Below, piece after piece: positions 1-64,000 of a stretch of 64,000 nucleotides of DNA. The notes beneath the pieces were generated by a model that worked only from the letters and a program-made list of their open reading frames with translations, was not told the DNA's origin and made no database searches. Origin of the DNA: Ensifer adhaerens (GTDB taxonomy: Bacteria; Pseudomonadota; Alphaproteobacteria; Rhizobiales; Rhizobiaceae). The stretch's first letter is position 1, and each line of letters begins with the position of its first letter. Location: contig NZ_LAZS01000005.1 in NCBI RefSeq assembly GCF_002007205.1, positions 310,001 through 374,000 of the forward strand. Direction: 5' to 3'. A program made the position numbers and the translations under genes.

Positions 1-2
1 CT

Positions 3-251
3 GGAGATTTTCGCTATCGCCACCAGGGCAGTCTCGCCACCATCGGTAGGCGCGCCGCGATCATCGATTTCGGCCGCTTCAAGCTCAAGGGCGCACTTGC
101 CTGGTGGATCTGGGGCATCGCCCACATCTACTTCCTGATCGGCACCCGCAGCCGCTTCGCCGTCGCCTGGAGCTGGTTCTGGACCTATCTGAGCGGACAG
201 CACAGTGCCCGGCTGATCACCCAGAAGGAGACGCTGAAGGAGAAGGGGTGA
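3..251 (+). CDS. Type II NADH dehydrogenase, C-terminal fragment (cut by window start)
   Basis: The reading frame enters from before the window and stops with TGA at 249-251. The visible 82 residues contain a G-x-L-A-T-I-G-R-R-A stretch, then F-G-R-F-K-L-K-G and a Trp-rich membrane-associating tail (ALAWWIWGIAHIYFLIG). This is the characteristic end of NDH-2 type FAD-dependent NADH:quinone oxidoreductases, which sit on the inner face of the cytoplasmic membrane and pass electrons from NADH to quinone without pumping protons. The FAD and NAD dinucleotide-binding folds would lie upstream of the window, so family assignment rests on the C-terminal segment alone. Confidence 0.8.
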   Translation, partial: GDFRYRHQGSLATIGRRAAIIDFGRFKLKGALAWWIWGIAHIYFLIGTRSRFAVAWSWFWTYLSGQHSARLITQKETLKEKG

Positions 252-335
252 GCGGGGCAAAGCTGGCCCGGAACCTTCCCCAGAGTGGTGTTTGGTCTTG
301 ACCCGGCATGCTCCGATGAGCTTGGGGCATGCTGC

Positions 336-944
336 TCAGTCTTCGGCAGCGCGATCTAACGCTCCCTCGACTATTCCATTGGCAGGGTCCTGCGCGCTCT
401 TCGCTTCCCAGTACGACGCCTGTTCCCGATCCTGTGGCACACCCACGCCTTCGCGGTAGTGATGCGCAAGAGACAGTTGCGCGACCGAGAACCCACCTTC
501 TGCGGCCTTCTTCAGCCAGTGAACCGCCGCTTGGGTATCTCGCTCAACGCCTCGGCCGGTTTCATACAGTTGGGAAACGGCATACTGCGCGCTCAGGTCG
601 CCTTGATCAGCTGCACGTTTGAACCAGTGAAACGCCTGAGAGTCGTCCTTCGGCACGCCCCGGCCATAAGCGTATAGCGATCCGATCATGCTCTGCGCCG
701 CAGCATTGCCACGCTCTGCCTCCGGCAGGGACTGGCGATATGCTTCTTGATAATCCGCACGCATGAACGCTTCTTGCGCGTCTTTCATTTCGGCAGCCGC
801 AAAGCCGCTAGAAAGGTTCAACCCGATGGACAGCGTCACGACTATGAGTGGTGCTCTGATCGCTATCTTCCTGAAGTTTCGCATTCGCTTATCATGCCTA
901 TGTTGAACAGTTGCAACCAAATCGGTGTGAGAGATTCGTTTCAT
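336..944 (-). CDS. Exported Sel1-repeat (SLR/TPR-like) protein
   Basis: The product is 202 residues from the first start; an internal ATG at 884 (MRNFRKIAIR) would give 182 residues with a more ordinary signal peptide. A hydrophobic segment at about residues 30-50 ending in GFAAAE looks like a signal peptide. Three Sel1-like repeats follow, recognisable by the pattern A-x-x-x-[LI]-x-x-x-[YH]-x-x-G-x-G-V-x-[KRQ]-D with W-x-K-x-A-A endings (for example YAYGRGVPKDDSQAFHWF and YETGRGVERDTQAAVHWL). Such solenoids mediate protein-protein contacts, often at the cell envelope. It stands alone between convergent and divergent neighbours. The specific role is unknown. Confidence 0.8.
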   Translation of the reverse strand: MKRISHTDLVATVQHRHDKRMRNFRKIAIRAPLIVVTLSIGLNLSSGFAAAEMKDAQEAFMRADYQEAYRQSLPEAERGNAAAQSMIGSLYAYGRGVPKDDSQAFHWFKRAADQGDLSAQYAVSQLYETGRGVERDTQAAVHWLKKAAEGGFSVAQLSLAHHYREGVGVPQDREQASYWEAKSAQDPANGIVEGALDRAAED

Positions 945-988
945 CTCTAAGATGGGGCGGTGGCCACAGCGCCGGCAGTTGGCAGCGC

Positions 989-1714
989 CTACTTCTCAAC
1001 CTTCATGATCAGGATCATCGGCCGGTCGACTTCTTCGGCCAGTGCCGGTATCTCCGCGATCTGCTCTTGCGTCGGCCGCCACTCCTCGACGTGGCGGATG
1101 GCAAAGCCCGTTGCGATCAGTGTGTTGAGCGTGGTGCCGATCGTGCGGTGGTGCTTGATGACGCCTTTCGCCAGCCAGTCCGTCGTGCGCGGTCCCTCCT
1201 CGGAATAGTGGTCGACCGGCCAGGTGCGCTCGCCATTCTCGATGCGCCAGCCGGGATCGTGCGAGGCCATGTAGATCGGGTGCTCGATGGTGAAGACGAA
1301 ATGGGCGCCGGGTACCAGCGCCTTGTGGATGGTGGCCACCAGCCGGCCAAAATCCTCGACATAGTGGAAGGCGAGCGAGCTGTAGGCGAAGTCGAAACTC
1401 TCTTCGGGCAGCTCCAGCTGGTCGAGATCGGCGATCTTGTGTTCGATCGCCGCATCCGACGTGTCGGCCCTGGCGCGGGCGATCATCTTTTCGGAGAGGT
1501 CGAGCCCGAGCACCTGGGCAGCGCCAGCCTCGCGAGCATGGCGCGAAAACCAGCCATAGCCACAGCCGAGATCGACGACGCTCTTTCCTGAAAGATCCGG
1601 CAAAAGCGCGCGAATCGCCGGCCATTCCGCGGCGCCTGCAAGACCATGAACCGAGCGCCCGAGCTGGCTGTAACCTTCGAAGAATTCCGGTTGGTCGTAT
1701 ACGTTCTGGGCCAT
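989..1714 (-). CDS. Class I SAM-dependent methyltransferase
   Basis: The chosen start is the ATG at 1714 (MAQNVYDQPEFF), preceded by an AGGAG at a 7-base spacing; an upstream start at 1738 lacks such a site. The 241-residue protein has the Rossmann SAM-binding motif I V-V-D-L-G-C-G-Y-G-W near residue 50, an acidic motif II (GLDLSEKMI), and the motif IV/V region LPEESFDFAYSSLAFHYV. The pattern is that of UbiE/Methyltransf_11-like enzymes that methylate small molecules. The substrate cannot be inferred from the neighbours, a Sel1 protein and an HlyD-type unit transcribed separately. Confidence 0.85.
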   Translation of the reverse strand: MAQNVYDQPEFFEGYSQLGRSVHGLAGAAEWPAIRALLPDLSGKSVVDLGCGYGWFSRHAREAGAAQVLGLDLSEKMIARARADTSDAAIEHKIADLDQLELPEESFDFAYSSLAFHYVEDFGRLVATIHKALVPGAHFVFTIEHPIYMASHDPGWRIENGERTWPVDHYSEEGPRTTDWLAKGVIKHHRTIGTTLNTLIATGFAIRHVEEWRPTQEQIAEIPALAEEVDRPMILIMKVEK

Positions 1715-2006
1715 GGGCGGTCTCCTTCTGGCGGTCATGCGTGGGCAGGCTCCTGCCGCGCCGGGCGACGCGGGTGCCTGCGCGCGTTAGGGCGAGCGGT
1801 CATGCGATGCCGTTACCGCGGGAACAGCATGTGCCTTTCGATCCTGCTCGAAACCGGCGGCACTTCAAGGTGCCGGCGAGCCGATTTGATAGGGCGCCCG
1901 GTGGTGCAAGGTCAAGTTGTGGCTAGACGTACAAGCTTCTATTTCGTTTTTCTTGAGGGGTGCTAATGTTCGATTCTCGTGGTCCAGTCCGATTTGCGGA
2001 GGCGTA

Positions 2007-2480
2007 ATGTCCGAAGCCATCCATCCTGCTGCCATTCACCATCTTCCGGGGTTTATCACGGCCCCGGGCCAGTCCGATTGGCTGCTCAATGCCGTCGCTG
2101 TCTTCCTCATTGTCGCGATCTTCGCGCTCGGCACGCTCTATCTCCGGCTTCACTCGCTGCCGGAGGTCATGGCGCACAAGACCAACAAGATCCAGCTCGA
2201 ACTGGTCGCGGTCCTGGCGCTCCTGTCGCTGCTCACCCACAACAACATCCTGTGGGGGGCTGCCCTGCTTCTGGCACTGATCGACCTTCCCGATTTCTCC
2301 TCGCCGCTATCGTCGATCGCCGGCTCGCTGGAGCGGATTGCCGGCAAGGTGGACCAGCCGACCGTACCGGAGGCAGGGGACGTGGAGGCCGAGCCGGTAG
2401 CAAGCCAGCCACAGCCGCACGCGTTGCCCGGCCACGGCCACGCATCGCCCGCTCAGCCGTCGATCGAAGGGAAGGCATAA
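2007..2480 (+). CDS. Small inner-membrane protein paired with an HlyD-type adaptor
   Basis: The start at 2007 (MSEAIHPAAIHH) follows GCGGAGGC; a longer frame from 1917 has no ribosome site. The 157-residue protein has two hydrophobic helices at about residues 25-46 and 63-94 and a Pro/His/Ala-rich C-terminal tail (residues 115-157). The next gene, for a membrane fusion protein, begins 3 bases after the stop, so the two are surely co-transcribed. Similar small two-helix proteins precede HlyD-family genes in proteobacterial YibH/YiaV-like units. The tail could interact with the partner, but this is inference. Confidence 0.8.
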   Translation: MSEAIHPAAIHHLPGFITAPGQSDWLLNAVAVFLIVAIFALGTLYLRLHSLPEVMAHKTNKIQLELVAVLALLSLLTHNNILWGAALLLALIDLPDFSSPLSSIAGSLERIAGKVDQPTVPEAGDVEAEPVASQPQPHALPGHGHASPAQPSIEGKA

Positions 2481-2483
2481 ACC

Positions 2484-3716
2484 ATGTTCGAGTTCATCCT
2501 TTGCTCGATGCTGACCATCCTGCCCGACTATCTCTTCCGCCGTTACGGCCAGGGAAAGCGGATCGGGCGCGAGATTACCATCTATTCGGTCTGGTTCGAA
2601 CTGCGCTGGGGCATCACCGCCTGCATCGTGCTGACGATCTCGCTGATCACGCTGATCTTCTACTTCCATCCGTCGACGAAGAACGTGACCGCGGCCTTCC
2701 GGACCGTCGCCGTGCTGCCGGAGACCAATGGTCGTGTCACGGAGATTTACGCCACGCGCTTTGAGAAGGTGAAGGCCGGCCAGCCGCTGTTCAAGCTCGA
2801 CAGCTCGGAGGAGGAAGCCGCCGCCGAGGTCGCCCGCCGCCAGATCGCCGAAGTTGACGCCGAGTTGACTGTCGCGCGCACCGAGCTCGTTGCCGCCGAT
2901 GGCGTGATCGTCCAGGCGCAGGCGGCTGTCCAGCAGGCGCAGGACGAATACGACACCCAGGTCGAGCTCAACAGGCTCAATCCCAATGTCGTCGCCCGCC
3001 GCGAGATCGAACGCCGCCAGGTGGCGCTCGAAGGACGCAAGGGCGCGCTGACGGCGGCTCAGTCCAACAAGCAGACGCTGGAGACCAAGCTTTCGTCGCT
3101 GCTGCCGTCGCAGAAGGCCAGCGCCGAAGCGGCGCTGAAGCAGGCGGAGGTCGATATATCGAAGACCACCGTCCTCGCCGGCGTGTCCGGCACGCTGCAG
3201 CAGTTCACGCTTCGGGTCGGCGAAATCGTCAACCCGCTGTTGAGGCCGGCGGGCGTGCTCGTGCCGGAAGACGCGGGCCGCGCGCGGCTGGTGGCCGGCT
3301 TCGGGCAGATCGAGGCCCAGGTGATGAAGCCCGGCATGATCGGCGAGGCGACCTGCGTCGGCAAGCCGTTCACCATCATTCCGCTCGTCGTCACCGAGGT
3401 TCAGGAGGTGATTGCTTCCGGCCAGGTGCGCGCCAGCGACCAGTTGATCGACGTAACGCAGATCTCGCAGCCGGGCACGCTGACGGTGGTCATGGAGCCG
3501 CTTTATCCCGGCGTGCTCGACGACGTCCCGCCGGGCAGCAGCTGCATCGCCAACGCCTATACCAGCAACCACGACCAACTGGACGAACCCGGGATCAGCA
3601 CGCTGCAATGGGCCTATCTGCACGGCGTCGATGCGGTCGGCCTCGTGCATGCGGCGATCCTGCGCATCCAGGCGCTGATGCTGCCGGTGCAGACGCTGGT
3701 GCTCGGCGGACACTGA
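2484..3716 (+). CDS. HlyD/EmrA-like membrane fusion (periplasmic adaptor) protein
   Basis: The 410-residue protein has an N-terminal cytoplasmic part, one transmembrane helix at about residues 43-61, then a beta/lipoyl-type segment (AVLPETNGRVTEIY, residues 76-90, followed by V-K-A-G-Q-P-L-F-K-L-D). A long Ala/Glu/Gln-rich coiled coil spans about residues 108-225. A second lipoyl half follows (VLAGVSGTLQQFTLRVGE) and then a beta-barrel domain. This is the layout of single-pass adaptors that bridge an inner-membrane pump and an outer-membrane channel. No ABC or MFS pump gene lies beside it; the only partner is the small membrane protein just upstream, so the transported substrate and pump are unknown. 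Confidence 0.87.
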   Translation: MFEFILCSMLTILPDYLFRRYGQGKRIGREITIYSVWFELRWGITACIVLTISLITLIFYFHPSTKNVTAAFRTVAVLPETNGRVTEIYATRFEKVKAGQPLFKLDSSEEEAAAEVARRQIAEVDAELTVARTELVAADGVIVQAQAAVQQAQDEYDTQVELNRLNPNVVARREIERRQVALEGRKGALTAAQSNKQTLETKLSSLLPSQKASAEAALKQAEVDISKTTVLAGVSGTLQQFTLRVGEIVNPLLRPAGVLVPEDAGRARLVAGFGQIEAQVMKPGMIGEATCVGKPFTIIPLVVTEVQEVIASGQVRASDQLIDVTQISQPGTLTVVMEPLYPGVLDDVPPGSSCIANAYTSNHDQLDEPGISTLQWAYLHGVDAVGLVHAAILRIQALMLPVQTLVLGGH

Positions 3717-3729
3717 ATCAAAACACATC

Positions 3730-3756
3730 CGGCCGGGGTTCTGCATCCCGGCCGGC
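3730..3756 (+). terminator. Hairpin after the HlyD-type gene
   Basis: CCGGCCGGG (3730-3738) and CCCGGCCGG (3748-3756) form a nine-base-pair stem with a 9-base loop, 14 bases past the stop. There is no T-run, so it may act as a 3' mRNA stabiliser or a Rho-assisted end. Confidence 0.5.
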
Positions 3757-4270
3757 GCGCCTATCGCGCGCAGATCTTCCCCTTGAGGTGGGCCACGGCT
3801 TCCTTCAGCCTCGTCCGATCGGCCCGCAAACGCTCAGCCCTGTCCTTGCCGACCGGCCCGATCCTCCAGCGCTAAAGCCCGTGCGGGCATCCTGACGGTT
3901 GAAGCGCGCGCATGTGCCGACGAATTGCGATGCGCGGCAGCGCATCTTCGCTCAGGCTGCGCAACTGCACCGGCCCGTCGTAGGCAGGGAATGGGGTGTC
4001 CAAAAATGATTGAGCCCCCGTTGTGACGGAGGCTCAAGCGCGCAATCAAATTAATAAAGCAACTGCACCGCAATATAAACGCAAGCATGCATACTCTTCC
4101 GGGGATTGCATACTTCCGTGGCGCAATCGCAAGTACAGTGTGGCAAAAGCGTGGCCTGAAAGCAATGGATTTTAAGGGGATTTTAATAGTCAATTTGGGT
4201 TACGGGAAAATCCCCAGCTTTTTCACCCAATCGGGTCAGGATTTTCCTGACGGTAGCCCGCAGGGACAAG
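3757..4270. other. Gene-free interval with degraded coding-like traces
   Basis: No complete gene with a start and ribosome site was found. On the minus strand between about 3770 and 3880 a frame reads like a protein C-terminus (ERLRADRTRLKEAVAHLKG then KICAR-stop) but is closed upstream by an in-frame TAG, so it could be the tail of a lost small helical protein. A hairpin GAGCCCCCG/CGGAGGCTC (4012-4020 and 4027-4035, one mismatch) lies in the middle. The right half (4040-4230) is relatively AT-rich and otherwise featureless. Confidence 0.4.
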
Positions 4271-4768
4271 TCAGACGCCGGACGCTTCCTTCCCGTCGTC
4301 CTCTGTTTGGATCAGCAGCGTCCAGGGTTCCCAGATCGCGTCCAGTATCGCGCCCTGGCGCCCGTAGAAGCGCTTTGCAGCTTCATTGCTCGCAAGCACC
4401 GACCACTCGATGCGCGGCGTGCCGATCGCTGCGGCGTGGCGTTTCAAGGCTTCGATGAGCGCCGCGCCGGCGCCGAGGGAACGCGCTGTTTCATCGACGA
4501 AAAGTTCCTTCAGCACCAGCGTCGGCTTCAGGTCGTAGGTCCAGGGAATGACGTAATGCACGGCAATGCCGACGACGCGGCCGCCGAGGTCTGCGACCAG
4601 CACGCCGAAGCGCGGGTTGTCGCCAAGCCCGTGCTCGATCAGGTCCATCTCGGTCACGCGGAACTTGTCGATATAGCCTTCGAACACTGCGAGATTACGC
4701 ATCAGCCGCAGCACGTCGGCGACGTCACGCTGCGCAAAGGGTCTGACGGTCAGGGGTGATACGGGCAT
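4271..4768 (-). CDS. GNAT family N-acetyltransferase
   Basis: The protein has 165 residues and a complete GNAT fold signature: the N-terminal V-R-x-x-x-x-x-D segment, the central strand V-G-I-A-V-H-Y, then V-L-K-E-L-F-V-D followed by the acetyl-CoA pyrophosphate loop R96-S-L-G-A-G and helix (GAALIEALKRHA). The C-terminal W-S-V-L-A-S-N-E-A-A-K-R-F-Y-G-R-Q-G-A matches the family motif B. The arrangement resembles SSAT-like diamine/polyamine or thialysine acetyltransferases, but the substrate is not proved by sequence. The gene stands alone, separated from the rhodanese gene by a strong hairpin. Confidence 0.88.
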   Translation of the reverse strand: MPVSPLTVRPFAQRDVADVLRLMRNLAVFEGYIDKFRVTEMDLIEHGLGDNPRFGVLVADLGGRVVGIAVHYVIPWTYDLKPTLVLKELFVDETARSLGAGAALIEALKRHAAAIGTPRIEWSVLASNEAAKRFYGRQGAILDAIWEPWTLLIQTEDDGKEASGV

Positions 4769-4898
4769 GTCGATAACTCGTGCAAAGGGGTTAGCGGGCC
4801 GGCATGACTACGACAGGCCGGAAAGAGGGCGGCCGAACCGCATCATCTGCCTCAATCGCGATCGATTTCAGGGCGAAATCAAACGCGATCAAAAATGC

Positions 4899-4936
4899 TG
4901 CAGTGCCGCGCGCTCCGCAAGGCGCGCGGCACTGCA
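4899..4936 (-). terminator. Perfect 15-bp stem terminator between rhodanese and GNAT genes
   Basis: TGCAGTGCCGCGCGC (4899-4913) and its exact complement (4922-4936) flank an 8-base loop. Read on the minus strand, downstream of the rhodanese stop, the stem is followed by GCATTTTTG, as in an intrinsic terminator. Its halves also resemble the degenerate GCGCGCGGCGCTG palindromes of the RIME-like elements elsewhere in the window. Confidence 0.7.
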
Positions 4937-4955
4937 AAAGGGGCTTCGCGCCTGC

Positions 4956-5387
4956 TCAAGCGGCGAGCAGCGCCTGTGCCTCGCCGGGGGCCGCGCCGGT
5001 GGCAAAAGCGAGGCCTTCGTCCTCCCAGCCGGTGATGCCGCCGATCATGAGCTTTACCGGCCGGCCGAGGCGGGCGAGCTTGAGTGCCGCCTGGTCGGCA
5101 CCGTTGCAATGCGGGCCGGCGCAGTAGACGACGAACAGGGTGTCTGCGGCCCACTCGGCCACGCGCTCGGCGCTGATCTGGCGGTGGGGCAGGTGGATCG
5201 CGCCCGGCACGTGGCGGCGGGCATAGGCGGCATCCGAGCCGACCACGTGCAGGAGCACGAAATCCTGGTCGCCGCTCTTCAGCGCCTGGGCGACGTCGGC
5301 GCAATCGGTCTCGACGCTGAGGCGTCCGGCGAAGTGGGCAATAGCGACTTCGGGGGACGCGGCGGGGGTGTCGGTGACGTAGCTCAT
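4956..5387 (-). CDS. Rhodanese-domain protein
   Basis: The start at 5387 (MSYVTDTPAA) is preceded by GGAGAG and replaces a longer frame. The 143-residue protein is a single rhodanese domain: the D-x-R-x-x-x-x-[FY]-x-x-G-H-I-P-G-A-like segment reads SDAAYARRHVPGAIHLPH (residues 51-68). The active-site region is F-V-V-Y-C-A-G-P-H-C-N-G-A-D with candidate catalytic Cys89 and a second Cys94. The family transfers sulfane sulfur or senses it. The gene is divergent from an FtrA-type regulator, a recurrent pairing in proteobacteria, suggesting direct control of this gene. Confidence 0.87.
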   Translation of the reverse strand: MSYVTDTPAASPEVAIAHFAGRLSVETDCADVAQALKSGDQDFVLLHVVGSDAAYARRHVPGAIHLPHRQISAERVAEWAADTLFVVYCAGPHCNGADQAALKLARLGRPVKLMIGGITGWEDEGLAFATGAAPGEAQALLAA

Positions 5388-5455
5388 CGGGGCTCTCCTC
5401 GGGTTCGTGCGGTTGACGAGGAGATGTGTAGCAACGTTTCGAAAGCGCTGGCAGT

Positions 5456-5469
5456 TGGCAGTTTTGCCA
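5456..5469. promoter_or_regulatory. Candidate operator between rhodanese and FtrA genes
   Basis: TGGCA-GTTT-TGCCA forms an inverted repeat four bases upstream of the preferred regulator start, and another CTGGCAG half-site lies 8 bases to its left. Its position in the divergent promoter fits an AraC-type binding site, possibly autoregulatory. This is inference from symmetry and location. Confidence 0.4.
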
Positions 5470-5472
5470 TAT

Positions 5473-6507
5473 ATGCTCAAGATCATGCCAAAGTCGTTTT
5501 CCGCCGCCCAGCCGCTCCTGAACCCGCTCGTCGTGGCGCTTGCCTATGACGGACTCTGCACCTTCGAGTTCGGAGTCGCCGTCGAGATGTTCGGCCTGCC
5601 GCGGCCGGAAATGGGCGAGGGCTGGTATCGTTTCGCCGTCGCCTCGGTCGATCCCGGCGAACTCAGGGCGACCGGCGGCGTTCGCTTTGTCGCCGACGGC
5701 GGCATCGAGCTTTTAGGCCAAGCCGGGACGATCATCGTGCCCGGCTGGCGCGGCGCCGATCAGCCCGTGCCGGAGCCGGTCTGTGAGCCGCTGCGGCAGG
5801 CCCACGCCCGCGGCGCGCGCGTTCTTTCCATCTGTTCCGGCGTCTTCGTGCTGGCGGCTGCAGGGCTGCTTTCCGGCCGGCGGGCGACGACCCACTGGCG
5901 CTATACGGACAAGCTGAAAGTGCTTTATCCAGACATCGAGGTGGTGCCGGACGTGCTCTATGTCGATGGCGGCCAGGTTCTGACCTCGGCTGGCAGTGCC
6001 GCCGGCATCGACCTCTGCCTGCATCTGATCCGCCGCGATTTCGGCAGCGAGGCGGCCAACCGCGTGGCCCGCCGCCTCGTCGTGCCGCCGCATCGCGACG
6101 GCGGCCAGGCGCAGTTTATCGAGCGAGCCGTGCCTGATGTGCACGAGAGCGCGAGGCTCGGGCCGCTGCTTGACCGCATGCGCGCGCGGCTGGGCGAGGA
6201 CTTCTCGATCGCGGCACTTTCAAAGGCCGCCGGCATGAGCGAGCGCACCTTCCTGCGCCGCTTCGAGGCGGCGACCGGCACGACGCCGGCGCGTTGGCTG
6301 CTTGGGGAAAGGCTTTCGCGCGCCCGGCAATTGCTGGAGGAAACCGCACTTGGCATGGAGCAGGTGGCGGAAGCCTCGGGCTTCGGCTCGACCCAGACGC
6401 TGCGCCACCATTTCCGCCAGCAGCTTTCGACGACGCCCGCCGCCTACCGCGCCGCCTTCGGGCGGATGGCGGGTCCGGCACTGGCCGCAGCGGCCGCGGC
6501 GGAGTAA
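5473..6507 (+). CDS. ftrA: FtrA-type transcriptional regulator (DJ-1/PfpI-like domain plus AraC HTH)
   Basis: The preferred start is ATG at 5473 (MLKIMPKSFS; 344 residues), with MPKSFS at 5485 as an alternative. The N-terminal half is a class I glutamine amidotransferase-like domain with the nucleophile-elbow segment V-L-S-I-C-S-G-V-F-V-L-A-A-A-G-L-L followed by R-R-A-T-T-H-W, typical of GATase1-like AraC regulators. The C-terminal 100 residues carry two helix-turn-helix motifs (FSIAALSKAAGMSERTFLRR and MEQVAEASGFGSTQTLRHHF). It lies divergent from a rhodanese gene, the usual FtrA context. The symbol is given from architecture and neighbourhood. Confidence 0.82.
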   Translation: MLKIMPKSFSAAQPLLNPLVVALAYDGLCTFEFGVAVEMFGLPRPEMGEGWYRFAVASVDPGELRATGGVRFVADGGIELLGQAGTIIVPGWRGADQPVPEPVCEPLRQAHARGARVLSICSGVFVLAAAGLLSGRRATTHWRYTDKLKVLYPDIEVVPDVLYVDGGQVLTSAGSAAGIDLCLHLIRRDFGSEAANRVARRLVVPPHRDGGQAQFIERAVPDVHESARLGPLLDRMRARLGEDFSIAALSKAAGMSERTFLRRFEAATGTTPARWLLGERLSRARQLLEETALGMEQVAEASGFGSTQTLRHHFRQQLSTTPAAYRAAFGRMAGPALAAAAAAE

Positions 6508-6536
6508 CGCCGCGGCGCGCTTCCATCCGTTAGGCT

Positions 6537-7520
6537 TCAAGCTTCCGACAGGGCCGGCTCGCCGCCGTCCTTGCGGAAGAAGGAGCGGAAGAACACGGCG
6601 TCGGGCGCGGAGGCGACAACCCGGGCGACGATGGCCGTGGCGATGATGGCAAAGACGAGCCGGCCGAAGAAGACGCTGGTGAAATCCGCGCCGAGTGCGA
6701 CGACCACCAGCGTGTCCTCGATGAGGCTGTGGCCGAAACCCATGAAGACGCAGGCGAGGAATACCTGGCGCGGCTCGACCTTGGCCTCGCGCGCCTCGCG
6801 GATCAGCAGTGCGCCGCCATAGGAGATGCCGAGCAACACGCCGACGGCGGCAAAGGGCACGGTCTCGGTCTTGACGCCGGCAAGCCGAAAGAGCGGCGCC
6901 ATGCCCCGGTTGAGCCAGCCGAGAATGCCGACGAGCTTTAGGATCTCGATCAGCCAGCTCAGCGCGAGCAGCACGACGAGCATGGTGGCAAGCGTCTTCA
7001 GCGTGCTGAGCGCAAAGCCGGTCCAGGTGGCGGTTTCGTTCGCCGGTATCCAGCTGGGCGCAAGCGGCGTCGAAAGCCATCCGGTCAGCGCAAAGACCTG
7101 GTGCAAAAGCGCTGCGAAGATCAGGCCGCCACCGATCCGGATCGCAGCGGTGGCGAGAAAGCTCGGGCCTGCCTTCTGGATGATGCGCTGCTCGATCGGG
7201 ATCGCATGCGCCACCAGCATCAGCGCCGAAAAGACCGTCATGTCGGCGGTCGTCAGCTCCGAGACCGGCACCAGCGCAAAGACGACGACGACCGCCCCCC
7301 AGATGCCGACGAGCAGGCCGGTCAGCCAGGCAAAGGCAAGCTCGGGCGGCAAGCCGACGATCGTCATCAGCGGCTCGAAGGCCGGGGCGACGGCGCGGAT
7401 GACGCCAAGCTCCTGCAGCACATGGGTGGCGATGGTGACGGGAACGATGATGCGCACGAGATCCCAGTAGACTTCGAGGGTCGCGAGCGTCTTGCGGTAA
7501 AGGATGATCAGAACGGCCAT
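6537..7520 (-). CDS. Nucleoside-recognition/Gate-domain membrane protein
   Basis: The start at 7520 ([10 protein letters not shown]) follows GGAGAGACC; the product has 327 residues. It is polytopic, with about eight hydrophobic segments and a central [12 protein letters not shown] segment followed by [12 protein letters not shown], a signature of Gate/nucleoside-recognition (SpmA/SpmB-like and FeoB-C-terminal-like) proteins. These are thought to act as permeases or channels, but physiological substrates are mostly unknown. The divergent Lrp/AsnC gene, whose ATG lies 115 bases from this start, is the probable regulator, hinting at an amino acid or nitrogen compound as signal. Confidence 0.8.
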
Positions 7521-7635
7521 GGTTGGTCTCTCCTTGAATTGGTTGTCCAAGGACTAGCGCGAGGCCGTTCGCAGTTGTGGTCAAAATATGCACTTCTGTG
7601 CAATAAAATTGCATGGCGGCGAAACGGGGACGAAC

Positions 7636-8091
7636 ATGGACAAGATCGACAGCAAGCTCTTGAGGCTCCTGCAGCAGGATGCGTCGCGCACCAATCCCGA
7701 GCTCGCGGCCGAAGTCGGCCTTTCGCCGTCGAGCTGCCTGCGTCGCATCCGGCGGCTGCATGAAGCGGGAGTGATCGACCGGATCGTTGCCATCCTCAAT
7801 CCGGCCAAGGCCGGCCGGACCATGAAGGCGATCATCACCGTCGAGCTCGAGCGCCACGGCGAACAATATATCCGCCGCTTCCTCGACATGGCGACCAGGG
7901 AGCCGGCGGTGATCCAGGCCTATAGCGTCAGCGGCGAGACCGACGCCATTTTGATGCTGCGGCTGAAGGACATGGACGAGCTCGACGCGCTCACCGAACG
8001 GCTTTTCCGCGAGGAGACCAATGTCGCGCGCTACTACACCGCCTTCGTGATCCGCACGGGCAAGGAGACGACGGAGATCCCGGTGGGGTAG
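7636..8091 (+). CDS. Lrp/AsnC family transcriptional regulator
   Basis: The chosen start MDKIDSKLLRLL at 7636 gives the usual 151 residues; an earlier in-frame start at 7588 adds an atypical extension. The N-terminal winged helix contains A-E-V-G-L-S-P-S-S-C-L-R-R-I-R-R-L-H-E-A-G-V-I, the Lrp recognition region. The C-terminal RAM/ACT-like ligand domain includes V-I-Q-A-Y-S-V-S-G-E-T-D and the Y-Y-T-A-F-V-I end region. It is divergent from the Gate-domain transporter-like gene and probably regulates it, as such regulators commonly control adjacent transporters or amino-acid enzymes. Confidence 0.9.
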   Translation: MDKIDSKLLRLLQQDASRTNPELAAEVGLSPSSCLRRIRRLHEAGVIDRIVAILNPAKAGRTMKAIITVELERHGEQYIRRFLDMATREPAVIQAYSVSGETDAILMLRLKDMDELDALTERLFREETNVARYYTAFVIRTGKETTEIPVG

Positions 8092-8139
8092 GCACTAGCC
8101 GTGTGGCCGGCCGTGAATGCGTGGGACAGACGAACGTGG

Positions 8140-8457
8140 TCATTCACCGCGCGCTTGCGCGACGTCGTCTCGTTGCAGTTTCGTGGCTAGCGTCCAAGCC
8201 TTTGTCAGCATTTCGCGGAGCGCATCGTTCTCCGTCGTCAGCATCGTGCCGTCACGTTGAAGAACCAAATCATTGAGCGAGCCCATGCCGGCGAACATCG
8301 CAAGGAAGCGGTGCAATCCCCAGGCGTCAGACTTTTCCACCGCAACGCGACACCGGCCGACCATGCCCGCCCAGCCCGTTTCGTCGTGCTTTGCCAAATG
8401 GTCCTCAACGTTGCGCAGGAGATCGGCAAGGTCGGCGATTTCGGGATGCAGTTGCAT
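8140..8457 (-). CDS. Small conserved-looking protein of unknown function
   Basis: The 105-residue frame lacks a signal peptide or membrane helix. It has a W-A-G-M-V-G-R-C-R segment, then S-D-A-W-G-L-H-R-F-L-A-M-F-A-G-M-G-S-L-N-D-L-V-L in the middle. The last part resembles short soluble proteins grouped as DUF6966, which share a G-x-x-G-M-G-S-[FL]-[NS]-D core; that match is from memory and not certain. It is separated from the convergent Lrp gene by about 50 bases. No function can be stated. Confidence 0.65.
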   Translation of the reverse strand: MQLHPEIADLADLLRNVEDHLAKHDETGWAGMVGRCRVAVEKSDAWGLHRFLAMFAGMGSLNDLVLQRDGTMLTTENDALREMLTKAWTLATKLQRDDVAQARGE

Positions 8458-8596
8458 CCTGTGATCTTATGGTCCGGTGTGGTGCAACACAAGCGAGCGA
8501 AAGCTCGTGTCGGTTGGCAGGCCCGGCTGCTGGAGTGATTGGTTGAGCTTGCGCCGGGGCAAACCTACCCGGCGCAAGCGGTGACTGTCGGCCCAA

Positions 8597-9346
8597 TCAC
8601 TTCACCGCAGCATTGCCGCCGTCGGCAAAGAGGGCTGCGCCCGAGACGAAGCTTGCCATCGGGCTGGAGAGGAAGAGGGCGGCCTGGGCGATCTCTTCCG
8701 GCTGGGCGATGCGCTTCATCGCGTGAAGGCCGGCCGCCCATTCCTTGTTCTCCTTGCTGCCGGCTGCCGGCGTGTCGACGCCGCCCGGCAGAAGCGCATT
8801 GGCGCGGATGCCCTTTGCGCCATAGTCGGCGGTGATGCCCTTGACGAGGCCCATCAGCCCGGCCTTGGGGGCGCCATAGGCCGCCATGCCGGGAATGCCG
8901 ACGCTGGTGCCGACGAAGGTCGAGGTGAAGACCAGTGCGCCGCCGCCACGGGAAAGCATGGCCGGGATCTGGTGGCGGGCGCCGAGGAACGCGGAGGTGA
9001 GGTTGGTGGCAAGCGATTGCTGCCATTCCGCGAGCGTGATTTCGGCGACCGGCTTCATGACGTTGACCGCGCCGGCATTGTTGACGGCGATATCGAGGCC
9101 GCCGAAATGCTTGAGCGCCGCTTCCACCAGCCGGATATGGGTTTCTTCCGCGGTGACGTCGCCGCCAACCGCGATCGCTTCGCCGCCGTCCTCGCGGATC
9201 GCCTCGACGACGGCGTCGAGCTGCTCTTCGCCGCGGGCGTTGGCGACGATCTTCGCACCCTCGGCGGCAAAGAGCCTGGCGACCGCGCGGCCTATGCCGG
9301 AGGAGGCGCCGGTGACGATCACGATCTTGTCTTGCAGCATAGTCAT
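8597..9346 (-). CDS. Short-chain dehydrogenase/reductase (SDR)
   Basis: The start at 9346 (MTMLQDKIVIVTG) follows GAAGGAAAAAG; ATG at 9340 is an alternative. The 249-residue protein is a classical SDR: cofactor motif T-G-A-S-S-G-I-G (residues 12-19), N-N-A-G (89-92), Ser142, and Y157-x-x-x-K161 as catalytic residues, followed by the P-G-G-V-D-T-P loop and a typical FLSSPMASFVSGAALFADGG end. Family members reduce or oxidise alcohols, sugars or 3-oxoacyl compounds with NAD(P)H. An Arg after the glycine motif and N-A-R-G in beta2 suggest NADP(H), but substrate is unknown. Confidence 0.9.
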   Translation of the reverse strand: MTMLQDKIVIVTGASSGIGRAVARLFAAEGAKIVANARGEEQLDAVVEAIREDGGEAIAVGGDVTAEETHIRLVEAALKHFGGLDIAVNNAGAVNVMKPVAEITLAEWQQSLATNLTSAFLGARHQIPAMLSRGGGALVFTSTFVGTSVGIPGMAAYGAPKAGLMGLVKGITADYGAKGIRANALLPGGVDTPAAGSKENKEWAAGLHAMKRIAQPEEIAQAALFLSSPMASFVSGAALFADGGNAAVK

Positions 9347-9496
9347 GGACTTTTTCCTTCTCTTGATTGAGGCGCCCTGACTACTGCCGGCGCGGGGCAG
9401 CGCCCACCCGATTTCCGATCGGTGATTGTGACGGCGCAGATTCTCAATCGTCCCGGTGGCATAGTCCGGGCCGACAACGAGGGCAGGGAAGAAGGG

Positions 9497-9867
9497 ATGA
9501 TGAAGACCTATGGCGGCAGCCGCCATTGCGGTGCGGATCGAGACGGACCTCGACTTCAGCGCCGGCACGGAGAAATGCAACTGCACGGCCTGCGTGAAGA
9601 TGCGGCTCTGGTCGGTGGTGGCGAAGCCCGACGCCTTCCGGCTGATCGCCGGGAGGCGGCACTGACCGACTATCGCGGCCGCAACCCGGCCGCCCAGTCT
9701 TCGTCATCCGTGCACACGACGTCGAGGCGTTCGCCGGAGTGGTCAGACGTTATGGTGCAGATGCTGCCGGCGTCCGGGCCATGGTCGATGCAGCCAACCA
9801 GAAACCCGAGATCGCCAGAGTGCAGATCGCGCATGCATGCGGCACCTGCCAGCTTCTAGTCGCTTAG
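9497..9867 (+). pseudogene. Decayed GFA-family (CENP-V/formaldehyde-activating-like) gene
   Basis: From ATG 9497 the frame reads MMKTYGGSRHCG, then must shift after about 9530 to continue as A-V-R-I-E-T-D-L-D-F-S-A-G-T and K-C-N-C-T-A-C-V-K, then K-P-D-A-F-R-L-I-A-G before a stop at 9663. That order (S-x-H-C-G-A-V-R, then C-x-C-x-x-C, then F-R-L-I-x-G) is the zinc-binding front half of GFA-family proteins. A further shift recovers E-A-A-L-T-D-Y. The second half of the domain is absent; instead a different open frame (VFVIRAHDVEAFAGVV onwards) runs to TAG at 9865 and has no recognised family. At least one frameshift plus loss of the C-terminus mark it as broken. Confidence 0.65.
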
Positions 9868-10055
9868 TCTTTATCCGACGCAGTTGACATATCGCGCAAG
9901 ACTGCCTCAGCCGCGACTTCGGCATTGCGTCTTGAGCCCGAGATGGTTCCGGATTTTATGAGCTGCTTGCCATCAAGCAGTAGCTGCCAGTTCCACGTGT
10001 TCAGGCCGCGTCCCTGAATGCGGAGTTTCAATCTATCGGGATCGTACTTCGTCAC
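9864..10055 (-). CDS. Small hypothetical protein, GTG start
   Basis: The preferred start is GTG at 10055 (MTKYDPDRLKLRI), six bases after a GGAG; an upstream start at 10112 would translate through an out-of-phase tandem repeat and is less likely. The 63-residue product has an R-G-L-N-T-W-N-W-Q-L-L-L-D-G-K core and an Ala/Glu-rich C-terminal helix. No family was recognised. Its 3' end overlaps the end of the decayed GFA region on the other strand. Confidence 0.6.
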   Translation of the reverse strand: MTKYDPDRLKLRIQGRGLNTWNWQLLLDGKQLIKSGTISGSRRNAEVAAEAVLRDMSTASDKD

Positions 10056-10064
10056 TGCTTGCTC

Positions 10065-10096
10065 CTTTGACTGCACTTTGACTGCACTTTGACTGA
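10065..10096. repeat. Three tandem copies of an 11-bp unit
   Basis: CTTTGACTGCA occurs twice exactly and a third time with its last base(s) changed (10065-10075, 10076-10086, 10087-10096). The array sits directly upstream of the ribosome site of the 63-residue minus-strand gene. Eleven is close to one helical turn, so the units present the same DNA face. TTTGAC is also a -35-like hexamer on the plus strand. Confidence 0.8.
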
Positions 10097-10191
10097 TCAA
10101 TGGCCAAACCAAAACTAAACGATGAGGTCAAGACTACATCGTGCAGGCTCTGGCATGCTTCGACAGCCCGCCCGTCGTCGCTGCGGCGTCT

Positions 10192-11109
10192 TTAGCGGCC
10201 CTGCGTCCGGCCCTCGGGCGTATCTAGTCCAGTCGCCGTTGTCTTCAGCGCGGCGAGCGTTTCGCGCAGCGCCCTGTCGAGCCGCTTGTCGCTTCGAAGC
10301 ACCAGGGCGAAGCGGCGGAAGAGCGTTGGGGTGACGGGTCGCACCACCAGGCGTTCCCGGTCCCCGGGGCGAAGGGCGATTTCCGGAACGAGGGCGGCGC
10401 CAAGGCCGACGGCGACCATCTCCTTGATCGCGTCGACGCTGCCGAGCGCCATCACCGGCTTGACGGTCGTGCCTGTGGTGGCCAGCCATTCGTCGGTGAT
10501 CCTTCGCGTGTTGGCGCCTGGCTCGTAGAGGATCAGCGGCCGTTCAGCCAGGATCGCGGGCGTGACGGCATCGGGCAGGGCGGTCCCGAGCGGCGCAATC
10601 GCCACGAAGCGCTCGTCGAAGAGCGGCGTGATTTCGAAGATGCGGCCGGAGACGGGCAGGCTGACGAGGCCGATGTCGATGAGGTTCTCGTCCACCGCGC
10701 GCACAATGTCGGCGCTGTTGCCTGTCGTCACCGTGATGTCGAGGTCGGGAAAGCGGCGCTTGAGGTCGGCCAGGAGCGGCGGCAGCAGGAAGGCGCAAGG
10801 CGTGGCGCCGGTGCCGATGCGCACGCGACCGAGAACGCCCCTGGCATGGCGCGCAACAGCCTCGATCGCCCGGCTGGTTGCGGCTTCGATGCTGCCGGCA
10901 TGGGCAAGCAGTTCCTCGCCGGCGGCACTCGGCCTTGCCGTGCGGCCGACCCGTTCGACGAGGCGCACGCCGAGCTGTTTTTCCAGCGCCCGCACCTGCA
11001 GGCTGATCGCCGGCTGCGTCAGCCCCAGGCGCTCGGCAGCGGCCGAGAAACTGCCGAGTTCGGCGACCAGCGTAAAGGTTTTGAGATAGTCGAGATCGAG
11101 CGCGCCCAT
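10192..11109 (-). CDS. LysR family transcriptional regulator
   Basis: The 305-residue protein has the N-terminal LysR winged helix (LDYLKTFTLVAELGSFSAAA, then R-L-G-L-T-Q-P-A-I-S-L-Q-V-R-A-L-E) and a periplasmic-binding-like effector domain (V-R-I-G-T-G-A-T from about residue 95, S-V-D-A-I-K-E-M-V-A-V-G-L-G-A-A-L-V-P near 225). It is divergent from a DUF1127 gene, separated by 93 bases containing a T-N11-A box. This pairing is common in rhizobia, and the DUF1127 gene is its probable target. The effector is unknown. Confidence 0.9.
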   Translation of the reverse strand: MGALDLDYLKTFTLVAELGSFSAAAERLGLTQPAISLQVRALEKQLGVRLVERVGRTARPSAAGEELLAHAGSIEAATSRAIEAVARHARGVLGRVRIGTGATPCAFLLPPLLADLKRRFPDLDITVTTGNSADIVRAVDENLIDIGLVSLPVSGRIFEITPLFDERFVAIAPLGTALPDAVTPAILAERPLILYEPGANTRRITDEWLATTGTTVKPVMALGSVDAIKEMVAVGLGAALVPEIALRPGDRERLVVRPVTPTLFRRFALVLRSDKRLDRALRETLAALKTTATGLDTPEGRTQGR

Positions 11110-11142
11110 GCCAAAGTTTCTCTTATGCTTGGAATAGGAATG

Positions 11143-11157
11143 CTAAGCTTCTTTTAG
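11143..11157. promoter_or_regulatory. Candidate LysR box between divergent genes
   Basis: CTAAGCTTCTTTTAG has the T-N11-A geometry with inverted CTAA/TTAG ends that LysR proteins prefer. It lies 34 bases upstream of the LysR ATG and 45 bases upstream of the DUF1127 ATG. Assignment is by pattern only. Confidence 0.4.
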
Positions 11158-11202
11158 GAATTGTCGAGGCGCAGACTGTGTCCATGGTTAAACGAAACAT
11201 GG

Positions 11203-11427
11203 ATGTTCGACATGATCCGGGAACTCGGTCTCTATCTCGTCGCCTCGCCGCGCTCGCGGTACTGGCAGTTGCAGCAGCTGCGCGAACTCGATGCGGAGCA
11301 CCTGGCCGATATCGGCGTGACCTCCGGAGAGGCTGCGCTTGGAAGGCGCAGGGCCGCGCCGCTTCCGGCGCGCGAGGACAGGGCCGCCGTACGGCATGCC
11401 GAAGCCGCGCGGGCAGGGGCGATGTGA
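11203..11427 (+). CDS. DUF1127 (YjiS-like) small protein
   Basis: The start MFDMIRELGLYL at 11203 gives 74 residues. The core R-S-R-Y-W-Q-L-Q-Q-L-R-E-L-D-A-E-H-L-A-D-I-G matches the DUF1127 pattern R-x-L-x-x-L-D-x-x-x-L-x-D-[IL]-G, and the tail is Arg/Ala-rich. Arg-rich DUF1127 proteins are abundant in alphaproteobacteria; some bind RNA and influence phosphate, carbon or small-RNA metabolism. Divergence from a LysR regulator suggests dedicated control. The tail after residue 45 is longer than in the minimal family members. Confidence 0.85.
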   Translation: MFDMIRELGLYLVASPRSRYWQLQQLRELDAEHLADIGVTSGEAALGRRRAAPLPAREDRAAVRHAEAARAGAM

Positions 11428-11452
11428 CGTTGTCGGTTCGGGCGCCCGCCGG

Positions 11453-12046
11453 CTACAGGTCCCAGCTCTCGATCGTCAGGCCCGGCCAAAGGGCGCGCCA
11501 GCGATCGACCTTGCGCTCGTATATCTCGCGCGTGATCTGGCTTTTGTTGGGGCGCACCACGAGCGACAGGAGGTCGGCAAGGCCGAAAGGCGCGCAGATC
11601 TCGAGCCCGCAGATTTCTGGCCCGTCGCGGGACGGGCGTATGCCGATGGCGGTTGCCGTCGTCGGGAAAGTCGCGATCGCCGCCGGCGTCGAGACATAGG
11701 GGCTGATCGGACTGCCGAACTTCTCTTCGTACCAGAGGTGGACGCGCGCCTCGTTCTTGACGTCGATCCGCACGGGCAGGTCCACGAGCAGGCTTTTGAT
11801 CCGGGCTGCGTGCCGGGCTTCCGTCTCTTCGGAGAGGTCCTCGCCGTCGAAATAGACGATGTCGATGTCGCCGATGCCATGCGTCGGCGGCATTGCGAAC
11901 GCATGGTTCCAGACGCTCTGCGTGATTGCGCCGGCCGCAAGCCAGGCATCTGGCAGAGCCACCTCGTTCCAATGATCGAGGACCGGAGAAAGAAGCGGGC
12001 TTTTCCGGATGATCGCTTGCAATTCCATGTGCTGGTAGCGGGTCAA
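11453..12046 (-). CDS. Nucleotidyltransferase-like protein (DUF925 type)
   Basis: The frame gives 197 residues from MTRYQHMELQAI; MELQAIIRKS is an equally plausible start. It contains the nucleotidyltransferase core: a W-L-A-A-G-A-I-T-Q-S-V-W-N segment followed by G-I-G-D-I-D-I-V-Y-F-D, in which the aspartates match the G-[GS]-x-n-D-x-D metal site arrangement of DUF925-type proteins. The family is widespread but its target is unknown. It lies 51 bases after the S51-like peptidase gene on the same strand and may be co-transcribed. Confidence 0.75.
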   Translation of the reverse strand: MTRYQHMELQAIIRKSPLLSPVLDHWNEVALPDAWLAAGAITQSVWNHAFAMPPTHGIGDIDIVYFDGEDLSEETEARHAARIKSLLVDLPVRIDVKNEARVHLWYEEKFGSPISPYVSTPAAIATFPTTATAIGIRPSRDGPEICGLEICAPFGLADLLSLVVRPNKSQITREIYERKVDRWRALWPGLTIESWDL

Positions 12047-12097
12047 ATGACACCTTCGAAGCCTTGGGAGTTCGGGGCGGGCGACTGGGTGGCCATG

Positions 12098-12796
12098 TCA
12101 CGCCTTGGATAACGAGAAGCCGTCAAGGTTGACGTCGTCCGGTGTCCGCACGGCGCCACCTGAGATCCACAGGGGCTCTCCAAAACACTCGATCCGCCCG
12201 CCCGAAACGACGATGCCGTCGCCATCGTTGCAGGCAAGGATCGGCCGCGAGGTCGACAGGCTGTAGCGCAGCAGTGCGGGCAGGTAGCTTTCGTCGTCGC
12301 CGAGATGCGGGAAGAATTCGAACGGCGTGAGGTCGAGTGCCGCGCCGTCTGTGATGTCCTCGGGCCGTTCACCGATGAAGAGCGCGTCGGTCGCGATCGT
12401 CGGGGCCATGAGAATGGCACCGGCGCTGACGCCGATGAGGACACCGCCGGAGAGCGCAAAATCGCGCAGCGGCGCGCGCATGCCGCTGCGCTTCAGCCGT
12501 TCGAGAAAGCCGCCGGTGTGGCCGCCCGAGAGGTGGATGGCGTCCGAGGCGAAGAGGGCGGCGACCGCTTCTTCAGGATGCGGTTCGTCGAGATCGAAGA
12601 ACAGGCCGAGGTCGAGGCCGTAACGACCATAATAGGACCGGGCAGCGAGGAAGAAGCTGCGGTCCGGCTCCGGGCCGGAGGCCACATAGGCGATGCGGTT
12701 TCCGCCGCCGCGTGCCCTCAGCATCTCCGCGAGCCTCTGATCGATCGCCGAGCAGTCGGGGACAAGCTGGTCACTGTAGAGGATTAGGTTGAGCAT
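12098..12796 (-). CDS. Peptidase S51 (dipeptidase E)-like protein
   Basis: The protein has 232 residues and the type 1 glutamine amidotransferase-like fold of peptidase E. The nucleophile elbow G-V-S-A-G-A-I-L carries the expected catalytic serine, and an upstream A-I-H-L-S-G-G-H-T-G-G-F-L matches the substrate-loop region. Classical members cleave Asp-Xaa dipeptides or process cyanophycin fragments. At the genome level it is preceded by a small membrane-protein gene 42 bases away and followed by the nucleotidyltransferase gene, so the three could form one transcript. Confidence 0.8.
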   Translation of the reverse strand: MLNLILYSDQLVPDCSAIDQRLAEMLRARGGGNRIAYVASGPEPDRSFFLAARSYYGRYGLDLGLFFDLDEPHPEEAVAALFASDAIHLSGGHTGGFLERLKRSGMRAPLRDFALSGGVLIGVSAGAILMAPTIATDALFIGERPEDITDGAALDLTPFEFFPHLGDDESYLPALLRYSLSTSRPILACNDGDGIVVSGGRIECFGEPLWISGGAVRTPDDVNLDGFSLSKA

Positions 12797-12838
12797 TACG
12801 CTTTTTTGCCTTCGAGGATCGTTCGCAGGCTGACGGCC

Positions 12839-13246
12839 TCAGCTTGACGAAGGATGCTGCTTCACGCGGGCGGCATAGCGCCAGACGCCAAGCCAGCCAT
12901 AATAGGCAAGTGCCAAGGAGGCGGCATAGAGTGCCGCCATGGCGGCCAGTTCACTCCACGCAGAGTTGGCGACGCCGAGGGACAGGTCCATCCAGGCCGC
13001 GCCGACGAGATAGAGAGCGGTCCAGAAGGTCAGGATTTTTGCGAAAGGTGGCCAGAAGGCCGTTGGCAGAAGGTCTTTGTCAAAGGCGTAGCAGACGATG
13101 CCGATGGATGCCGGCACCGATATGACCAGGCTGATCAGGTCCATTACGTTGATTTCGCCTGGGGCCTGTTCGGAAACAATGAGCGCGAACCAAATGAAGG
13201 CGGCTATGGTCAGCCCGCATGTCAGAACAGCAAAGATCTTCCACAT
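12839..13246 (-). CDS. Small four-helix membrane protein, array member 1
   Basis: ATG at 13246 begins MWKIFAVLTCGL; a TTG two codons earlier is better spaced from AGGAG but the MWK start is conserved in both sisters. The 135-residue protein has four hydrophobic segments, a central Y-A-F-D followed by F-W-P-P-F, and ends Y-G-W-L-G-V-W-R-Y-A-A-R. It is the most divergent of three tandem paralogues (with 13376-13771 and 13933-14358). No family was recognised. Its upstream region is interrupted by a RIME fragment where the sisters share a promoter-like stretch. Confidence 0.8.
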   Translation of the reverse strand: MWKIFAVLTCGLTIAAFIWFALIVSEQAPGEINVMDLISLVISVPASIGIVCYAFDKDLLPTAFWPPFAKILTFWTALYLVGAAWMDLSLGVANSAWSELAAMAALYAASLALAYYGWLGVWRYAARVKQHPSSS

Positions 13247-13273
13247 CGGCAATCATATCTCCTGGCAGCAGAG

Positions 13274-13291
13274 TGCCAAACTGGGTGGGTG
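13274..13291 (-). promoter_or_regulatory. Shared leader motif, copy 1
   Basis: Read on the minus strand this is CACCCACCCAGTTTGGCA. Related sequences CACCACCCAAGCTGGCA and CACGACCCAAGATGGCA precede the two paralogous genes at comparable distance from their MWK start codons. It is either a regulatory site or a remnant of the duplicated unit. Confidence 0.55.
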
Positions 13292-13304
13292 CACCTCGTC
13301 GACG

Positions 13305-13352
13305 CTAGAGCATCCTGCCTTCAAGTGGAATCACTTGCGGGCGGAAAGATGC
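13305..13352. repeat. RIME palindrome, partial copy (first arm only)
   Basis: CTAGAGCATCCTGCCTTCAA onwards matches the first palindrome of the complete elements at 48488 and 50718 almost base for base, but the second palindrome (AGAGCGTCCTTTGTGCG) is missing. RIMEs are intergenic palindromic elements described in Rhizobium and Sinorhizobium. The copy occupies the presumed promoter region of array member 1. Confidence 0.8.
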
Positions 13353-13375
13353 CCCATGAATGAACCCAAGGCGAA

Positions 13376-13771
13376 CTATGCGGTGGCCTTCATCCGGCGG
13401 CCGTAACGCCAGACGCCGAGCCAGCTGAAATAATTGACGAGGAGAGACAGAGAAAGCCAGAGCAGGGTGACGAGATCATCGCCCCCTTCGTACTGAGCGG
13501 CAAACCGCACCACGCTGATGACCGACAGGGCGCCGAGCAGGATGCCGAGAAACCAGCTATACGGCCGCCAGAGCCCGAAGGGCGGGACGTGCAGGTTGAA
13601 GGCATAGGCAACAAGGCCGATCGCCGTTGCCAGCGCCATGACCAGGCTGACGCTGCCGAGGATCTTGATCCCGTATGCCATCTCGTCCCACAAGCCCAGG
13701 AGCAGCGTCGCGCCTATGACCAGGCCGAAAGCAAGGCTGAGCACGTAGAAAATTGCGAATGCCTTCCACAT
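13376..13771 (-). CDS. Small four-helix membrane protein, array member 2
   Basis: The 131-residue protein starts MWKAFAIFYVLSLAFG and has four hydrophobic helices. It carries the family marks I-G-L-V-A-Y-A-F-N, then L-W-R-P-Y-S-W, and the C-terminal N-Y-F-S-W-L-G-V-W-R-Y-G-R-R. The C-terminal block is nearly identical to array member 3. Gene, 5' leader motif (13798-13814) and promoter-like stretch are all repeated, so this looks like duplication of a whole transcription unit. No known family was recognised; the positive C-terminus suggests an inside orientation of the tail. Confidence 0.85.
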   Translation of the reverse strand: MWKAFAIFYVLSLAFGLVIGATLLLGLWDEMAYGIKILGSVSLVMALATAIGLVAYAFNLHVPPFGLWRPYSWFLGILLGALSVISVVRFAAQYEGGDDLVTLLWLSLSLLVNYFSWLGVWRYGRRMKATA

Positions 13772-13797
13772 CGCGAATCATCCTGTATCTGCGCTGG

Positions 13798-13814
13798 TGC
13801 CAGCTTGGGTGGTG
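13798..13814 (-). promoter_or_regulatory. Shared leader motif, copy 2
   Basis: Minus-strand CACCACCCAAGCTGGCA, 26 bases upstream of the ATG of array member 2. The sequence upstream (…CGATAGACAAGG) also matches copy 3 (…GGTAGACAAGT), defining a conserved promoter-like block. Confidence 0.55.
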
Positions 13815-13932
13815 AAGAGCGCCTTGTCTATCGTTCTACGGGCGAGATGGTCGCAAGGCCTTACACCCGGCCTGCATGCCGCCGGCTGTCGCATTCGTTC
13901 CCCGGAGTGCGTGGCGTGCCGGCGTTCCACCC

Positions 13933-14358
13933 TTAGCCAGTGGGGGCCGGCTGCTGCTCTGTTCGGCGGCCATAACGCCAGACGCCGAGCCAGGCGAAAT
14001 AGTTGAGAAGAAGCAGGAGCAGCAGGCCGAAGACGGCTGACACCAAGCCTTCGTCTCCGGGTTTCGGGCTGGTGATGAGCATGGCGACGTCCCAGGCCTT
14101 GTCCAGCGACGTGTAGAGACACCAGCCTGCAAGAGCCCAGCTGAATGGCCGCCAAAATGACGAGGGCGGGACTCTCAGGTCGAAGGCGTAGGCAAAGACG
14201 CCTATCATGGCCGCAAATTCCACGGCCAGGCCCGCATAGAACAGGGCTCGGTCGGCGGAAGACAGCTGCACCGCGATTTCAGGGGACAGCGTGACGAAAG
14301 CCAATGACAGCCCGAAAATGAAAATCAGCCCGTAGAGAACGGCAAACGCCTTCCACAT
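13933..14358 (-). CDS. Small four-helix membrane protein, array member 3
   Basis: The 141-residue protein starts MWKAFAVLYGLIFIFG and has four hydrophobic segments. It repeats the array marks: I-G-V-F-A-Y-A-F-D, then S-F-W-R-P-F-S-W, and N-Y-F-A-W-L-G-V-W-R-Y-G-R-R near the end. A variable polar loop (about residues 85-105, with SPKPGDEG) separates helices three and four. It is the 5'-most member in transcription order and its promoter region holds a perfect 12-bp palindrome. It lies downstream of macB on the same strand, 92 bases away. Confidence 0.85.
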   Translation of the reverse strand: MWKAFAVLYGLIFIFGLSLAFVTLSPEIAVQLSSADRALFYAGLAVEFAAMIGVFAYAFDLRVPPSSFWRPFSWALAGWCLYTSLDKAWDVAMLITSPKPGDEGLVSAVFGLLLLLLLNYFAWLGVWRYGRRTEQQPAPTG

Positions 14359-14387
14359 CGCGAATCGTCCCCCAAGCGTGCAGTGCC

Positions 14388-14413
14388 TGCCATCTTGGGT
14401 CGTGTCGCGACAC
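14388..14413 (-). promoter_or_regulatory. Shared leader motif, copy 3, with adjoining palindrome
   Basis: Minus-strand CACGACCCAAGATGGCA occupies 14388-14404. It overlaps GTGTCGCGACAC (14402-14413), a perfect 12-bp palindrome that the other two copies do not keep in full. This combination is a reasonable operator candidate for array member 3. Confidence 0.5.
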
Positions 14414-14450
14414 TTGTCTACCGTCTGGCGGGCAGGAGCGTCGCTCTTGC

Positions 14451-16403
14451 CTAGTCCGCGCTCAGCGCCACCGCCGGCTGCAGTCGCGAGGCGTTGCGGG
14501 CGGGGAGGAAGCCGAAGATGAGGCCGGTCAGGAAGGCGCAGGCAAAGGCGAGCGCGACGGGGCCGATGGTGAAGGAGACCGGCATGCCGAACTGACCGGC
14601 GAGCGCCCCGGTGCCGAGCCCGAGCGCGACGCCGAGCGTGCCGCCGATCGCCGAGACGACCAGCGCCTCGATGATGAACTGCAGCAGGATGTCGCGCTGG
14701 CGGGCGCCGGTCGCCATGCGTACGCCGATCTCGCGGGTGCGCTCGCTGACCGAAACCAGCATGATGTTCATGACGCCGATGCCGCCGACCAAGAGCGAGA
14801 TCGCGGCGACCGAGGCGAGGAACAGTTTCAGCGTGTTCGAGGTCTCGGTGAAGGCCTCGCGCACGGACGACATGTTGGTGATCTGCGTGTCCTGGCGCTT
14901 GTGGCGCTGGTCGAGCAGCGACTGGATCGTCTGCTGGGTGATGTCGATCGCCGAGCCGTCCTTCACCTGGACGGTGATGGTGCGGATGTTGCGCTGGCCG
15001 AAGAGGCGGATGCTGCCGGTCGAAAGCGGCACCAGCACCACGTCGTCCTGGTCGTTGCCGAAGGAGGTGGCGCCCATCTCCGCCATCACGCCGATCACCT
15101 GGAAGGGGATCTTGTTGACGAGCACATATTGGCCGATCGGATTGTTGCCGTCGGGAAAGAGGGTCTTCACCACCGTCTGGCCGAGCACGGCCACCGGTGC
15201 GTAGGTGTCCATGTCGTTCTGGTTGATGAACTCGCCCTTGGCCATCTTCCAGGATTTTGCCGTGGTGAACTGCGGCACGGTGCCGTTGGCGGTCGTCTGA
15301 TAATCGACATTGCCGCGGCGAAGCGTGACGGAGCTGGTCATCTCCGGCACGGCGAAGGCGACATTCGGCACTTCGAGGATCGCGTCGGCGTCCGCAGGCA
15401 CCAGCGTCACGTTGCTGCCGCCGGCGCTGCCGCGGAAATTCGCCATGCTCGGGCGTACCACCAAGAGGTCGGAGCCCATGGAGGAGATGCGGCTCAAGAC
15501 CGAATCCTGCGCGCCCGTGCCGATCGCCAGCATGGCGACGACCGAACCGACGCCGATGACGATGCCGAGCAGGGTCAGGATCGTGCGGAACAGATTGGCC
15601 TTCAGCGCCCGGAACGCCATCTTCATCGCTTCGGTGACATCGGCGATCGCGGCCGAGCCTTCGCTGACATGGCGGGCGAGGGCGGCTGCCCCCTCGGCAT
15701 TCACACGGGTTTTCTTGGCACGGTCGGCGACGATGCGGCCGTCATGGATCTCGATCAGCCGGTCGGCCTGTTCGGCGACCTCGCGCGAGTGGGTGATGAC
15801 GATGACCGTGTGACCCTGCTGGTTCATGTCGCGGAGCAGCGCCATCACGTCCGAGCCGCTCTGGCTGTCAAGCGCGCCGGTCGGCTCGTCGGCAAGGATC
15901 ACCCGGCCGCCGTTCATCAGCGCGCGGGCAATGGAGACGCGTTGCTGCTGGCCGCCAGACAACTGGCCCGGCCGGTGGTCGAGGCGCTCGCCGAGCTTCA
16001 GCGCTTCCAACAGCGCCTCGGCGCGGTCGTGGCGGTCGCGGGCCGACATGCCGGCATAGACGGCCGGCACCTCGACATTTTCCTTGGCGCTTGCTGTCGG
16101 GATGAGGTTGTAGCTCTGGAAGACGAAGCCGAAGGTGCGGCGGCGCAGCGCCGCGAGCTCGTCGCTGTCGAGGGTAGCGACGCTCTCGCCGTCGATCAGG
16201 TAGTCGCCGCCGGTCGGCTGGTCGAGGCAGCCGAGAATGTTCATCAGCGTCGACTTGCCGGAACCCGACTGGCCGACGATCGCCACGAATTCGCCCGCCT
16301 CGATATCGAGCGACAGGCCATGCAGCACCTCGACGGCGAGATCGCCGTTGAAATAGGTCTTGCTGACGTGCCTGAGCGAGAGAAGCGGGGTCATGGCCGA
16401 CAT
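14451..16403 (-). CDS. macB: MacB-type ABC transporter (ATPase-permease fusion)
   Basis: The 650-residue protein has an N-terminal ABC ATPase: Walker [10 protein letters not shown] (residues 44-52), signature L-S-G-G-Q-Q-Q-R, Walker [13 protein letters not shown] and the H-loop I-T-H-S. The C-terminal part is a MacB/FtsX permease with one helix after the ATPase, a large periplasmic domain, and three final helices (including the [20 protein letters not shown] motif). It works with MacA and an outer-membrane TolC-like channel to export macrolides, lipopeptides or virulence-type molecules. Its ATG shares one base with the macA stop (TGATG), showing translational coupling. Confidence 0.93.
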
Positions 16404-17740
16404 CAGAACATCGGCGGCATGCGCATGCCGCGCTGGTTTCGGTTGTCGCGGGCGGTGCCGCCGCCTGTGGATCCGGTGCTGACGACCACCTTCTCGCCCT
16501 CTTCGAGGCCACTCTTGATTTCGGCGCTGACGCGGTTGCGAATGCCGACCTCGACGTCGCGGGTTTCGAGCGCGCCGGAGGCGGTAACGACGGTCACCTG
16601 CGCCTTGCCGCCTTCGCCACGTTGGCCGTTTCTCTGGCCGTCACGCCGGCCGTCGCCCTGGCCGGCGGCATCGCCGCTGCCCTTGTCCGGATGGCTCAAG
16701 GCGCCGCTCGGCACGATCAGCACATCCTTGGCGGCAGCCTGCACGAAGAACACCTGGGCGCTCATCGACATCATCAGTTCGCCCTCGGGATTGGGCACGT
16801 CGAAGAGTGCGTAATAGAGCACGACGTTGTTGGTCGTGTCGGGCATCGGCTGGATCTGCCGGAGCTTGCCGGCGAAGCGTTTTCCGGGCTGGCCGAGCAG
16901 GGTGAAATAGGCGTCCATGCCGATCTTCAGCCGGGTGACATCGGCTTCCGACACCTGCGCCTTGACGGTCATGGTCGAGAGGTCGGCGATGGTGACGATG
17001 GTCGGCGTCGTCTGGTTGGCGTTCAGCGTCTGGCCGGCCTTGGCCGGGTTGGCGACGATGGTGCCGGAGATCGGCGCGTAGATCTTGGTGTAGCCGAGAT
17101 CGACCTTGTCGCCGGCAAGCGTCGCCTGCTGCTTGCGGATCTGCGCCTCGATGGCGTTGACGTCGGCTTCGGCGGCTGCGAGGTCGGCGATCGCCTGGTC
17201 GAGCGTCGATTGCGCCACGCTCCTGGTTTCGACGAGATTGCGCTGGCGGTCGATATTGGCCTGCTTCAGCACGAGCTGGGCCTTCTTGGAAATCAGCTGG
17301 GCCCGGAGGTTAGCAAGCTCCGCCTGGTCGATCTCGATGCGGTTTTCGATGGTGGCCGGGTCGATTTCGGCGACGAGTTCATTCTGGGTGACCTTGTCGC
17401 CGATCGTCACATGCAGCGCCTTCAGCTGGCCGGAGACCTGGGCGCCGGCATCGACGGAATTGACGGCATCGAGCGTGCCGACGGCGGTGACGCTGTTTTC
17501 GATGTCGCCGCGGGTCACCACCTCGGTCACCATTGCGGTCGAGGCCGGGTTCTCTCCATAGCGCGTCCAGCCGTAATAGCCGGCGCCGGCGACGGCGAGG
17601 ATGACGGGCAGCCACAGCCAGGCTCGCGAGCGGCGCCTGCGCTTCACCGTCTTCACCGCACCGGGAATGAAGGTGATATTGGGCGCCGCATCGTCTCGGG
17701 GCGTGGTGTCGGCTCGCGCCGTCTTGGCTGTCTTGTTCAT
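16403..17740 (-). CDS. macA: MacA-type periplasmic adaptor protein
   Basis: The 445-residue protein has a basic N-terminus, a membrane helix at about residues 41-57, then the barrel-sandwich start [21 protein letters not shown] followed by a coiled coil. The second lipoyl half ([18 protein letters not shown]) is clear. A low-complexity Gly/Arg/Asp insertion ([16 protein letters not shown]) sits in the C-terminal barrel region, longer than usual for MacA. It is the first gene of the macAB unit, and the adaptor probably docks onto a TolC homologue encoded elsewhere. Confidence 0.92.
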
Positions 17741-17904
17741 CGCTTGCGCCTAACCGGCATCGCCGATGCCAAAATGGATAGGTTCAAAAATAGAAGCGAA
17801 TGGACCCGGCGAAAAGCATTGAGATCATTATATTTTCGTAATGTGACGAGGGCAGCGCCCCTGCGGCACCTGGCCGGTGCCTGCCGATGCGGGGAAAGGA
17901 CCCG

Positions 17905-18141
17905 CTAACCCCTGATGCCCGCGACCGTCAGAAAGGTGCCGATTACCGCCAGTCCGTTCTGCATGCCGTGGCCGATGATGGCGCACCAGGTGCTTTGGCG
18001 ACGGAGCGTGATCCAGGCGAGCAGCAGGCTCGTCGGCAGGATGGCCGGCAGCACGTGGAACCAGAACCAGTGAAAGGCCGTCCAATGAAGGCCGTTCAGC
18101 ACCCAGGCATAGGTGCGGCCGAAACGGATGGCGGTGGTCAT
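17905..18141 (-). pseudogene. C-terminal stump of a CPBP (CAAX-like) intramembrane protease
   Basis: The 78 codons from ATG 18141 encode G-L-H-W-T-A-F-H-W-F-W-F-H-V-L-P and later I-I-G-H-G-M-Q-N-G, two hydrophobic helices of the C-terminal part of CPBP/Abi family proteases, including the conserved His motif region. The front half with the E-E-x-x-x-R motif is missing; the sequence upstream is not coherent with the family. CPBP proteins cleave prenylated or other membrane substrates or act in bacteriocin self-immunity. The stump is probably non-functional. Confidence 0.6.
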
Positions 18142-18302
18142 CGCAAGTGGCAGCGGACCGCAGGATGCGTTGAACGCATGGGTCGAAACGCACGTCCTTA
18201 AGGAGCAGTAGAACGGGTCCCCATCGACGGGCTCGGCAAATGGGAGGCGCGCCCGCAAGTCACGGGCGCGCGTCGTTCCTTGTCTTCGGTCGAGACCTCG
18301 CG

Positions 18303-18959
18303 TCAGCTCCGCGCTGCGGTGAGTACGGCGACATCGACGACCGCGCCGTGGTGGTCGGCAAGGCCGGCAAGTTCGGCCTCGTGCAGCGCGCGGGCGGCAA
18401 TCGTGCCTGATGCTGACGGCAGGTCGCGGGTGGTGCAGGCATCGGCCGCTATCGTGATGCCGTAGCCGAGATCCTTGGCGGCGCGGGCGGTCGACGAGAC
18501 GCAATTGTGGGTCATGAAGCCGGCGAAGATCACCGGTGTGCCGGCCGGGCCGACGGCTTCGGCAAGGTTGGTGTCCGAGAAGCCATTGGGCCGGGTCTTT
18601 TCGACGATCGTTTCGCCCGCAATCGGCGCCAGAGCGTCGACGATCGCGCCGCGATGTGCCGTCCGGTCGAACATGCCGCCGGCGGCCCCCTTGTGGGCGA
18701 CGTGGATGATCTTCGCGCCGGTTTTGCGGGCCGCGGCCAGCAGTTGCCGCGCCTTTTCGATCGCCGCTTCCGGTTCGGCGAGACGCAAGGGACCAGCCAG
18801 ATACTCGTTCTGATAATCGATCAGGACCAGCGTCGCTTCGCCAAGCGGCGGCGGGGCGAGCGTAACGCCGGCAAGTGTGAAGAGGGTTGCGGCGGGTGCG
18901 GAAGCGGTGCGGACGGGGGTGTCGAGATGGGTTGCGGAAGGCGGGTCGGTGGGGGCCAA
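18303..18959 (-). CDS. Isochorismatase-family cysteine hydrolase
   Basis: The frame gives 218 residues from a TTG at 18959; no ATG or GTG with a good ribosome site is available, so the start is uncertain. The family triad is visible: Asp in L-V-L-I-D-Y-Q-N-E-Y (about residues 44-53), Lys in the V-E-K-T-R-P segment, and the nucleophile in F-M-T-H-N-C-V-S-S-T-A-R-A-A. The enzymes hydrolyse isochorismate, nicotinamide or other amides. The divergent LysR gene at 19086 is a likely regulator. Substrate cannot be assigned. Confidence 0.82.
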   Translation of the reverse strand: MAPTDPPSATHLDTPVRTASAPAATLFTLAGVTLAPPPLGEATLVLIDYQNEYLAGPLRLAEPEAAIEKARQLLAAARKTGAKIIHVAHKGAAGGMFDRTAHRGAIVDALAPIAGETIVEKTRPNGFSDTNLAEAVGPAGTPVIFAGFMTHNCVSSTARAAKDLGYGITIAADACTTRDLPSASGTIAARALHEAELAGLADHHGAVVDVAVLTAARS

Positions 18960-19085
18960 CCCTCGCCAGGCGGTGGGTTTCTGGTCATTGCCTGGGCTGG
19001 CGTCGTCGAAGCGGTCTGTCTATGGGGTTGATCCTATCGACTGCATCGACGCAGAGTGATCCGAGATTTTCGGAGGACAATCTGC

Positions 19086-19931
19086 ATGAATGCAGGATGG
19101 GCGGATCTCGAACTGCTGGATCATCTGGTGCGCGGCGCGACGCTCAGCCAGGCGGCGCGCACGCTCGGCGTCGACCAGACGACGGTTTCCCGCCGGCTTG
19201 CGGCGCTGGAGCGGCGGGTAGGAGCGGCGCTGTTCGACCGCATCGACGGTCGGCTGACGCCGACGCCGGTGCTCATCCCTGTCGTCGATCGGCTGCGCAC
19301 GATATCCGAGGAGGCGTCGCTGTCGCTTGCGACGCTGTTGCGAACCACGGCGGAGCTTAAAGGGCAGGTCCGGGTGACCAGCATCGGCTTCGTCCTGAGC
19401 GCGATCCTTGCGCCGGCGCTTTCCCGCCTCGAACAGCGGCACCCGGGCCTGACGCTCGATCTCGTCGCCGACAACCAGATGCTCAGCATCGAGCGGCGCG
19501 AGGCCGATATCGCCATCCGCATGGCGCGCACCGGCGAGGACAGCGTGCGGGTGAAGAGCCTCGGCACGCTGCGCTTCCGCCTGTTCCGGCCGAAGGGGCA
19601 GGGGTTGAGACCTTCCCCCATCGTCCGCTACGGCCCGGCTCTTGCCCATGTGCCGGAGATGCAGGTGCTCGACCGGCTGCGGCCGGATGCGCGCGTGGCG
19701 CTGACGGCCGACAAGCTGGAGATCCTGATGGAGGCAGCGCTTGCGCTCGGCGCCGAGCTGATGCTGCCTGACGTCTCGGGCTTGCGCGATCCGCGCTTCG
19801 AGGCGGTGGACGAGCCGGAGACGGCAGCCGAGCGCCCGGTCTACCTGATGATGCATCCGGAGCGGGCGCGCGTGCCGAGCGTGGCGGCGGTGGCCGCGTT
19901 CATCGAGGAGACGATGCGAGGGTGGAAGTAG
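19086..19931 (+). CDS. LysR family transcriptional regulator
   Basis: The start MNAGWADLELLDHL at 19086, after GGAGGACA, gives 281 residues. The winged helix reads A-T-L-S-Q-A-A-R-T-L-G-V-D-Q-T-T-V-S-R-R-L and is followed by the ligand domain with L-D-L-V-A-D-N-Q-M-L-S-I-E-R-R-E-A-D-I-A-I-R. The V-D-Q-T-T-V-S-R-R variant of the recognition helix is typical of a LysR subgroup that senses aromatic or redox compounds, which is not firm evidence. It is divergent from the isochorismatase-family gene, which it may control. Confidence 0.88.
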   Translation: MNAGWADLELLDHLVRGATLSQAARTLGVDQTTVSRRLAALERRVGAALFDRIDGRLTPTPVLIPVVDRLRTISEEASLSLATLLRTTAELKGQVRVTSIGFVLSAILAPALSRLEQRHPGLTLDLVADNQMLSIERREADIAIRMARTGEDSVRVKSLGTLRFRLFRPKGQGLRPSPIVRYGPALAHVPEMQVLDRLRPDARVALTADKLEILMEAALALGAELMLPDVSGLRDPRFEAVDEPETAAERPVYLMMHPERARVPSVAAVAAFIEETMRGWK

Positions 19932-19967
19932 CTCGGAGTGTTCGGGAATAGGCGGTGGCGTGCAAGT

Positions 19968-20025
19968 TTCGCCCCTCAGCCGGGCCTGTTCCCCGCTGGC
20001 GGGGAGAGAGGGTGTGGGCGACGGC
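19968..20025. repeat. Degenerate GGGGAGA/TCTCCCC-type intergenic repeat
   Basis: CTGTTCCCCGCTGGCGGGGA and flanks resemble the TTCTCCCCGC-N-GGCGGGGAGAA palindromes at 38070-38092 and 38215-38240. It lies immediately before the EamA relic and may mark one edge of its decay. Confidence 0.5.
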
Positions 20026-20085
20026 TGGGCTTCCAGGTGGAGAGTTGCCGGCGGACGCGTCGGTGCCGAACGGAGCCTTCCTCGC

Positions 20086-20408
20086 GCACCGTTTCTACCT
20101 CATCCTCCCGGCTTCTCTGGCGATGACATGGGGGGCGGACCTCAGCACGGTGACCTGGACCGGCTCCCTGGCCCTTGCCCTTGTCGTGGTCTCGGTGGTC
20201 GGTGTGCTTGCGCCACTCTACCTCCTGCAAATCGGCATCGGCCGCTGCGATCCCTACACGGTGATGGTGACGATGGCAGCTCTGCCCTGTTCTGACGTTC
20301 CTGATCGAAGGCTTCTCGCCGCTCTACAGCCGGTCGTGGCCGACGGCGGCGGGACTGGCAGTCGTGACCGCCTTCCTGCTGATCGACGTGACCGCCAAGC
20401 GTTCCTGA
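20086..20408 (+). pseudogene. EamA/DMT transporter relic (C-terminal part, frameshifted)
   Basis: A frame reads S-L-A-M-T-W-G-A-D-L then L-A-L-V-V-V-S-V-V-G-V-L-A-P-L-Y-L-L-Q-I-G-I-G-R-C-D-P-Y and T-V-M-V-T-M-A-A-L. It then loses phase near 20285 and resumes one frame over as P-V-L-T-F-L-I-E-G-F-S-P-L-Y-S-R-S-W-P-T-A-A-G-L-A-V-V-T-A-F-L-L-I-D-V-T-A-K. That is the last third of an EamA-family permease. No start or N-terminal half exists, and both sides are occupied by intergenic repeats. Confidence 0.7.
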
Positions 20409-20429
20409 TCGCAGCGCCACCCGCTTTGC

Positions 20430-20494
20430 CCAGGCGGATGAGGGCTTCCCTCACCGCGCGGATGAGGGGGATTCCCTCACCGTGCGGATGAGGT
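20430..20494. repeat. Repeated GCGGATGAGGG / CCCTCACCG units
   Basis: The motif GGATGAGGG occurs three times within 65 bases, with CCCTCACCG between. The same unit is found in the inverted pair at 38013-38280. Such CCCTCATCCG blocks are familiar intergenic repeats of rhizobial chromosomes; the name of the family is not certain here. Confidence 0.65.
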
Positions 20495-20568
20495 CATTGA
20501 ACCCCAGGCAGCCGAAAGCGCGCTTATCAAAGCGCCGAGGCCAGCAATCCGACAGGCCGCATGTGTGC

Positions 20569-21483
20569 TCACCAAGTTCCGGCGAGAGCGGCAACGGCGA
20601 GAAGCACGCCGGTCAGGATGTTCGCCAGAAACAGGCGATAGCTGATCTCGGGGCGATCGAGGTCGAAGCGCCAGGCTTGCCATGCGAGATGGGCGGCTAT
20701 CGCCACCATGCCGATGGCATAGAGGTTCGACATCCCGAGCATCCAGCCGCCAACGGACCAGGCGGCCACGGTCAGACCGTAGAACAGGGCGATCAGGGCC
20801 TTGCCGTGTGCGCCGAACAGGATTGCGGTCGATTTCAGACCGAGGCGCTGGTCGTCGCGCACATCGACATAGGCATAGGCCGTGTCATAGCCGATCTGCC
20901 ACGCGACGGCGCCTGCCCACATCAGTACGGCGCCGATGGGAACATGTCCGGCAACCTGCGTCCACGCCATCAGCATGCCCCAGTTGAAGGCAGCGCCCAG
21001 AACCGCCTGCGGCCAATGGGTGAAGCGCTTGCAGAAGGGGTAAACGAGGACGAGCGGCACGACGCAGACGGCCAGAAGGCGGGTATCGGGGGTCAGAAAG
21101 ACAAGGAGCGAAGCGGCCAGCGCAAATTGCACGATCAGGAAGAGTATCGCCCGCGGCAGGCCAATCTCCCCATTGGCGAGGGGACGGAACCGCGTTCGCT
21201 CGACATGCCCGTCGAACTTGCGGTCGGCAATGTCGTTGATGGTGGAGCCGGCACTGCGCATGAGCAACGCGCCGAGCGTGAACACCAGAAGATCGCGAAG
21301 CCCGGGAAGGCCATGTGCGGCCTGAAAAAGGGCTGCCCAACAGGGAAAGAGCGTCAGCCAGATGCCAACCGGCCGATCCAGCCGCGCAAGACGGGTATAG
21401 GGCCGCATCGCCTGCGGCAATCGCCGGTCCACCCAGTCGCCCCTGTGAATGTCTGTCAGATCGGGGCGGCTCGCTGCGGTCAT
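20569..21483 (-). CDS. ubiA: 4-hydroxybenzoate octaprenyltransferase (UbiA)
   Basis: The start MTAASRPDLTDIHRG at 21483 gives 304 residues, the normal family length; the longer frame to 21738 is discarded. It is a polytopic membrane enzyme with the first aspartate-rich motif N83-D-I-A-D-R-K-F-D91 followed by V-E-R-T-R, and the second motif Y-A-Y-V-D-V-R-D-D-Q. These bind the magnesium-diphosphate of the polyprenyl donor. UbiA joins the isoprenoid tail to 4-hydroxybenzoate in ubiquinone synthesis. R-P-V-G-I-W-L-T-L-F-P-C-W near the N-terminus is typical of UbiA rather than heme O synthase. Confidence 0.92.
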   Translation of the reverse strand: MTAASRPDLTDIHRGDWVDRRLPQAMRPYTRLARLDRPVGIWLTLFPCWAALFQAAHGLPGLRDLLVFTLGALLMRSAGSTINDIADRKFDGHVERTRFRPLANGEIGLPRAILFLIVQFALAASLLVFLTPDTRLLAVCVVPLVLVYPFCKRFTHWPQAVLGAAFNWGMLMAWTQVAGHVPIGAVLMWAGAVAWQIGYDTAYAYVDVRDDQRLGLKSTAILFGAHGKALIALFYGLTVAAWSVGGWMLGMSNLYAIGMVAIAAHLAWQAWRFDLDRPEISYRLFLANILTGVLLAVAALAGTW

Positions 21484-21788
21484 GTGGCGGACAATCCAAA
21501 GACGCGGCCAGCTCCTGTCGCTGCCGCAAGACGGCGGCACTATAGGGGCGAGTGCGGCGGCAGGTAAGGCGGAAACTGTCGCACCCGGTCGAAGGGCAAG
21601 CCGCCACAATTTGGGCCGCCTGGAGCCTATGGCGCTCGTTCTCCGCAGTCCCGCCGAAATTTCGCCGGTGCAGATGAGCGTTGATAACCACAGGACGGTT
21701 CGCTCCTCTACCTTGCCGTGTAGCTTCGCTTTCGGCACTTTCGCGAAGCATTCGCTGTCGGCCGACCGAAACCTACGAGATTATAGAG

Positions 21789-22307
21789 ATGGCTTCGATT
21801 TTACGACCAAACGATAGAGCCGCTTCTGCGAGGCTCATGAACCTATCGGCGCTCAAACTGGCTGCGCTGCTTGCCCTGCTTTCGCTCGTTGTCTGCCTTC
21901 GCCCGGCGGGGGCGATGCAGCCATGCCCTCCAAACGGTCAACTGCTTTCGAACGCCAAGATTGTGGTCGAGGCGCGTGTTAGGTCGTTTTCAATCGGAGA
22001 CTCGGGCTTTTTGGTGGAGGAGGGCGTTCCGACGAGGATGGTGCGCGCGGAATTGGAGATTAAGAGGGTCATCAAAGGCAAGTTTCCGAAAAAGGAGGCA
22101 ATCCTTTATGGCGGCGTGTTTCCCCCCGGGCCGATCAGGGAACTGGTTCTCATGGCGGCCACATTCGGATTGGGCGAGGAAGACACCTTCGAGGTGGAGC
22201 TATCGCGCCAGGAACTGGGGCCGGGAGTGGAATACTTTTCGTTAGGCAGTTGTATTTATACGAAATTTCCAGAATTGGTGACCGAACTTACTCGTACCGA
22301 ACCGTGA
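21789..22307 (+). CDS. Exported protein of unknown function
   Basis: From ATG 21789 the product has 172 residues; ATG 21837 (MNLSALKLAALLALLSL) gives 156 with a more compact signal peptide ending C-L-R-P-A-G-A. The mature part has a C-P-P-N-G-Q start, a V-V-E-A-R-V-R strand, K-R-V-I-K-G-K-F-P-K and a late Cys (L-G-S-C-I-Y), allowing a disulphide with the N-terminal Cys. The strand-rich pattern resembles small periplasmic proteins that often report G-x-x-x-x-x-[FV]-E-[VL] in the second half, but no family was recognised. Confidence 0.7.
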   Translation: MASILRPNDRAASARLMNLSALKLAALLALLSLVVCLRPAGAMQPCPPNGQLLSNAKIVVEARVRSFSIGDSGFLVEEGVPTRMVRAELEIKRVIKGKFPKKEAILYGGVFPPGPIRELVLMAATFGLGEEDTFEVELSRQELGPGVEYFSLGSCIYTKFPELVTELTRTEP

Positions 22308-22377
22308 GGGTTCGTTTTCGATGACCGCAGGTGGCGCAGAGTTGCCAGAGCGCGCGGGAGGATGAGTTGCAGGACCG

Positions 22378-22557
22378 TCATCCCCAGGCGACGTAAACAA
22401 ACCGGGCGAGAACAAGTGCGCCGCCTGCGCCGACAATCCCCCAGAACCACGCAGCGATCGCGTCTCTTTCGCGCCGGAAACGCTTTACCGGGTTGATGCA
22501 GGCGGCGATGAAGAAAACCACGACAACAAGAATGTATGCCTTTTGATGCGGCGGCAC
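22378..22557 (-). CDS. Small two-helix membrane protein, GTG start
   Basis: A GTG at 22557 follows GGAGAGAGG at a 6-base spacing and yields 59 residues (MPPHQKAYILVVVVFF). Two hydrophobic segments (about residues 8-22 and 36-56) flank the basic loop N-P-V-K-R-F-R-R-E-R-D. Longer frames to 22656 have no comparable site. The gene lies between an exported protein gene (convergent) and a TetR gene (divergent). Function unknown. Confidence 0.6.
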   Translation of the reverse strand: MPPHQKAYILVVVVFFIAACINPVKRFRRERDAIAAWFWGIVGAGGALVLARFVYVAWG

Positions 22558-22685
22558 CGTCGACCTCTCTCCAGTCTGCTTCTTCAGCTTATGGCGCTCG
22601 TCTTTCTCCGCCACCGCCGAAATTTTGCCGCTTCTTGAGAATCGTCTTGACGCCAAGGGGACGCTTCACTAGAAGAATGCGAACC

Positions 22686-22699
22686 GTACCGTACGGTAC
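22686..22699. promoter_or_regulatory. Perfect palindrome in front of TetR gene
   Basis: GTACCGTACGGTAC is a perfect 14-bp palindrome, 26 bases upstream of the TetR ATG. Size, symmetry and position fit an autoregulatory TetR operator; ACCGTACGGT cores are common for this family. Confidence 0.65.
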
Positions 22700-22724
22700 T
22701 GATCGGGAGCGAGGCAACGTGCAG

Positions 22725-23366
22725 ATGGCTGTGGCGATGAGGGAGGCGAATGCCGGGGAGGGGCTGACGGAACGTCAGGGCGCCGTTCTCGAGCAGGCAT
22801 TGCGGCTTCTCGTCGACGGCGGCGAAAAGGCGCTGACGACCGCCGGCATCGCGCGCGCGGCCAATTGCTCCAAGGAAAGCCTCTACAAGTGGTTCGGCGA
22901 TCGCGACGGCCTGATTTCGGCGATGATCGGCTTCCAGGCGAGCAAGGTGCGCACGCAGGACGTCGCCGCCCGGGCGCTCGATGCCGAGAGCCTGAAGCGC
23001 CATCTGATCGTGTTTGCCAAGGATCTGCTCGAGGTTCTCGCCGGTGACGTCTCGCTGGCGCTCAATCGTCTGGCGATCGGCCAGGCGAGCCGCGACGGCT
23101 CCAAGCTCGGCCACATGCTGCAGGAGCGCGGGCGCCGGCAGATCGGCCGCCGGGCCGCGGCGCTGCTGGAAGCCGGCCGCAAGGCGGGACTGTTGACGTT
23201 CGACGATGCCGACGAGGCCTATGGTGCGCTCTACGGGCTCATCGTCTCCGACTGGCATCTGAAGATGCTGCTCGGCGAAGAGGCCGGCGAGATGAAAAAG
23301 GGTTTTGGCCGCAAGGCGGAGCAGGCGGTCTCAGCCTTCCTTTCGCTTTACGGCACGAAAAGGTAA
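22725..23366 (+). CDS. TetR family transcriptional regulator
   Basis: The start ATG at 22725 (MAVAMREANAG) or the GTG at 22719 gives about 213-215 residues. The N-terminal helix-turn-helix reads A-L-T-T-A-G-I-A-R-A-A-N-C-S-K-E-S-L-Y-K-W-F-G-D-R-D-G-L, a textbook TetR motif. The C-terminal helical domain would bind a ligand; K-R-H-L-I-V-F-A-K-D-L-L-E-V-L begins it. A palindrome sits in the promoter. ilvC starts 54 bases after the stop on the same strand, so the regulator may share a transcript with ilvC or simply precede it. Confidence 0.9.
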   Translation: MAVAMREANAGEGLTERQGAVLEQALRLLVDGGEKALTTAGIARAANCSKESLYKWFGDRDGLISAMIGFQASKVRTQDVAARALDAESLKRHLIVFAKDLLEVLAGDVSLALNRLAIGQASRDGSKLGHMLQERGRRQIGRRAAALLEAGRKAGLLTFDDADEAYGALYGLIVSDWHLKMLLGEEAGEMKKGFGRKAEQAVSAFLSLYGTKR

Positions 23367-23396
23367 CGGCGGGGGAAACCCCGCTTAAACGACTGA

Positions 23397-24440
<1,044 letters not shown>

Positions 24441-24445
24441 GCCTT

Positions 24446-24548
24446 ACTGCATAATTCCTTAATCGGAATCGATTTGAGGATAAAATTATGCAGCAAGTCC
24501 AACGCGTTACAGCGTCCTTTGCGCGTCATTTCCGACGCGCGGCGCTGT
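24446..24548. repeat. RIME-like double palindrome directly after ilvC
   Basis: Palindrome one spans 24446-24493 (CTGCATAATTCC at left, GGATAAAATTATGCAG at right). Palindrome two spans 24509-24548 (ACAGCGTCCTTTGCGCG at left, GACGCGCGGCGCTGT at right). The second is clearly related to the AGAGCGTCCTTTGTGCG palindrome of the RIMEs at 48488 and 50718, while the first differs. It begins 5 bases past the ilvC stop and would form two RNA stems at the mRNA 3' end. Confidence 0.8.
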
Positions 24549-24568
24549 CGCGAATGGTTGAATGAAGA

Positions 24569-24596
24569 AAGCCGGGGCGCACGCTCCGGCTTTTTT
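24569..24596 (+). terminator. Intrinsic terminator downstream of ilvC
   Basis: AGCCGG (24570-24575) pairs with CCGGCT (24586-24591), and the stem is followed by TTTTTT. The stop of ilvC is 130 bases upstream, with the RIME-like element between. Confidence 0.8.
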
Positions 24597-24827
24597 CGTT
24601 TGGCGGAGCAAGGGCCCCTCGCAGTTGATCGCCTGCTGGGAGCTGCCGACCATGACGATCCTCGGCCCATCGACCCTACGTCTGTTCATGTGCAAGGCGC
24701 GCGCACATGGCGCCGGTTCGTCCTGCGGCGGCGTGCAAATCGGCATAGATCAATTAGGAATGGTGAATATTCGTGAGTGCTGATATGTTGGCGGAGTGAT
24801 CTTGGTACATCCTTGGGGGCAGGGCAG
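24597..24827. other. Gene-free promoter region of the 24828 unit
   Basis: No start-associated frame was recognised. The last 90 bases before the gene are AT-richer (ATTAGGAATGGTGAATATTCG, 24749-24769) and probably hold the promoter. Confidence 0.4.
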
Positions 24828-25457
24828 ATGGCACGCGTACCGATCAGGGAATACGCGGCAAATCGCAGTGAGGGCGAGGTCAGGGCGCTTATTTCCAAGT
24901 ACAAACTGGACGTCCAGCCGAGCACGGCGGGCGAAACGGTTGCGGCCGATACGCTTGATCAATTGTTCACCGTAGAAGGCGAGTTGAGGCAACTTGGCAC
25001 GCTGCGTTCGGAGCTGAGCGCGACCCGTGCCGAGCTGAACGAGGTCAAGCCATCCATGTGGCATGTGAAGGCGGCGACCATGACAGCCGCCATATCCGCG
25101 CTTGCCGCCTGCGTCGCGACTGGATTGACTGTGTGGTCGGCGAGAGTTGCGAGCGATCAACTGTCCAGCTCGATAGCCGCCACCGATGCGAAGAACCGGT
25201 ATGAGGTTCAGATTCTGGTGGCAAACAAGCTTACAGAAACCGCGTCGGCGCCCGCAGACGAGGTGACAAACAGATTGTTTGATTTCAACAGTGCGTTCGT
25301 GATCGCCAACGACCTGCATGAGGACGGTGGTTTTGTGAGGGGATGGCAAGAGTTCATCGACAGATATTGCGGACCGTTGAAGGACAAGAATTTTTATAAA
25401 GCCGACGACGACCCGCTCGCGGACACACGAAGCATTTGTGAGAGAAACACCCAATAA
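24828..25457 (+). CDS. Membrane-anchored coiled-coil protein of unknown function
   Basis: ATG 24828 (MARVPIREYAANRSEGEV) gives 209 residues. The N-terminal 75 residues are hydrophilic with a helical L-R-S-E-L-S-A-T-R-A-E-L-N-E-V coiled-coil segment. One membrane helix follows at about residues 84-104 (AAISALAACVATGLTVW). The C-terminal half is hydrophilic, with two Cys near the end (Y-C-G-P-L and S-I-C-E). An exported protein gene follows 31 bases later, so the two appear to be one operon. Codon use is less biased than in neighbouring core genes. No family was recognised. Confidence 0.75.
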   Translation: MARVPIREYAANRSEGEVRALISKYKLDVQPSTAGETVAADTLDQLFTVEGELRQLGTLRSELSATRAELNEVKPSMWHVKAATMTAAISALAACVATGLTVWSARVASDQLSSSIAATDAKNRYEVQILVANKLTETASAPADEVTNRLFDFNSAFVIANDLHEDGGFVRGWQEFIDRYCGPLKDKNFYKADDDPLADTRSICERNTQ

Positions 25458-25488
25458 TCGCGCCCAGCTTCTTAAGGGGAGGGGAATC

Positions 25489-26106
25489 ATGAGCAGCCTT
25501 AGCTCCGGAAGAGCGTGGTCGCTGTGCTGCGTCACGTTTTTGTTCTGTATGACCTTTTCCTCGTTGCCGGATCCTCGTTTTGCCTTCGCGCAGGAGGCCA
25601 CCAAGGAGGAGACGGCAAAGGACCAGTTCGACACCATCGGGTCCAAACGCGAAAAATTCCAAGTGGAACGGGGAAAGGTCGACGAAGGAAACGAGATCGG
25701 GAAAGCGTCAGGCGGTCTTGCTGAAGGCAATTGTGAGGTCGGCAAAGCCCTGGTGGCGATCGTCCAGGGCGGAAATGAAGAGCTGCTTCGCGCGATGAAA
25801 TCAGCGGCTTCCAGCTACAAAACCGCCATCGACGCGCTCACATTGCTGACGACAAACAAGCGCTTTTCGAAGAAGATCAGTGAAAAAAACCTCAAGTGGC
25901 TGATCCAAACGCAGTTGTTTACTGATCCGCGCACGCAGAACGATCTTCTCGAGCAGCTGCTGGCGCTCACAATAGAGGCGAAGAAGGCAGCGGACCGCAT
26001 CGCGGCCGGCCAGGGAACCGACGCTGACCTGTCGTCCCTGATCGATGCCTCATCCAGGATCCCCCGCATGCTGATGGCATTTATCGACGTTGTCGTTACG
26101 TCTTGA
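25489..26106 (+). CDS. Exported helical protein of unknown function
   Basis: ATG 25489 follows AGGGGAGGGG. The 205-residue protein has a signal peptide (basic start, hydrophobic C-C-V-T-F-L-F-C-M-T-F, and cleavage likely after F-A-F-A). The mature part is rich in Lys, Glu, Ala and Leu and predicted helical (K-D-Q-F-D-T-I-G-S-K-R-E-K onward), with no domain recognised. It is the second gene of the unit with the membrane protein at 24828, suggesting the two act together at the inner-membrane/periplasm boundary. Confidence 0.75.
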   Translation: MSSLSSGRAWSLCCVTFLFCMTFSSLPDPRFAFAQEATKEETAKDQFDTIGSKREKFQVERGKVDEGNEIGKASGGLAEGNCEVGKALVAIVQGGNEELLRAMKSAASSYKTAIDALTLLTTNKRFSKKISEKNLKWLIQTQLFTDPRTQNDLLEQLLALTIEAKKAADRIAAGQGTDADLSSLIDASSRIPRMLMAFIDVVVTS

Positions 26107-26157
26107 GATTGCCGCCAACGACCTGGTCGACGGCCTCCGCGATGGCGGCCAAAATGT

Positions 26158-27072
26158 TCAAAACTCCTGCCAGGCCTGCAGCCGTTCGGCCGTCGTCGTC
26201 GCGCCGCCGCAGACGATCATCAGGACGCGCTCGAAGCGCGCCAGCCGGTCGGCGTGGGCATAGGCGACCGCAAGCGCAGCCCCGCATGCGGGTTCGACCA
26301 GCACGCGGTGGTCGTCGAGAAAGCGGATGCAGGCCTGGGCGGCATCCGCGTCGCTGACGACGATGCTTTCGACCGGGCGCGTCTGGCTGAGCTCGAAGGC
26401 GTGCGTGCTCACCTGCCTTGCGCCGAGCGAGGTGGCGATGCCGCTGACGGCGGGAAGCGCCACCAGTTGCCGCGCATCGACGGAAGCGGCGAGCGATGCG
26501 GTTCCTTCCGTCTCGACGGCAAGGATCGGCACGTCGCCAAGGCCGTTGCGTTTCAGCCCTTCGGCAACGCCGGCAAAGAGGCCGCCGCCGCCGACCGACA
26601 GCACCACTGCATCGAAGGCGAGGCCTGCGTTCGCAACCTCGTCGATCATGGTCGCGTGACCTGTCCACAGCAGCGGGTCGTCGAAGGGGTGGATGAAGGC
26701 GGATTCGGCATCGAGCGAGGCGAGCGCCTGAGCGTTGGCCTCATCCCAGGCCGCACCGTGCACGATGACCTCTGCCCCTTCCTGGCGGATGAGGGTCTTT
26801 GCCCTTTCCGTCGTCGTTTCCGGAACGTAGACCGAAACCGGGATCGAGAGCTTTCGCCCGGCATAGGCGACGGCCATGCCGGCATTGCCGCCGGAGGAGG
26901 AGACGAAGCGCCGCTTGCAGGCGCGCGCATGGTGTTCGCAGGCCGCGCCCACGCCGCGGATCTTGAACGACCCGGGCGGCTGCAGCGCCTCCATCTTCAG
27001 CCAGACGGGGAGCCCCGCGGCAAGGCCAAGCGGAAGGGATTGAATGAGCGGCGTTTCGAGATGAAGTGGCAT
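26158..27072 (-). CDS. PLP-dependent serine/threonine dehydratase-like enzyme
   Basis: The start at 27072 (MPLHLETPLIQS) gives 304 residues. It is a fold-type II PLP enzyme: Lys in P-P-G-S-F-K-I-R-G-V-G, the S-S-S-G-G-N-A-G-M-A substrate loop, and a glycine-rich phosphate-binding loop S-V-G-G-G-G-L-F-A-G. The short S-S-x-G-N-A-G form and lack of an ACT domain resemble catabolic L-serine dehydratase rather than biosynthetic threonine deaminase. A second related enzyme lies at 35981. Its proximity to ilvC is probably accidental, as they are transcribed convergently and separated by the 24828 unit. Confidence 0.85.
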   Translation of the reverse strand: MPLHLETPLIQSLPLGLAAGLPVWLKMEALQPPGSFKIRGVGAACEHHARACKRRFVSSSGGNAGMAVAYAGRKLSIPVSVYVPETTTERAKTLIRQEGAEVIVHGAAWDEANAQALASLDAESAFIHPFDDPLLWTGHATMIDEVANAGLAFDAVVLSVGGGGLFAGVAEGLKRNGLGDVPILAVETEGTASLAASVDARQLVALPAVSGIATSLGARQVSTHAFELSQTRPVESIVVSDADAAQACIRFLDDHRVLVEPACGAALAVAYAHADRLARFERVLMIVCGGATTTAERLQAWQEF

Positions 27073-27246
27073 GGGATGTTCCGTTGCGTGCGCGATGCCG
27101 ATGGATGCCCGGCTGATGTGACCGAGCCTCAGGGCGAATCGTGAGGCAATTTGCCCCCGATCGCCACCTCGGCGCAACTCGGGAGAAGCGTCTCGCCGCG
27201 TTGGCCAGGTGTCATGTCACGGAACAGGATGGATTTGCGGCGGCCG

Positions 27247-27369
27247 TCACCACAGGAGGCCGCTCAGCGTCATGAGCGCGACGAAGAGCAGGGAGAGGAC
27301 GAGCGACGCCTTGATCGCTGCCAGGGTATAGTCGTATCGGCGAAGTCTGCGTGTGACCGTGTGGAACAT
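27247..27369 (-). CDS. Forty-residue single-helix membrane protein
   Basis: ATG 27369 follows GGAGG at a 5-base spacing and opens a 40-codon frame ending TGA at 27247-27249. The peptide begins MFHTVTRRLRRYDYT and continues with one hydrophobic helix (A-S-L-V-L-S-L-L-F-V-A-L-M-T-L-S-G-L-L-W). The basic N-terminus implies an inside N-terminus. The excellent ribosome site and clean topology support a real small protein, though no family is known. Confidence 0.65.
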   Translation of the reverse strand: MFHTVTRRLRRYDYTLAAIKASLVLSLLFVALMTLSGLLW

Positions 27370-27681
27370 GGGTTCCTCCAATCGTCAAAGAGTTGCGGTT
27401 CACTGCCGTTCGTTCAAACGGGTGCGGTGCGGGTAAATCGGCAGCGGCGAGGGTAGCAGCCCGGCCAACGACGTTGCCTTGGGCCCAGAAGGGCGGCTCG
27501 TCTTCGCGCGATCTCGCGCATGCACTGCTGTCGATAATGGAGGAAATTGGCGGGTCGAGAGCCCCACACACCGCGATAAGCCAAGTCGGCCAATGTCGAT
27601 CGTCAAACCATGCGCCTCAAAAGCATCCAGCACAAGGGAAGATCCCTTCGCGGTAACCTTCGACGTTCCCGTATGCAGGCC
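27370..27681. other. Gene-free interval
   Basis: No supported gene. A minus-strand frame at 27400-27633 contains a short protein-like stretch (DAFEAHGLTIDIGRLGL) but no start context, and is treated as chance. Confidence 0.4.
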
Positions 27682-28065
27682 TCATCCGGATTTCACGCCC
27701 CTTGCGGCAAGCGGTGCCGGGCTCTGCGGCGGCATTGCCTCCGGCCAGGGGAGGCGTCGGGCGCCGGTGTAGCGGGTAACGACGCTGTGCCGTTGCGGCG
27801 CGCCGCCATCGTTCTCCCACTGTTCGAGATTTGCGGTTTCGATCTGCCGCGGCGTACGCAGCCCAGCCCGGCTCTGCAATTCGCAAAGCAGGGCGTCGGC
27901 CGTGGTAACGCCCGCCTGGAACCTCTTGACCAGAAAGACGGCGGCAAGACGAAGACTGTCCTGATCGTCGCGATCGACGCGCTGATGAAAGCCCGCGCGT
28001 CGCAACACGCCGTCGAGCATTGCAAGGTCCGAGGGAGCCAATGGATGCCGCTCTGCTGATGACAT
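27682..28065 (-). CDS. Hypothetical soluble protein
   Basis: ATG 28065 follows AGGAGGAGC. The 127-residue protein starts MSSAERHPLAPSDLAMLDGV and contains V-L-R-R-A-G-F-H-Q-R-V, A-A-V-F-L-V-K-R-F-Q-A-G-V-T-T and R-A-G-L-R-T-P-R-Q-I. No signal peptide or membrane helix. The strong ribosome site supports expression. Family not recognised. Confidence 0.65.
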   Translation of the reverse strand: MSSAERHPLAPSDLAMLDGVLRRAGFHQRVDRDDQDSLRLAAVFLVKRFQAGVTTADALLCELQSRAGLRTPRQIETANLEQWENDGGAPQRHSVVTRYTGARRLPWPEAMPPQSPAPLAARGVKSG

Positions 28066-28255
28066 GAGGCTCCTCCTGTTGACGGAGATGTCGTTTGCGC
28101 CGCGCATTCGTTCGAACGCGCAAGGAGCGCTTCGGAAATTCTACTCCTGAAGCGTCTTGCCGTCTCCCTCCGCCAAGCCGCTTGGAGCGGGGGATGGCCT
28201 CAATCTTGCGCGACGCGTCTTACCGGCGTCGCGGCGTGCGCGTCCAGCGTCGGCC

Positions 28256-28483
28256 TCAGTCACGGCCGGCGCGCGATTTCCGGGTCGGCTTGCTTGCGGG
28301 CGTCTCCGCCGCCGGTTCGGCGGCGGCGCGTTCCAGGCGTTGCGCCTTGAGCTTTTCGGTCTTCTTGTCGCGGGCGATTTTCTCGGCGGCAACGATCGCT
28401 CGTGCCGTGTGATCGGTTGCGGCCGCCTTGTCGCTCGCGGAGGTCTTGGCCGGTTTGAATGCGGCGTTGGCGTTTGGCGTCAT
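28256..28483 (-). CDS. Small Lys/Ala-rich basic protein
   Basis: The 75-residue frame from MTPNANAAFKPA is composed mainly of Ala, Lys, Arg, Glu and Thr with no hydrophobic core, ending K-P-T-R-K-S-R-A-G-R-D. It resembles disordered nucleic-acid-associated proteins. It lies downstream of the S21 gene on the same strand. Function unknown; low complexity makes the call moderate. Confidence 0.55.
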   Translation of the reverse strand: MTPNANAAFKPAKTSASDKAAATDHTARAIVAAEKIARDKKTEKLKAQRLERAAAEPAAETPASKPTRKSRAGRD

Positions 28484-28526
28484 GACCTGTCTCCTAAGAT
28501 GGACCGATGCTTGCCGCCCCTAAGGC

Positions 28527-28763
28527 TTAGCGCGGCCGCGCTGCCTTCTTGGGGGCCGGCAGCAGGCCTTCGCGCTGAAGCTTCTTGCGCGTCAGCTTGC
28601 GTTGGCGCCGGACCGCTTCGGCCTTTTCGCGCACGCGCTTTTCCGAGGGCTTCTCGTAGCTGCTGCGTGCCTTGAACTCACGAAACAGGCCCTCGCGTTG
28701 CATCTTCTTCTTCAAGACGCGCAAAGCCTGATCGATATTGTTGTCTCTAACCAGTACCTGCAA
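28527..28763 (-). CDS. rpsU: 30S ribosomal protein S21, TTG start
   Basis: The S21 fold is clear: [25 protein letters not shown], then Y-E-K-P-S-E-K-R[10 protein letters not shown]. Aligning with the family places the start at TTG 28761-28763, 8 bases after AGGAG, giving 78 residues. S21 helps initiation on the small subunit. TTG initiation is unusual for a ribosomal protein and would keep expression low. Rhizobia carry several rpsU copies, and this one is grouped with cspA-type genes, suggesting a conditional form. Confidence 0.93.
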
Positions 28764-28810
28764 AACATGTTCTCCTGTTGTCGGTCGCAGCACGCGTCTG
28801 GCGCTTGCCG

Positions 28811-29086
28811 CTATCTGCCGGGTTTGGTGCTCAATTTCTTGAGCCAGGGGCCGGTGATCGTCGCCTGAGAGGCGCCCTGTGTGGTGGTCTCGGCGTGTTC
28901 AATGTCGGTCGCAAGGACCGAGCGCTCGAATGTCTCGCCGTCGACCCGTACGCGGTAACGAGGCTCGCCGCGATCTTCTGTGGGCAAAAGGCCGACGATG
29001 GTGCCGAAGGGGCTGTTCAGGGCCGACTGCGCGGCGCTTGCCCTCAGCTTGACCCTGTCGCCGATCTCGCAGGCCGTGCGGCTCAT
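28811..29086 (-). CDS. Hypothetical protein between cspA and rpsU
   Basis: The 91-residue protein starts [18 protein letters not shown] and has an SH3/KOW-like beta pattern (G-D-R-V-K-L, then F-G-T-I-V-G-L-L-P, then [10 protein letters not shown]). That pattern is reminiscent of small barrel RNA or protein binders, but identity is not established. The last part is G-P-W-L-K-K-L. It is in line with cspA upstream and rpsU downstream on the same strand, suggesting a role in the same response. Confidence 0.72.
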
Positions 29087-29214
29087 GACACACTCCTATG
29101 TCGAGACGTGAAGGGTCCAGAGACGCAAAAAGGCCGGGTTATTCCCCCGACCTCTTCCCGTCATTCAAGCCTCCCCTGCCAGTACATCCGTGGTCAGAGA
29201 AGGCGAATGACAAA

Positions 29215-29424
29215 TTATTCGGCTCTGAGATTGTCAGCCGAGCTCTTGCCCGTCTTGCGGTCGCTGACAACGTCGAAGGTCACTTTCTGACCATCGGCGA
29301 GCGAGCGCAGGCCAGCGCGTTCTACGGCGGAGATATGAACAAACACATCGGTGCTGCCGTCATCCGGTTGAATAAAGCCGAAGCCCTTGGTGCTGTTGAA
29401 CCACTTTACAGTGCCCGAAGCCAT
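29215..29424 (-). CDS. cspA: Cold-shock protein
   Basis: The 69-residue protein is a single cold-shock domain: T-V-K-W-F-N then RNP1 K13-G-F-G-F-I18 and RNP2 V-F-V-H-I (residues 27-31). It binds single-stranded RNA/DNA and melts secondary structures. It has a long 5' leader of about 120 bases after a predicted promoter, as common for regulated csp genes. Symbol is given for the family; rhizobia have several copies and this may be any of them. Confidence 0.95.
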
Positions 29425-29551
29425 GACGATTTCCTTTCAATCGTGGAGTTTGCCGGAAAATATTTCTCCGGCGGTGATCGATATTTGAGAGGAGATCTGG
29501 CCGCGCAAAAGCGCTGCGTCAAAGGTCACAAGCAATATTCGATGAGTTGAT

Positions 29552-29580
29552 ATATAGACGATACTTTTTGAAACTCAATG
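29552..29580 (-). promoter_or_regulatory. Predicted sigma-70 promoter of cspA
   Basis: On the minus strand CATTGA (29575-29580) and CTATAT (29552-29557) are spaced by 17 bases, close to the rhizobial CTTGAC-N17-CTATAT consensus. Transcription from here gives a leader of about 120 nucleotides before the cspA ATG. Confidence 0.45.
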
Positions 29581-29972
29581 AAAATATCCAATTATCTATT
29601 TTCCCGTCCTTGTATAAGCCTTGTCAAAGGCCTGAAAATGCGGGTTTTTCGTGCCACTATTTTTCTTTCTATTGAACCCTCGGTCCCGGCCGATGGAGAC
29701 TGAATATGGCGCATGGGTCAGCCGACAGCGCGACCGCTTTGGCGGCCGTGCATCGCGTGATTGCTGTCGGGAGAAGTCTGGCTTGGCTTTCCGCATCGGG
29801 CCCTGCAGCGCCGGGCGTCTGATCAGACGGGCAAAGGTCGCTGTGGAACTCTGAAATCCTGCATGTCTTTGTCCTTTAATCGGCTACGGGCAAAGGAAAC
29901 ACGCCGGACAGCGGTAGCAGGGGAGGTCAGGCGGCGGCACGCTTCATCTTGTCGCGCACCGCCTCCGCTTTT
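29581..29972. other. Gene-free interval upstream of cspA promoter
   Basis: AT-rich near 29581-29670, then GC-rich without supported frames. A 66-codon minus-strand frame (29596-29796) is basic and has no ribosome site. Confidence 0.4.
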
Positions 29973-30209
29973 TCAGGTGAAGGTCTGCGGCGAGACCTGC
30001 AGTGCGGCGGCGATGCGCTGCAGCTTGGCGGGATCGGTATCGGCGCCGAGCTCGATCTTGGATATTTCAATTTCCGTCAGGCCAGTCGTGACCGACAGAT
30101 CGTCAACCGAATAGCCGGCAGTTTCACGCGAACGCTTGATTGCGGCTCCGACTTTGACGCGGGACAGAGATGCGCCGGGAGCCTTGGTTAGGTCTTTCTT
30201 AAAGGACAT
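29973..30209 (-). CDS. XRE-family helix-turn-helix protein
   Basis: ATG 30209 (MSFKKDLTKAPG) follows AAGGAGAC and gives 78 residues. The HTH reads I-K-R-S-R-E-T-A-G-Y-S-V-D-D-L-S-V-T-T-G-L-T-E-I-E-I-S-K-I-E-L-G, with the second and third helices of the lambda-repressor fold. The remaining sequence (A-K-L-Q-R-I-A-A-A-L-Q-V-S-P) is the usual fifth helix. It is a stand-alone small regulator with no toxin-like partner beside it. Confidence 0.85.
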   Translation of the reverse strand: MSFKKDLTKAPGASLSRVKVGAAIKRSRETAGYSVDDLSVTTGLTEIEISKIELGADTDPAKLQRIAAALQVSPQTFT

Positions 30210-30493
30210 GAAATGTCTCCTTCGTTGGTCCACCGGCAAAGAACGCTGCCGGTTGAAGGGGGCCCAAAACTGAAATGCGACTCAGGGCAGGTGAGTGCGA
30301 ACCTAGGGCGTCGCTAATATAAGCGAGAAGTCCGCGGGCGCAAGTTTGCGGCCGAATTTTTATAAAATTCTTATTTATATCAAGTGCTTACCCTGTGATT
30401 TACGGATTCTGGACCGTCCGTTTCCTGGCAATTGGAGGCTTACTGCTGGCTCGCGCATCGCTGACTGATCCGGCGCGAAAACGACGCAGAAAT

Positions 30494-32080
30494 TCACGCC
30501 AGGCGGGCCTCGATCAGGAACGGTCCGCGCCGCGAAAGTGCTGCGGAAAAGAGCGCGGCGAACGCCTCGCAGGAGGTGGCGACTGCGGCTTCGACGCCAA
30601 AGCCGCGGGCGAGCGAAACCCAGTCGAGGGTCGGGTTGTCGAGGTTCAGCATCTGCCGCGCGTTGGCGCCGATCTCCTCGACGCCGACATTGCGCATCTC
30701 CGCATGCAGGATGGCATAGGTGCGGTTGGAGAAGATGACGGTGACGACATCGAGATTTTCGCGCGCCTGGGTCCACAACCCTTGAATGTTGTACATGGCG
30801 CAGCCGTCGGCCTCGAGGCAGATCACCTTGCGGTCGGGGCAGGCGATCGCAACCCCTATTGCGAGCGGAATGCCTTCGCCGATGGCGCCGCCGGTCTGCA
30901 TGATGAAGTCGTGCGGCGCCGAGAAGGCCGAAAGCGCGAAGAAGCGGCGGGCCGAGGTGGCCGCCTCGTCGCAGACGATCGCATCCTCCGGGACCTTATG
31001 GGCGACGATGACGGCGATCGCGTCTTCCGTCAGCGTGCCCGAGGGCTCGCCTTCGTCGGTGGCGATGCCGGCTGCGGGAAGCGGATGGGTCGGGCTGATG
31101 CCGAGTTCGTCGCGCAGCGCTTCGAGCGATGCCCTGAGGTCTTCACCGTGGCTGGCGAGCGTGACCACCGTGCAGCCTTCCGGCACCAGGCGCCCGGGCT
31201 TTCCCGGATAGGCGAAGAAGGCCACCGGTTCCGGTGCGCCGACGAGGATCAGAACCTTGACGTCGCGGAGCGTTTCGAGCGCCATGTCGATCGGATAGGG
31301 AATGCGCCGCGGCGCCACCCGCCCTCGGCCGCGCTGGGTGTGGGCGACAAGCACCTCGTTGAAAAGCTCGACGTTGCAGGCCGAAGCGATCCGACCGGCA
31401 ATGGCGAGGCTCTCGGCCTGGGCCGCAGTCCCGCTGAGAACCATGGCGACACCTGCAGGATTCGCACGGATGAGGCGGGCCACCTCGCGCACGGTCTCAG
31501 GGCTTGCGGGCAGGGGCGCTTCGACGAGGGCCTTCTGCGGCGGCGCGTCGAGTGAAACGGCGCCCCAGGACGCGTCCGCCGGCAGGATCATGGTGGCGAC
31601 GCCCGGGGGCGTCAGCGAGGCGCAATAGGCGGCGGCCGCCGTCGGACCGACCTCGGCGGCGCCCTTCACGCGTCCGACCCAGTTCGACATCGGGCCTGCC
31701 AGTCCCTCGATATCGCTGGTGAGCGGCGCATCGAGTGCCAGGTGATGGGAGGCGTGGTCGCCGACGATATTGAGGACAGGCGTGCGCGCCCTGCGCGCAT
31801 TGTGCAGGTTAGCAAGCCCGTTTGCGAGGCCGGGGCCGGTGTGCAGCAGGGTGGCGGCGGGACGGCCGGTCATGCGCGCATAGCCGTCGGCAGCACCGGT
31901 GACGACACCTTCGGCGAGGCCGAGGATACAGCGCATCTCAGGCTTGCGGTCGAGGGCGGCGACAAAGTGCATTTCCGATGTGCCGGGATTGGCGAAGCAG
32001 ACGTCGACCCCATTTACAAGCAGCGTGTCGACAAGCACGTCCGCGCCCGTGGTCAGAATTCGTTGGCCGCCTTCTCCCAT
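30494..32080 (-). CDS. Thiamine diphosphate-dependent enzyme (acetolactate synthase-like)
   Basis: The preferred start is ATG 32080 (MGEGGQRILTTGADVL), giving 528 residues; ATG 32110 adds ten. The N-terminal domain has the catalytic-Glu strand G-L-A-E-G-V-V-T-G-A-A-D-G-Y-A-R; the C-terminal TPP motif is E-A-D-G-C-A-M-Y then S-N-R-T-Y-A-I. It lacks obvious FAD-region features of true acetohydroxyacid synthase and is closer to mandelate/benzoylformate-decarboxylase-like members annotated as ALS large subunit. No small subunit gene is adjacent. It is followed, on the same strand upstream, by a LysE-type gene. Substrate unknown. Confidence 0.82.
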   Translation of the reverse strand: MGEGGQRILTTGADVLVDTLLVNGVDVCFANPGTSEMHFVAALDRKPEMRCILGLAEGVVTGAADGYARMTGRPAATLLHTGPGLANGLANLHNARRARTPVLNIVGDHASHHLALDAPLTSDIEGLAGPMSNWVGRVKGAAEVGPTAAAAYCASLTPPGVATMILPADASWGAVSLDAPPQKALVEAPLPASPETVREVARLIRANPAGVAMVLSGTAAQAESLAIAGRIASACNVELFNEVLVAHTQRGRGRVAPRRIPYPIDMALETLRDVKVLILVGAPEPVAFFAYPGKPGRLVPEGCTVVTLASHGEDLRASLEALRDELGISPTHPLPAAGIATDEGEPSGTLTEDAIAVIVAHKVPEDAIVCDEAATSARRFFALSAFSAPHDFIMQTGGAIGEGIPLAIGVAIACPDRKVICLEADGCAMYNIQGLWTQARENLDVVTVIFSNRTYAILHAEMRNVGVEEIGANARQMLNLDNPTLDWVSLARGFGVEAAVATSCEAFAALFSAALSRRGPFLIEARLA

Positions 32081-32203
32081 GCGCGTATCCCCCGATGGCC
32101 CTTCGGGCATGATAGCTGCAACTTCTGCCGCTGCAACGGGGGCATGGCCAAGCGTCCAGTGCCGCCCCGTCGGCGAGGCACGCGCCGCTTCAGCGCCGCG
32201 GCA

Positions 32204-32836
32204 TCAGGTGCGCTGCAGGGCGAGATGGGCGCCAAGCCCGATCAGCACCGTGCCGCCGGCGCGCTGCATCAGGCGCTGCGCCCTGCCGGAGCGGCGCATC
32301 CTGTTAACGACGGCGCCGGCGAGGAACACGCAGACGATGTCGGCCGAGGAGAACATCAGGTTGGCGAAGGCGCCGAGCAGCAGGAACTGCACCCAGATCG
32401 GGAAGGCGGCAGACGCATCGGTGAACTGCGGCAGGAAAGCGACGAAGAAGATCGCGGTCTTCGGGTTCAATACCTCGACAGTGATGCTCTCGAAGAAGGC
32501 GCGGCGCGCCGATTTCGCCTCGACCAGGGGCTGGCCGCCATCGCCGCTCGCCTTGGCGCGCATCAGCGTGAAGCCGAGCCAGACGAGGTAGCCGGCCCCT
32601 GCAAGCTTCACCGCCAGATAGAGCGTCGGCACCGCATGAAACAGGATCGAAAGGCCGGCAGCCGCGGCAATGACGTGCACGTAACAGCCGAGATGGATGC
32701 CGAGCGAGGCCATCAGTCCGGCAACGCGGCCGCGCGCCATGGTCTGCGCGGCGGCATAAAGCATGGCCGGGCCCGGGATATAGGCGAAGATCGCTGTCGT
32801 GACGAAGAAGGTGAGGAGAATGTCGAGCGATGGCAT
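32204..32836 (-). CDS. LysE/RhtB family exporter
   Basis: The 210-residue protein starts MPSLDILLTFFVTTA and has about six helices. The family motif P-G-P-A-M-L-Y-A-A-A-Q-T-M-A-R-G-R is at residues 21-37 and E-V-L-N-P-K-T-A-I-F-F-V-A-F-L-P-Q-F near the middle. Such carriers export amino acids or homoserine lactones. It is transcribed toward the TPP-enzyme gene and may share its transcript (gap about 120 bases). Confidence 0.88.
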   Translation of the reverse strand: MPSLDILLTFFVTTAIFAYIPGPAMLYAAAQTMARGRVAGLMASLGIHLGCYVHVIAAAAGLSILFHAVPTLYLAVKLAGAGYLVWLGFTLMRAKASGDGGQPLVEAKSARRAFFESITVEVLNPKTAIFFVAFLPQFTDASAAFPIWVQFLLLGAFANLMFSSADIVCVFLAGAVVNRMRRSGRAQRLMQRAGGTVLIGLGAHLALQRT

Positions 32837-32974
32837 GCGGTTATACCTCGTCTGCTGCTGTGCGGCCTCTTGCGGAGCCCTTTGTAAGGGCTTGCGCGGG
32901 AAAGTTGAAGAAAAATCGCAACGCCGCCAGCCGTCAGGCGGACGGCAGGGGCACGGCGGGACGTTCGTCGGGCG

Positions 32975-33598
32975 TCAGGCCGGTATCTCCTCGGCGACGC
33001 GACGATCCTCCGGGCGGGCGCTGGTCGCGAGCCCGGCCGAGACGCCGGCGCGGTCCTCGGTGCTACGGTTCTGGCTGAGCTTGCGCTTGCCGTCGAGGCG
33101 GTCGATCGGCAGGCGGATGCCGATGATGCCGCGAAGCTGCGCCTTGACGAAAGCGGCCGGCGCATCGCTCACCTGCCAGGGCTCAGTGCGCGCCGCCTCG
33201 TGGCGATTGGTCAGCCGCGTGACGACCTCGAGCAGTCGCTCCTCGTCGGTGAAGAACTCGGCCGCGCCATAGGCGTGCACGGCGACATAGTTCCAGGTCG
33301 GCACGACCTTTCCGTGCTCGCGCTTGGAGGCGTACCAGGACGGCGTGACATAGGCGTCCGCTCCCATGAAGGTTGCGAGTGCGGCGCCGATTGCCGGTGT
33401 CGTGCCTTGCGGATTGGCGCGGGCGAGGTGGCCGTAGAGCGTGCCATGAGAGCCTTCGTCGCGATCGAGCAGCAGCGGCAGCGGGGTGGCGAGCAGGCCA
33501 TCGGCGGTGGTGGTGACGAAGGTCGAGAGCGATGCGGCCTCGATGATCGCGTGCAGCACGCTCAGCGTTTCTTCCTTGAAGGCGGGCGGTGTGTACAT
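32975..33598 (-). CDS. PaiB-like FMN-binding negative regulator
   Basis: The start at 33598 (MYTPPAFKEETLSVL) gives 207 residues; the much longer open frame beyond it is antisense shadow. The fold matches PaiB-type flavin-binding split barrels: F-V-T-T-T-A-D-G-L-L-A-T-P-L-P-L-L, then H-L-A-R-A-N-P-Q, Y-V-T-P-S-W-Y and V-P-T-W-N-Y-V-A-V-H-A-Y-G. The divergent MocR-type gene 94 bases away is a probable regulator, and the pairing of paiB-like and MocR genes recurs in proteobacteria. Confidence 0.85.
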   Translation of the reverse strand: MYTPPAFKEETLSVLHAIIEAASLSTFVTTTADGLLATPLPLLLDRDEGSHGTLYGHLARANPQGTTPAIGAALATFMGADAYVTPSWYASKREHGKVVPTWNYVAVHAYGAAEFFTDEERLLEVVTRLTNRHEAARTEPWQVSDAPAAFVKAQLRGIIGIRLPIDRLDGKRKLSQNRSTEDRAGVSAGLATSARPEDRRVAEEIPA

Positions 33599-33633
33599 GA
33601 TTTCGCTCCTTGTGCCTGTCCCGTCATAAAGGC

Positions 33634-33661
33634 AAACTGGACGGACAAGAATATCCAGTTT
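33634..33661. promoter_or_regulatory. Inverted repeat between paiB-like and MocR genes
   Basis: AAACTGGA (33634-33641) and TCCAGTTT (33654-33661) are perfect inverted arms separated by 12 bases. An additional CCAGTTTG lies 18 bases on, before the MocR start. Multiple spaced half-sites are typical of MocR/PdxR regulators. Confidence 0.6.
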
Positions 33662-33691
33662 CCGCATAAATTCGTGGGCCAGTTTGTGACG

Positions 33692-35209
33692 ATGAAGGAC
33701 GAGGCGACGGTCGGGACCACCCGCCGGATCTATGCGGCGCTGAAGGCGCAGATCCTCGACGGCACCTATGGCGCGGAGGCGCTGCTGCCATCGACGCGGG
33801 CGCTCGCCGCCGAGCTTGGCGTTTCGCGCACGACCGTGACGGCCGCCTATGAGCAGCTTCTGTCCGAGGGGTATCTGGAAAGCCGGCAGGGCGCGCGGTC
33901 GCGGGTGGCGCGGCTTGCGGATCGGCAGGGCAGCGCTTCGTCGGCCGCCTCCGGGCGTCCGGCAAGCCAGGGGCATCGGGAGGAAGGGAGGGCCGCGGAC
34001 GTGCGCCTGTCGCGCCTTGGCGCTGCCCTTCGCGACGGGCCTGTCTGGGTGCCGCCCACCTCTGCCGCTGTCATTGCCGATTTTCGCTACGGCGATCTGT
34101 CGGCCACGGATTTTCCCGAGCAAGCGTGGCGGCAGGCGGTCAACACCGCGCTCCGCCGCCGAAGGCCGCGGCTTGCCTATGAGCATCCCGCCGGCTGCTC
34201 CAGCCTGCGCGCGGCCTTGCAGGCCTATCTCTGGCGGGCGCGGGGGCTCCGCTGCGAACCGGACCAGATTGTCGTCGTCAACGGCTCGCAGCAGGGGCTG
34301 GATCTGGCGGCGCGCGTGCTTGTCGATCCCGGCGACCGCGTGGCGATGGAGGATCCGGGCTATGTCATGGCGCGCCGGGTTTTCGCCGCTGCCGGCGCCG
34401 AGGTGGTCCCCGTTGCCGTCGACGCGGAGGGGCTGAGGACCGATGTTCTCGAAAGGGTGGAGGACGCCCGGCTCGCCTATGTCACGCCGTCGCATCAATT
34501 TCCGCTCGGCAGCGTGCTTGCGGCGCGGCGGCGGCAGGAGCTTCTTGCCTGGTCCCGGCGGACCGGCGCCTATGTGCTCGAAGACGATTACGACGGCGAG
34601 TATCGCTACGACATCCGGCCGATCCCGCCGCTCCAGACCATGGCGCAAGCGGAAAACGTGCTTTATCTCGGTACGATCTCCAAGAGCCTGTCGCCGATGC
34701 TCCGGCTCGGCTATCTCGTCGTGCCGCCGCCGCTTTTTCCGGCCTTCGCCGCCGCCAAGCAACTGATCGACCGCCATTCACCCGTTCTCGAACAGGAGGC
34801 GCTGGCGGTGATGATCGCAGGCGGGGCCTATGAGCGGCACATCCGCAAAAGTCGTCGCAACAACGGCCGCCGGCGCGAGGCACTGCTGACGGCGCTCAAG
34901 GCCGAACTCGGCGACGCGGTGACCATATCCGGCGCCGATGCCGGCCTGCATGTGGTCGTCTGGTTCGAACGGCTGCAGAAGACCGAGGAAAGCGCCCTGA
35001 TCGCAAGGGCAAGGGCGGTTGGCATCGGGCTTTATCCGGTCTCGCCGCTCTATGCCGAAACCGACGCCGGCCACCGGCCGGATCGGGCCGGTATCGTCAT
35101 GGGCTACGCGAGCCTCGATGAGGCGGAGATTTTGAGGGGCGTGGCAGCGCTTGCAGAAGTGCTGCGGAGCTGGGGCGACCGCGCCGACGATCGGGTGACG
35201 CGGGTATAG
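33692..35209 (+). CDS. MocR-type regulator (GntR HTH fused to aminotransferase domain)
   Basis: The start ATG 33692 (MKDEATVGTTRRIYAAL) gives 505 residues. The N-terminal GntR winged helix contains L-P-S-T-R-A-L-A-A-E-L-G-V-S-R-T-T-V-T-A-A-Y. The C-terminal fold-type I aminotransferase domain has V-V-N-G-S-Q-Q-G-L-D, an E-D-D-Y-D-G-E-Y-R-Y-D motif and the PLP-lysine I-S-K-S-L-S-P-M-L-R-L-G-Y. Such proteins sense PLP or amino-acid adducts. It is divergent from the paiB-like gene. Called MocR generically since PdxR identity is not proved. Confidence 0.9.
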   Translation: MKDEATVGTTRRIYAALKAQILDGTYGAEALLPSTRALAAELGVSRTTVTAAYEQLLSEGYLESRQGARSRVARLADRQGSASSAASGRPASQGHREEGRAADVRLSRLGAALRDGPVWVPPTSAAVIADFRYGDLSATDFPEQAWRQAVNTALRRRRPRLAYEHPAGCSSLRAALQAYLWRARGLRCEPDQIVVVNGSQQGLDLAARVLVDPGDRVAMEDPGYVMARRVFAAAGAEVVPVAVDAEGLRTDVLERVEDARLAYVTPSHQFPLGSVLAARRRQELLAWSRRTGAYVLEDDYDGEYRYDIRPIPPLQTMAQAENVLYLGTISKSLSPMLRLGYLVVPPPLFPAFAAAKQLIDRHSPVLEQEALAVMIAGGAYERHIRKSRRNNGRRREALLTALKAELGDAVTISGADAGLHVVVWFERLQKTEESALIARARAVGIGLYPVSPLYAETDAGHRPDRAGIVMGYASLDEAEILRGVAALAEVLRSWGDRADDRVTRV

Positions 35210-35329
35210 GCCGCTTCACCGGAGCCCGTGGCGGTTCGGCTTCCACCTCCGCGCGTTACCGTTACCCGCTTGCACGCTGGCTACGTCCATTCATAGTGCG
35301 CCCATTCCGCGTTGGCCCGGGCGACCGTC

Positions 35330-35917
35330 ATGAGATCTCTTCGCATCCATCCCCACCTGCACGACGTTTTCGGTGAAGAGCAGCCGCTCGTCTATCTCGC
35401 GGCCATTCTCCTGTTCGGTGTCGGCGTTGCCGCCGTGTTCGCCATGTCGGCGGGGCCGTTGCTTGCCGAGCTTGCCTGGTGGCGGGCGGCGCTGGCGCTT
35501 GTCCTCGTGCTCGACATCGCCGCCGGCTGCGTCGCCAATTTTACGCCGTCGACCAATGATTTCTACGCCGCCCGGCCGCGCAACCGCCGGGTCTTCATCG
35601 CCATCCATTTTCACATCGTTCTCGTCGCGCTGCTTGTCGGCACCGGGATCGCCGCCGCGGTCGCCGTCTGGGCCTATACGATCGTCGCGGCCGCGGTCGT
35701 CAACGGACTGGCAGGGCGAAGCGCGCAGACCTTCGCCGGCGGGCTGCTGCTTGCCATAGGCCTGACCGGCCTGCCGCTTCTGCCCGGTCTGACGCCGGCG
35801 ATGGTGGCGGTGTCCGGGCTCTTCATGCTCAAGGTGCTCTTCAGCTTCGCCGTCGACCACTATCGGGCTGGCGGGTCCAAGAATGGGCACGCGTCCAAAA
35901 ATGGGGGACGCGGCTGA
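35330..35917 (+). CDS. Polytopic membrane protein of unknown function
   Basis: ATG 35330 (MRSLRIHPHLHDVFG) gives 195 residues, with helices at about residues 22-40, 48-68, 92-115, 117-136 and 140-158. A polar patch F-T-P-S-T-N-D-F-Y-A-A-R-P-R-N-R-R lies between helices two and three. The tail G-G-S-K-N-G-H-A-S-K-N-G-G is a short internal repeat. No known family was recognised. It is separated from the dehydratase-like gene downstream by about 60 bases. Confidence 0.7.
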   Translation: MRSLRIHPHLHDVFGEEQPLVYLAAILLFGVGVAAVFAMSAGPLLAELAWWRAALALVLVLDIAAGCVANFTPSTNDFYAARPRNRRVFIAIHFHIVLVALLVGTGIAAAVAVWAYTIVAAAVVNGLAGRSAQTFAGGLLLAIGLTGLPLLPGLTPAMVAVSGLFMLKVLFSFAVDHYRAGGSKNGHASKNGGRG

Positions 35918-35980
35918 CCTCCTTGCCTTGCATGGCGGTCTTTACTAGCCTCCGAAAGGGCAGGCTCAGGGAGAGACTCG

Positions 35981-36964
35981 ATGGAAGTTTCAGCGGCAGA
36001 CGAGGCATTGCGCATTCCGACATTCGACGACGTGCAACTGGCCCGAAACCGCATCGCCGGGGTCGCGCATCGGACGCCGGTCCTGACTTCGCGCACGGCC
36101 GATGCCGCCACCGGCGCGCGGCTGTTCTTCAAGGCGGAAAACTTCCAGCGCGGCGGCGCCTTCAAGTTCCGCGGCGCCTATAACGCCGTCGCCGCCCTGA
36201 AGGAAAAGGGATCACGGCAGGGCGTCGTCGCTTTTTCCTCCGGCAACCATGCCCAGGCGATCGCCTATGCTGCGCGCCTGCAGGGTGTTGCCGCGACGAT
36301 CGTGATGCCGAGCGACGCGCCCGAGATGAAGGTGGCGGCAACGCGCGGTTATGGCGCCGACGTCGTGTTCTACGACCGCTACAAGGAGGATCGCTCGGCG
36401 ATCAGCGCGAAGCTGGCGGCCGAGCGCGGCGCCGTCCTGATCCCGCCCTTCGACCATGCGGATGTGATCGCGGGCCAGGGGACGGCGGTTCTCGAACTGA
36501 TCGAGGAAGTGGGCGAACTCGACCTGATCGTTACGCCGCTCGGCGGCGGCGGGCTGCTTGCCGGCACGGCGCTCAGCGCCAGGGAACGATCGCCCGGCGC
36601 GACCGTCGTCGGCGTCGAGCCGGAGGCCGGCAATGACGGCCAGCAGTCGCTGCGCCAGGGCAGGATCGTCGAGATCGCCATTCCGAAGTCGATTGCCGAC
36701 GGCGCGCTGACCCCCAGTATCGGCGCCCACAATTTTCCGATCATCCAGCGCACGGTCGCCGAAATCGTCACGGTCAGCGACGCACAGCTGGTCGAGACCA
36801 TGCGGTTCTTCGGCGAGCGCATGAAGATCGTCGTGGAGCCGACCGGCTGCCTCGCCGCTGCCGCCGTGCTCGAAGGGGTGCTTGCCTGCGCCGGCAAGCG
36901 CGTCGGCATCGTCTTGAGCGGCGGCAATGTCGATCTGGCGACCTACGGGGCGCTGCTGCGCTAG
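35981..36964 (+). CDS. Threonine/hydroxyaspartate dehydratase-like PLP enzyme
   Basis: The 327-residue protein is a fold-type II PLP enzyme without an ACT domain. The PLP lysine lies in R-G-G-A-F-K-F-R-G-A-Y-N-A, the loop S-S-G-N-H-A-Q-A-I-A-Y-A-A is typical of threonine dehydratases and serine racemase, and P-L-G-G-G-G-L-L-A-G binds phosphate. The end V-L-S-G-G-N-V-D is also conserved. It is best compared with threo-3-hydroxyaspartate ammonia-lyase/serine racemase-type proteins rather than biosynthetic IlvA. Confidence 0.88.
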   Translation: MEVSAADEALRIPTFDDVQLARNRIAGVAHRTPVLTSRTADAATGARLFFKAENFQRGGAFKFRGAYNAVAALKEKGSRQGVVAFSSGNHAQAIAYAARLQGVAATIVMPSDAPEMKVAATRGYGADVVFYDRYKEDRSAISAKLAAERGAVLIPPFDHADVIAGQGTAVLELIEEVGELDLIVTPLGGGGLLAGTALSARERSPGATVVGVEPEAGNDGQQSLRQGRIVEIAIPKSIADGALTPSIGAHNFPIIQRTVAEIVTVSDAQLVETMRFFGERMKIVVEPTGCLAAAAVLEGVLACAGKRVGIVLSGGNVDLATYGALLR

Positions 36965-37304
36965 AGACCCCCGAGTTGAGGCGTCCGCCAGCCAACCCTG
37001 CGGTGTCCGGCGCGAGCCGTCGCCGTTCGCCGTCTTTCCGGTTGCCTTAAACGGCAAAAGTGGCAAACTGTGCGTCGCGCCAATTGCGACGGGCATCCGG
37101 ACGGGCTTGCAACGGTTACTGTAACAATTTGATTTTCCAAGGTATATTTCCTGCTTCCATCCTCTGGGCGGAGCGTGGGACATGGACGAAACCAGAGACT
37201 TACAGCGGCCTTTTCAACGCCCCGGCGGACACGCCGCGTTGCCAAAAATCTAAGCGCTGCCACCGCGCCGGATGGGTGTGGTGCATACACAACTGGAGGG
37301 TATC
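36965..37304. other. Promoter region of the peroxiredoxin gene
   Basis: A gene-free interval of 340 bases. It holds GTTACTGTAAC (37115-37125), a GTTAC-T-GTAAC inverted repeat, followed by the AT-rich stretch AATTTGATTTTCCAAGGTAT, which may be part of the promoter. The remainder shows nothing distinctive. Confidence 0.45.
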
Positions 37305-37967
37305 GTGACGCTTGCAATCAATGACCTCGCACCGGACTTCGAGGTCGGGACGACCGACGGAACGATCCGGTTTCACGACTGGATCGGCGACTCATGGGCG
37401 GTGCTGTTTTCGCACCCGAAGGATTTTACGCCCGTCTGCACCACCGAACTCGGCTACATGGCGCGCATCAAGCCGGAATTCGACCGGCGCGGCGTCAAGA
37501 TCATCGGTCTCTCCGTCGATCCGCTCGACCGCCATGCCGGCTGGGCGGCCGATATCGAAGAGACGCAGGGCCATGCGCCGAACTTCCCGATGATCGCCGA
37601 CGTCGACTACACCGTCTCGAAGCTCTACGGCATGCTGCCGGCGCCGGTTTCCGGCGATCCGACCCAGCGCACGCCCGCCGACAACCAGACGGTGCGCAAC
37701 GTCTTCGTCGTCGGCCCGGACAAGAAGATCAAGCTGATCCTCATCTATCCGATGACGACCGGCCGCAACTTCGACGAGGTGCTGCGCGTCATCGACTCGC
37801 TGCAACTGACGGCCAAGCACAAGGTGGCGACGCCGGTGAACTGGCAGCAGGGCGAAGACGTGATCATCGCCGGCTCCGTCACGGACGAGGATGCCCGCAA
37901 GGTCTATCCGGAGGGCTGGCGCGCGCCGAAGCCCTATATCCGCATCGTGCCGCAGCCGAAGGGCTGA
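37305..37967 (+). CDS. 1-Cys peroxiredoxin (Prx6 type), GTG start
   Basis: The chosen start is GTG 37305, after GGAGGG, giving MTLAINDLAPDF and 220 residues. The active site is P-V-C45-T-T-E, with F-S-H-P-K-D-F-T upstream. The extended C-terminal domain (Y-P-M-T-T-G-R-N, then P-V-N-W-Q-Q-G-E-D-V-I-I) marks the 1-Cys Prx6 group, which lacks a resolving cysteine. It reduces peroxides with an external thiol. A persulfide dioxygenase-rhodanese gene follows 376 bases on, after intergenic repeats. Confidence 0.93.
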   Translation: MTLAINDLAPDFEVGTTDGTIRFHDWIGDSWAVLFSHPKDFTPVCTTELGYMARIKPEFDRRGVKIIGLSVDPLDRHAGWAADIEETQGHAPNFPMIADVDYTVSKLYGMLPAPVSGDPTQRTPADNQTVRNVFVVGPDKKIKLILIYPMTTGRNFDEVLRVIDSLQLTAKHKVATPVNWQQGEDVIIAGSVTDEDARKVYPEGWRAPKPYIRIVPQPKG

Positions 37968-38012
37968 GGCATCGCATTGGCAAAGCGGCATCGGCGCGGC
38001 GAGGGCAGTGGT

Positions 38013-38280
38013 CCCTCATCCGCGCGGTGAGGGCGGGAGCCCCTCATCCGCCTGCCGGCACCTTCTCCCCGCAGGCGGGGAGAAGGGAGCACGTGGCGCC
38101 CGCTCGGCACTTTGCCTTCTCCGATGTTTGGAGGCTGCAGCTTGGGCGGTCGCAATGCAAAAACTGGTTCTCTCCTTAGCAGGAGAGGGAAGCTCGAGAG
38201 CGCGGCAGCGTCCCTTCGCCCCGCGAGCGGGGAGAAGGTGCCGGCAGGCGGATGAGGGGCACCGCGCGGATGAGGGGCGA
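38013..38280. repeat. Inverted pair of CCCTCATCCG/TTCTCCCC intergenic repeats
   Basis: Copy A (38013-38092) contains CCCTCATCCGC twice, then GCCGGCACCTTCTCCCCG and its complement CAGGCGGGGAGAAGG. Copy B (38213-38280) is the reverse complement of the same unit. The two arms flank about 120 bases, so the transcript could form a long stem. Similar blocks are widespread in rhizobial intergenic DNA. The region is free of genes. Confidence 0.8.
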
Positions 38281-38343
38281 GGCCCACCGTTTGCCATGGC
38301 CTCTCGATTGGACGCCGCGTTATCCTTTGCAAGGGAGCCGCCG

Positions 38344-39393
38344 ATGATCTTCCGTCAACTGTTCGACAGCGTGTCCGGCACCTACACCTACCTGATCGCC
38401 AGCCGCCAGGGCGGCGAGGCGCTGATCATCGATCCGGTGCTGGAAAAGGTCGAGCGCTACCTGCAGCTCGTGCGCGAACTCGATCTTCGCTTGGTCAAGG
38501 CGGTCGATACGCATCTGCATGCCGATCACATCACCGGCCTCGGGGCGCTGCGCGACCAGACCCATTGCATCACCGTGATGGGCGAACAGACGGCGGCCGA
38601 TGTCGTTTCCATGCGGGTGGCGGAGGGCGACCGGGTGGCGATCGAGGGCCTGAGCCTCGATGTGCTCTATACGCCCGGCCATACGGACGATTCCTATTCG
38701 TTCCTGATGGCCGGCGACCTCGGCCGGCGGGTCTTTACCGGCGACACGCTGCTCATCCGCGGCACCGGCCGCACCGATTTCCAGAACGGCGACCCGCGCC
38801 AGCAGTATGACTCGATCTTCAACAAGCTCTTGAAGCTGCCGGACGAGACGTTCGTCTATCCGGCGCATGACTACAAGGGCGACACCGTCTCGACCATCGG
38901 CGAGGAGAAGCGCTTCAATCCGCGTCTCAGGGTCAAATCCGTCGACGAATATGTCGACCTGATGAACAACCTCAACCTGCCGAACCCGAAGATGATGGAT
39001 GTGGCGGTGCCGGCAAACATTCATGTCGGCCTGCACCAGGACGAGATCGCCCGGCGCGGCTGGGCGCTCTCGGCGACGGAAGCGCTGGCGCTCTGCGGCC
39101 ATGCCAGGATCGCGCTGGTCGATCTGCGCGAAAAGGCCGAGCGGGAGAAACACGGGCTCATTCCCGGCTCGCTGCATGCGCCCTATCCGGAGCTTCAGAG
39201 CAATATCTCCGCCGGCGGCATGCTGCACGAGCTGGCGGAAGCGACGGGAAAACGCATCGTCTTCTACTGCGCCTATGGTGAGCGTTCGGCGATGGCGGTG
39301 GAGGCCGCGCAGGCCGCCGGGATCGCCAGCGCCTGCCATATCGAGGGCGGCTTTGCCGCCTGGAAAATGGCGGACGGGCCGGTCGCGCATTGA
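38344..39393 (+). CDS. Persulfide dioxygenase-rhodanese fusion (ETHE1-like)
   Basis: The 349-residue protein has an N-terminal metallo-beta-lactamase domain with metal motif T-H-L-H-A-D-H (residues 56-62), then Y-T-P-G-H-T-D-D-S and F-V-Y-P-A-H-D-Y-K-G. This H-x-H-x-D-H with Y-P-x-H-D-Y is typical of ETHE1/Blh persulfide dioxygenases. The C-terminal part is a rhodanese domain with I-V-F-Y-C-A-Y-G-E-R-S as active loop. The fusion oxidises glutathione persulfide and handles the sulfur; with the upstream peroxiredoxin this fits a thiol/sulfide response. Confidence 0.92.
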   Translation: MIFRQLFDSVSGTYTYLIASRQGGEALIIDPVLEKVERYLQLVRELDLRLVKAVDTHLHADHITGLGALRDQTHCITVMGEQTAADVVSMRVAEGDRVAIEGLSLDVLYTPGHTDDSYSFLMAGDLGRRVFTGDTLLIRGTGRTDFQNGDPRQQYDSIFNKLLKLPDETFVYPAHDYKGDTVSTIGEEKRFNPRLRVKSVDEYVDLMNNLNLPNPKMMDVAVPANIHVGLHQDEIARRGWALSATEALALCGHARIALVDLREKAEREKHGLIPGSLHAPYPELQSNISAGGMLHELAEATGKRIVFYCAYGERSAMAVEAAQAAGIASACHIEGGFAAWKMADGPVAH

Positions 39394-39519
39394 TGCGGGC
39401 GCGTTGATGCCGACGCATTGACGTCCGGCCCGGGCGCGCCATCTCATATCGGAGCGTTCCGGCTCATGGGTCATGCGCCAAGGGGCACGGGACAGAAGTC
39501 ATGGGGGCAGAAGTCAGTC

Positions 39520-39735
39520 ATGCATAAGTTCTCCGTCAGCGTAGCCAAGGAATTCGAGGCCGATAGCGCCGAGGAGGCCGCACTCCTGATGTACCAGTTC
39601 CTGACCCGCGAGGCGGCGCCGCTCGATTACGCCGTCACCGACGATGCGAAGAACGCGACCCGCCTGACGCTCGACCGGGGGAAGGCCGACGAATTCGCCA
39701 GCGTCGACCATACGGCAGATCCGGGCAACTGGTAG
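39520..39735 (+). CDS. Small soluble protein of unknown function
   Basis: ATG 39520 (MHKFSVSVAKEFEADS) gives 71 residues, with no membrane helix. It shows an alternating beta/alpha start, then S-A-E-E-A-A-L-L-M-Y-Q-F-L and a D-Y-A-V-T-D-D-A strand, as in small adaptor-like domains. The family was not recognised. It lies about 125 bases after the persulfide dioxygenase gene on the same strand. Confidence 0.65.
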   Translation: MHKFSVSVAKEFEADSAEEAALLMYQFLTREAAPLDYAVTDDAKNATRLTLDRGKADEFASVDHTADPGNW

Positions 39736-39855
39736 CGCCCGCTGGCAGCGATGGCTGTTGGCAACTGTCACGAGTTCAACTTTTCAGGGAAGAAATCCTC
39801 GATCCTTCGCGTCCGGATTCAAGGCGAAGGGCGCGTTTGCGCTTCGGGCGGAGAC

Positions 39856-39969
39856 GTGCAGGCGGTCTATAAGCCCTGGTACCTGAACTTCCTGCTGCAC
39901 TGGACATTTGCGCTCGAACTTTTGATCTGGCTCGTGGCGGGCTATCTGGGGCGGGCTATCTGGGGCTAA
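39856..39969 (+). CDS. Possible 37-residue single-helix membrane protein, GTG start
   Basis: A GTG at 39856 preceded by GGCGGAG opens M-Q-A-V-Y-K-P-W-Y-L-N-F-L-L-H-W-T-F-A-L then a helix ending A-G-Y-L-G-R-A-I-W-G. The hydrophobic content and ribosome-like site suggest a small membrane protein; a longer frame from 39751 lacks a coherent N-terminus. Low-moderate confidence. Confidence 0.42.
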   Translation: MQAVYKPWYLNFLLHWTFALELLIWLVAGYLGRAIWG

Positions 39970-40139
39970 GGGATTTCAGGACGCCGGGCGCAATCGGGCA
40001 GGGGCTGCCTGAGCGCAAAAGCCCAACAATCATAGGGGTTCGACCGCCTTCGAAAACGATCGCTTAAGGAATTTATCATACGAATAGCTACAATTCGCAT
40101 GTATCCCTTTTCGATTTGTTAGCTATAGGTCCCGCTCCC
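39970..40139. other. AT-rich leader before the chemoreceptor gene
   Basis: Sequence near 40060-40130 is AT-rich (AGGAATTTATCATACGAATA) and likely includes the promoter; no frames supported. Confidence 0.4.
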
Positions 40140-41873
40140 ATGACTGGCCTGCCGTCTCTTTTTGCCTCCGATGCCAAAGCCATGCTCGATGCGATCAACC
40201 GGTCGCAGGCGATTATCGAGTTCGATCTTTCCGGCACGATCCTGACAGCCAACGAGAATTTCTGCCGTGCGATGGGCTACGAACTCAGCGAGATCGTCGG
40301 CCGCCATCACCGCATGTTCGTGCAGCCGGGGGAGGCGGAATCGAGCGCCTATGCCGATTTCTGGGCGCGCCTTGCCCGCGGCGAATATGACAGCCAGCAG
40401 TACCGCCGCATCGGCAAGGGTGGGCGCGAGATCTGGATCGAGGCCTCCTACAATCCGGTGTTCCGCGGCCGCAAGCCCTACAAGGTGGTGAAGTTCGCAA
40501 CCGACATCACCGCGACGAAGGCAAAGAGCACCGACGACCAGGGCAAGATCGATGCGCTGTCGCGTGCCCAGGCGATCATCGAATTTACGCCTTCGGGCGA
40601 GATCATCACCGCCAACGAGAACTTCCTTTCGGCGATGGGCTATGCGCTCAACGAGATCGTCGGGCGGCATCATTCCATCTTCTGCGAGCCGGATCACGTC
40701 CGCTCGCCCGACTATGCCGCCTTCTGGCGTGATCTTTCGGCCGGACGCTTCGTTACCGACCAGTTCAAGCGCATCGGCAAGGGCGGCAAGCCGGTCTTCA
40801 TCCAGGCCTCCTACAATCCGATCCTCGACGATGCCGGCCGGGTGTCGAAGGTGGTGAAATTCGCGGTCGACGTTTCCGATCGCGTATCTGCGGTCACGGA
40901 GATCGGCGCCGGGCTCGGCCGCCTTGCCGAGTGCAATATCCGCATGACGCTGGACGAACCGTTCGTTGGCGAACTCGAAACGCTTCGGCGCGACTTCAAC
41001 ACCTCGATCGGCATGTTCCAGGAAACGCTGTCGGCCGTGCTCAGCCAGACCCGTGACCTGAACGCCAACAGCCACGAGATGAAGGATGCGGCCGAGCATC
41101 TCGCCGATCGCACGCGCCAGCAGGCGGTGGCGCTGGAGGAGACCTCGGCGGCGCTGGAAGAGGTCACGGTCACGGTGCGCACCTCGACGGAAAATACCCA
41201 GCAGACCCGTTCGCTCGTGCAGAACGCGCGGCAGTCGGCGCACAGCTCTTCCGGTGTCGTGCGCGATGCCGTGACGGCGATGCAGCGCATCAAGGCTGCG
41301 TCCGAGGAGATCAGCCAGATCATCGGCGTGATCGACGAGATCGCCTTCCAGACCAACCTGCTTGCGCTCAACGCCGGCGTCGAGGCGGCACGCGCGGGCG
41401 AGGCCGGCAAGGGCTTTGCCGTCGTCGCCTCGGAGGTGCGCGAGCTTGCCCAGCGCTCGGCCAAGGCCGCCAAGGAGATCAAGGCGCTGATCCACAACTC
41501 CGTGGCCGAGGTCGCCGAAGGCGTGCGGCTCGTGGGCGATACCGGCAGCGCCTTGAAGGAGATCGAGAACTACGTCGAAGCGATCGACACGCGGATCGAG
41601 GCGATTGCGACGGCCGCGACCGAGCAGACGGCCGGCCTTGGCGAAATCAACGCCGCGGTCAATGACATCGACGCCATGACGCAGAAGAATGCCAGCATGG
41701 TGGAGCGCACCGCCGATGTCAGCGTCCGGCTCGCCGAGGGGGCGCAGCGGCTGACGGAACTCGTCAACCGCTTTCAGCTCAACCGCCGCACTGAACGGCG
41801 CGAGCCGGGCACGGCGGCGGCAAGAGGCGGCATCGGCGACCGCCGCCGCGCCAGCGACGCACAGGCCGCCTGA
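40140..41873 (+). CDS. Soluble methyl-accepting chemotaxis protein with two PAS domains
   Basis: ATG 40140 ([16 protein letters not shown]) gives 577 residues with no membrane helix. Two tandem PAS domains occupy about residues 20-130 and 140-255 and are near duplicates (S-Q-A-I-I-E-F-D / [21 protein letters not shown]). The signalling domain has the conserved tip [20 protein letters not shown]. The cytosolic double-PAS arrangement resembles the McpY-type receptors of Sinorhizobium meliloti, so symbol is withheld. It probably senses an internal redox or metabolic signal. Confidence 0.9.
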
Positions 41874-42379
41874 GGCGACAGACAAGGCGGGACGTGCGGG
41901 GCGCGCGATCGTGCCCTCCACCGGCGGAAGGCGGGCCGGGGGTGCGGCCCGCCTCATCTTTTTCAAGGCGACCTTCGTGCGCGCGAGCGCCGCACGTCGC
42001 AAGGAATTCCGACCGCATCATCCCTACGGTTTCGCGTGGCATGGCCGCGTGACCGACGACCGACGGGCGCGTCCGTGCAACGTGTGGTATCGCTGATACG
42101 TTGACGAAGCCCACGGTTCTATGCATCCTGCCGGCCAACACACGAAGATGCCGGATACGGCACGGGGAAGAGCAGGGCCCGTTGGCCCAAGGCATTGATA
42201 AGCTTCGCATTCGCAAACGGCGCCCACGCGTCTCGCCAGGTCGCCATGGCTTTCTGAAGAGCTGCACGGTCTCGCGATCAAGGGAAACCTGCAGAGTTGC
42301 GGCGCGCTTGGCGTCGCTAAAGCACGACATACGCATTCACGACGTCATTCGCATCGATTGCTCGAGGCCGGAGGGGATT
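41874..42379. other. Gene-free interval with terminator
   Basis: A strong hairpin lies at the left (separate entry). The remainder to the GTG of the binding-protein gene contains only antisense frames without start context. Nothing else recognised. Confidence 0.4.
41930..41961 (+). terminator. Intrinsic terminator of the chemoreceptor gene
   Basis: GGCGGGCC (41930-41937) and GGCCCGCC (41946-41953) form an 8-bp stem followed by TCATCTTTTT, 56 bases past the stop. Confidence 0.75.
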
Positions 42380-43336
42380 GTGAAGGAAAAGTCGAGGTTT
42401 CTGCCAGCCATGCTGGCTGCCATGCTGGCCGCATCCGTGGCGCTGCCTGCCACTGCCGCCGATCTGGTGATCGCCATGCCGAACTGGCCGTCGGGCCAGG
42501 CGACGGCCAATATCCTGAAAGTGGGCATCGCCAAGAAGTTCGGGCTCGATGCCGAGGTCAAGGAGCTCGGCACGCTCAATGCCTTCGTCGGTTTCGAGGC
42601 GGGCACGGTCGATATCCAGCCGGAAGTCTGGCGGCCGAACTTCGAGGACGTCGTGCGCAAATACGTCACCGAAAAGAAGGTCGGCCAGCTGACCGAACGC
42701 AGCGTGCCGGCCTGGCAGGGGCTTTGCGCCACGCCGGAAGCGGCCAAGACGATCAAGTCGGCCGCCGACCTCAGCGATCCCGAAAAGACGAAGGTTCTCG
42801 ACACCGACGGTGACGGCAAGGGCGAGATGTGGATCGGCGCCGCCACCTGGCTTTCGACCGGCATCGAGCGGGCGCGGGCAGCCGGCTACGGCTATGACAA
42901 GACACTGACGCTGTTCGAGGCGGAAGAGGAGGTGGCGATGGCGGCAGTCGATGCGGCGGTCGCGACCGAGCGGCCGATGGTATTCTACTGCTACGCGCCG
43001 CATCACGTGTTCGAGCTGCACCCGATCGCACGGCTCGAAGAGCCGCCGCACGATGCCGCCACGTGGAAGATCGTGCCGCCGAACGATCCGCTTTGGGTTT
43101 CGAAATCCAGCGCCTCGACGGCCTGGGAGGCGGGGCATTTCCAGATCGCCTATGCCACCGCCTTCGGCAAGAAACACCCTGATGTCGCGAAGTTCCTGGA
43201 GAAGGTGGATTTCTCGCCGGAGGAAGTGACGAAGATGAGCTACGCGCTGGAGGTCGAGCGGCAGGCGCCGGCCGACTACGCGAAGAAATGGGCCGAAGAC
43301 AATGCGGCGCGCATCGACGGGTGGGCCAAGCCATGA
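42380..43336 (+). CDS. Glycine betaine/choline-type ABC transporter substrate-binding protein
   Basis: The GTG at 42380, after GGAGGGG, begins M-K-E-K-S-R-F-L-P-A and a signal peptide ending L-P-A-T-A-A. The 318-residue protein is an OpuAC-like binding protein: V-I-A-M-P-N-W-P-S-G-Q-A-T-A, then G-T-V-D-I-Q-P-E-V-W-R-P-N-F, and M-V-F-Y-C-Y-A-P-H-H-V-F. The W/Y residues supply the aromatic cage used for quaternary amines. Permease and ATPase genes are not adjacent, so it is an orphan or serves a transporter elsewhere. Its stop overlaps the next gene's start (ATGA). Confidence 0.88.
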   Translation: MKEKSRFLPAMLAAMLAASVALPATAADLVIAMPNWPSGQATANILKVGIAKKFGLDAEVKELGTLNAFVGFEAGTVDIQPEVWRPNFEDVVRKYVTEKKVGQLTERSVPAWQGLCATPEAAKTIKSAADLSDPEKTKVLDTDGDGKGEMWIGAATWLSTGIERARAAGYGYDKTLTLFEAEEEVAMAAVDAAVATERPMVFYCYAPHHVFELHPIARLEEPPHDAATWKIVPPNDPLWVSKSSASTAWEAGHFQIAYATAFGKKHPDVAKFLEKVDFSPEEVTKMSYALEVERQAPADYAKKWAEDNAARIDGWAKP

Positions 43337-44040
43337 CCGGAACCTCTGACGACAATCGCCTTGCCGGCAAGGGCCGGCCCCTGTGGACGCGGCGCAGGCT
43401 CGGCATCGCCGCCCTTGCCGCCGCCCTTACCTTCGGGCCGCTCGCCGCATGGGCGCAGACGCAGATCTATGACGCCCGCACCAAGAAATGGGTGAACTAC
43501 GACAAGAAGAAAGCGCGGCAGTATTTCGCCCGCAACAATCAGCCGCCGGAAGCCTTCCGCCGCCAGGTGGTGCCGTTCCGCACGGCGGAAAAGCCGGGCA
43601 CGATCATCATCGACGGCAACCAGCACTTCCTCTACCTCGTGCAGCCCGGTGGCCAGGCGATCCGCTACGGCATCGGCGTCGGCCGCGAAGGCTTCGGCTG
43701 GGCCGGCATCGTGCGCGTCGGGCGCACGGCCGAGTGGCCGACCTGGACGCCGCCCGCCGAAATGGTGGCGCGCGACCCGAACGCGGCGAAATGGGCTGCC
43801 GGCATGCCCGGCGGGCCGGACAACCCGCTCGGTGCCCGCGCGCTCTATCTCTATGAGGGCGACCAGGACACGATCTACCGCATTCACGGCACGGTCGAGC
43901 CCTGGACCATCGGCCTCGACGTCTCCTCCGGCTGCATCCGCATGAACAACGACGACGTCATCGACCTGCATTCGCGCATCGAGATCGGCGCCAAGGTGAT
44001 CGTGCTGATGCAGGGCGCGGCGCTCTACAAGGGCGTGTGA
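43333..44040 (+). CDS. L,D-transpeptidase (YkuD)
   Basis: The ATG at 43333 overlaps the upstream stop by four bases. The 235-residue protein has a signal peptide (R-R-R-L-G-I-A-A-L-A-A-A-L, cleavage near A-W-A-Q) and a YkuD domain with I-H-G-T and the catalytic S-S-G-C-I-R-M-N-N-D-D-V-I-D-L motif (Cys nucleophile). Such enzymes make 3-3 peptidoglycan crosslinks or attach lipoproteins. The translational overlap with a betaine-type binding protein is unusual. Confidence 0.92.
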   Translation: MTGTSDDNRLAGKGRPLWTRRRLGIAALAAALTFGPLAAWAQTQIYDARTKKWVNYDKKKARQYFARNNQPPEAFRRQVVPFRTAEKPGTIIIDGNQHFLYLVQPGGQAIRYGIGVGREGFGWAGIVRVGRTAEWPTWTPPAEMVARDPNAAKWAAGMPGGPDNPLGARALYLYEGDQDTIYRIHGTVEPWTIGLDVSSGCIRMNNDDVIDLHSRIEIGAKVIVLMQGAALYKGV

Positions 44041-44208
44041 GACAGCAGAGGCAAGGCGGGCAGCCCGCGAGGGCGGCGCGTCGGCGCAGGCACCTTGCGG
44101 GCGCCAGGAAAGAACCGATCGGCAGGGGACACGCGTGGCCGATCGCGCGACGGAACAGGGACAGAAGATCCGAGGGGAGGATACGTGGTGAACGAGGGGA
44201 TATCGCGC

Positions 44209-44505
44209 ATGAAGGGCCTTGTTCTGGCGCTTGCGGCACTGGCCGCAGTGAGCGGATGCCAGTCGCAGCCCAAGCCCGAGGACATGGCCCGCACCAGCCT
44301 GCAGACGGCGCCGGCCGACCTGCAGCTTCTGTGCGCCCATGCCGCCGCCGGTGCTGCCCAGGTCGACAGTTCCAAGGTGCTGCCAACCAGTTCACGGGCG
44401 CTTGACGCTGCCAACTACAGCGTCGATCTCGACGCCGCCGGCCGCAAGTTCACCTGCATCGTGGATACGGCCGGCAGCGTGAAATCGGTGACGCCGGCCG
44501 GTTGA
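44209..44505 (+). CDS. Small lipoprotein
   Basis: ATG 44209 follows GAGGGG and starts M-K-G-L-V-L-A-L-A-A-L-A-A-V-S-G-C, a lipobox with Cys17. The mature 82 residues include T-A-P-A-D-L-Q-L-L-C-A-H-A-A-A-G-A-A and F-T-C-I-V-D-T-A-G-S, giving two further Cys that may pair. No family was recognised. It lies about 170 bases after the L,D-transpeptidase and could be involved in envelope function. Confidence 0.75.
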   Translation: MKGLVLALAALAAVSGCQSQPKPEDMARTSLQTAPADLQLLCAHAAAGAAQVDSSKVLPTSSRALDAANYSVDLDAAGRKFTCIVDTAGSVKSVTPAG

Positions 44506-44564
44506 AATTCTTAAACGAAATCACGCGCGACGGCGCTGCGCTCCATGGACGGGCGCCGTTTAGA

Positions 44565-44750
44565 TTACGCGAAGGTTGTGGCGCATCGGTGCAGGGTACA
44601 CTCGGCCGGCAGACCGGCGGCAACGGCAATCGCCGCACTGCTCATCAGCATCTCGCGCCGCGTCAGGTTCTTGCCTCGATAAGCGCCAGCGGGTTCGCCG
44701 CCGCTTGTGTTTGCATGGGCGTTACTCGCTTGCAGTTCAGGCATGCGCAC
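44565..44750 (-). pseudogene. Tat signal-peptide stump (5' end of a lost exported enzyme)
   Basis: The 61-codon frame from MRMPELQASNAHANTS has a polar lead, then N-L-T-R-R-E-M-L-M-S-S-A-A-I-A-V-A-A-G-L-P-A, an excellent twin-arginine signal (R-R plus hydrophobic stretch). After that it ends in 12 residues, C-T-L-H-R-C-A-T-T-F-A-stop. Tat substrates are folded enzymes, and a 61-residue body-less substrate is improbable, so this is read as the remnant 5' end of a deleted gene. A genuine miniature Tat protein is not excluded. Confidence 0.55.
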
Positions 44751-45084
44751 CCCCTGGAAAAACCATCCGGCCGGTCGGCGGATATTTATTCGATAATTCT
44801 AATATCTGCACCTTGCGGTAGCGCCGTCAAATTAACTTTGTCGTGTTGACGGGGGCGGAACGCCCAATGGCGGGGCGGCCTATCGCCGGCTGTACTGCGC
44901 GAAAATCCACGCATCGTCGCCGATGATTTTGCACAGAATTGTCGTTGTGCAGTGCAAATTAATATTATTGCATTGCAAATAACGGCCTGCCCGGTTGTTC
45001 CGGGGAAATAGTATATTTCCCGATTTCCCTTCCAAGTTCAGGGAATCTGTGCTCTCATAGGTTTAGTTGGAAGGAGGAAATGCC
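44751..45084. other. AT-rich regulatory region upstream of the 32-residue gene
   Basis: From 44930 to 45060 the sequence is unusually AT-rich and contains AATTAATATTATTGCATTGC and GCAAATAACGG. It includes the direct repeats GTGCAGTGCAAATTA and TTGCATTGCAAATAA. This may hold the promoter of the small gene at 45085. Confidence 0.4.
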
Positions 45085-45183
45085 ATGCTCTCATTCTTCG
45101 AGCATTTTGCACTTTTCGACGCCCTGATCGTTGCGGCGATCTGCACGCTTCTGATTTTGAGTTACTTCAGCCGCGAGGCCTGA
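45085..45183 (+). CDS. Thirty-two-residue single-helix membrane protein
   Basis: ATG 45085 follows GGAAGGAGG at a spacing of 7, an almost consensus ribosome site. The peptide begins M-L-S-F-F-E-H-F-A-L-F-D, has one helix A-L-I-V-A-A-I-C-T-L-L-I-L-S and ends Y-F-S-R-E-A. The strong site upstream of an otherwise clean helix argues for real expression. Function is unknown. Confidence 0.7.
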   Translation: MLSFFEHFALFDALIVAAICTLLILSYFSREA

Positions 45184-45253
45184 GGCGGCGCAAGGGTTGC
45201 GGGATCCTTTCCGATCGCAAGGATCGGCTGCCTGCGCCTGGGCGCGACACGCT

Positions 45254-45853
45254 TCAACCGGCATGGATTGCGGTCACGTGCAGCCAGCGCGTCGGCTCGC
45301 CGTCATAGCCACCGCCATCGGCCTCGCTGATCTCGACGTTTGACCAGCCCGCCTTTTCGAAGCAGTCGCGCAGCCACGCCGCTGATGGATAGTTGAAGTA
45401 GCGGCCGAAGCGGTCGTGGCCCTCCGAACTTCCGGCCTTGAAGCTCGCCTGAACGAAACCGCCTGGCCTCAGCGCCTGGCGAATGCGGGTGAGCACATCG
45501 GCCAGTTCCGCCCGTGGGACATGCAGAAGCGAGGCCTCGGCCCAGATGCCGTCGAAACGCGCCTGCCAGTCGATTTCCTGGAACCTGACGACTTCCACCT
45601 TGCGGCCGACCCGCGCTTCCGCCTCGCGCGCCAGTTCCGCCGAGCCGTCGCAAGCGGTGACGTCGAGCCCATGCTCCAGAAGGATGAGGCTGTCATGGCC
45701 GCCGCCGCAGCCGAGATCAAGCACGGCGGCGCCCGGGGGCAACCGGTCGATGAAGGCGGCGAGGCGCTCGGTCGGCGGCTTGCGTTCACGCCCGGCATAG
45801 GTGGCGGCGTTGTCGCGATAAAAGGCGAGCGTCTCGTCGTGTGGATTTGGCAT
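45254..45853 (-). CDS. Class I SAM-dependent methyltransferase
   Basis: ATG 45853 (MPNPHDETLAFYRDNAAT) follows GAGGAGC and gives 199 residues. The motif I is V-L-D-L-G-C-G-G-G-H-D-S, motif II C-D-G-S-A-E-L, and later D-G-I-W-A-E-A-S-L-L-H-V-P. The family is TehB/UbiE-like, acting on small molecules. It lies near an arginase-fold gene on the same strand but about 190 bases apart and separated by a RIME-like palindrome. Confidence 0.87.
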   Translation of the reverse strand: MPNPHDETLAFYRDNAATYAGRERKPPTERLAAFIDRLPPGAAVLDLGCGGGHDSLILLEHGLDVTACDGSAELAREAEARVGRKVEVVRFQEIDWQARFDGIWAEASLLHVPRAELADVLTRIRQALRPGGFVQASFKAGSSEGHDRFGRYFNYPSAAWLRDCFEKAGWSNVEISEADGGGYDGEPTRWLHVTAIHAG

Positions 45854-45967
45854 GAATGCTCCTCGGTGGCCGGTGCTGGGCGCGGCGCGGGCGGGAGAGG
45901 CAAGTGCGCTACCGCGTGTCTCCTCCAATCGTGGCCGAGCAAAGGAAAAACATGCAGGAATTCATAG

Positions 45968-46012
45968 TGCTACAGCTTTTTTTGCGCGGCTGACAAGGCG
46001 CGCGGCGCTGCA
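45968..46012. repeat. Degenerate RIME-like palindrome
   Basis: GTGCTACAGCTTTTTTTGCGCG and GGCGCGCGGCGCTGCAGG retain the CTACAGC…GCGCTG arms of the second RIME-type palindrome. The interior has diverged. Confidence 0.5.
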
Positions 46013-46044
46013 GGCAGGGGCCGGGGCAGGCGGCTCCGCATCGG

Positions 46045-46917
46045 TTACGTCTCCCCGCCGATCAGCGGCAGTGCGCGCAGCATGTTGCGAATGGCGATCG
46101 CGTCCCAGGGCAGGTGTTCGGTGATGCCGAGCCCGACGACTTCGGCTTCCGCGGCAACGTCATTCAACAGGCGCACGACCTCGGCGATCGTCATGCGGCC
46201 CTGCGGGATGCCGGCGAAAGCGCCGGGTGCTGCGTCCGGCCGCGAGAAATAGAGCGAGCGAAGCCCGGCGGGATCGATGACATCGAGGTCGAAGTGAATG
46301 GCGACGTGCCGTGCGCCGGTCGAACGCAGCCAGTCGATGACCGGCTTGCTGGTTTCGATGAGTTCGGACGGCGTCGCGAGATTGAGCCCCAGGCGGTCGA
46401 CGGTGGCGCGCTCGGCCGGCGACATGTCGTAGAGGCCGGCATACATCACCCTTTCCGGCCTGATCGGCCTTGCCACCCGCCCGGTAAAATCCGCGTCGCC
46501 TTCGCCCATCAGTTGGGCGAGAACCATGGTATGCGCATGGGTGCTCTCACCCGGTGTCCTGATATCCGGATGGGCGTCGACCCAGAGCACCGCAAGATCG
46601 CCCTCATAGCGCTCGTTCAGATAGGCAAAGGGGGCAAGATCGACGGCGCAGTCGCCGCCGAGAACGACGACGCTGTCGGGCGCTTCCTCCTTCAGGATCG
46701 CTTGCGCCGCGTCGAGCTGGCGCAGAAGGGCGCTGCGGGCGACGATGCCGTCTTCGAGGGGAAGTGCCGTGCCGTCCGGTTCCGGCACCTCGACGGTTGC
46801 GACCGGCCCGGATGCGGCCGGCGCCAGAAAGGCGAGCAGTTGCGCGCCGAAGTGATAGGCTTCCAGCGTTCCGCCCTGCCATTGCGGGATCTGCAGACGC
46901 AGCGTTTTTCCGCTCAC
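46045..46917 (-). CDS. Arginase/agmatinase-fold protein with altered metal ligand, GTG start
   Basis: A GTG at 46917, after AGGAGGG, starts M-S-G-K-T-L-R-L-Q and gives 290 residues. Ureohydrolase motifs are V-V-L-G-G-D-C-A-V-D, W-V-D-A-H-P-D-I-R and H-F-D-L-D-V-I-D-P. The first motif in true arginases reads G-G-D-H, supplying a manganese ligand; here Cys replaces His. Members with such a change may use a different metal or a different guanidino substrate, or may be catalytically altered. No other urea-cycle genes are adjacent. Confidence 0.86.
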   Translation of the reverse strand: MSGKTLRLQIPQWQGGTLEAYHFGAQLLAFLAPAASGPVATVEVPEPDGTALPLEDGIVARSALLRQLDAAQAILKEEAPDSVVVLGGDCAVDLAPFAYLNERYEGDLAVLWVDAHPDIRTPGESTHAHTMVLAQLMGEGDADFTGRVARPIRPERVMYAGLYDMSPAERATVDRLGLNLATPSELIETSKPVIDWLRSTGARHVAIHFDLDVIDPAGLRSLYFSRPDAAPGAFAGIPQGRMTIAEVVRLLNDVAAEAEVVGLGITEHLPWDAIAIRNMLRALPLIGGET

Positions 46918-47078
46918 CGTTCCCTCCTGCCGACGTTCTCCTGCCGAGTTTGGCGACAGACTAGACGAAGATGACGACCGGCGGAGAAAAATATCGCGGG
47001 CTGCCAGAGAGCGGGCTGATCGACAGGCCGGACGCTTCCGGATAAGGGTGTTAAATCTGACCTGAACCGGAATCTCCG

Positions 47079-47741
47079 ATGGCCGAACTCCCCGTCCTGC
47101 TGACCTTCGTTGCGGCTCTCTTCGTTCTCGAAATCACCCCCGGTCCGGACATGATGCTGGTTCTCGCCCGCGGGATCGGCCAGGGGCGCCGGGTGGCGCT
47201 GCTGACCGTCGTCGGCATGGTGTTTTTCGCAGGCCTGGTGCAGGTGGGCCTGCTGGTTCTCGGCGTCGCCTCGCTGCTGAGGGCCTATCCCGCCGGGCTG
47301 ATGCTGCTGCAATGGGTGGGGGCGGCCTATATGCTCTATCTCGGCGCGCGCATGGTCTGGTCGAGCTTCGGCGCCGGTGCCGCGAAGAAGGGGCTGGCGG
47401 CGACCAAGGTTTCCGACTGGCGCGCGGTTCGCGAGGGAACGATCAACAGCCTGACGAACCCGAAGTCGCTGCTCTTCATGTTCGCCTTCCTGCCGCAGTT
47501 CGTCGACCCGGCTGCCGGCCCCGTGTGGCTGCAACTTGCCGTGCTCGGCACCGTGCAGAAGCTTGCCGGCATCCTCTCGCTCGGTTCGGTAGCGCTCGCC
47601 TCAGGCACGGTCGGGCAGGCGCTCTACCGATTTCCGCGGCTGCTCGCCTGGCAGCAGCGCTTCACCGGCGCCATCATGCTTGCGCTCGGTTTCCGGCTCC
47701 TGTTCTCAGGTCACGCGAGCGCGCCGGCGGTCAGGCCATAA
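47079..47741 (+). CDS. LysE/RhtB family exporter
   Basis: The 220-residue protein begins M-A-E-L-P-V-L-L-T-F and has six probable helices. It contains the family motif T-P-G-P-D-M-M-L-V-L-A-R-G-I-G-Q-G-R-R and N-S-L-T-N-P-K-S-L-L-F-M-F-A-F-L-P-Q-F. It exports amino acids or related small molecules. It lies divergent from the arginase-fold gene; the pairing could mean export of the substrate or product of that enzyme, but this is inference. Confidence 0.9.
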   Translation: MAELPVLLTFVAALFVLEITPGPDMMLVLARGIGQGRRVALLTVVGMVFFAGLVQVGLLVLGVASLLRAYPAGLMLLQWVGAAYMLYLGARMVWSSFGAGAAKKGLAATKVSDWRAVREGTINSLTNPKSLLFMFAFLPQFVDPAAGPVWLQLAVLGTVQKLAGILSLGSVALASGTVGQALYRFPRLLAWQQRFTGAIMLALGFRLLFSGHASAPAVRP

Positions 47742-47853
47742 AGCGCTCCTCGCCCCGCCAATGGCGAGGACCGCGCATTGCCTGCCCAACGGGCAGAGCG
47801 TGCGCGGCTAAGGGCCGGGCTCTGCCTCGTCGTGTTGTGGCCGGGTTAACGTC

Positions 47854-48303
47854 TTACTTGGAGGCCTGGGTGGCGCCCAGCACGTAGCCTCCGTCCCAGT
47901 GCCAGATCTGCTTGTCGTCGACCGTGACCTTCACGATCGCCTGGAAACCGGAAAGCGTGCCGCTGCCGGCATGGAAGGCACAGGTTCCAAGCGGCGGGCT
48001 GGCCGTGTCGTAGACGACGCAGTATCCGACGGCCGAGTCGCCGTTGCCGACGGCAATGACCGCGGTGCTGCTGGAGAACAGCGGATTGGCGACCACAGGC
48101 CCATAATAGAGGATCTTGGTGCCAGCCGGGATCGCCTCGAGGTTCGATTCCGTGATGGTGCAGAAGCTCGGCGTTTCGCCGGTGAACTGGCTGCACTCCT
48201 TGGCTATCTTGAGGGGTTGCGTTGCGGGTGCTGCGGGTGCCGCAAACGCCGATGATGCCAGCGCCAGGGTGGCGCCAGCCGACAGGATAAACAGTCTGCT
48301 CAT
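47854..48303 (-). CDS. Exported beta-rich protein of unknown function
   Basis: The 149-residue protein has a signal peptide (MSRLFILSAGATLALASSAF with cleavage after A-F-A). The mature part is strand-rich with four Cys at E-C-S, F-C-T, Y-C-V-V and T-C-A-F, and segments L-Y-Y-G-P-V-V and H-W-D-G-G-Y-V-L. The pattern is like small barrel proteins of the allene-oxide-cyclase/dirigent type, but identity is uncertain. Functional partners are not evident. Confidence 0.72.
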   Translation of the reverse strand: MSRLFILSAGATLALASSAFAAPAAPATQPLKIAKECSQFTGETPSFCTITESNLEAIPAGTKILYYGPVVANPLFSSSTAVIAVGNGDSAVGYCVVYDTASPPLGTCAFHAGSGTLSGFQAIVKVTVDDKQIWHWDGGYVLGATQASK

Positions 48304-48487
48304 GGCCTAGTCCCTCCGGTCGAATTGACGGCCGAATATTACTCCTCGCCCCAACTGCCCGCAATTTGCCCCTTTGGATCATAGGCGGGCTGAGGGATCC
48401 CATGGGAGCCAACCGATCCTGCAAGCACCGCTTTGCGAAATGGAAGGGCGGCGGGGACAGCGTGGAAGTGCTGCGGCCGGTCTGTTC
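48304..48487. other. Gene-free promoter region of the exported-protein gene
   Basis: The promoter of the minus-strand exported protein must lie here. Nothing else recognised. Confidence 0.4.
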
Positions 48488-48592
48488 TAGAGCATCCTGC
48501 CTTCAAGTGGAATCACTTGCGGGCGGGAAGATGCTCTAGAATCAAAGTGCTAGAGCGTCCTTTGTGCGTTCGTATGAACGCACGGCGCTCTA
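48488..48592. repeat. Complete RIME element
   Basis: Palindrome one is CTAGAGCATC…GATGCTCTAG (48488-48539); palindrome two is AGAGCGTCC…GGCGCTCT (48554-48592). Total about 105 bases, matching the roughly 100-bp RIME of rhizobia. It lies in the interval between the exported-protein gene and the minus-strand sulfatase. Confidence 0.88.
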
Positions 48593-48703
48593 AAACCCGC
48601 GCATGGTGCGATGTCAGGCCGACCGCGCACTCCCGTCGGCGCCAATGAAACGCCGTCCCGCAGGTGCTGCCCTGCGAGACGGAAGCGGCAAGGGGCATCA
48701 TGC

Positions 48704-50338
48704 CTATTGCTTGCCGCCGGTCGAAAGCTTGTCCATGACCTCGTCGAGGTTGAAGCTCGCCGGCTTCTGGCGGATCGGGAACTCCTCAAAGCTCTTGAGC
48801 CATTGCGCGACGATCGCCTGCGAGGGAACGACGACGAAGGCCCGGTCGAAGAACCACTTTTCATATTCGATCGATTCATCGCCGCGCTCGAACGGGTCGG
48901 CGCGCAGGTTGAAGAGTTTCGGCGCGCGCAGCGTCGTGAAGGCGTCGCGCCAGACGCCGATGCCGGTGCTTTCCTGCGCCTTGAACACGACCTTCCAATC
49001 CTGGAAGCGCACCGCGACCAGCTCGCCATCGTCGTTCCAGTAGAGGAACTCGCGGCGTGGCGCGTCCTTCACCTCGCCGCGGAAGAAGGGCATGAGATTG
49101 TAGCCGTCGAGATGCACCTTGAAGGTCTTGGTGCCCGCCTGATACCCGGCCTTGCACTTGGCGACGATGTCGGGCTCGCCAGCTGCCGCGCAGAAGGTCG
49201 GGATCAGGTCGTAGTGCGAGAACATGTCGTTGTAGACGGTGTTCGGCTTGATGACGCCCGGCCAGCGGATGCAGGTCGGTACCCGATAGCCGCCTTCCCA
49301 GTTGGTGGCCTTTTCGCCGCGGAACGGTGTGTTGCCGCCATCCGGCCAGGTCATCACCTCGGCGCCGTTGTCGGTGGTGTAGATGACGATGGTGTTTTCG
49401 ACGAGGCCGAGATCGTCGAGCTTCTTCAGGAGATCGCCGACCATGCCGTCATGTTCCACCATGCCGTCGGCATAGACGCCCTTGCCGGTCTTTCCCTCCG
49501 ATTCCGCCTTCAGGTGGGTGTTGACGTGCATGCGGGTGGAGTTGAAGTAGCAGAACCAGGGCTTCTGGGCGTTGTGCTGGCGGTCGATGAAATCGAGCGC
49601 TGCCGCGAGGAACTCGCCATCGACCGTTTCCATGCGCTTCTTCGAAAGCGGGCCGGTGTCTTCCACGCGGCCGTCGGCATAGGAATGGATGACGCCGCGT
49701 GGGCCGAAGCGTTTGCGGAACTCCGGGCTCTTCGGATAGTCGGGGTTTTCCGGCTCCTCCTCGGCATTGAGGTGGTAGAGGTTACCGAAGAACTCGTCGA
49801 AGCCGTGCGCGGTCGGCAGGAATTCGTCCTTGTCGCCGAGGTGGTTCTTGCCGAACTGGCCGGTGGCGTAGCCCTGCGCCTTCAGGAATTCGGCAACGGT
49901 CGGATCTTCCGCCTGCAGGCCGAGATCGGCACCGGGCAGGCCCACCTTGGTCAGGCCGGTGCGGATCGGCGACTGGCCGGTGATGAAGGCGGCGCGTCCG
50001 GCGGTGCAGCTCTGCTCGCCGTACCAGTCGGTAAAGAGCGCCCCCTCGTTGCCGATGCGGTCGATGTTCGGCGTGCGATAGCCCATCATGCCGCGGTGAT
50101 AGATGCTCGGATTGAACCAGCCGATATCGTCGCCCATGATCATCAGGATGTTCGGCTTGCCGCCGGCGCCTGAGGCCGGTGCCGTCGATTGCTGCGCGCG
50201 GACCGCAGGGGCGGAAACGGCAAGCGCTGCGGCGGCGAGCGCACTGCCGCCGAGCAGCAGGTCGCGGCGGCTGACGCTCAAATGCGCTTCGTTTTGAGGA
50301 TCTGTCTGTTCGGGATCGCATACCGGATGCTTGCTCAT
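48704..50338 (-). CDS. Tat-exported sulfatase (formylglycine type) 1
   Basis: ATG 50338 (MSKHPVCDPEQTD) gives 544 residues. A Tat signal S-R-R-D-L-L-L-G-G-S at residues 23-32 precedes A-V-R-A-Q-Q. The catalytic motif is S-C111-T-A-G-R-A-A-F-I-T-G, with Cys111 to be converted to formylglycine; D70-D71 in I-M-G-D-D-I-G bind calcium, and Y-T-T-D-N-G-A-E is the second metal region. It hydrolyses sulfate esters in the periplasm. A close paralogue is at 58854; both share the upstream palindrome GTAACTGTTAC. Confidence 0.92.
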   Translation of the reverse strand: MSKHPVCDPEQTDPQNEAHLSVSRRDLLLGGSALAAAALAVSAPAVRAQQSTAPASGAGGKPNILMIMGDDIGWFNPSIYHRGMMGYRTPNIDRIGNEGALFTDWYGEQSCTAGRAAFITGQSPIRTGLTKVGLPGADLGLQAEDPTVAEFLKAQGYATGQFGKNHLGDKDEFLPTAHGFDEFFGNLYHLNAEEEPENPDYPKSPEFRKRFGPRGVIHSYADGRVEDTGPLSKKRMETVDGEFLAAALDFIDRQHNAQKPWFCYFNSTRMHVNTHLKAESEGKTGKGVYADGMVEHDGMVGDLLKKLDDLGLVENTIVIYTTDNGAEVMTWPDGGNTPFRGEKATNWEGGYRVPTCIRWPGVIKPNTVYNDMFSHYDLIPTFCAAAGEPDIVAKCKAGYQAGTKTFKVHLDGYNLMPFFRGEVKDAPRREFLYWNDDGELVAVRFQDWKVVFKAQESTGIGVWRDAFTTLRAPKLFNLRADPFERGDESIEYEKWFFDRAFVVVPSQAIVAQWLKSFEEFPIRQKPASFNLDEVMDKLSTGGKQ

Positions 50339-50430
50339 GGCACGTCGCTCCATATCGCCAGAGGGTTCGAGACCTTTGTGCCGCTTGGTTCGTGCGATCG
50401 GGATCGTGGCCGAGGGCAATCCATGCGGCA

Positions 50431-50488
50431 CATGAAAGTGCTACAGCAGCCGGTCGCGTCCGCGTCGACGTGCGGCGCTGTCATGAAA
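50431..50488. repeat. Degenerate RIME-like palindrome upstream of sulfatase 1
   Basis: CATGAAAGTGCTACAGCAGC at left and GTGCGGCGCTGTCATGAAAG at right retain CTACAGC/GCGCTGT arms with an extra direct CATGAAAG on both ends. Lies in the promoter region of sulfatase 1. Confidence 0.55.
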
Positions 50489-50540
50489 GACAATCGGTGG
50501 ACGCGCGACTGTGCGCCCGCTTGTGGCAGGCGGCAAGGAT

Positions 50541-50551
50541 GTAACAGTTAC
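50541..50551 (-). promoter_or_regulatory. Shared sulfatase palindrome, copy 1
   Basis: GTAACAGTTAC on the plus strand (GTAACTGTTAC on the transcribed minus strand), 203 bases upstream of the sulfatase 1 start. The same palindrome lies in front of sulfatase 2 at 58755. Confidence 0.6.
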
Positions 50552-50666
50552 GCGAATGGCTTGCTTTGCCGGATGGCGCGTGGCATTCGGCTCGGATTGA
50601 CGTAACGTCAGGTCCTGGACGCAACGTGTGAGGAGCTCGAAAAGCCCGAAAAACGCACGGAATTAG

Positions 50667-50681
50667 GTCAATAATATTGAC
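50667..50681. promoter_or_regulatory. Palindrome upstream of the aminotransferase gene
   Basis: GTCAATA-A-TATTGAC is a perfect 7-bp-arm inverted repeat in an AT-rich island, about 200 bases before ATG 50882. Form and position fit an operator. A RIME element lies between it and the gene. Confidence 0.55.
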
Positions 50682-50717
50682 ATAAATTAGCCGCCGTGGT
50701 CCTGTCGCTTCACCGTC

Positions 50718-50821
50718 AGGAGCATCCCGTTTTCAAGTGTGATCGCTTGAAGCGGAAAGATGCTCTAGAACGAAAATACCAGAGCGTCCTTTGTGCGTTC
50801 ATCTGAACGCACGGCGCTCTT
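50718..50821. repeat. Complete RIME element in the aminotransferase leader
   Basis: Palindrome one is GAGCATCCC…GATGCTCTAG (50718-50768); palindrome two is AGAGCGTCC…GGCGCTCT (50780-50821). It is highly similar to the element at 48488 in the second half and more diverged in the first. It lies 60 bases before the aminotransferase start. Confidence 0.88.
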
Positions 50822-50881
50822 CAATGAAGCGGGAGGAAGCGGAGAACCGCTTTCCGCATATAATCTCTGAGGAAACACCCC

Positions 50882-52111
50882 ATGCTGGATTGGGAACATA
50901 TCTTCGCGACGCGCTCGAGCCGGATGCGCGCCTCGGAAATCCGCGAACTCTTGAAGCTGCTCGATCGCCCCGACATCATCTCCTTTGCCGGCGGCATTCC
51001 TGATCCTGCGCTGTTCCCGGATGCGGAATTCAAGGACGCCTATGCGGAAATCTTCTCCGGTCCGGCGGTCAGCGCCGCGCTGCAGTATTCGGTGAGCGAA
51101 GGCTACAAGCCGCTGCGCGAATGGCTCGCCAAGGAGATGGAAAAAATCGGCATCCCGGCCGGCGCCGACAACATCTTCATCACATCCGGTTCGCAGCAGG
51201 GCCTCGATTATATCGGCAAGCTGTTCCTGTCGCCGAACGATACCGCACTTGTCACCTGGCCGACCTATCTCGGCGCGCTGCAGGCGTTCAACGCCTATGA
51301 GCCGACCTATGACCAGCTGAACCCCAACGGCAACCGCACTCCGGAAGCCTATCGCCAGGCGGCAACCGAAGCCGGCGGCCGCGTCAAGTTCGCCTATCTG
51401 TCGGCCGATTTCGCCAACCCGACCGGCGAGACCGTCGACCGGGCCGGGCGCGAACGCGTGCTGGCGCTGGCGGAAGAGCTCGATATTGCCGTCATCGAAG
51501 ATGCGGCCTACCAATCGCTGCGCTACGACGGCGAGCCGGTGCCGCCGATCCTGGCGCTCGAAATCGCCAAGAAGGGCGACATCAACAACACCCGCACCAT
51601 CTATTGCGGCTCGTTCTCGAAGACGCTCGCGCCCGGCCTTCGCGTCGGCTGGGTCTGCGCCTCGGAAAAGGTGATCCGCAAGCTCGTGCTCTTGAAGCAG
51701 GCGGCCGATCTGCATTCCTCGACCATCAACCAGATGGCGATCTGCACCGTTGCCGAGCGCGGCTTCGATGAGCAGGTGGCGAAGATCCACCGGGTCTACA
51801 AGCAGCGCCGCAACGCCATGCTCGCAGCGCTTGAAAAATATATGCCCGCAGGCGTGTCCTGGACGAAGCCGGAAGGCGGCATGTTCGTCTGGGTGACGCT
51901 GCCGAAGGGCATGGATGGTGCTGCACTGCTGGCAAAATCGATCGAGACCGCCAAGGTCGCCTTCGTTCCCGGCCGCGCCTTCTTTGCCGATGGCTCGGGC
52001 GAAAACACGTTGCGCGTCTCCTTCTCCTGCGCCAACGACCAGATGATCGACGAGGGCATCCGCCGGCTCGGCGACCTCGTGCGCGGCGAAGCGGCAGCGC
52101 TGGCAGCGTAA
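50882..52111 (+). CDS. Class I/II aminotransferase (2-aminoadipate type)
   Basis: ATG 50882 (MLDWEHIFATRSSRMR) follows GGAAACACCCC and gives 409 residues. The fold-type I motifs are S-F-A-G-G-I-P-D-P-A-L-F-P, T-S-G-S-Q-Q-G-L-D, D-F-A-N-P-T-G and the PLP lysine in S-F-S-K-T-L-A-P-G-L-R-V-G-W. The layout is shared with LysN-type 2-aminoadipate transaminases and MocR-related enzymes. Substrate is uncertain. Confidence 0.9.
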   Translation: MLDWEHIFATRSSRMRASEIRELLKLLDRPDIISFAGGIPDPALFPDAEFKDAYAEIFSGPAVSAALQYSVSEGYKPLREWLAKEMEKIGIPAGADNIFITSGSQQGLDYIGKLFLSPNDTALVTWPTYLGALQAFNAYEPTYDQLNPNGNRTPEAYRQAATEAGGRVKFAYLSADFANPTGETVDRAGRERVLALAEELDIAVIEDAAYQSLRYDGEPVPPILALEIAKKGDINNTRTIYCGSFSKTLAPGLRVGWVCASEKVIRKLVLLKQAADLHSSTINQMAICTVAERGFDEQVAKIHRVYKQRRNAMLAALEKYMPAGVSWTKPEGGMFVWVTLPKGMDGAALLAKSIETAKVAFVPGRAFFADGSGENTLRVSFSCANDQMIDEGIRRLGDLVRGEAAALAA

Positions 52112-52140
52112 GGCTTCGTCAGACCTTCCTCATTTCGGGA

Positions 52141-52174
52141 AACGCGCTCGCTCCGGCGGGCGCGTTTTTCTTTT
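52141..52174 (+). terminator. Intrinsic terminator after aminotransferase
   Basis: AACGCGC (52141-52147) pairs with GCGCGTT (52160-52166), followed by TTTCTTTT. Clear stem with T-run. Confidence 0.8.
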
Positions 52175-52381
52175 GGCTGGTAAAACCTTCGTGTTTTAGT
52201 CAAGATGACGCATTGATCGAAGCGGGGCCTTCCGATAGTTAGAACGTGACATGACCGGGGCACTCCCGGCCACGTAAGCGTTAACGTCACTCAACGCGTA
52301 TGATCGAACGGCCAGAAGCGGCTTCGATCTGCGCGACTGTGTCCTGCGGATCGAGCTTTCAAGGCCCTCCAAAGGATGCAA

Positions 52382-53152
52382 ATGGACAATTCTCCCAACT
52401 ATTCCCATCTCCCGACGCCGCGCATCGAGCGTGTTCGCCACGAGCTGAAGCGCCGCTCGCTCGTCGTTTCCGGCATCGAACGGGTGACGCCGGGCATGCT
52501 CCGGATCACGCTTTCCGGCGAGGATCTCACCGACTTCGTCAGCCTCGGGGCGGACGACCACATCAAGATCTTCGTGCCCGGCGCCGACGGTGCCGTCGAG
52601 CACCGGGACTATACGCCACGGCGCTACGACACCGACGCCCGCATGCTGGCGCTCGATTTCGCGTTGCACGAGGCAGGCCCCGTGACCGCTTGGGCGATGA
52701 AGGCCTCCGTGGGGGACAAGCTCGAGATCGGCGGGCCGCGCGGTTCGGCGGTCGTGTCTGGAGATTTCACGCGATGGCTGCTGATCGGCGACGAGACGGC
52801 GCTGCCGGCGATCGGGCGGCGGATCGAGGAAACGCCGGCGGGGCATCAGATCACCGCGATCGCCGTCGTCACCGGGCCGGACGAGCGGCAGGCCTTCCGC
52901 AGTGAAGCGGCGCTCACCACCCGTTGGGCCTATCGCCCGCTTGAGAAAGCGAACGACCCTTCGGCGTTGCTGTCGCGTGTGCGCGAAGTTCCGCTCGAAC
53001 CCGGCACCTTCGTCTGGATCGCGGCCGAAGCGGCGGTGACGCGGGCGATCCGCACCCATTTCGTCGAGGAGCGCGGCCTGCCGCTCACCTGGCTGAAGGC
53101 TTCCGGTTACTGGGTGAAGGGCAAGGCCGACAGCACCGAGAAGTTCGAGTAG
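52382..53152 (+). CDS. Siderophore-interacting-type FAD/NAD(P)-binding reductase
   Basis: ATG 52382 (MDNSPNYSHLPTPRI) has AAAGG at a 6-base spacing; ATG 52376 is less favourable. The 256-residue protein has the FAD-binding barrel with H-R-D-Y-T-P-R-R-Y-D, matching the R-x-Y-[ST]-x-R motif of SIP/ViuB proteins. The C-terminal NAD(P) region is W-L-L-I-G-D-E-T-A-L-P-A-I-G. It likely reduces ferric siderophores in the cytoplasm. Confidence 0.88.
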   Translation: MDNSPNYSHLPTPRIERVRHELKRRSLVVSGIERVTPGMLRITLSGEDLTDFVSLGADDHIKIFVPGADGAVEHRDYTPRRYDTDARMLALDFALHEAGPVTAWAMKASVGDKLEIGGPRGSAVVSGDFTRWLLIGDETALPAIGRRIEETPAGHQITAIAVVTGPDERQAFRSEAALTTRWAYRPLEKANDPSALLSRVREVPLEPGTFVWIAAEAAVTRAIRTHFVEERGLPLTWLKASGYWVKGKADSTEKFE

Positions 53153-53218
53153 GAACGGGAAGGGGCCGGTCGCCGGGGTAATCCTCGCGACCGGCCCGTG
53201 TCCGTCTGCCGATACGCT

Positions 53219-54634
53219 TCAGCCGCGCCGGTTGAGCAACTGTGCAAGCAGGGTCAGGACGGCGAAGGCGAGGATGACGAAGACGCCGGGATAGAGCATT
53301 GAAAGCGTCGTGCCGGGCATGATCGTGGCGGTGACGACCGCAAGGCCGCAGGCGCCGCCCACCTGTAGCGAACTGTTGAGCAGGCCGGCGGCAAGCCCCT
53401 GTTCCTCGTCCGCCACGCCATTGGTGCCGGTGACCATCAGGGCGGAGATGCTGAGCGCAAAGCCGATGCCCCAGAGCAGGGCGGCCGGCAGCAGCACCGT
53501 CCACAGGTCGGGCGTCGGGCCGATCCGCAGCATCAGGAGATAGCAGGGCACGAAGGCGACAAGGCCGACCATCAGCACACGGTTGACGCCGAAACGGTTC
53601 ATCAGCGCACCGAGCTTCGGCCCGAGGATGACGACCATGAGGCCGGCCGGAAGCAGGACGAGCGCCATGTGCAGCGGCGTCCAGCCGTTGAGGTTCTGCA
53701 GGTAGAGCGCGATGAGGAACTGGAAGCCCATGGCACCGCCATAGAGCAGGGCGGCGCTGACATTGGCGGCCACCAGGCTTCTGTTGCGGAAGATGCCGAG
53801 CCGGATCAGCGGCTCTTTCACACGGCGCTCGATCGCCACGAAAGCGACGAGGAAGAGGGCCGAGAGCGCAAAACCGCCGATCGTGCGCAGCGACATCCAG
53901 CCGACATCAGCGGTCGAGGCGATGGTGAAGACGAAGAGCAGCGTGCCGGCGACGAGGGTGACGGCACCGGCGATATCGGGCCTGAGGCGTTCCGTGCGCG
54001 GCGGGTCCTTCGGCAGGAAACGCAGCGCGGCGATCATCAGGAGCACGGCGATCGGCGCCGGCAACACGAAGATGTAGCGCCAGTCGAGCGCCGCAAGCAG
54101 GCCGCCGACGATGAGGCCGGAGGAGTAGCCCGAGGCCTCGAAGAGGTTGAAGATGCCGAAGGCCTTGTTGCGGTGCGGGCCTTCGGGGAAGGTGGTGGTG
54201 AGCAGCGACATGGCGGCCGGCCCGGTAAAGCCCGCCGTCATGCCCTTGATGAAGCGCGAGACGATCAGAAGCACGGGATCGTTGGTGACCATGCCGAACA
54301 GCGAGACGACGGCAAAGACGCCGAGACCGGCCACAAGCACGCGCCTGCGGCCGAAAAGATCCGCACAACGTCCGCCGAGGAGCAGGAAGCCGCCGAAGGC
54401 GAGGATATAGGCGCTGACCAGCCATTGCGCGGTGGCGGCGCTGATGCCGAATTCCGCCTGGATTTCGGGGATCGCCACGGCGATCATCGACATGTCGAGG
54501 CCATCGAGCAGGATCACCCCGCTGAAGATGAAGAGCGCCACCCAAAGGCGCGGCGGCCATCTCAGCGCATCGCCACGGTCGATCGACGGGGCACCAACGG
54601 TGCGCTCGTCGCTCGGGGTCAAGCCAACTGACAT
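53219..54634 (-). CDS. MFS multidrug-type exporter (DHA2/14-TM-like)
   Basis: The 471-residue protein begins M-S-V-G-L-T-P-S-D-E and has about 12-14 helices. Motif A is G-G-R-C-A-D-L-F-G-R-R-R-V, and the first helix carries L-D-G-L-D-M-S-M-I-A-V-A-I-P-E-I, like the L-D-x-T-V-V-N-V-A-L-P motif of DHA2 exporters. It is divergent from a LysR-type gene that probably controls it. Substrate unknown. Confidence 0.9.
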   Translation of the reverse strand: MSVGLTPSDERTVGAPSIDRGDALRWPPRLWVALFIFSGVILLDGLDMSMIAVAIPEIQAEFGISAATAQWLVSAYILAFGGFLLLGGRCADLFGRRRVLVAGLGVFAVVSLFGMVTNDPVLLIVSRFIKGMTAGFTGPAAMSLLTTTFPEGPHRNKAFGIFNLFEASGYSSGLIVGGLLAALDWRYIFVLPAPIAVLLMIAALRFLPKDPPRTERLRPDIAGAVTLVAGTLLFVFTIASTADVGWMSLRTIGGFALSALFLVAFVAIERRVKEPLIRLGIFRNRSLVAANVSAALLYGGAMGFQFLIALYLQNLNGWTPLHMALVLLPAGLMVVILGPKLGALMNRFGVNRVLMVGLVAFVPCYLLMLRIGPTPDLWTVLLPAALLWGIGFALSISALMVTGTNGVADEEQGLAAGLLNSSLQVGGACGLAVVTATIMPGTTLSMLYPGVFVILAFAVLTLLAQLLNRRG

Positions 54635-54783
54635 CTATGTTCACTCCATGGATTGGGGGCATCGCCACGCGGATTTCCGCGGTTGCGATGACCCGGATCA
54701 TCAATGGCTCGATCATTCCCGATTGATCGATCTTTGAAAAACAAGTACTTCTCGATGGATCATTAAACTGGGCTTGAAGATCC

Positions 54784-55728
54784 ATGAGCCGAACACTGCC
54801 AGGAACGCGTGCGCTGCGGACATTCGAGGCCGCCGGCCGCCACCTCAATTTCACCCGCGCCGCTGACGAGGTGGGGCTGACGCCGGCGGCGGTGAGCTAC
54901 CAGATCAAGGAAATCGAGGACCAACTCGGCCTCGTGCTGTTTGCGCGCAGCAGCCGCAGCATCCAGCTGACGCCGGCGGGCGCCGTCGTGTTCGAGGCAA
55001 CGGTCCAGGCGCTGGAGGCGCTTCAGGGTGCCGTCGGCCGCGCCCGCAGGATGGCGCGCGGCGCCCGGGAGCTGCGCGTGTCCTTGACCCCGCGTTTTGC
55101 CACCAACTGGCTCCTGCCGCGGCTGTCGCAGTTTCGCGCCGCCCATCCGGCGATCGAGCTGACATTCGACATCAACGACGAGGTGAGGGATCTCGATACC
55201 GACGATGTCGATCTTGCCATTCGCTTCGGCTCGGGCCGGTATCCTCAACTGAGCGCGGAGCGCCTGTTCGAAGCGGTGATCGCGCCGGTGTGCAGCCCGA
55301 AGCTGATATCGGCCGGCGGCGAGCCCAAGAGCCCGCATGCGCTGTTCCATCACACGCTCTGCCATGTCGAGTGCTACACCGAAGGCATGCTCTGGCCGAA
55401 CTGGCGCATGTGGATGGCGGCTGCCGGCATCGACGATTTCGACGACAGCCGCTGCGTCGCCTTTACCGACACGAGCCATGTGGTGGAGGCGGTGATCAAC
55501 GGCGGCGCGGTCGGGCTCGTCGACCTCGCGATGATCAAGAACGAACTGGCGGAGGGGCGGCTGGTGCGGCTGTTCGACATCGGCGTCAGCCTTGGCGGCG
55601 ACTATGCCTATCACCTGGTCTATCCCGAAAGCGCAAGCCAGGACCCGCGGATCCTCGCCTTTCGCGACTGGATGCTGGCAGAGGTCGGCCGGGCGAAGAC
55701 GGAACCGGTTGCCGACTCGGCCGACTGA
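54784..55728 (+). CDS. LysR family regulator (GcvA-like)
   Basis: ATG 54784 (MSRTLPGTRALRTFEA) gives 314 residues. The start P-x-x-x-A-L-R-x-F-E-A-A-G-R-H-L-N-F-T-R-A-A-D-E and L-T-P-A-A-V-S-Y-Q-I-K are typical of GcvA/AmpR-like LysR proteins. The effector domain has D-V-D-L-A-I-R-F-G-S-G-R-Y. The 149-base divergent region with the MFS gene contains ATGGATC/GATCCAT inverted arms that overlap the start codon. Confidence 0.9.
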   Translation: MSRTLPGTRALRTFEAAGRHLNFTRAADEVGLTPAAVSYQIKEIEDQLGLVLFARSSRSIQLTPAGAVVFEATVQALEALQGAVGRARRMARGARELRVSLTPRFATNWLLPRLSQFRAAHPAIELTFDINDEVRDLDTDDVDLAIRFGSGRYPQLSAERLFEAVIAPVCSPKLISAGGEPKSPHALFHHTLCHVECYTEGMLWPNWRMWMAAAGIDDFDDSRCVAFTDTSHVVEAVINGGAVGLVDLAMIKNELAEGRLVRLFDIGVSLGGDYAYHLVYPESASQDPRILAFRDWMLAEVGRAKTEPVADSAD

Positions 55729-55843
55729 CGCCGCCACGACGGGCCGTCGGCTCGGGGCCGCGGAACAAAACCGGGAAAACCGGGCTTGGCGCCTGCCGCT
55801 GCGATTGCCTTGCCTGGCAGAGTCGGATCAAGTCTGCCCGTCG

Positions 55844-56449
55844 ATGCGCCGTTCCTACATCGGGTTCGCGCCGGGAGATGGAACGGAATTGGACCTGGAA
55901 GACGAGACCGAGCAAAGGGACCAGCCGACGCCGCGCATGTATGCCTGGGCGCGCAATTCGGCCGCCTATCGGCTCGGGCGGCAGATGCTGACGGAAAAGC
56001 AGCTCTTCGACGCCATTTCGCGCAAGGCGCGCGAGAAGTTCGAGGATATCGGCGTCGCCCAGGTGGAACTGCTGGCGGCTGCCGCCGTGACCTTTGCCTA
56101 TGACAATGGCGCGCTCAACGATCAGGCCTATGCCGAGATCAAGACCCGCTCGGCCATGCGCGGCGGCAAGTCGAAGCGGGCGATCGCGCAGAAACTGTCG
56201 GAGAAGGGCGTCGCCAGGGACGCCGTCGCTGCAGCCGTCGCCGAAGCCGACGATCTCTTTGCGGCCGTCGTGCTGGCGCGAAAGCGTGCTTTCGGCCCGT
56301 TCCGCAAGGCGGATCTCGACGAGAAGCGAACGACGAAGGAGCTTTCCGCCTTCGCAAGGGGTGGATTCAGCTTCGAACTCGGCAAGCGCATCTTTGCGAT
56401 GTCGCGCGAGGAGGCCGAGGATATCCTGATGGCGGGCCGCTCTCTCTGA
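55844..56449 (+). CDS. recX: RecX-family regulatory protein
   Basis: ATG 55844 (MRRSYIGFAPGDGTEL) gives 201 residues. The core contains A-L-N-D-Q-A-Y-A-E-I-K-T-R-S and S-K-R-A-I-A-Q-K-L-S-E-K-G-V, corresponding to RecX three-helix repeats (F-N-D-x-x-Y-A and G-x-x-x-I-x-x-x-L-x-x-K-G-I). RecX binds and restrains RecA filaments. No recA is adjacent, as in other rhizobia. The symbol is given with moderate confidence. Confidence 0.75.
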   Translation: MRRSYIGFAPGDGTELDLEDETEQRDQPTPRMYAWARNSAAYRLGRQMLTEKQLFDAISRKAREKFEDIGVAQVELLAAAAVTFAYDNGALNDQAYAEIKTRSAMRGGKSKRAIAQKLSEKGVARDAVAAAVAEADDLFAAVVLARKRAFGPFRKADLDEKRTTKELSAFARGGFSFELGKRIFAMSREEAEDILMAGRSL

Positions 56450-56561
56450 CGGCCTTCCAGCTTTCCCGCCGCGAAACGGCACGACCGGAAGGCGCTGCGG
56501 TCGCCTTCACGGCCCGAACCTTCTACCGCTCCGGCATCAGGACCTGCCTTGGAATAGACAT

Positions 56562-56578
56562 ATGAATGAGTCATTCAT
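56562..56578. promoter_or_regulatory. Palindrome overlapping the MarR gene start
   Basis: ATGAATGA-G-TCATTCAT has perfect 8-bp arms and includes the first possible ATG of the regulator (56566). A MarR dimer bound here would block both promoter clearance and translation start. The second ATG at 56584 lies just outside. Confidence 0.6.
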
Positions 56579-57105
56579 TTAATATGACTTCGTCTCGTTT
56601 CATCAATCTGGTTGCGGCCCTCGGGACGGCTCTTGCCGACGCTCAAGGCCGCGCCTGCGAAAGCACCGGCGTTCTCCAGAGCGACGCCGCGGCGCTGATT
56701 ACGGTCGGCTATCACCCGGGAATGTCCGTCGGTGCGCTGGCGCCGATCATCGGATTTACCCAGTCGGCCGCCGTGCGCTCGGTCGGGCGGCTGGTGAGCC
56801 AAGGGCTCATCGAGCGCGGACGCGCCAGGGACAAGCGTCAGGTCGAGCTTACGCTGACGCCGGCGGGTGCGTCGCTGCGCGAGAAAATTCTTGCCGCCCG
56901 TCAGCGCGCCGTCGAGACGGCGACGGCGGCGCTCGACCCCTGGCAGCAGGTCGATCTCGAGCCGATGGTCGAACGCATGCTCGCAGCACTCACGCGGGAC
57001 CGGGAGAGTGCCGACCATATCTGCCGGCTTTGCGACGAGACCGTCTGCACGCCGGACACCTGCCCGGTCGAGCGCGTCGCGGTGCTTCAGGAGGCGAAGT
57101 CATGA
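56566..57105 (+). CDS. MarR-type regulator with C-terminal cysteine cluster
   Basis: The frame gives 179 residues from ATG 56566 (MSHSFNMTSSRF); ATG 56584 (MTSSRFINLV) is an alternative outside the palindrome. The winged helix region is G-M-S-V-G-A-L-A-P-I-I-G-F-T-Q-S-A-A-V-R-S-V-G-R-L and R-D-K-R-Q-V-E-L-T-L-T. The C-terminus has C-R-L-C-D-E-T-V-C-T-P-D-T-C, four Cys as in metal or redox sites. The stop overlaps the start of an EamA transporter gene (ATGA), so regulator and transporter form one operon. Confidence 0.87.
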   Translation: MSHSFNMTSSRFINLVAALGTALADAQGRACESTGVLQSDAAALITVGYHPGMSVGALAPIIGFTQSAAVRSVGRLVSQGLIERGRARDKRQVELTLTPAGASLREKILAARQRAVETATAALDPWQQVDLEPMVERMLAALTRDRESADHICRLCDETVCTPDTCPVERVAVLQEAKS

Positions 57106-58022
57106 CCGGGCAGGCGGAGACAGCGGCAGTCGGCAGGCCGATCGCGCTTGGCGCCGCGGTCACCGCCATGGTGCTTTCCGCTGCCTGCTGGGGCTTTGCC
57201 ACCGTCATGTCCAAGGGCGCCCTTTCGGCCTTCCCGCCGCCGGTGCTGGTCTGCCTGCAGCTCGGCGCCAGCGTCGCCTTTCTCTGGAGCGCGGTCGGCA
57301 TCACCGGGCAGGGGATCCGCTTTGACCGCGCCACGCGGCTGGCGGGCTTGAGCGGCGTGCTCGAACCGGGGCTCGCCTATGTGTTCGGCACCTTCGGCCT
57401 GTTGTTGACGACGGCCGGCAATGCCTCGCTGATCGCGACGACCGAACCGCTGCTGATCGCAGTGCTCGCCTGGCTGCTGTTTCGCGAAAAGGTGAGGCCT
57501 GCGACCGTCGCGGCGATCCTTGCGGCGATGGCGGGTGTCGCCATGGTGACGGGCGCGCACGGCGCCGGCAGCGGCCAGAGCCCGCTCGGCGACGTCCTCG
57601 TCATCCTCGGCACGCTGTTTGCGGCGCTCTACGTGGTCGCGAGCAGCCGGCTCGTCGCCAAGATCGAGCCGCTGGCGCTGGCGGCGCTGCAGCAAACGGT
57701 CGGGCTGGTCTTTGCCGTGGCCTTCCTGCTCGCCTGGTCGCCGGAAGCGATCGCGGCGGATCTTGGCAAGGCGGATGCGGGCATGCTGGCGCTGGCGCTT
57801 GTCTCGGGCATCGTGCAATACGCGCTTGCCTTCTGGCTCTATCTGGTCGGGCTCAAGCGCCTGGCGGCAAGCACGGCCGCCCTGTTCCTGACGCTGACGC
57901 CGGTTTTCGGCATCGGCGGGGCAGCACTGTTCCTCGGCGAAGAGGTGACGCCGTGGCAGGCGGCGGGTACGCTGATCATCCTTGCCTCGGTTGCGGTCGC
58001 CTCTCAGGCGGCGCGGAAGTGA
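57102..58022 (+). CDS. EamA/DMT family transporter
   Basis: ATG 57102 overlaps the upstream stop by four bases. The 306-residue protein has ten helices in two EamA repeats (A-C-W-G-F-A-T-V-M-S-K-G-A-L, and P-L-G-D-V-L-V-I-L-G-T-L-F-A-A-L-Y-V-V-A-S). The C-terminal repeat contains S-T-A-A-L-F-L-T-L-T-P-V-F-G-I-G-G-A-A. It probably exports a metabolite whose presence is sensed by the MarR protein in the same operon. Confidence 0.9.
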   Translation: MTGQAETAAVGRPIALGAAVTAMVLSAACWGFATVMSKGALSAFPPPVLVCLQLGASVAFLWSAVGITGQGIRFDRATRLAGLSGVLEPGLAYVFGTFGLLLTTAGNASLIATTEPLLIAVLAWLLFREKVRPATVAAILAAMAGVAMVTGAHGAGSGQSPLGDVLVILGTLFAALYVVASSRLVAKIEPLALAALQQTVGLVFAVAFLLAWSPEAIAADLGKADAGMLALALVSGIVQYALAFWLYLVGLKRLAASTAALFLTLTPVFGIGGAALFLGEEVTPWQAAGTLIILASVAVASQAARK

Positions 58023-58072
58023 CGCGGGTGTCGGCGGGGGGACAAGCGTCGATGGCGTGACGGCGGCCGGGA

Positions 58073-58543
58073 TTAGCCCCGCTTCAGCGCCGGATCGTCG
58101 AGTGCCGGATTGTAGAAGAGCGAGAGCGTCAGGCTGCGGGCGATGCGTTCGGCCGTTGCCATGAACCAGGCCTTGGCCTCTCCGTTCGGGGCGATGTCGT
58201 CGAGCGTCGTCGAAAACAGCGCCAGCCATTTCGGGAAGAGATCGGGCGTCATGTTGGCGACGCCGACATGGGCCTGCACCGGCTTCCCGCCATAGCTGCC
58301 GTTGCGAAAGGCGACGGCCGACCAGAAGCTCTTCATCTTGTCCATGTGCTCCGGCCAGCGGCCTGAAAGCCTCGCGTCGAAGACGGGGCCGAGCTCGGGA
58401 TGGGCAAGCACGCGGGCATAGAACGTATCGACCAGCCGGCCGATGAAGGCGTCGTCGATGCCGATCGCCTTCATCTCCGCTTCCGCCCGTTCGCGGATCG
58501 CGGCGACATGAGCGGCGCGGCCCTGCAGGTCGTTGTCGTCCAT
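58073..58543 (-). CDS. Group III truncated haemoglobin-like protein
   Basis: ATG 58543 (MDDNDLQGRAAHVAAI) gives 156 residues. The globin fold shows F-Y-A-R-V-L-A-H-P-E-L-G-P-V-F-D, W-P-E-H-M-D-K-M-K-S-F-W-S-A-V-A-F-R, then a candidate proximal His in Q-A-H-V-G-V, and F-P-K-W-L-A-L-F. This matches group III trHbs, which bind oxygen or nitric oxide. It is divergent from sulfatase 2. Confidence 0.85.
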   Translation of the reverse strand: MDDNDLQGRAAHVAAIRERAEAEMKAIGIDDAFIGRLVDTFYARVLAHPELGPVFDARLSGRWPEHMDKMKSFWSAVAFRNGSYGGKPVQAHVGVANMTPDLFPKWLALFSTTLDDIAPNGEAKAWFMATAERIARSLTLSLFYNPALDDPALKRG

Positions 58544-58853
58544 CTCAATGCCCTTCTCTCTGGCGCCCTTGGCCGTGGCGCTTGCCTTTGGCGCCCTGCA
58601 TATAGGCACGTGGCGATGCTGCGCCAAAGGCCGAAGGCCCGGTTGCGGCAATCTGTCAGGGCCGCAGCCGGACCGGCTCGGCGAATTTTCTACCCCGCCT
58701 GGCAACCGATTGTCCGTAACGCACAAGGCGGAAACGGTTGCAGACCGGCTCATCGTAACTGTTACGTACTTGGACAGGTCCCCTCTGAGCGGCATCATCC
58801 ACACGGTCCTAATTGAGCAGTGCGTTTCCGATCGCCTTAACAGGGAGAGTACG
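58544..58853. other. Divergent regulatory region between globin and sulfatase 2
   Basis: A 310-base gene-free region. It carries the CGTAACTGTTACG palindrome (separate entry) and no supported frames. Confidence 0.45.
58754..58766 (+). promoter_or_regulatory. Shared sulfatase palindrome, copy 2
   Basis: CGTAAC-T-GTTACG has 6-bp arms with one central base, 87 bases before sulfatase 2. The 11-base core GTAACTGTTAC is identical to the one upstream of sulfatase 1. Confidence 0.6.
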
Positions 58854-60518
58854 ATGAGCATGCGTGATGACAGCAAGGCCACCTCCGCGATGGCCGAGAA
58901 TGGGGTAACGGACGTCAGCCGCCGTGACCTCCTCCTCAGCGGAACGATTTTCGCGGCCGCGTCGCTGGTGGCATCCGGCGCTTCGGTGAGCCCGGCCAAG
59001 GCCCAGCAATCCACCTCCTCGAGCGGCAAGCCGCCGAACATTCTCGTGATCTTCGGCGACGACATCGGCATTCCGCAGATCAGCGCCTATACGATGGGGC
59101 TGATGGGCTATCGCACGCCCAACATCGACCGGATCGCAGCCGAAGGCGCGATCTTCACCGACAGCTACGGCCAGAACAGCTGCACGGCGGGCCGCGCCTC
59201 CTTTATCCTCGGGCAGGAGCCGTTCCGCACGGGGCTTCTCACCATCGGCATGCCCGGCGACCCGCATGGCATCCAGGACTGGATGCCGACCATCGCCGAC
59301 GTGTTGAAGACCAAGGGTTATTCGACCGGCCAGTTCGGCAAGAACCACCTCGGCGACCGCGACGAGCACCTGCCGACCGCGCACGGCTTCGACGAATTCT
59401 TCGGCAACCTCTATCACTTGAATGCCGAGGAAGAGCCGGAGGGCTATTTCTATCCGAAGGATCCGGAGTTCAAGAAGAAGTTCGGCCCGCGCGGCGTCAT
59501 CAAGTCGAGCGCCGACGGCAAGATCGAGGATACCGGCGCGCTCAACACCAAGCGAATGGAAACGATCGACGAGGAATTCCTGACGGCGGCCAAGGATTAC
59601 ATCGACCGGCAGGTGAAGGCCGACAAGCCGTTCTTCTGCTGGTTCAACTCGACGCGCATGCATGTCTTCACACACCTGAAGCCGGACTCGCTCGGCAAGA
59701 CCGGCAAGGGCATCCATGCCGACGGCATGGTGGAGCATGACGGCCACGTCGGCCAGCTCCTGAAACAGCTCGACGATCTCGGCATCGCCGAGAACACCAT
59801 CGTGCTCTACACCACTGACAACGGTGCCGAACTGGCGCTGTGGCCGGATGGCGCGCAGACGATGTTCCACGGCGAAAAAGGCACCACCTGGGAGGGCGGC
59901 TTCCGCATTCCGATGATGGTGCGCTGGCCGGGCGTGGTGAAGCCGGGCTCGCAGATCAACGACCCGGTGACGCTGATGGACTGGCTGCCGACCTTTGCGA
60001 CCGCCGCCGGCATCGCCGACGTCAAGGAAGAGATGAAGAAGGGCTTCAAGGGCACGTCGAAGACCTTCAAGGTGCATCTCGACGGCTACGATCTGACGGG
60101 GCTGTTGAAGGGCGAGGCGAAGGAGCCGCCGCGTGACTCGGTCTACTACTTCGACCAGGGCGGCAACCTCAACGCTATCCGCTGGAACGACTGGAAGCTG
60201 AGCTTCGCCCAGGCGAGCCACGGCAACATCGCGACGGCCACCCGTGAGGTGCCGAGCTGGGCCGTCATCGCCAACCTGCGCATGGACCCTTATGAGCGCG
60301 GCATGGAGGATGGCGGCGGAGCGATCGAGTTCCTGGCGCGCAACATGTGGCTGCTGGTGCCGATCCAGGGCAAGATCAAGGAGTTCTTCCAGGACTTCAA
60401 CGATTATCCGTACCAGGCCGGCAGCACGCTGAATGCCAGCGGCATCAACTACGGTTGGCTGGCGCAGCAGGCCGCGATGAAGCGGCTCGGCGAACTGGAA
60501 AGTCTGGCTCCGCGATAA
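58854..60518 (+). CDS. Tat-exported sulfatase (formylglycine type) 2
   Basis: ATG 58854 (MSMRDDSKATSAMAEN) follows GGGAGAG and gives 554 residues. The Tat signal is S-R-R-D-L-L-L-S-G-T (residues 22-31). Cys110 in S-C-T-A-G-R-A-S-F-I-L-G is the formylglycine precursor; D69-D70 start the metal site and Y-T-T-D-N-G-A-E completes it. It is closely related to sulfatase 1 over the whole length, including the end region with tandem aromatic residues. It begins a run of three sulfatase genes on this strand. Confidence 0.93.
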   Translation: MSMRDDSKATSAMAENGVTDVSRRDLLLSGTIFAAASLVASGASVSPAKAQQSTSSSGKPPNILVIFGDDIGIPQISAYTMGLMGYRTPNIDRIAAEGAIFTDSYGQNSCTAGRASFILGQEPFRTGLLTIGMPGDPHGIQDWMPTIADVLKTKGYSTGQFGKNHLGDRDEHLPTAHGFDEFFGNLYHLNAEEEPEGYFYPKDPEFKKKFGPRGVIKSSADGKIEDTGALNTKRMETIDEEFLTAAKDYIDRQVKADKPFFCWFNSTRMHVFTHLKPDSLGKTGKGIHADGMVEHDGHVGQLLKQLDDLGIAENTIVLYTTDNGAELALWPDGAQTMFHGEKGTTWEGGFRIPMMVRWPGVVKPGSQINDPVTLMDWLPTFATAAGIADVKEEMKKGFKGTSKTFKVHLDGYDLTGLLKGEAKEPPRDSVYYFDQGGNLNAIRWNDWKLSFAQASHGNIATATREVPSWAVIANLRMDPYERGMEDGGGAIEFLARNMWLLVPIQGKIKEFFQDFNDYPYQAGSTLNASGINYGWLAQQAAMKRLGELESLAPR

Positions 60519-60666
60519 AAGCTGAAAGCCCCGCCGCCGGCCGATCGCTGGCGGCGGGACGCAAGGTACCGGCGGCCTGCAAAAGGCCGCCACCTCTTGC
60601 CGCAGGTGAAGGTCCGGGCGGCATCCCCTTGAGGCATCCCTTGCGTTCGGTCGCAAAAAGGAGCGT

Positions 60667-62262
60667 ATGATGTGCCTGCGGAGTCTGCGTGCCCTTGCCG
60701 TACACACGGCGATCCTGGCGGCGTTGCCGACGGTGGCGCCGGCGCAATCGGTGATGACCCAGGCCGTGCGCACGAGCGAGGCTCAGGAGCCGGCGCTGGC
60801 GCATGCCGACCAACAGTCCGCGGCGCAACAGAAGCTCGATACGCTTTATGCCAGGCTGGGCAAGAGGCCGAACATCGTCTGGCTCGTGGTCGACGACATG
60901 GGCTATGGCGATCCCGGCGCCTATGGTGGTGGAGCGGCGATCGGCGCTGCGACACCCAACATGGACAGGTTGGCGCGCGAGGGCCTGAGGCTCACCTCTG
61001 CCTATTCGCAACCCACCTGCACGCCGACACGCTCGGCGATCCTGACAGGCCGGCTGCCTGTTCGCACCGGCCTTACGCGGCCCATTCTTGCCGGCGACAA
61101 GATCACCAGGAACCCCTGGGCCGACGAGACTTCACTGCCGACGCTGCTTGGCGGGGCAGGGTACAAGACCGTGCTCTCGGGCAAATGGCATGTGGGCGAA
61201 AGCGAAGGCATGCGGCCGCACGAGGTCGGGTTTGACGAGTTCTACGGCTTCTACGAGGCCGAGAAGGAAATCACCCAGGCCGTGGACAAGCGGCGTTACC
61301 CCGATCTGGTGCTCAACCCCGAGCGGCTGGCGATGCTGAAGAAGACCGGGTCGGGCACGGCGCTGGTGCAGGCGGCAAAGGGCGGGCCGGTCAAGCAAGT
61401 CGAGCAGATCGACAGCATCGAGAAGATGGCCGAAGGCGACCGGATGCTCAAGGAATTCACGGTGAAGAAGATCAAGGAGCTTGCGTCGGGAACGGCGCCG
61501 TTCTTCCTCGAGCACTGCTTCATGAAGGTGCACGCCGACAATTTCGCCTCCAAGGCCTTCGAAGGCAAGAGCGGCAGCAAGTACCCCTACAAGGACGATG
61601 TGGTGGAGGTGGATGCCTATATTGGCGAGATCGTCGACGCGCTCGATCAGGCCGGCGTGCTCGACAACACCTTCATCTTCGTCACCTCCGACAACGGCCC
61701 GCAGCTCGATAGCTGGCCTGACAGCGGCTACACGCCGTTTCGCGGCGCCAAGGGATCGGCCTGGGAGGGCGGCATCCGCATCCCGGCGATCGCCTACTGG
61801 AAGGGCATGATCAAGCCCGGCCGCGAAAGCGACGAACTCTTCGACCTGATGGACCTCTTCAACACGTCGCTGAGCCTTGCCGGCATCAGGGACAAGGTGC
61901 CGACCGACCGTTACATCGACGGCATCGACCAGACCTCGTTCCTGCTTGCCGACGACGGCCGCTCCAACCGCGAGAAGGTCTTCGTCTGGAACGAAGGCGA
62001 CCTGATGGCCTTGCGCATGTACGAGTACAAGATCCACTTCAAGATCGTGGAAACCAAGGCGCAGTGGCTGAACATCGACATGACGACGGTCAGCGACGTC
62101 GGCCTCGCGCCGTGGCTGTTCAACCTCTACATCGATCCGAAGGAAGAATACCCGGTCGGCCACCGCATGAATGCCTTTCTCGCATCGATGGTTGCCGAGG
62201 CGAAGGCACATGCGGCGACCTTCCAGAAATATCCGCCGAAGAACATCGGGCTCGGCAAGTGA
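60667..62262 (+). CDS. Exported sulfatase 3 (formylglycine type)
   Basis: The 531-residue protein has a Sec-like signal (V-H-T-A-I-L-A-A-L-P-T-V-A-P-A-Q). The catalytic motif is T-C118-T-P-T-R-S-A-I-L-T-G, the classical C-x-P-x-R form, with V-V-D-D-M-G-Y-G-D (D76-D77) and T-S-D-N-G-P as metal sites. It differs from sulfatases 1 and 2 in signal type and insert pattern, resembling arylsulfatase A-type proteins. It lies 148 bases after sulfatase 2. Confidence 0.92.
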   Translation: MMCLRSLRALAVHTAILAALPTVAPAQSVMTQAVRTSEAQEPALAHADQQSAAQQKLDTLYARLGKRPNIVWLVVDDMGYGDPGAYGGGAAIGAATPNMDRLAREGLRLTSAYSQPTCTPTRSAILTGRLPVRTGLTRPILAGDKITRNPWADETSLPTLLGGAGYKTVLSGKWHVGESEGMRPHEVGFDEFYGFYEAEKEITQAVDKRRYPDLVLNPERLAMLKKTGSGTALVQAAKGGPVKQVEQIDSIEKMAEGDRMLKEFTVKKIKELASGTAPFFLEHCFMKVHADNFASKAFEGKSGSKYPYKDDVVEVDAYIGEIVDALDQAGVLDNTFIFVTSDNGPQLDSWPDSGYTPFRGAKGSAWEGGIRIPAIAYWKGMIKPGRESDELFDLMDLFNTSLSLAGIRDKVPTDRYIDGIDQTSFLLADDGRSNREKVFVWNEGDLMALRMYEYKIHFKIVETKAQWLNIDMTTVSDVGLAPWLFNLYIDPKEEYPVGHRMNAFLASMVAEAKAHAATFQKYPPKNIGLGK

Positions 62263-62289
62263 GCGATCTGACGGGACAGGGGAGTTTTG

Positions 62290-63087
62290 ATGGATTTTCT
62301 CGTTTCGCTCGCTGAAGTCAGCATCCTAGCCTTTGCGTTCGTTCTCCTGGTCGGCCAGCTCGCCGCGCACGAAATCGGTTATCGTTTCGGTGTGCGCAGC
62401 AAGGAGAGGGCCGGCGGCCAGACGGAGAATGTCGGCATCGTCGTTGCCGGCATGCTGGGGCTGCTCGCCTTCGTGCTGGCGCTCACCCTTTCCTTTTCGA
62501 CCACGCGCTTCACCGAGCGCCGGCAGGGCACACTGGCCGAAGCCAACGCCATCGGCACCGCCTGGCTGCGTGCCAAGGCGATTGGCACGCCGGAAGCGCT
62601 CGATATCGCCAAGCTGCTGGAAGATTACACCAAGGCGCGCGAGGACTTCGTGCGCGCCGGCCGCAACAGCGATGCGCTCGCCAAGGCCAATGACGACACG
62701 TCTGCCCTGCAGCAGCAGATCTGGCAGCGCGTGACGACGATCGTCCAGCAGGACCCGGACCCCGTCTCGGCATCGCTGATGTCGGCGGTCAACGAGACCT
62801 TCGACGCGAGCACGGCCGAACGCTACGCGCTCGGCATTCGCCTGCCATGGCAGATCTTCTGGCTGCTCATCGGCGTCATGGTGTTGAGCATGGGCGCGCT
62901 CGGCTACCAGTTCGGCCTCAAGGGCCGGCCGGTGCGCTTGCTGATCGTGCTGCTGACGCTCGTCTGGACGGCGATCATCGTCAACATCCTTGACCTCGCT
63001 TCAGCCAGGGTCGGCAACTTCCGCACGGACACGTCGGTCTATCAGTGGACGCGGCAGGGATTTTCAGGCGCCGCACCGCCGCAGTGA
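62290..63087 (+). CDS. DUF4239/bestrophin-like membrane protein
   Basis: ATG 62290 (MDFLVSLAEVSILAF), after GACAGGGGAG, gives 265 residues. Helices lie at about residues 5-25, 50-70, 185-205 and 215-235, with a long hydrophilic helical domain between the second and third (T-E-R-R-Q-G-T-L-A-E-A-N-A-I-G-T-A-W-L-R). This is the DUF4239 layout, compared with bestrophin-like channels. It lies 27 bases after sulfatase 3 and is surely in the same operon. A role in moving released anions, including sulfate, is conceivable but not proved. Confidence 0.82.
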   Translation: MDFLVSLAEVSILAFAFVLLVGQLAAHEIGYRFGVRSKERAGGQTENVGIVVAGMLGLLAFVLALTLSFSTTRFTERRQGTLAEANAIGTAWLRAKAIGTPEALDIAKLLEDYTKAREDFVRAGRNSDALAKANDDTSALQQQIWQRVTTIVQQDPDPVSASLMSAVNETFDASTAERYALGIRLPWQIFWLLIGVMVLSMGALGYQFGLKGRPVRLLIVLLTLVWTAIIVNILDLASARVGNFRTDTSVYQWTRQGFSGAAPPQ

Positions 63088-63194
63088 CCGTAGGCCCGTT
63101 CCGGCCGGACGGCGCGCCGTTGCCCGTCCGCTGCACAGCAGAGAATGCCGGACATTGAAGCAAATCGATGCGACGAAGAGAAAGGGTATGCGCC

Positions 63195-64000
63195 ATGAGT
63201 TTTCGAGTACCCAGTCGATACGCAGCCTTGTTCGCCACGCTGGCGGTTTCTTTCCCGTTTGCAGTGCAAGCGGCTGATACCGTTGCGGCGAGCGCTTCCG
63301 GGCAGGTGGTCTTGCCTTATGCCGAACACAAGTTCCAAGGCAATGTCGGCACGACCTACAAGGATTCCGATCCCGCACTGTTTCCGGCGCCGATCAAGGC
63401 TCCGGATGGCGCGCCGAATGTCCTGCTGATCTTGTTGGACGATGTCGGCTTCGGCCAATTCTCGGTCACGGGCGGCGGTGTTCCCGCGCCGCATATGGAG
63501 GGGCTCGCCAAAGACGGCGTGCTCTTCACGCGTTTTCATACGACTGCGCTCTGCTCGCCTTCGCGCGCCGCGCTGTTGACCGGCCGCAATCACCAGGTCG
63601 CCGGCACGGGCGTCATTACCGAGCTCGCCACCGGCTATGACGGCTATACGGGCGTCATCCCCAAGGACACCGCCACCGTCGGCGAGATCCTGCGCCAGAA
63701 CGGCTACGTCACGTCCTGGATCGGCAAGAATCACAATACGCCGATCTATGAAACGAGCCCGATGGGCCCCTTCGATCATTGGCCGAACGGGCTTGGGTTC
63801 GATTTCTTCTATGGCTTCATGGCGGGTGATACCAACCAGTTGAGACCCTATCTCTACCAGAACCAGACGGCACTCGGGACGCCGACGGGGGCCGACTACT
63901 ACCTGAGCGTCGATCTCGCCGACCACGCCATCGGCTGGCTTGATACCGTGGAAGCCGTGCAGCCCGACAAGCCATGGTTCATGTATTTCGCGCCGGCGGC
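63195..64000 (+). CDS. Exported sulfatase 4, N-terminal part (cut by window end)
   Basis: ATG 63195 (MSFRVPSRYAALFATL) opens a frame to the window end, 268 codons visible. The Sec signal ends A-V-Q-A-A. Cys120 in L-C-S-P-S-R-A-A-L-L-T-G is a classical formylglycine motif, and L-D-D-V-G-F-G is the first metal site. The long lead with Y-K-D-S-D-P-A-L-F-P-A-P-I-K-A-P-D-G is typical of large (about 750-residue) arylsulfatases. It is a third sulfatase subclass in the same run. Confidence 0.93.
   Translation, partial: MSFRVPSRYAALFATLAVSFPFAVQAADTVAASASGQVVLPYAEHKFQGNVGTTYKDSDPALFPAPIKAPDGAPNVLLILLDDVGFGQFSVTGGGVPAPHMEGLAKDGVLFTRFHTTALCSPSRAALLTGRNHQVAGTGVITELATGYDGYTGVIPKDTATVGEILRQNGYVTSWIGKNHNTPIYETSPMGPFDHWPNGLGFDFFYGFMAGDTNQLRPYLYQNQTALGTPTGADYYLSVDLADHAIGWLDTVEAVQPDKPWFMYFAPA

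Follow-up and report, generated by a model that had tools for sequence, protein, structure and literature searches.

A tandem array of three small, paralogous membrane protein genes, P1, P2 and P3, lies between a macB-like exporter gene and a pepE-like peptidase gene in the 64,000-nucleotide stretch of Ensifer adhaerens DNA analysed here (the window; Table 1). The interval between these two neighbours was seen in all 16 genomes of the genus and carries between zero and three intact copies of the family. The array is real and mostly as a preliminary description had it, but it is ordinary in kind: bacteria not uncommonly carry tandem arrays of small membrane proteins confined to one lineage, and an array as such is unsurprising. 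That description did not see that the place between macB and pepE is fixed, that copy number varies, that distant relatives exist and that conservation of the proteins is polarised. The protein family defined here has no model in the libraries searched, its conservation is clearly polarised, and its natural variation in copy number at a single syntenic place makes its function testable by comparison of sister strains.

Table 1. Features of the array and its immediate neighbours, in window coordinates.
Feature	Position	Strand	Remark
P1, first array gene, predicted four-helix membrane protein	13933..14358	-	ORF, 141 aa
P2, paralogue	13376..13771	-	ORF, 131 aa
P3, paralogue, most diverged clade	12839..13246	-	ORF, 135 aa
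P1 leader, box A (TAGACAA) and box B (CACGACCCAAGATGGCA)	14388..14420	-	register TAGACA-N17-CAAGAT promoter-like
P1 box C, CGATTCGCG, immediately 5' of ATG	14359..14367	-	
P2 leader, boxes A and B (CACCACCCAAGCTGGCA)	13798..13830	-	
P2 box C, TGATTCGCG, 5' of ATG	13772..13780	-	
P3 leader, degenerate box B core ACCCAGTTTGGCA	13274..13286	-	2 mismatches
P3 box C, TGATTGCCG, 5' of ATG	13247..13255	-	
macB-like ABC exporter gene (context)	14451..16403	-	constant upstream neighbour
pepE-like peptidase gene (context)	12098..12796	-	constant downstream neighbour

The three minus-strand genes, encoding proteins of 131 to 141 residues, had been described as related, and they are indeed paralogues: P1 and P2 are identical at 53 of 131 aligned residues, P1 and P3 at 44 of 133, and P2 and P3 at 39 of 124 (31-40% across the three pairs). 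All three open with MWK, share YAF and carry an invariant WLGVWRY near the C-terminus, just as had been claimed for the start and the near-identical end. For P3 a TTG two codons upstream is also possible, the conserved start being the MWK ATG at 13246. The similarity might have been no better than that among unrelated four-helix proteins. When P1 was used as a query against its own 6.87-Mb genome, however, P2 and P3 were recovered with E values of 1.1e-19 and 2.9e-13 whereas the next match had an E value of 0.845, and this large gap marks homology rather than shared hydrophobicity.

The preliminary description recognised no known family, and library searches agree with it. P1-P3 drew only weak, mutually unrelated matches or none from Pfam, NCBIfam and PHROGs; 20 members searched against Pfam and NCBIfam gave no fitting family, 15 members searched against PADLOC and Pfam gave none either, and the PDB sequences held no convincing match to a 15-row profile. 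The best library match, MAB_1171c (E 0.0022, 17.1 bits against a cut-off of 100, in two of the 20 members), is taken as hydrophobic chance. Small multidrug resistance (SMR) transporters were likewise rejected, as QacCGHJ alone matched a single member (E 0.3, 11.4 bits against a cut-off of 160). The literature search made for tandem-duplicated small membrane proteins in Sinorhizobium found none, and the part of the literature consulted for Ensifer adhaerens MacB or ABC transporters offered a Blastomonas paper alone.

A synteny comparison, proposed in the preliminary description, was run across the 16 genus genomes and revealed a fixed macB-pepE place with variable copy number. A profile built from P1-P3 matched 14 of these genomes (named species include Ensifer adhaerens, E. 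sesbaniae and E. oleiphilus), and in all 14, the window and 13 relatives, the family's genes sit between macB and the pepE-like gene. The genus total is 23 intact and two broken copies; at this one chromosomal place the family has been duplicated and lost repeatedly. Three intact copies are present in G000, G003, G005 and G014, two in G001 and G009 (the latter with a broken P1 in addition), and one in G002, G004, G007, G008, G012, G013 and G015; G010 has a broken P1 only. G006 and G011 have no family copy at all; both retain macA, macB (92 and 96% identity) and pepE, and the space between macB and pepE is taken up by unrelated ORFs.

The interval itself is a variable slot (L061:7193-7885; L062:10569-11183; L048:9792-10474), the unrelated ORFs in G011 and G006 having no accepted Pfam family. 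Pieces resembling the G011 ORF, by eye, come after the single copy in G004. In G005 the first two copies are separated by a transposase gene (L043:8650-9768), which its sequence features mark as IS110-like; a toxin was considered for this insert and rejected on the same identification.

Outside Ensifer, other Rhizobiaceae carry diverged relatives as single copies. Searches at the level of the family, order and phylum with Ensifer-only profiles accepted no member beyond the genus. A tblastn search of plasmids gave a marginal match (E 0.06) in Rhizobium sp. CB3171, and the protein found there reaches 38 bits against the Ensifer-only profile. It contains MLWKLLAV, YVFKF, WRGFAW and WLAIWRYG, and links to a shorter R. 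acidisoli protein encoded beside thiamine genes. Once the profile was extended with these two proteins, a search of 394 genomes recovered members in three further genera, represented by G269 (E 1.4e-9), G142 (E 7.3e-7) and G1130 (E 3.5e-5). The Ensifer-only profile scores them at 30.4, 27.9 and 12.8 bits, respectively, and the R. acidisoli protein at 12.5 bits; G1130 is thus the least certain of the three, and both it and R. acidisoli owe their membership to linking sequences and have some of the marks altered. A 67% relative of the G269 protein is found on pNGR234b of S. fredii NGR234.

Defined by a profile match together with the WK, YAF and W(R)Y marks, this Rhizobiaceae "WKxFA...YAF...WRY" family includes the window proteins. 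Like those of the array, its members have a core of about 120-135 residues with a hydrophobic pattern and, in most, an N-terminal WK, a YAF and a C-terminal W(R/Q)Y. Unlike the array, members outside the genus are single copies at other loci without the macB-pepE context, and in the six upstream regions tested box B, the leader element treated below, did not exceed shuffles. Two outside proteins also depart from the array at the C-terminus: that of CB3171 (L071:3893-4666) is extended there, with additional hydrophobic stretches in the extension, and that of G142 diverges from the family. The CB3171 replicon encodes another relative about 16 kb from this protein. The neighbours of the outside members differ, with a DUF4419 gene among them and others that, by their sequence features, are cckA-like, recA-like, leuC-like and thi genes and an ABC-transporter ATPase gene. 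Across seven outside loci (8-35 kb) macA had no match, and macB matched nothing but that ABC-transporter ATPase of the S. fredii locus, which is a lone ATPase domain.

These distributions bear on a rival reading of the locus, namely that the array supplies the adjacent MacAB-type exporter with accessory subunits or modulators, which might for example alter the range of its substrates, and is transcribed together with macAB. The first array gene follows the macB stop on the same strand by 79-92 bases in 14 of 14 genomes, and a constant macB neighbour in Ensifer is equally expected of a MacAB partner. However, the gap to macB contains the array's own conserved leader, full-length macA and macB persist without an intact family copy in three of the 16 genomes (G006, G010 and G011), and the seven distant-member loci are without macA or a full macB. 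Moreover, when 11 MacB loci from other genera (three at 67-72% identity and eight at 44-47%) were searched over 1.5 kb on each side, no family member came to light (tblastn, E 0.01). Among exporter models, MacA and MacB included, none came near its cut-off across 20 members, and co-occurrence with MacAB is not constant. The genomes that keep macAB without an intact copy, the distant members without macAB neighbours and the MacB loci without the family thus argue that these proteins are not obligatory MacAB subunits, and I consider a role as exporter accessories unlikely.

The four helices named in the preliminary description are predicted well for P1, for which AlphaFold gives a four-helix bundle (pLDDT 87.5), and moderately for P3 (pLDDT 74.3), these being the two single chains modelled. 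The P1 model had no significant structural match. Its best VIA-align row was the Fc-epsilon-RI beta chain, an animal four-helix membrane protein (Foldseek E 0.4), where the VIA-align Z may mean merely a common helix arrangement; DsbB, VKOR and DGK were the other folds considered for likeness. The predicted topology has both ends inside, with a net charge of +3 to +7 on the predicted cytoplasmic segments and of 0 to -5 on the periplasmic ones in all 23 intact proteins. On this topology the cytoplasmic half would be the conserved one and the periplasmic half the variable one: mean column entropy, with gaps counted as a state, is 0.62-1.37 on the cytoplasmic side (the C-tail apart) versus 1.61-2.23 on the periplasmic side. 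The C-tail (132-141) falls on the cytoplasmic side yet is variable (entropy 1.85). Columns conserved in at least 90% of 15 sequences, far members included, are W2, A6, A58 and W125, all of them on the cytoplasmic side.

A small membrane protein with a variable outer half could also serve in defence. Pore-forming colicin immunity proteins are small polytopic inner-membrane proteins of similar size with three to four helices, a build predicted for P1 and P3 as well. By analogy, the array could be a diversifying repertoire of membrane immunity or self-protection proteins directed against the membrane-active toxins or peptides of competitors. Size, the predicted four helices, tandem paralogues, gain and loss of copies and the diversified periplasmic half are all consistent with this, and a distant member lies near the DUF4419 gene on a Rhizobium megaplasmid, which is not direct evidence. 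Unlike the colicin immunity proteins, however, the array has no recognised toxin partner among the Ensifer neighbours viewed (macAB, pepE and the IS110-like insert); the 15 members searched against PADLOC gave nothing better than E 0.68, and immunity families are absent among the Pfam and NCBIfam matches. Immunity in this general sense seems distinctly improbable. There is a slimmer chance still that this is an unnamed rhizobial self-protection family of the membrane, with a conserved cytoplasmic platform, outer faces diversified between tandem copies and, for most copies, an own duplicated promoter; if so, Ensifer would hold a genus-wide repertoire locus behind macAB against competitors' membrane-active compounds.

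A tree of the 23 intact proteins resolves five groups: P0, P1, P2, P3 and one of single copies. Two single copies fall elsewhere, that of G012 with P2 and that of G008 with P3; support is weak for many inner forks (of 20, six are starred and 11 open). Selection on the family is purifying. The dN/dS ratio is 0.16-0.52 in the 14 within-clade pairs with a defined value, the 15th pair (G000_1/G003_1) having three replacement and zero synonymous differences, and it is 0.51 for one P1/P2 paralogue pair. Between P1 and P2 the C-terminus has a pS of 0.56 versus 0.59-0.67 elsewhere in the gene, and a pN of 0.25 versus 0.49 in the middle. Since synonymous differences are high and roughly even along the gene, the duplication is old and it is selection that has kept the ends alike. 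Gene conversion of those ends is not supported for this pair, the C-terminal pS being about as high as in the rest of the gene.

These values also speak to the suggestion that the copies are orphan genes evolving almost neutrally, hydrophobic ORFs kept in existence by duplication with no function under selection. The restricted distribution, the two broken copies and the two genomes without any copy would fit such genes, but the dN/dS ratios of the 14 pairs and the conservation of the motifs despite high P1/P2 synonymous divergence do not, and neutrality is very unlikely.

Some exchange between copies or strains is conceivable elsewhere. In the P0/P1 pair of G014, pS is 0.25 and 0.34 at the ends versus 0.51 in the middle (few sites), so local exchange involving P0 may have occurred. 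The P1 of the window (13933-14358) and the P1 of G003 (L042:10472-10894) show zero synonymous difference, the dS of the corresponding P2 and P3 pairs being 0.28 and 0.20, a contrast that may reflect a recent exchange of the P1 end from strain to strain.

The preliminary description further held that a related leader precedes each gene and that whole units, control DNA included, were duplicated. This stands for P1 and P2: CACNACCCAAGNTGGCA occurs exactly 5' of P1 (14388-14404) and of P2 (13798-13814), and the similarity of the two leaders has a z of 5.4 against shuffles, versus 1.6 in the 60 bases further upstream. The motif also precedes P0 and the single-copy genes. For P3 the case is weak: in this genome the z values are 2.1 (P1/P3) and 2.8, and in G003 the P1/P3 pair has 0.9. 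The P3 core lies about as far from the ATG as in P1 and P2; matches of the ACCCAGTTTGGCA type, at up to two mismatches, are not rare (four in the window against 4.2 expected), so the P3 match is credible by its position alone.

Across 24 leaders (23 from intact copies, one from the G010 start), T[AG]GACAA, or box A, is present in 20. In the other four, P1 of G005 and G014 and P3 of G000 and G003, it is changed or missing. Box B follows the consensus C[AG]CCACCCAAGATGGCA and box C, abutting the ATG, that of P2 in Table 1, both with variation. Spacing between boxes A and B is constant in 20 leaders, bar one inserted base in G005_2; in this region of the alignment the leader of the window's P3 shows a gap of four bases. 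The P1 copies of G005 and G014 are without blocks A and B; not every copy therefore retains its own leader, and to this extent the whole-unit claim is overstated.

With up to three mismatches, the composite leader pattern occurs at three sites in its own genome, two in the array (P1 and P2) and one elsewhere with three mismatches; a regulon site was rejected. T[AG]GACA-N17-CAAGAT is plausible as a weak sigma-70 register. A generic promoter scan gave no P1 or P2 site and, for P3 only, the alternative register described below (one site, 0.3 expected). A structured RNA leader was rejected, as no consensus pair was predicted in 17 of 24 leaders folded, and so was a sigma-54 promoter, whose spacing misfits by eye when set against the -24/-12 consensus. 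No resemblance to ECF sigma motifs was noticed in text passages of PMC6180224, motif logos aside. An alternative register, running from TGGCA to the bases 5' of TCGCG, would give nearly leaderless transcripts, 171 of which are reported for S. meliloti in the part of PMC3616915 consulted.

At this point the reading I favour, if only tentatively, is that of an accessory inner-membrane family with its own leaders, dosed by copy number, whose cytoplasmic docking face is conserved and whose outer face has diversified. The array would be a tandem form of a small inner-membrane protein family of Rhizobiaceae, and each protein would be an antiparallel four-helix bundle with both ends cytoplasmic. Three stretches would make up the cytoplasmic face: MWK at the N-terminus, YAFxLxVPPxxFWRPFSW in the turn that joins helices 2 and 3, and WLGVWRYGRR where helix 4 ends. 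Together they would form a conserved Trp/Tyr/Arg/Pro platform, whose most likely role is to dock a partner or lipid interface that all copies share. Diversified between paralogues, the periplasmic half and the loops probably set the response or pairing of each copy. Each unit may have arisen with its own short promoter-like leader, so that each copy could be acquired, lost or adjusted in dose on its own within the macB-pepE slot, and the family would serve an accessory, dispensable envelope function.

Two further genes lie past pepE. A PF06042 nucleotidyltransferase-like gene (window 11456-12022, minus strand) is present in the seven genomes with an intact or broken P1 and was not found after pepE in the other nine loci. 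A small DUF1127-like gene (window 11164-11427, plus strand; E 3.4e-4, below the Pfam cut-off) lies beside a LysR gene and was found in 13 of the 15 genus loci examined.
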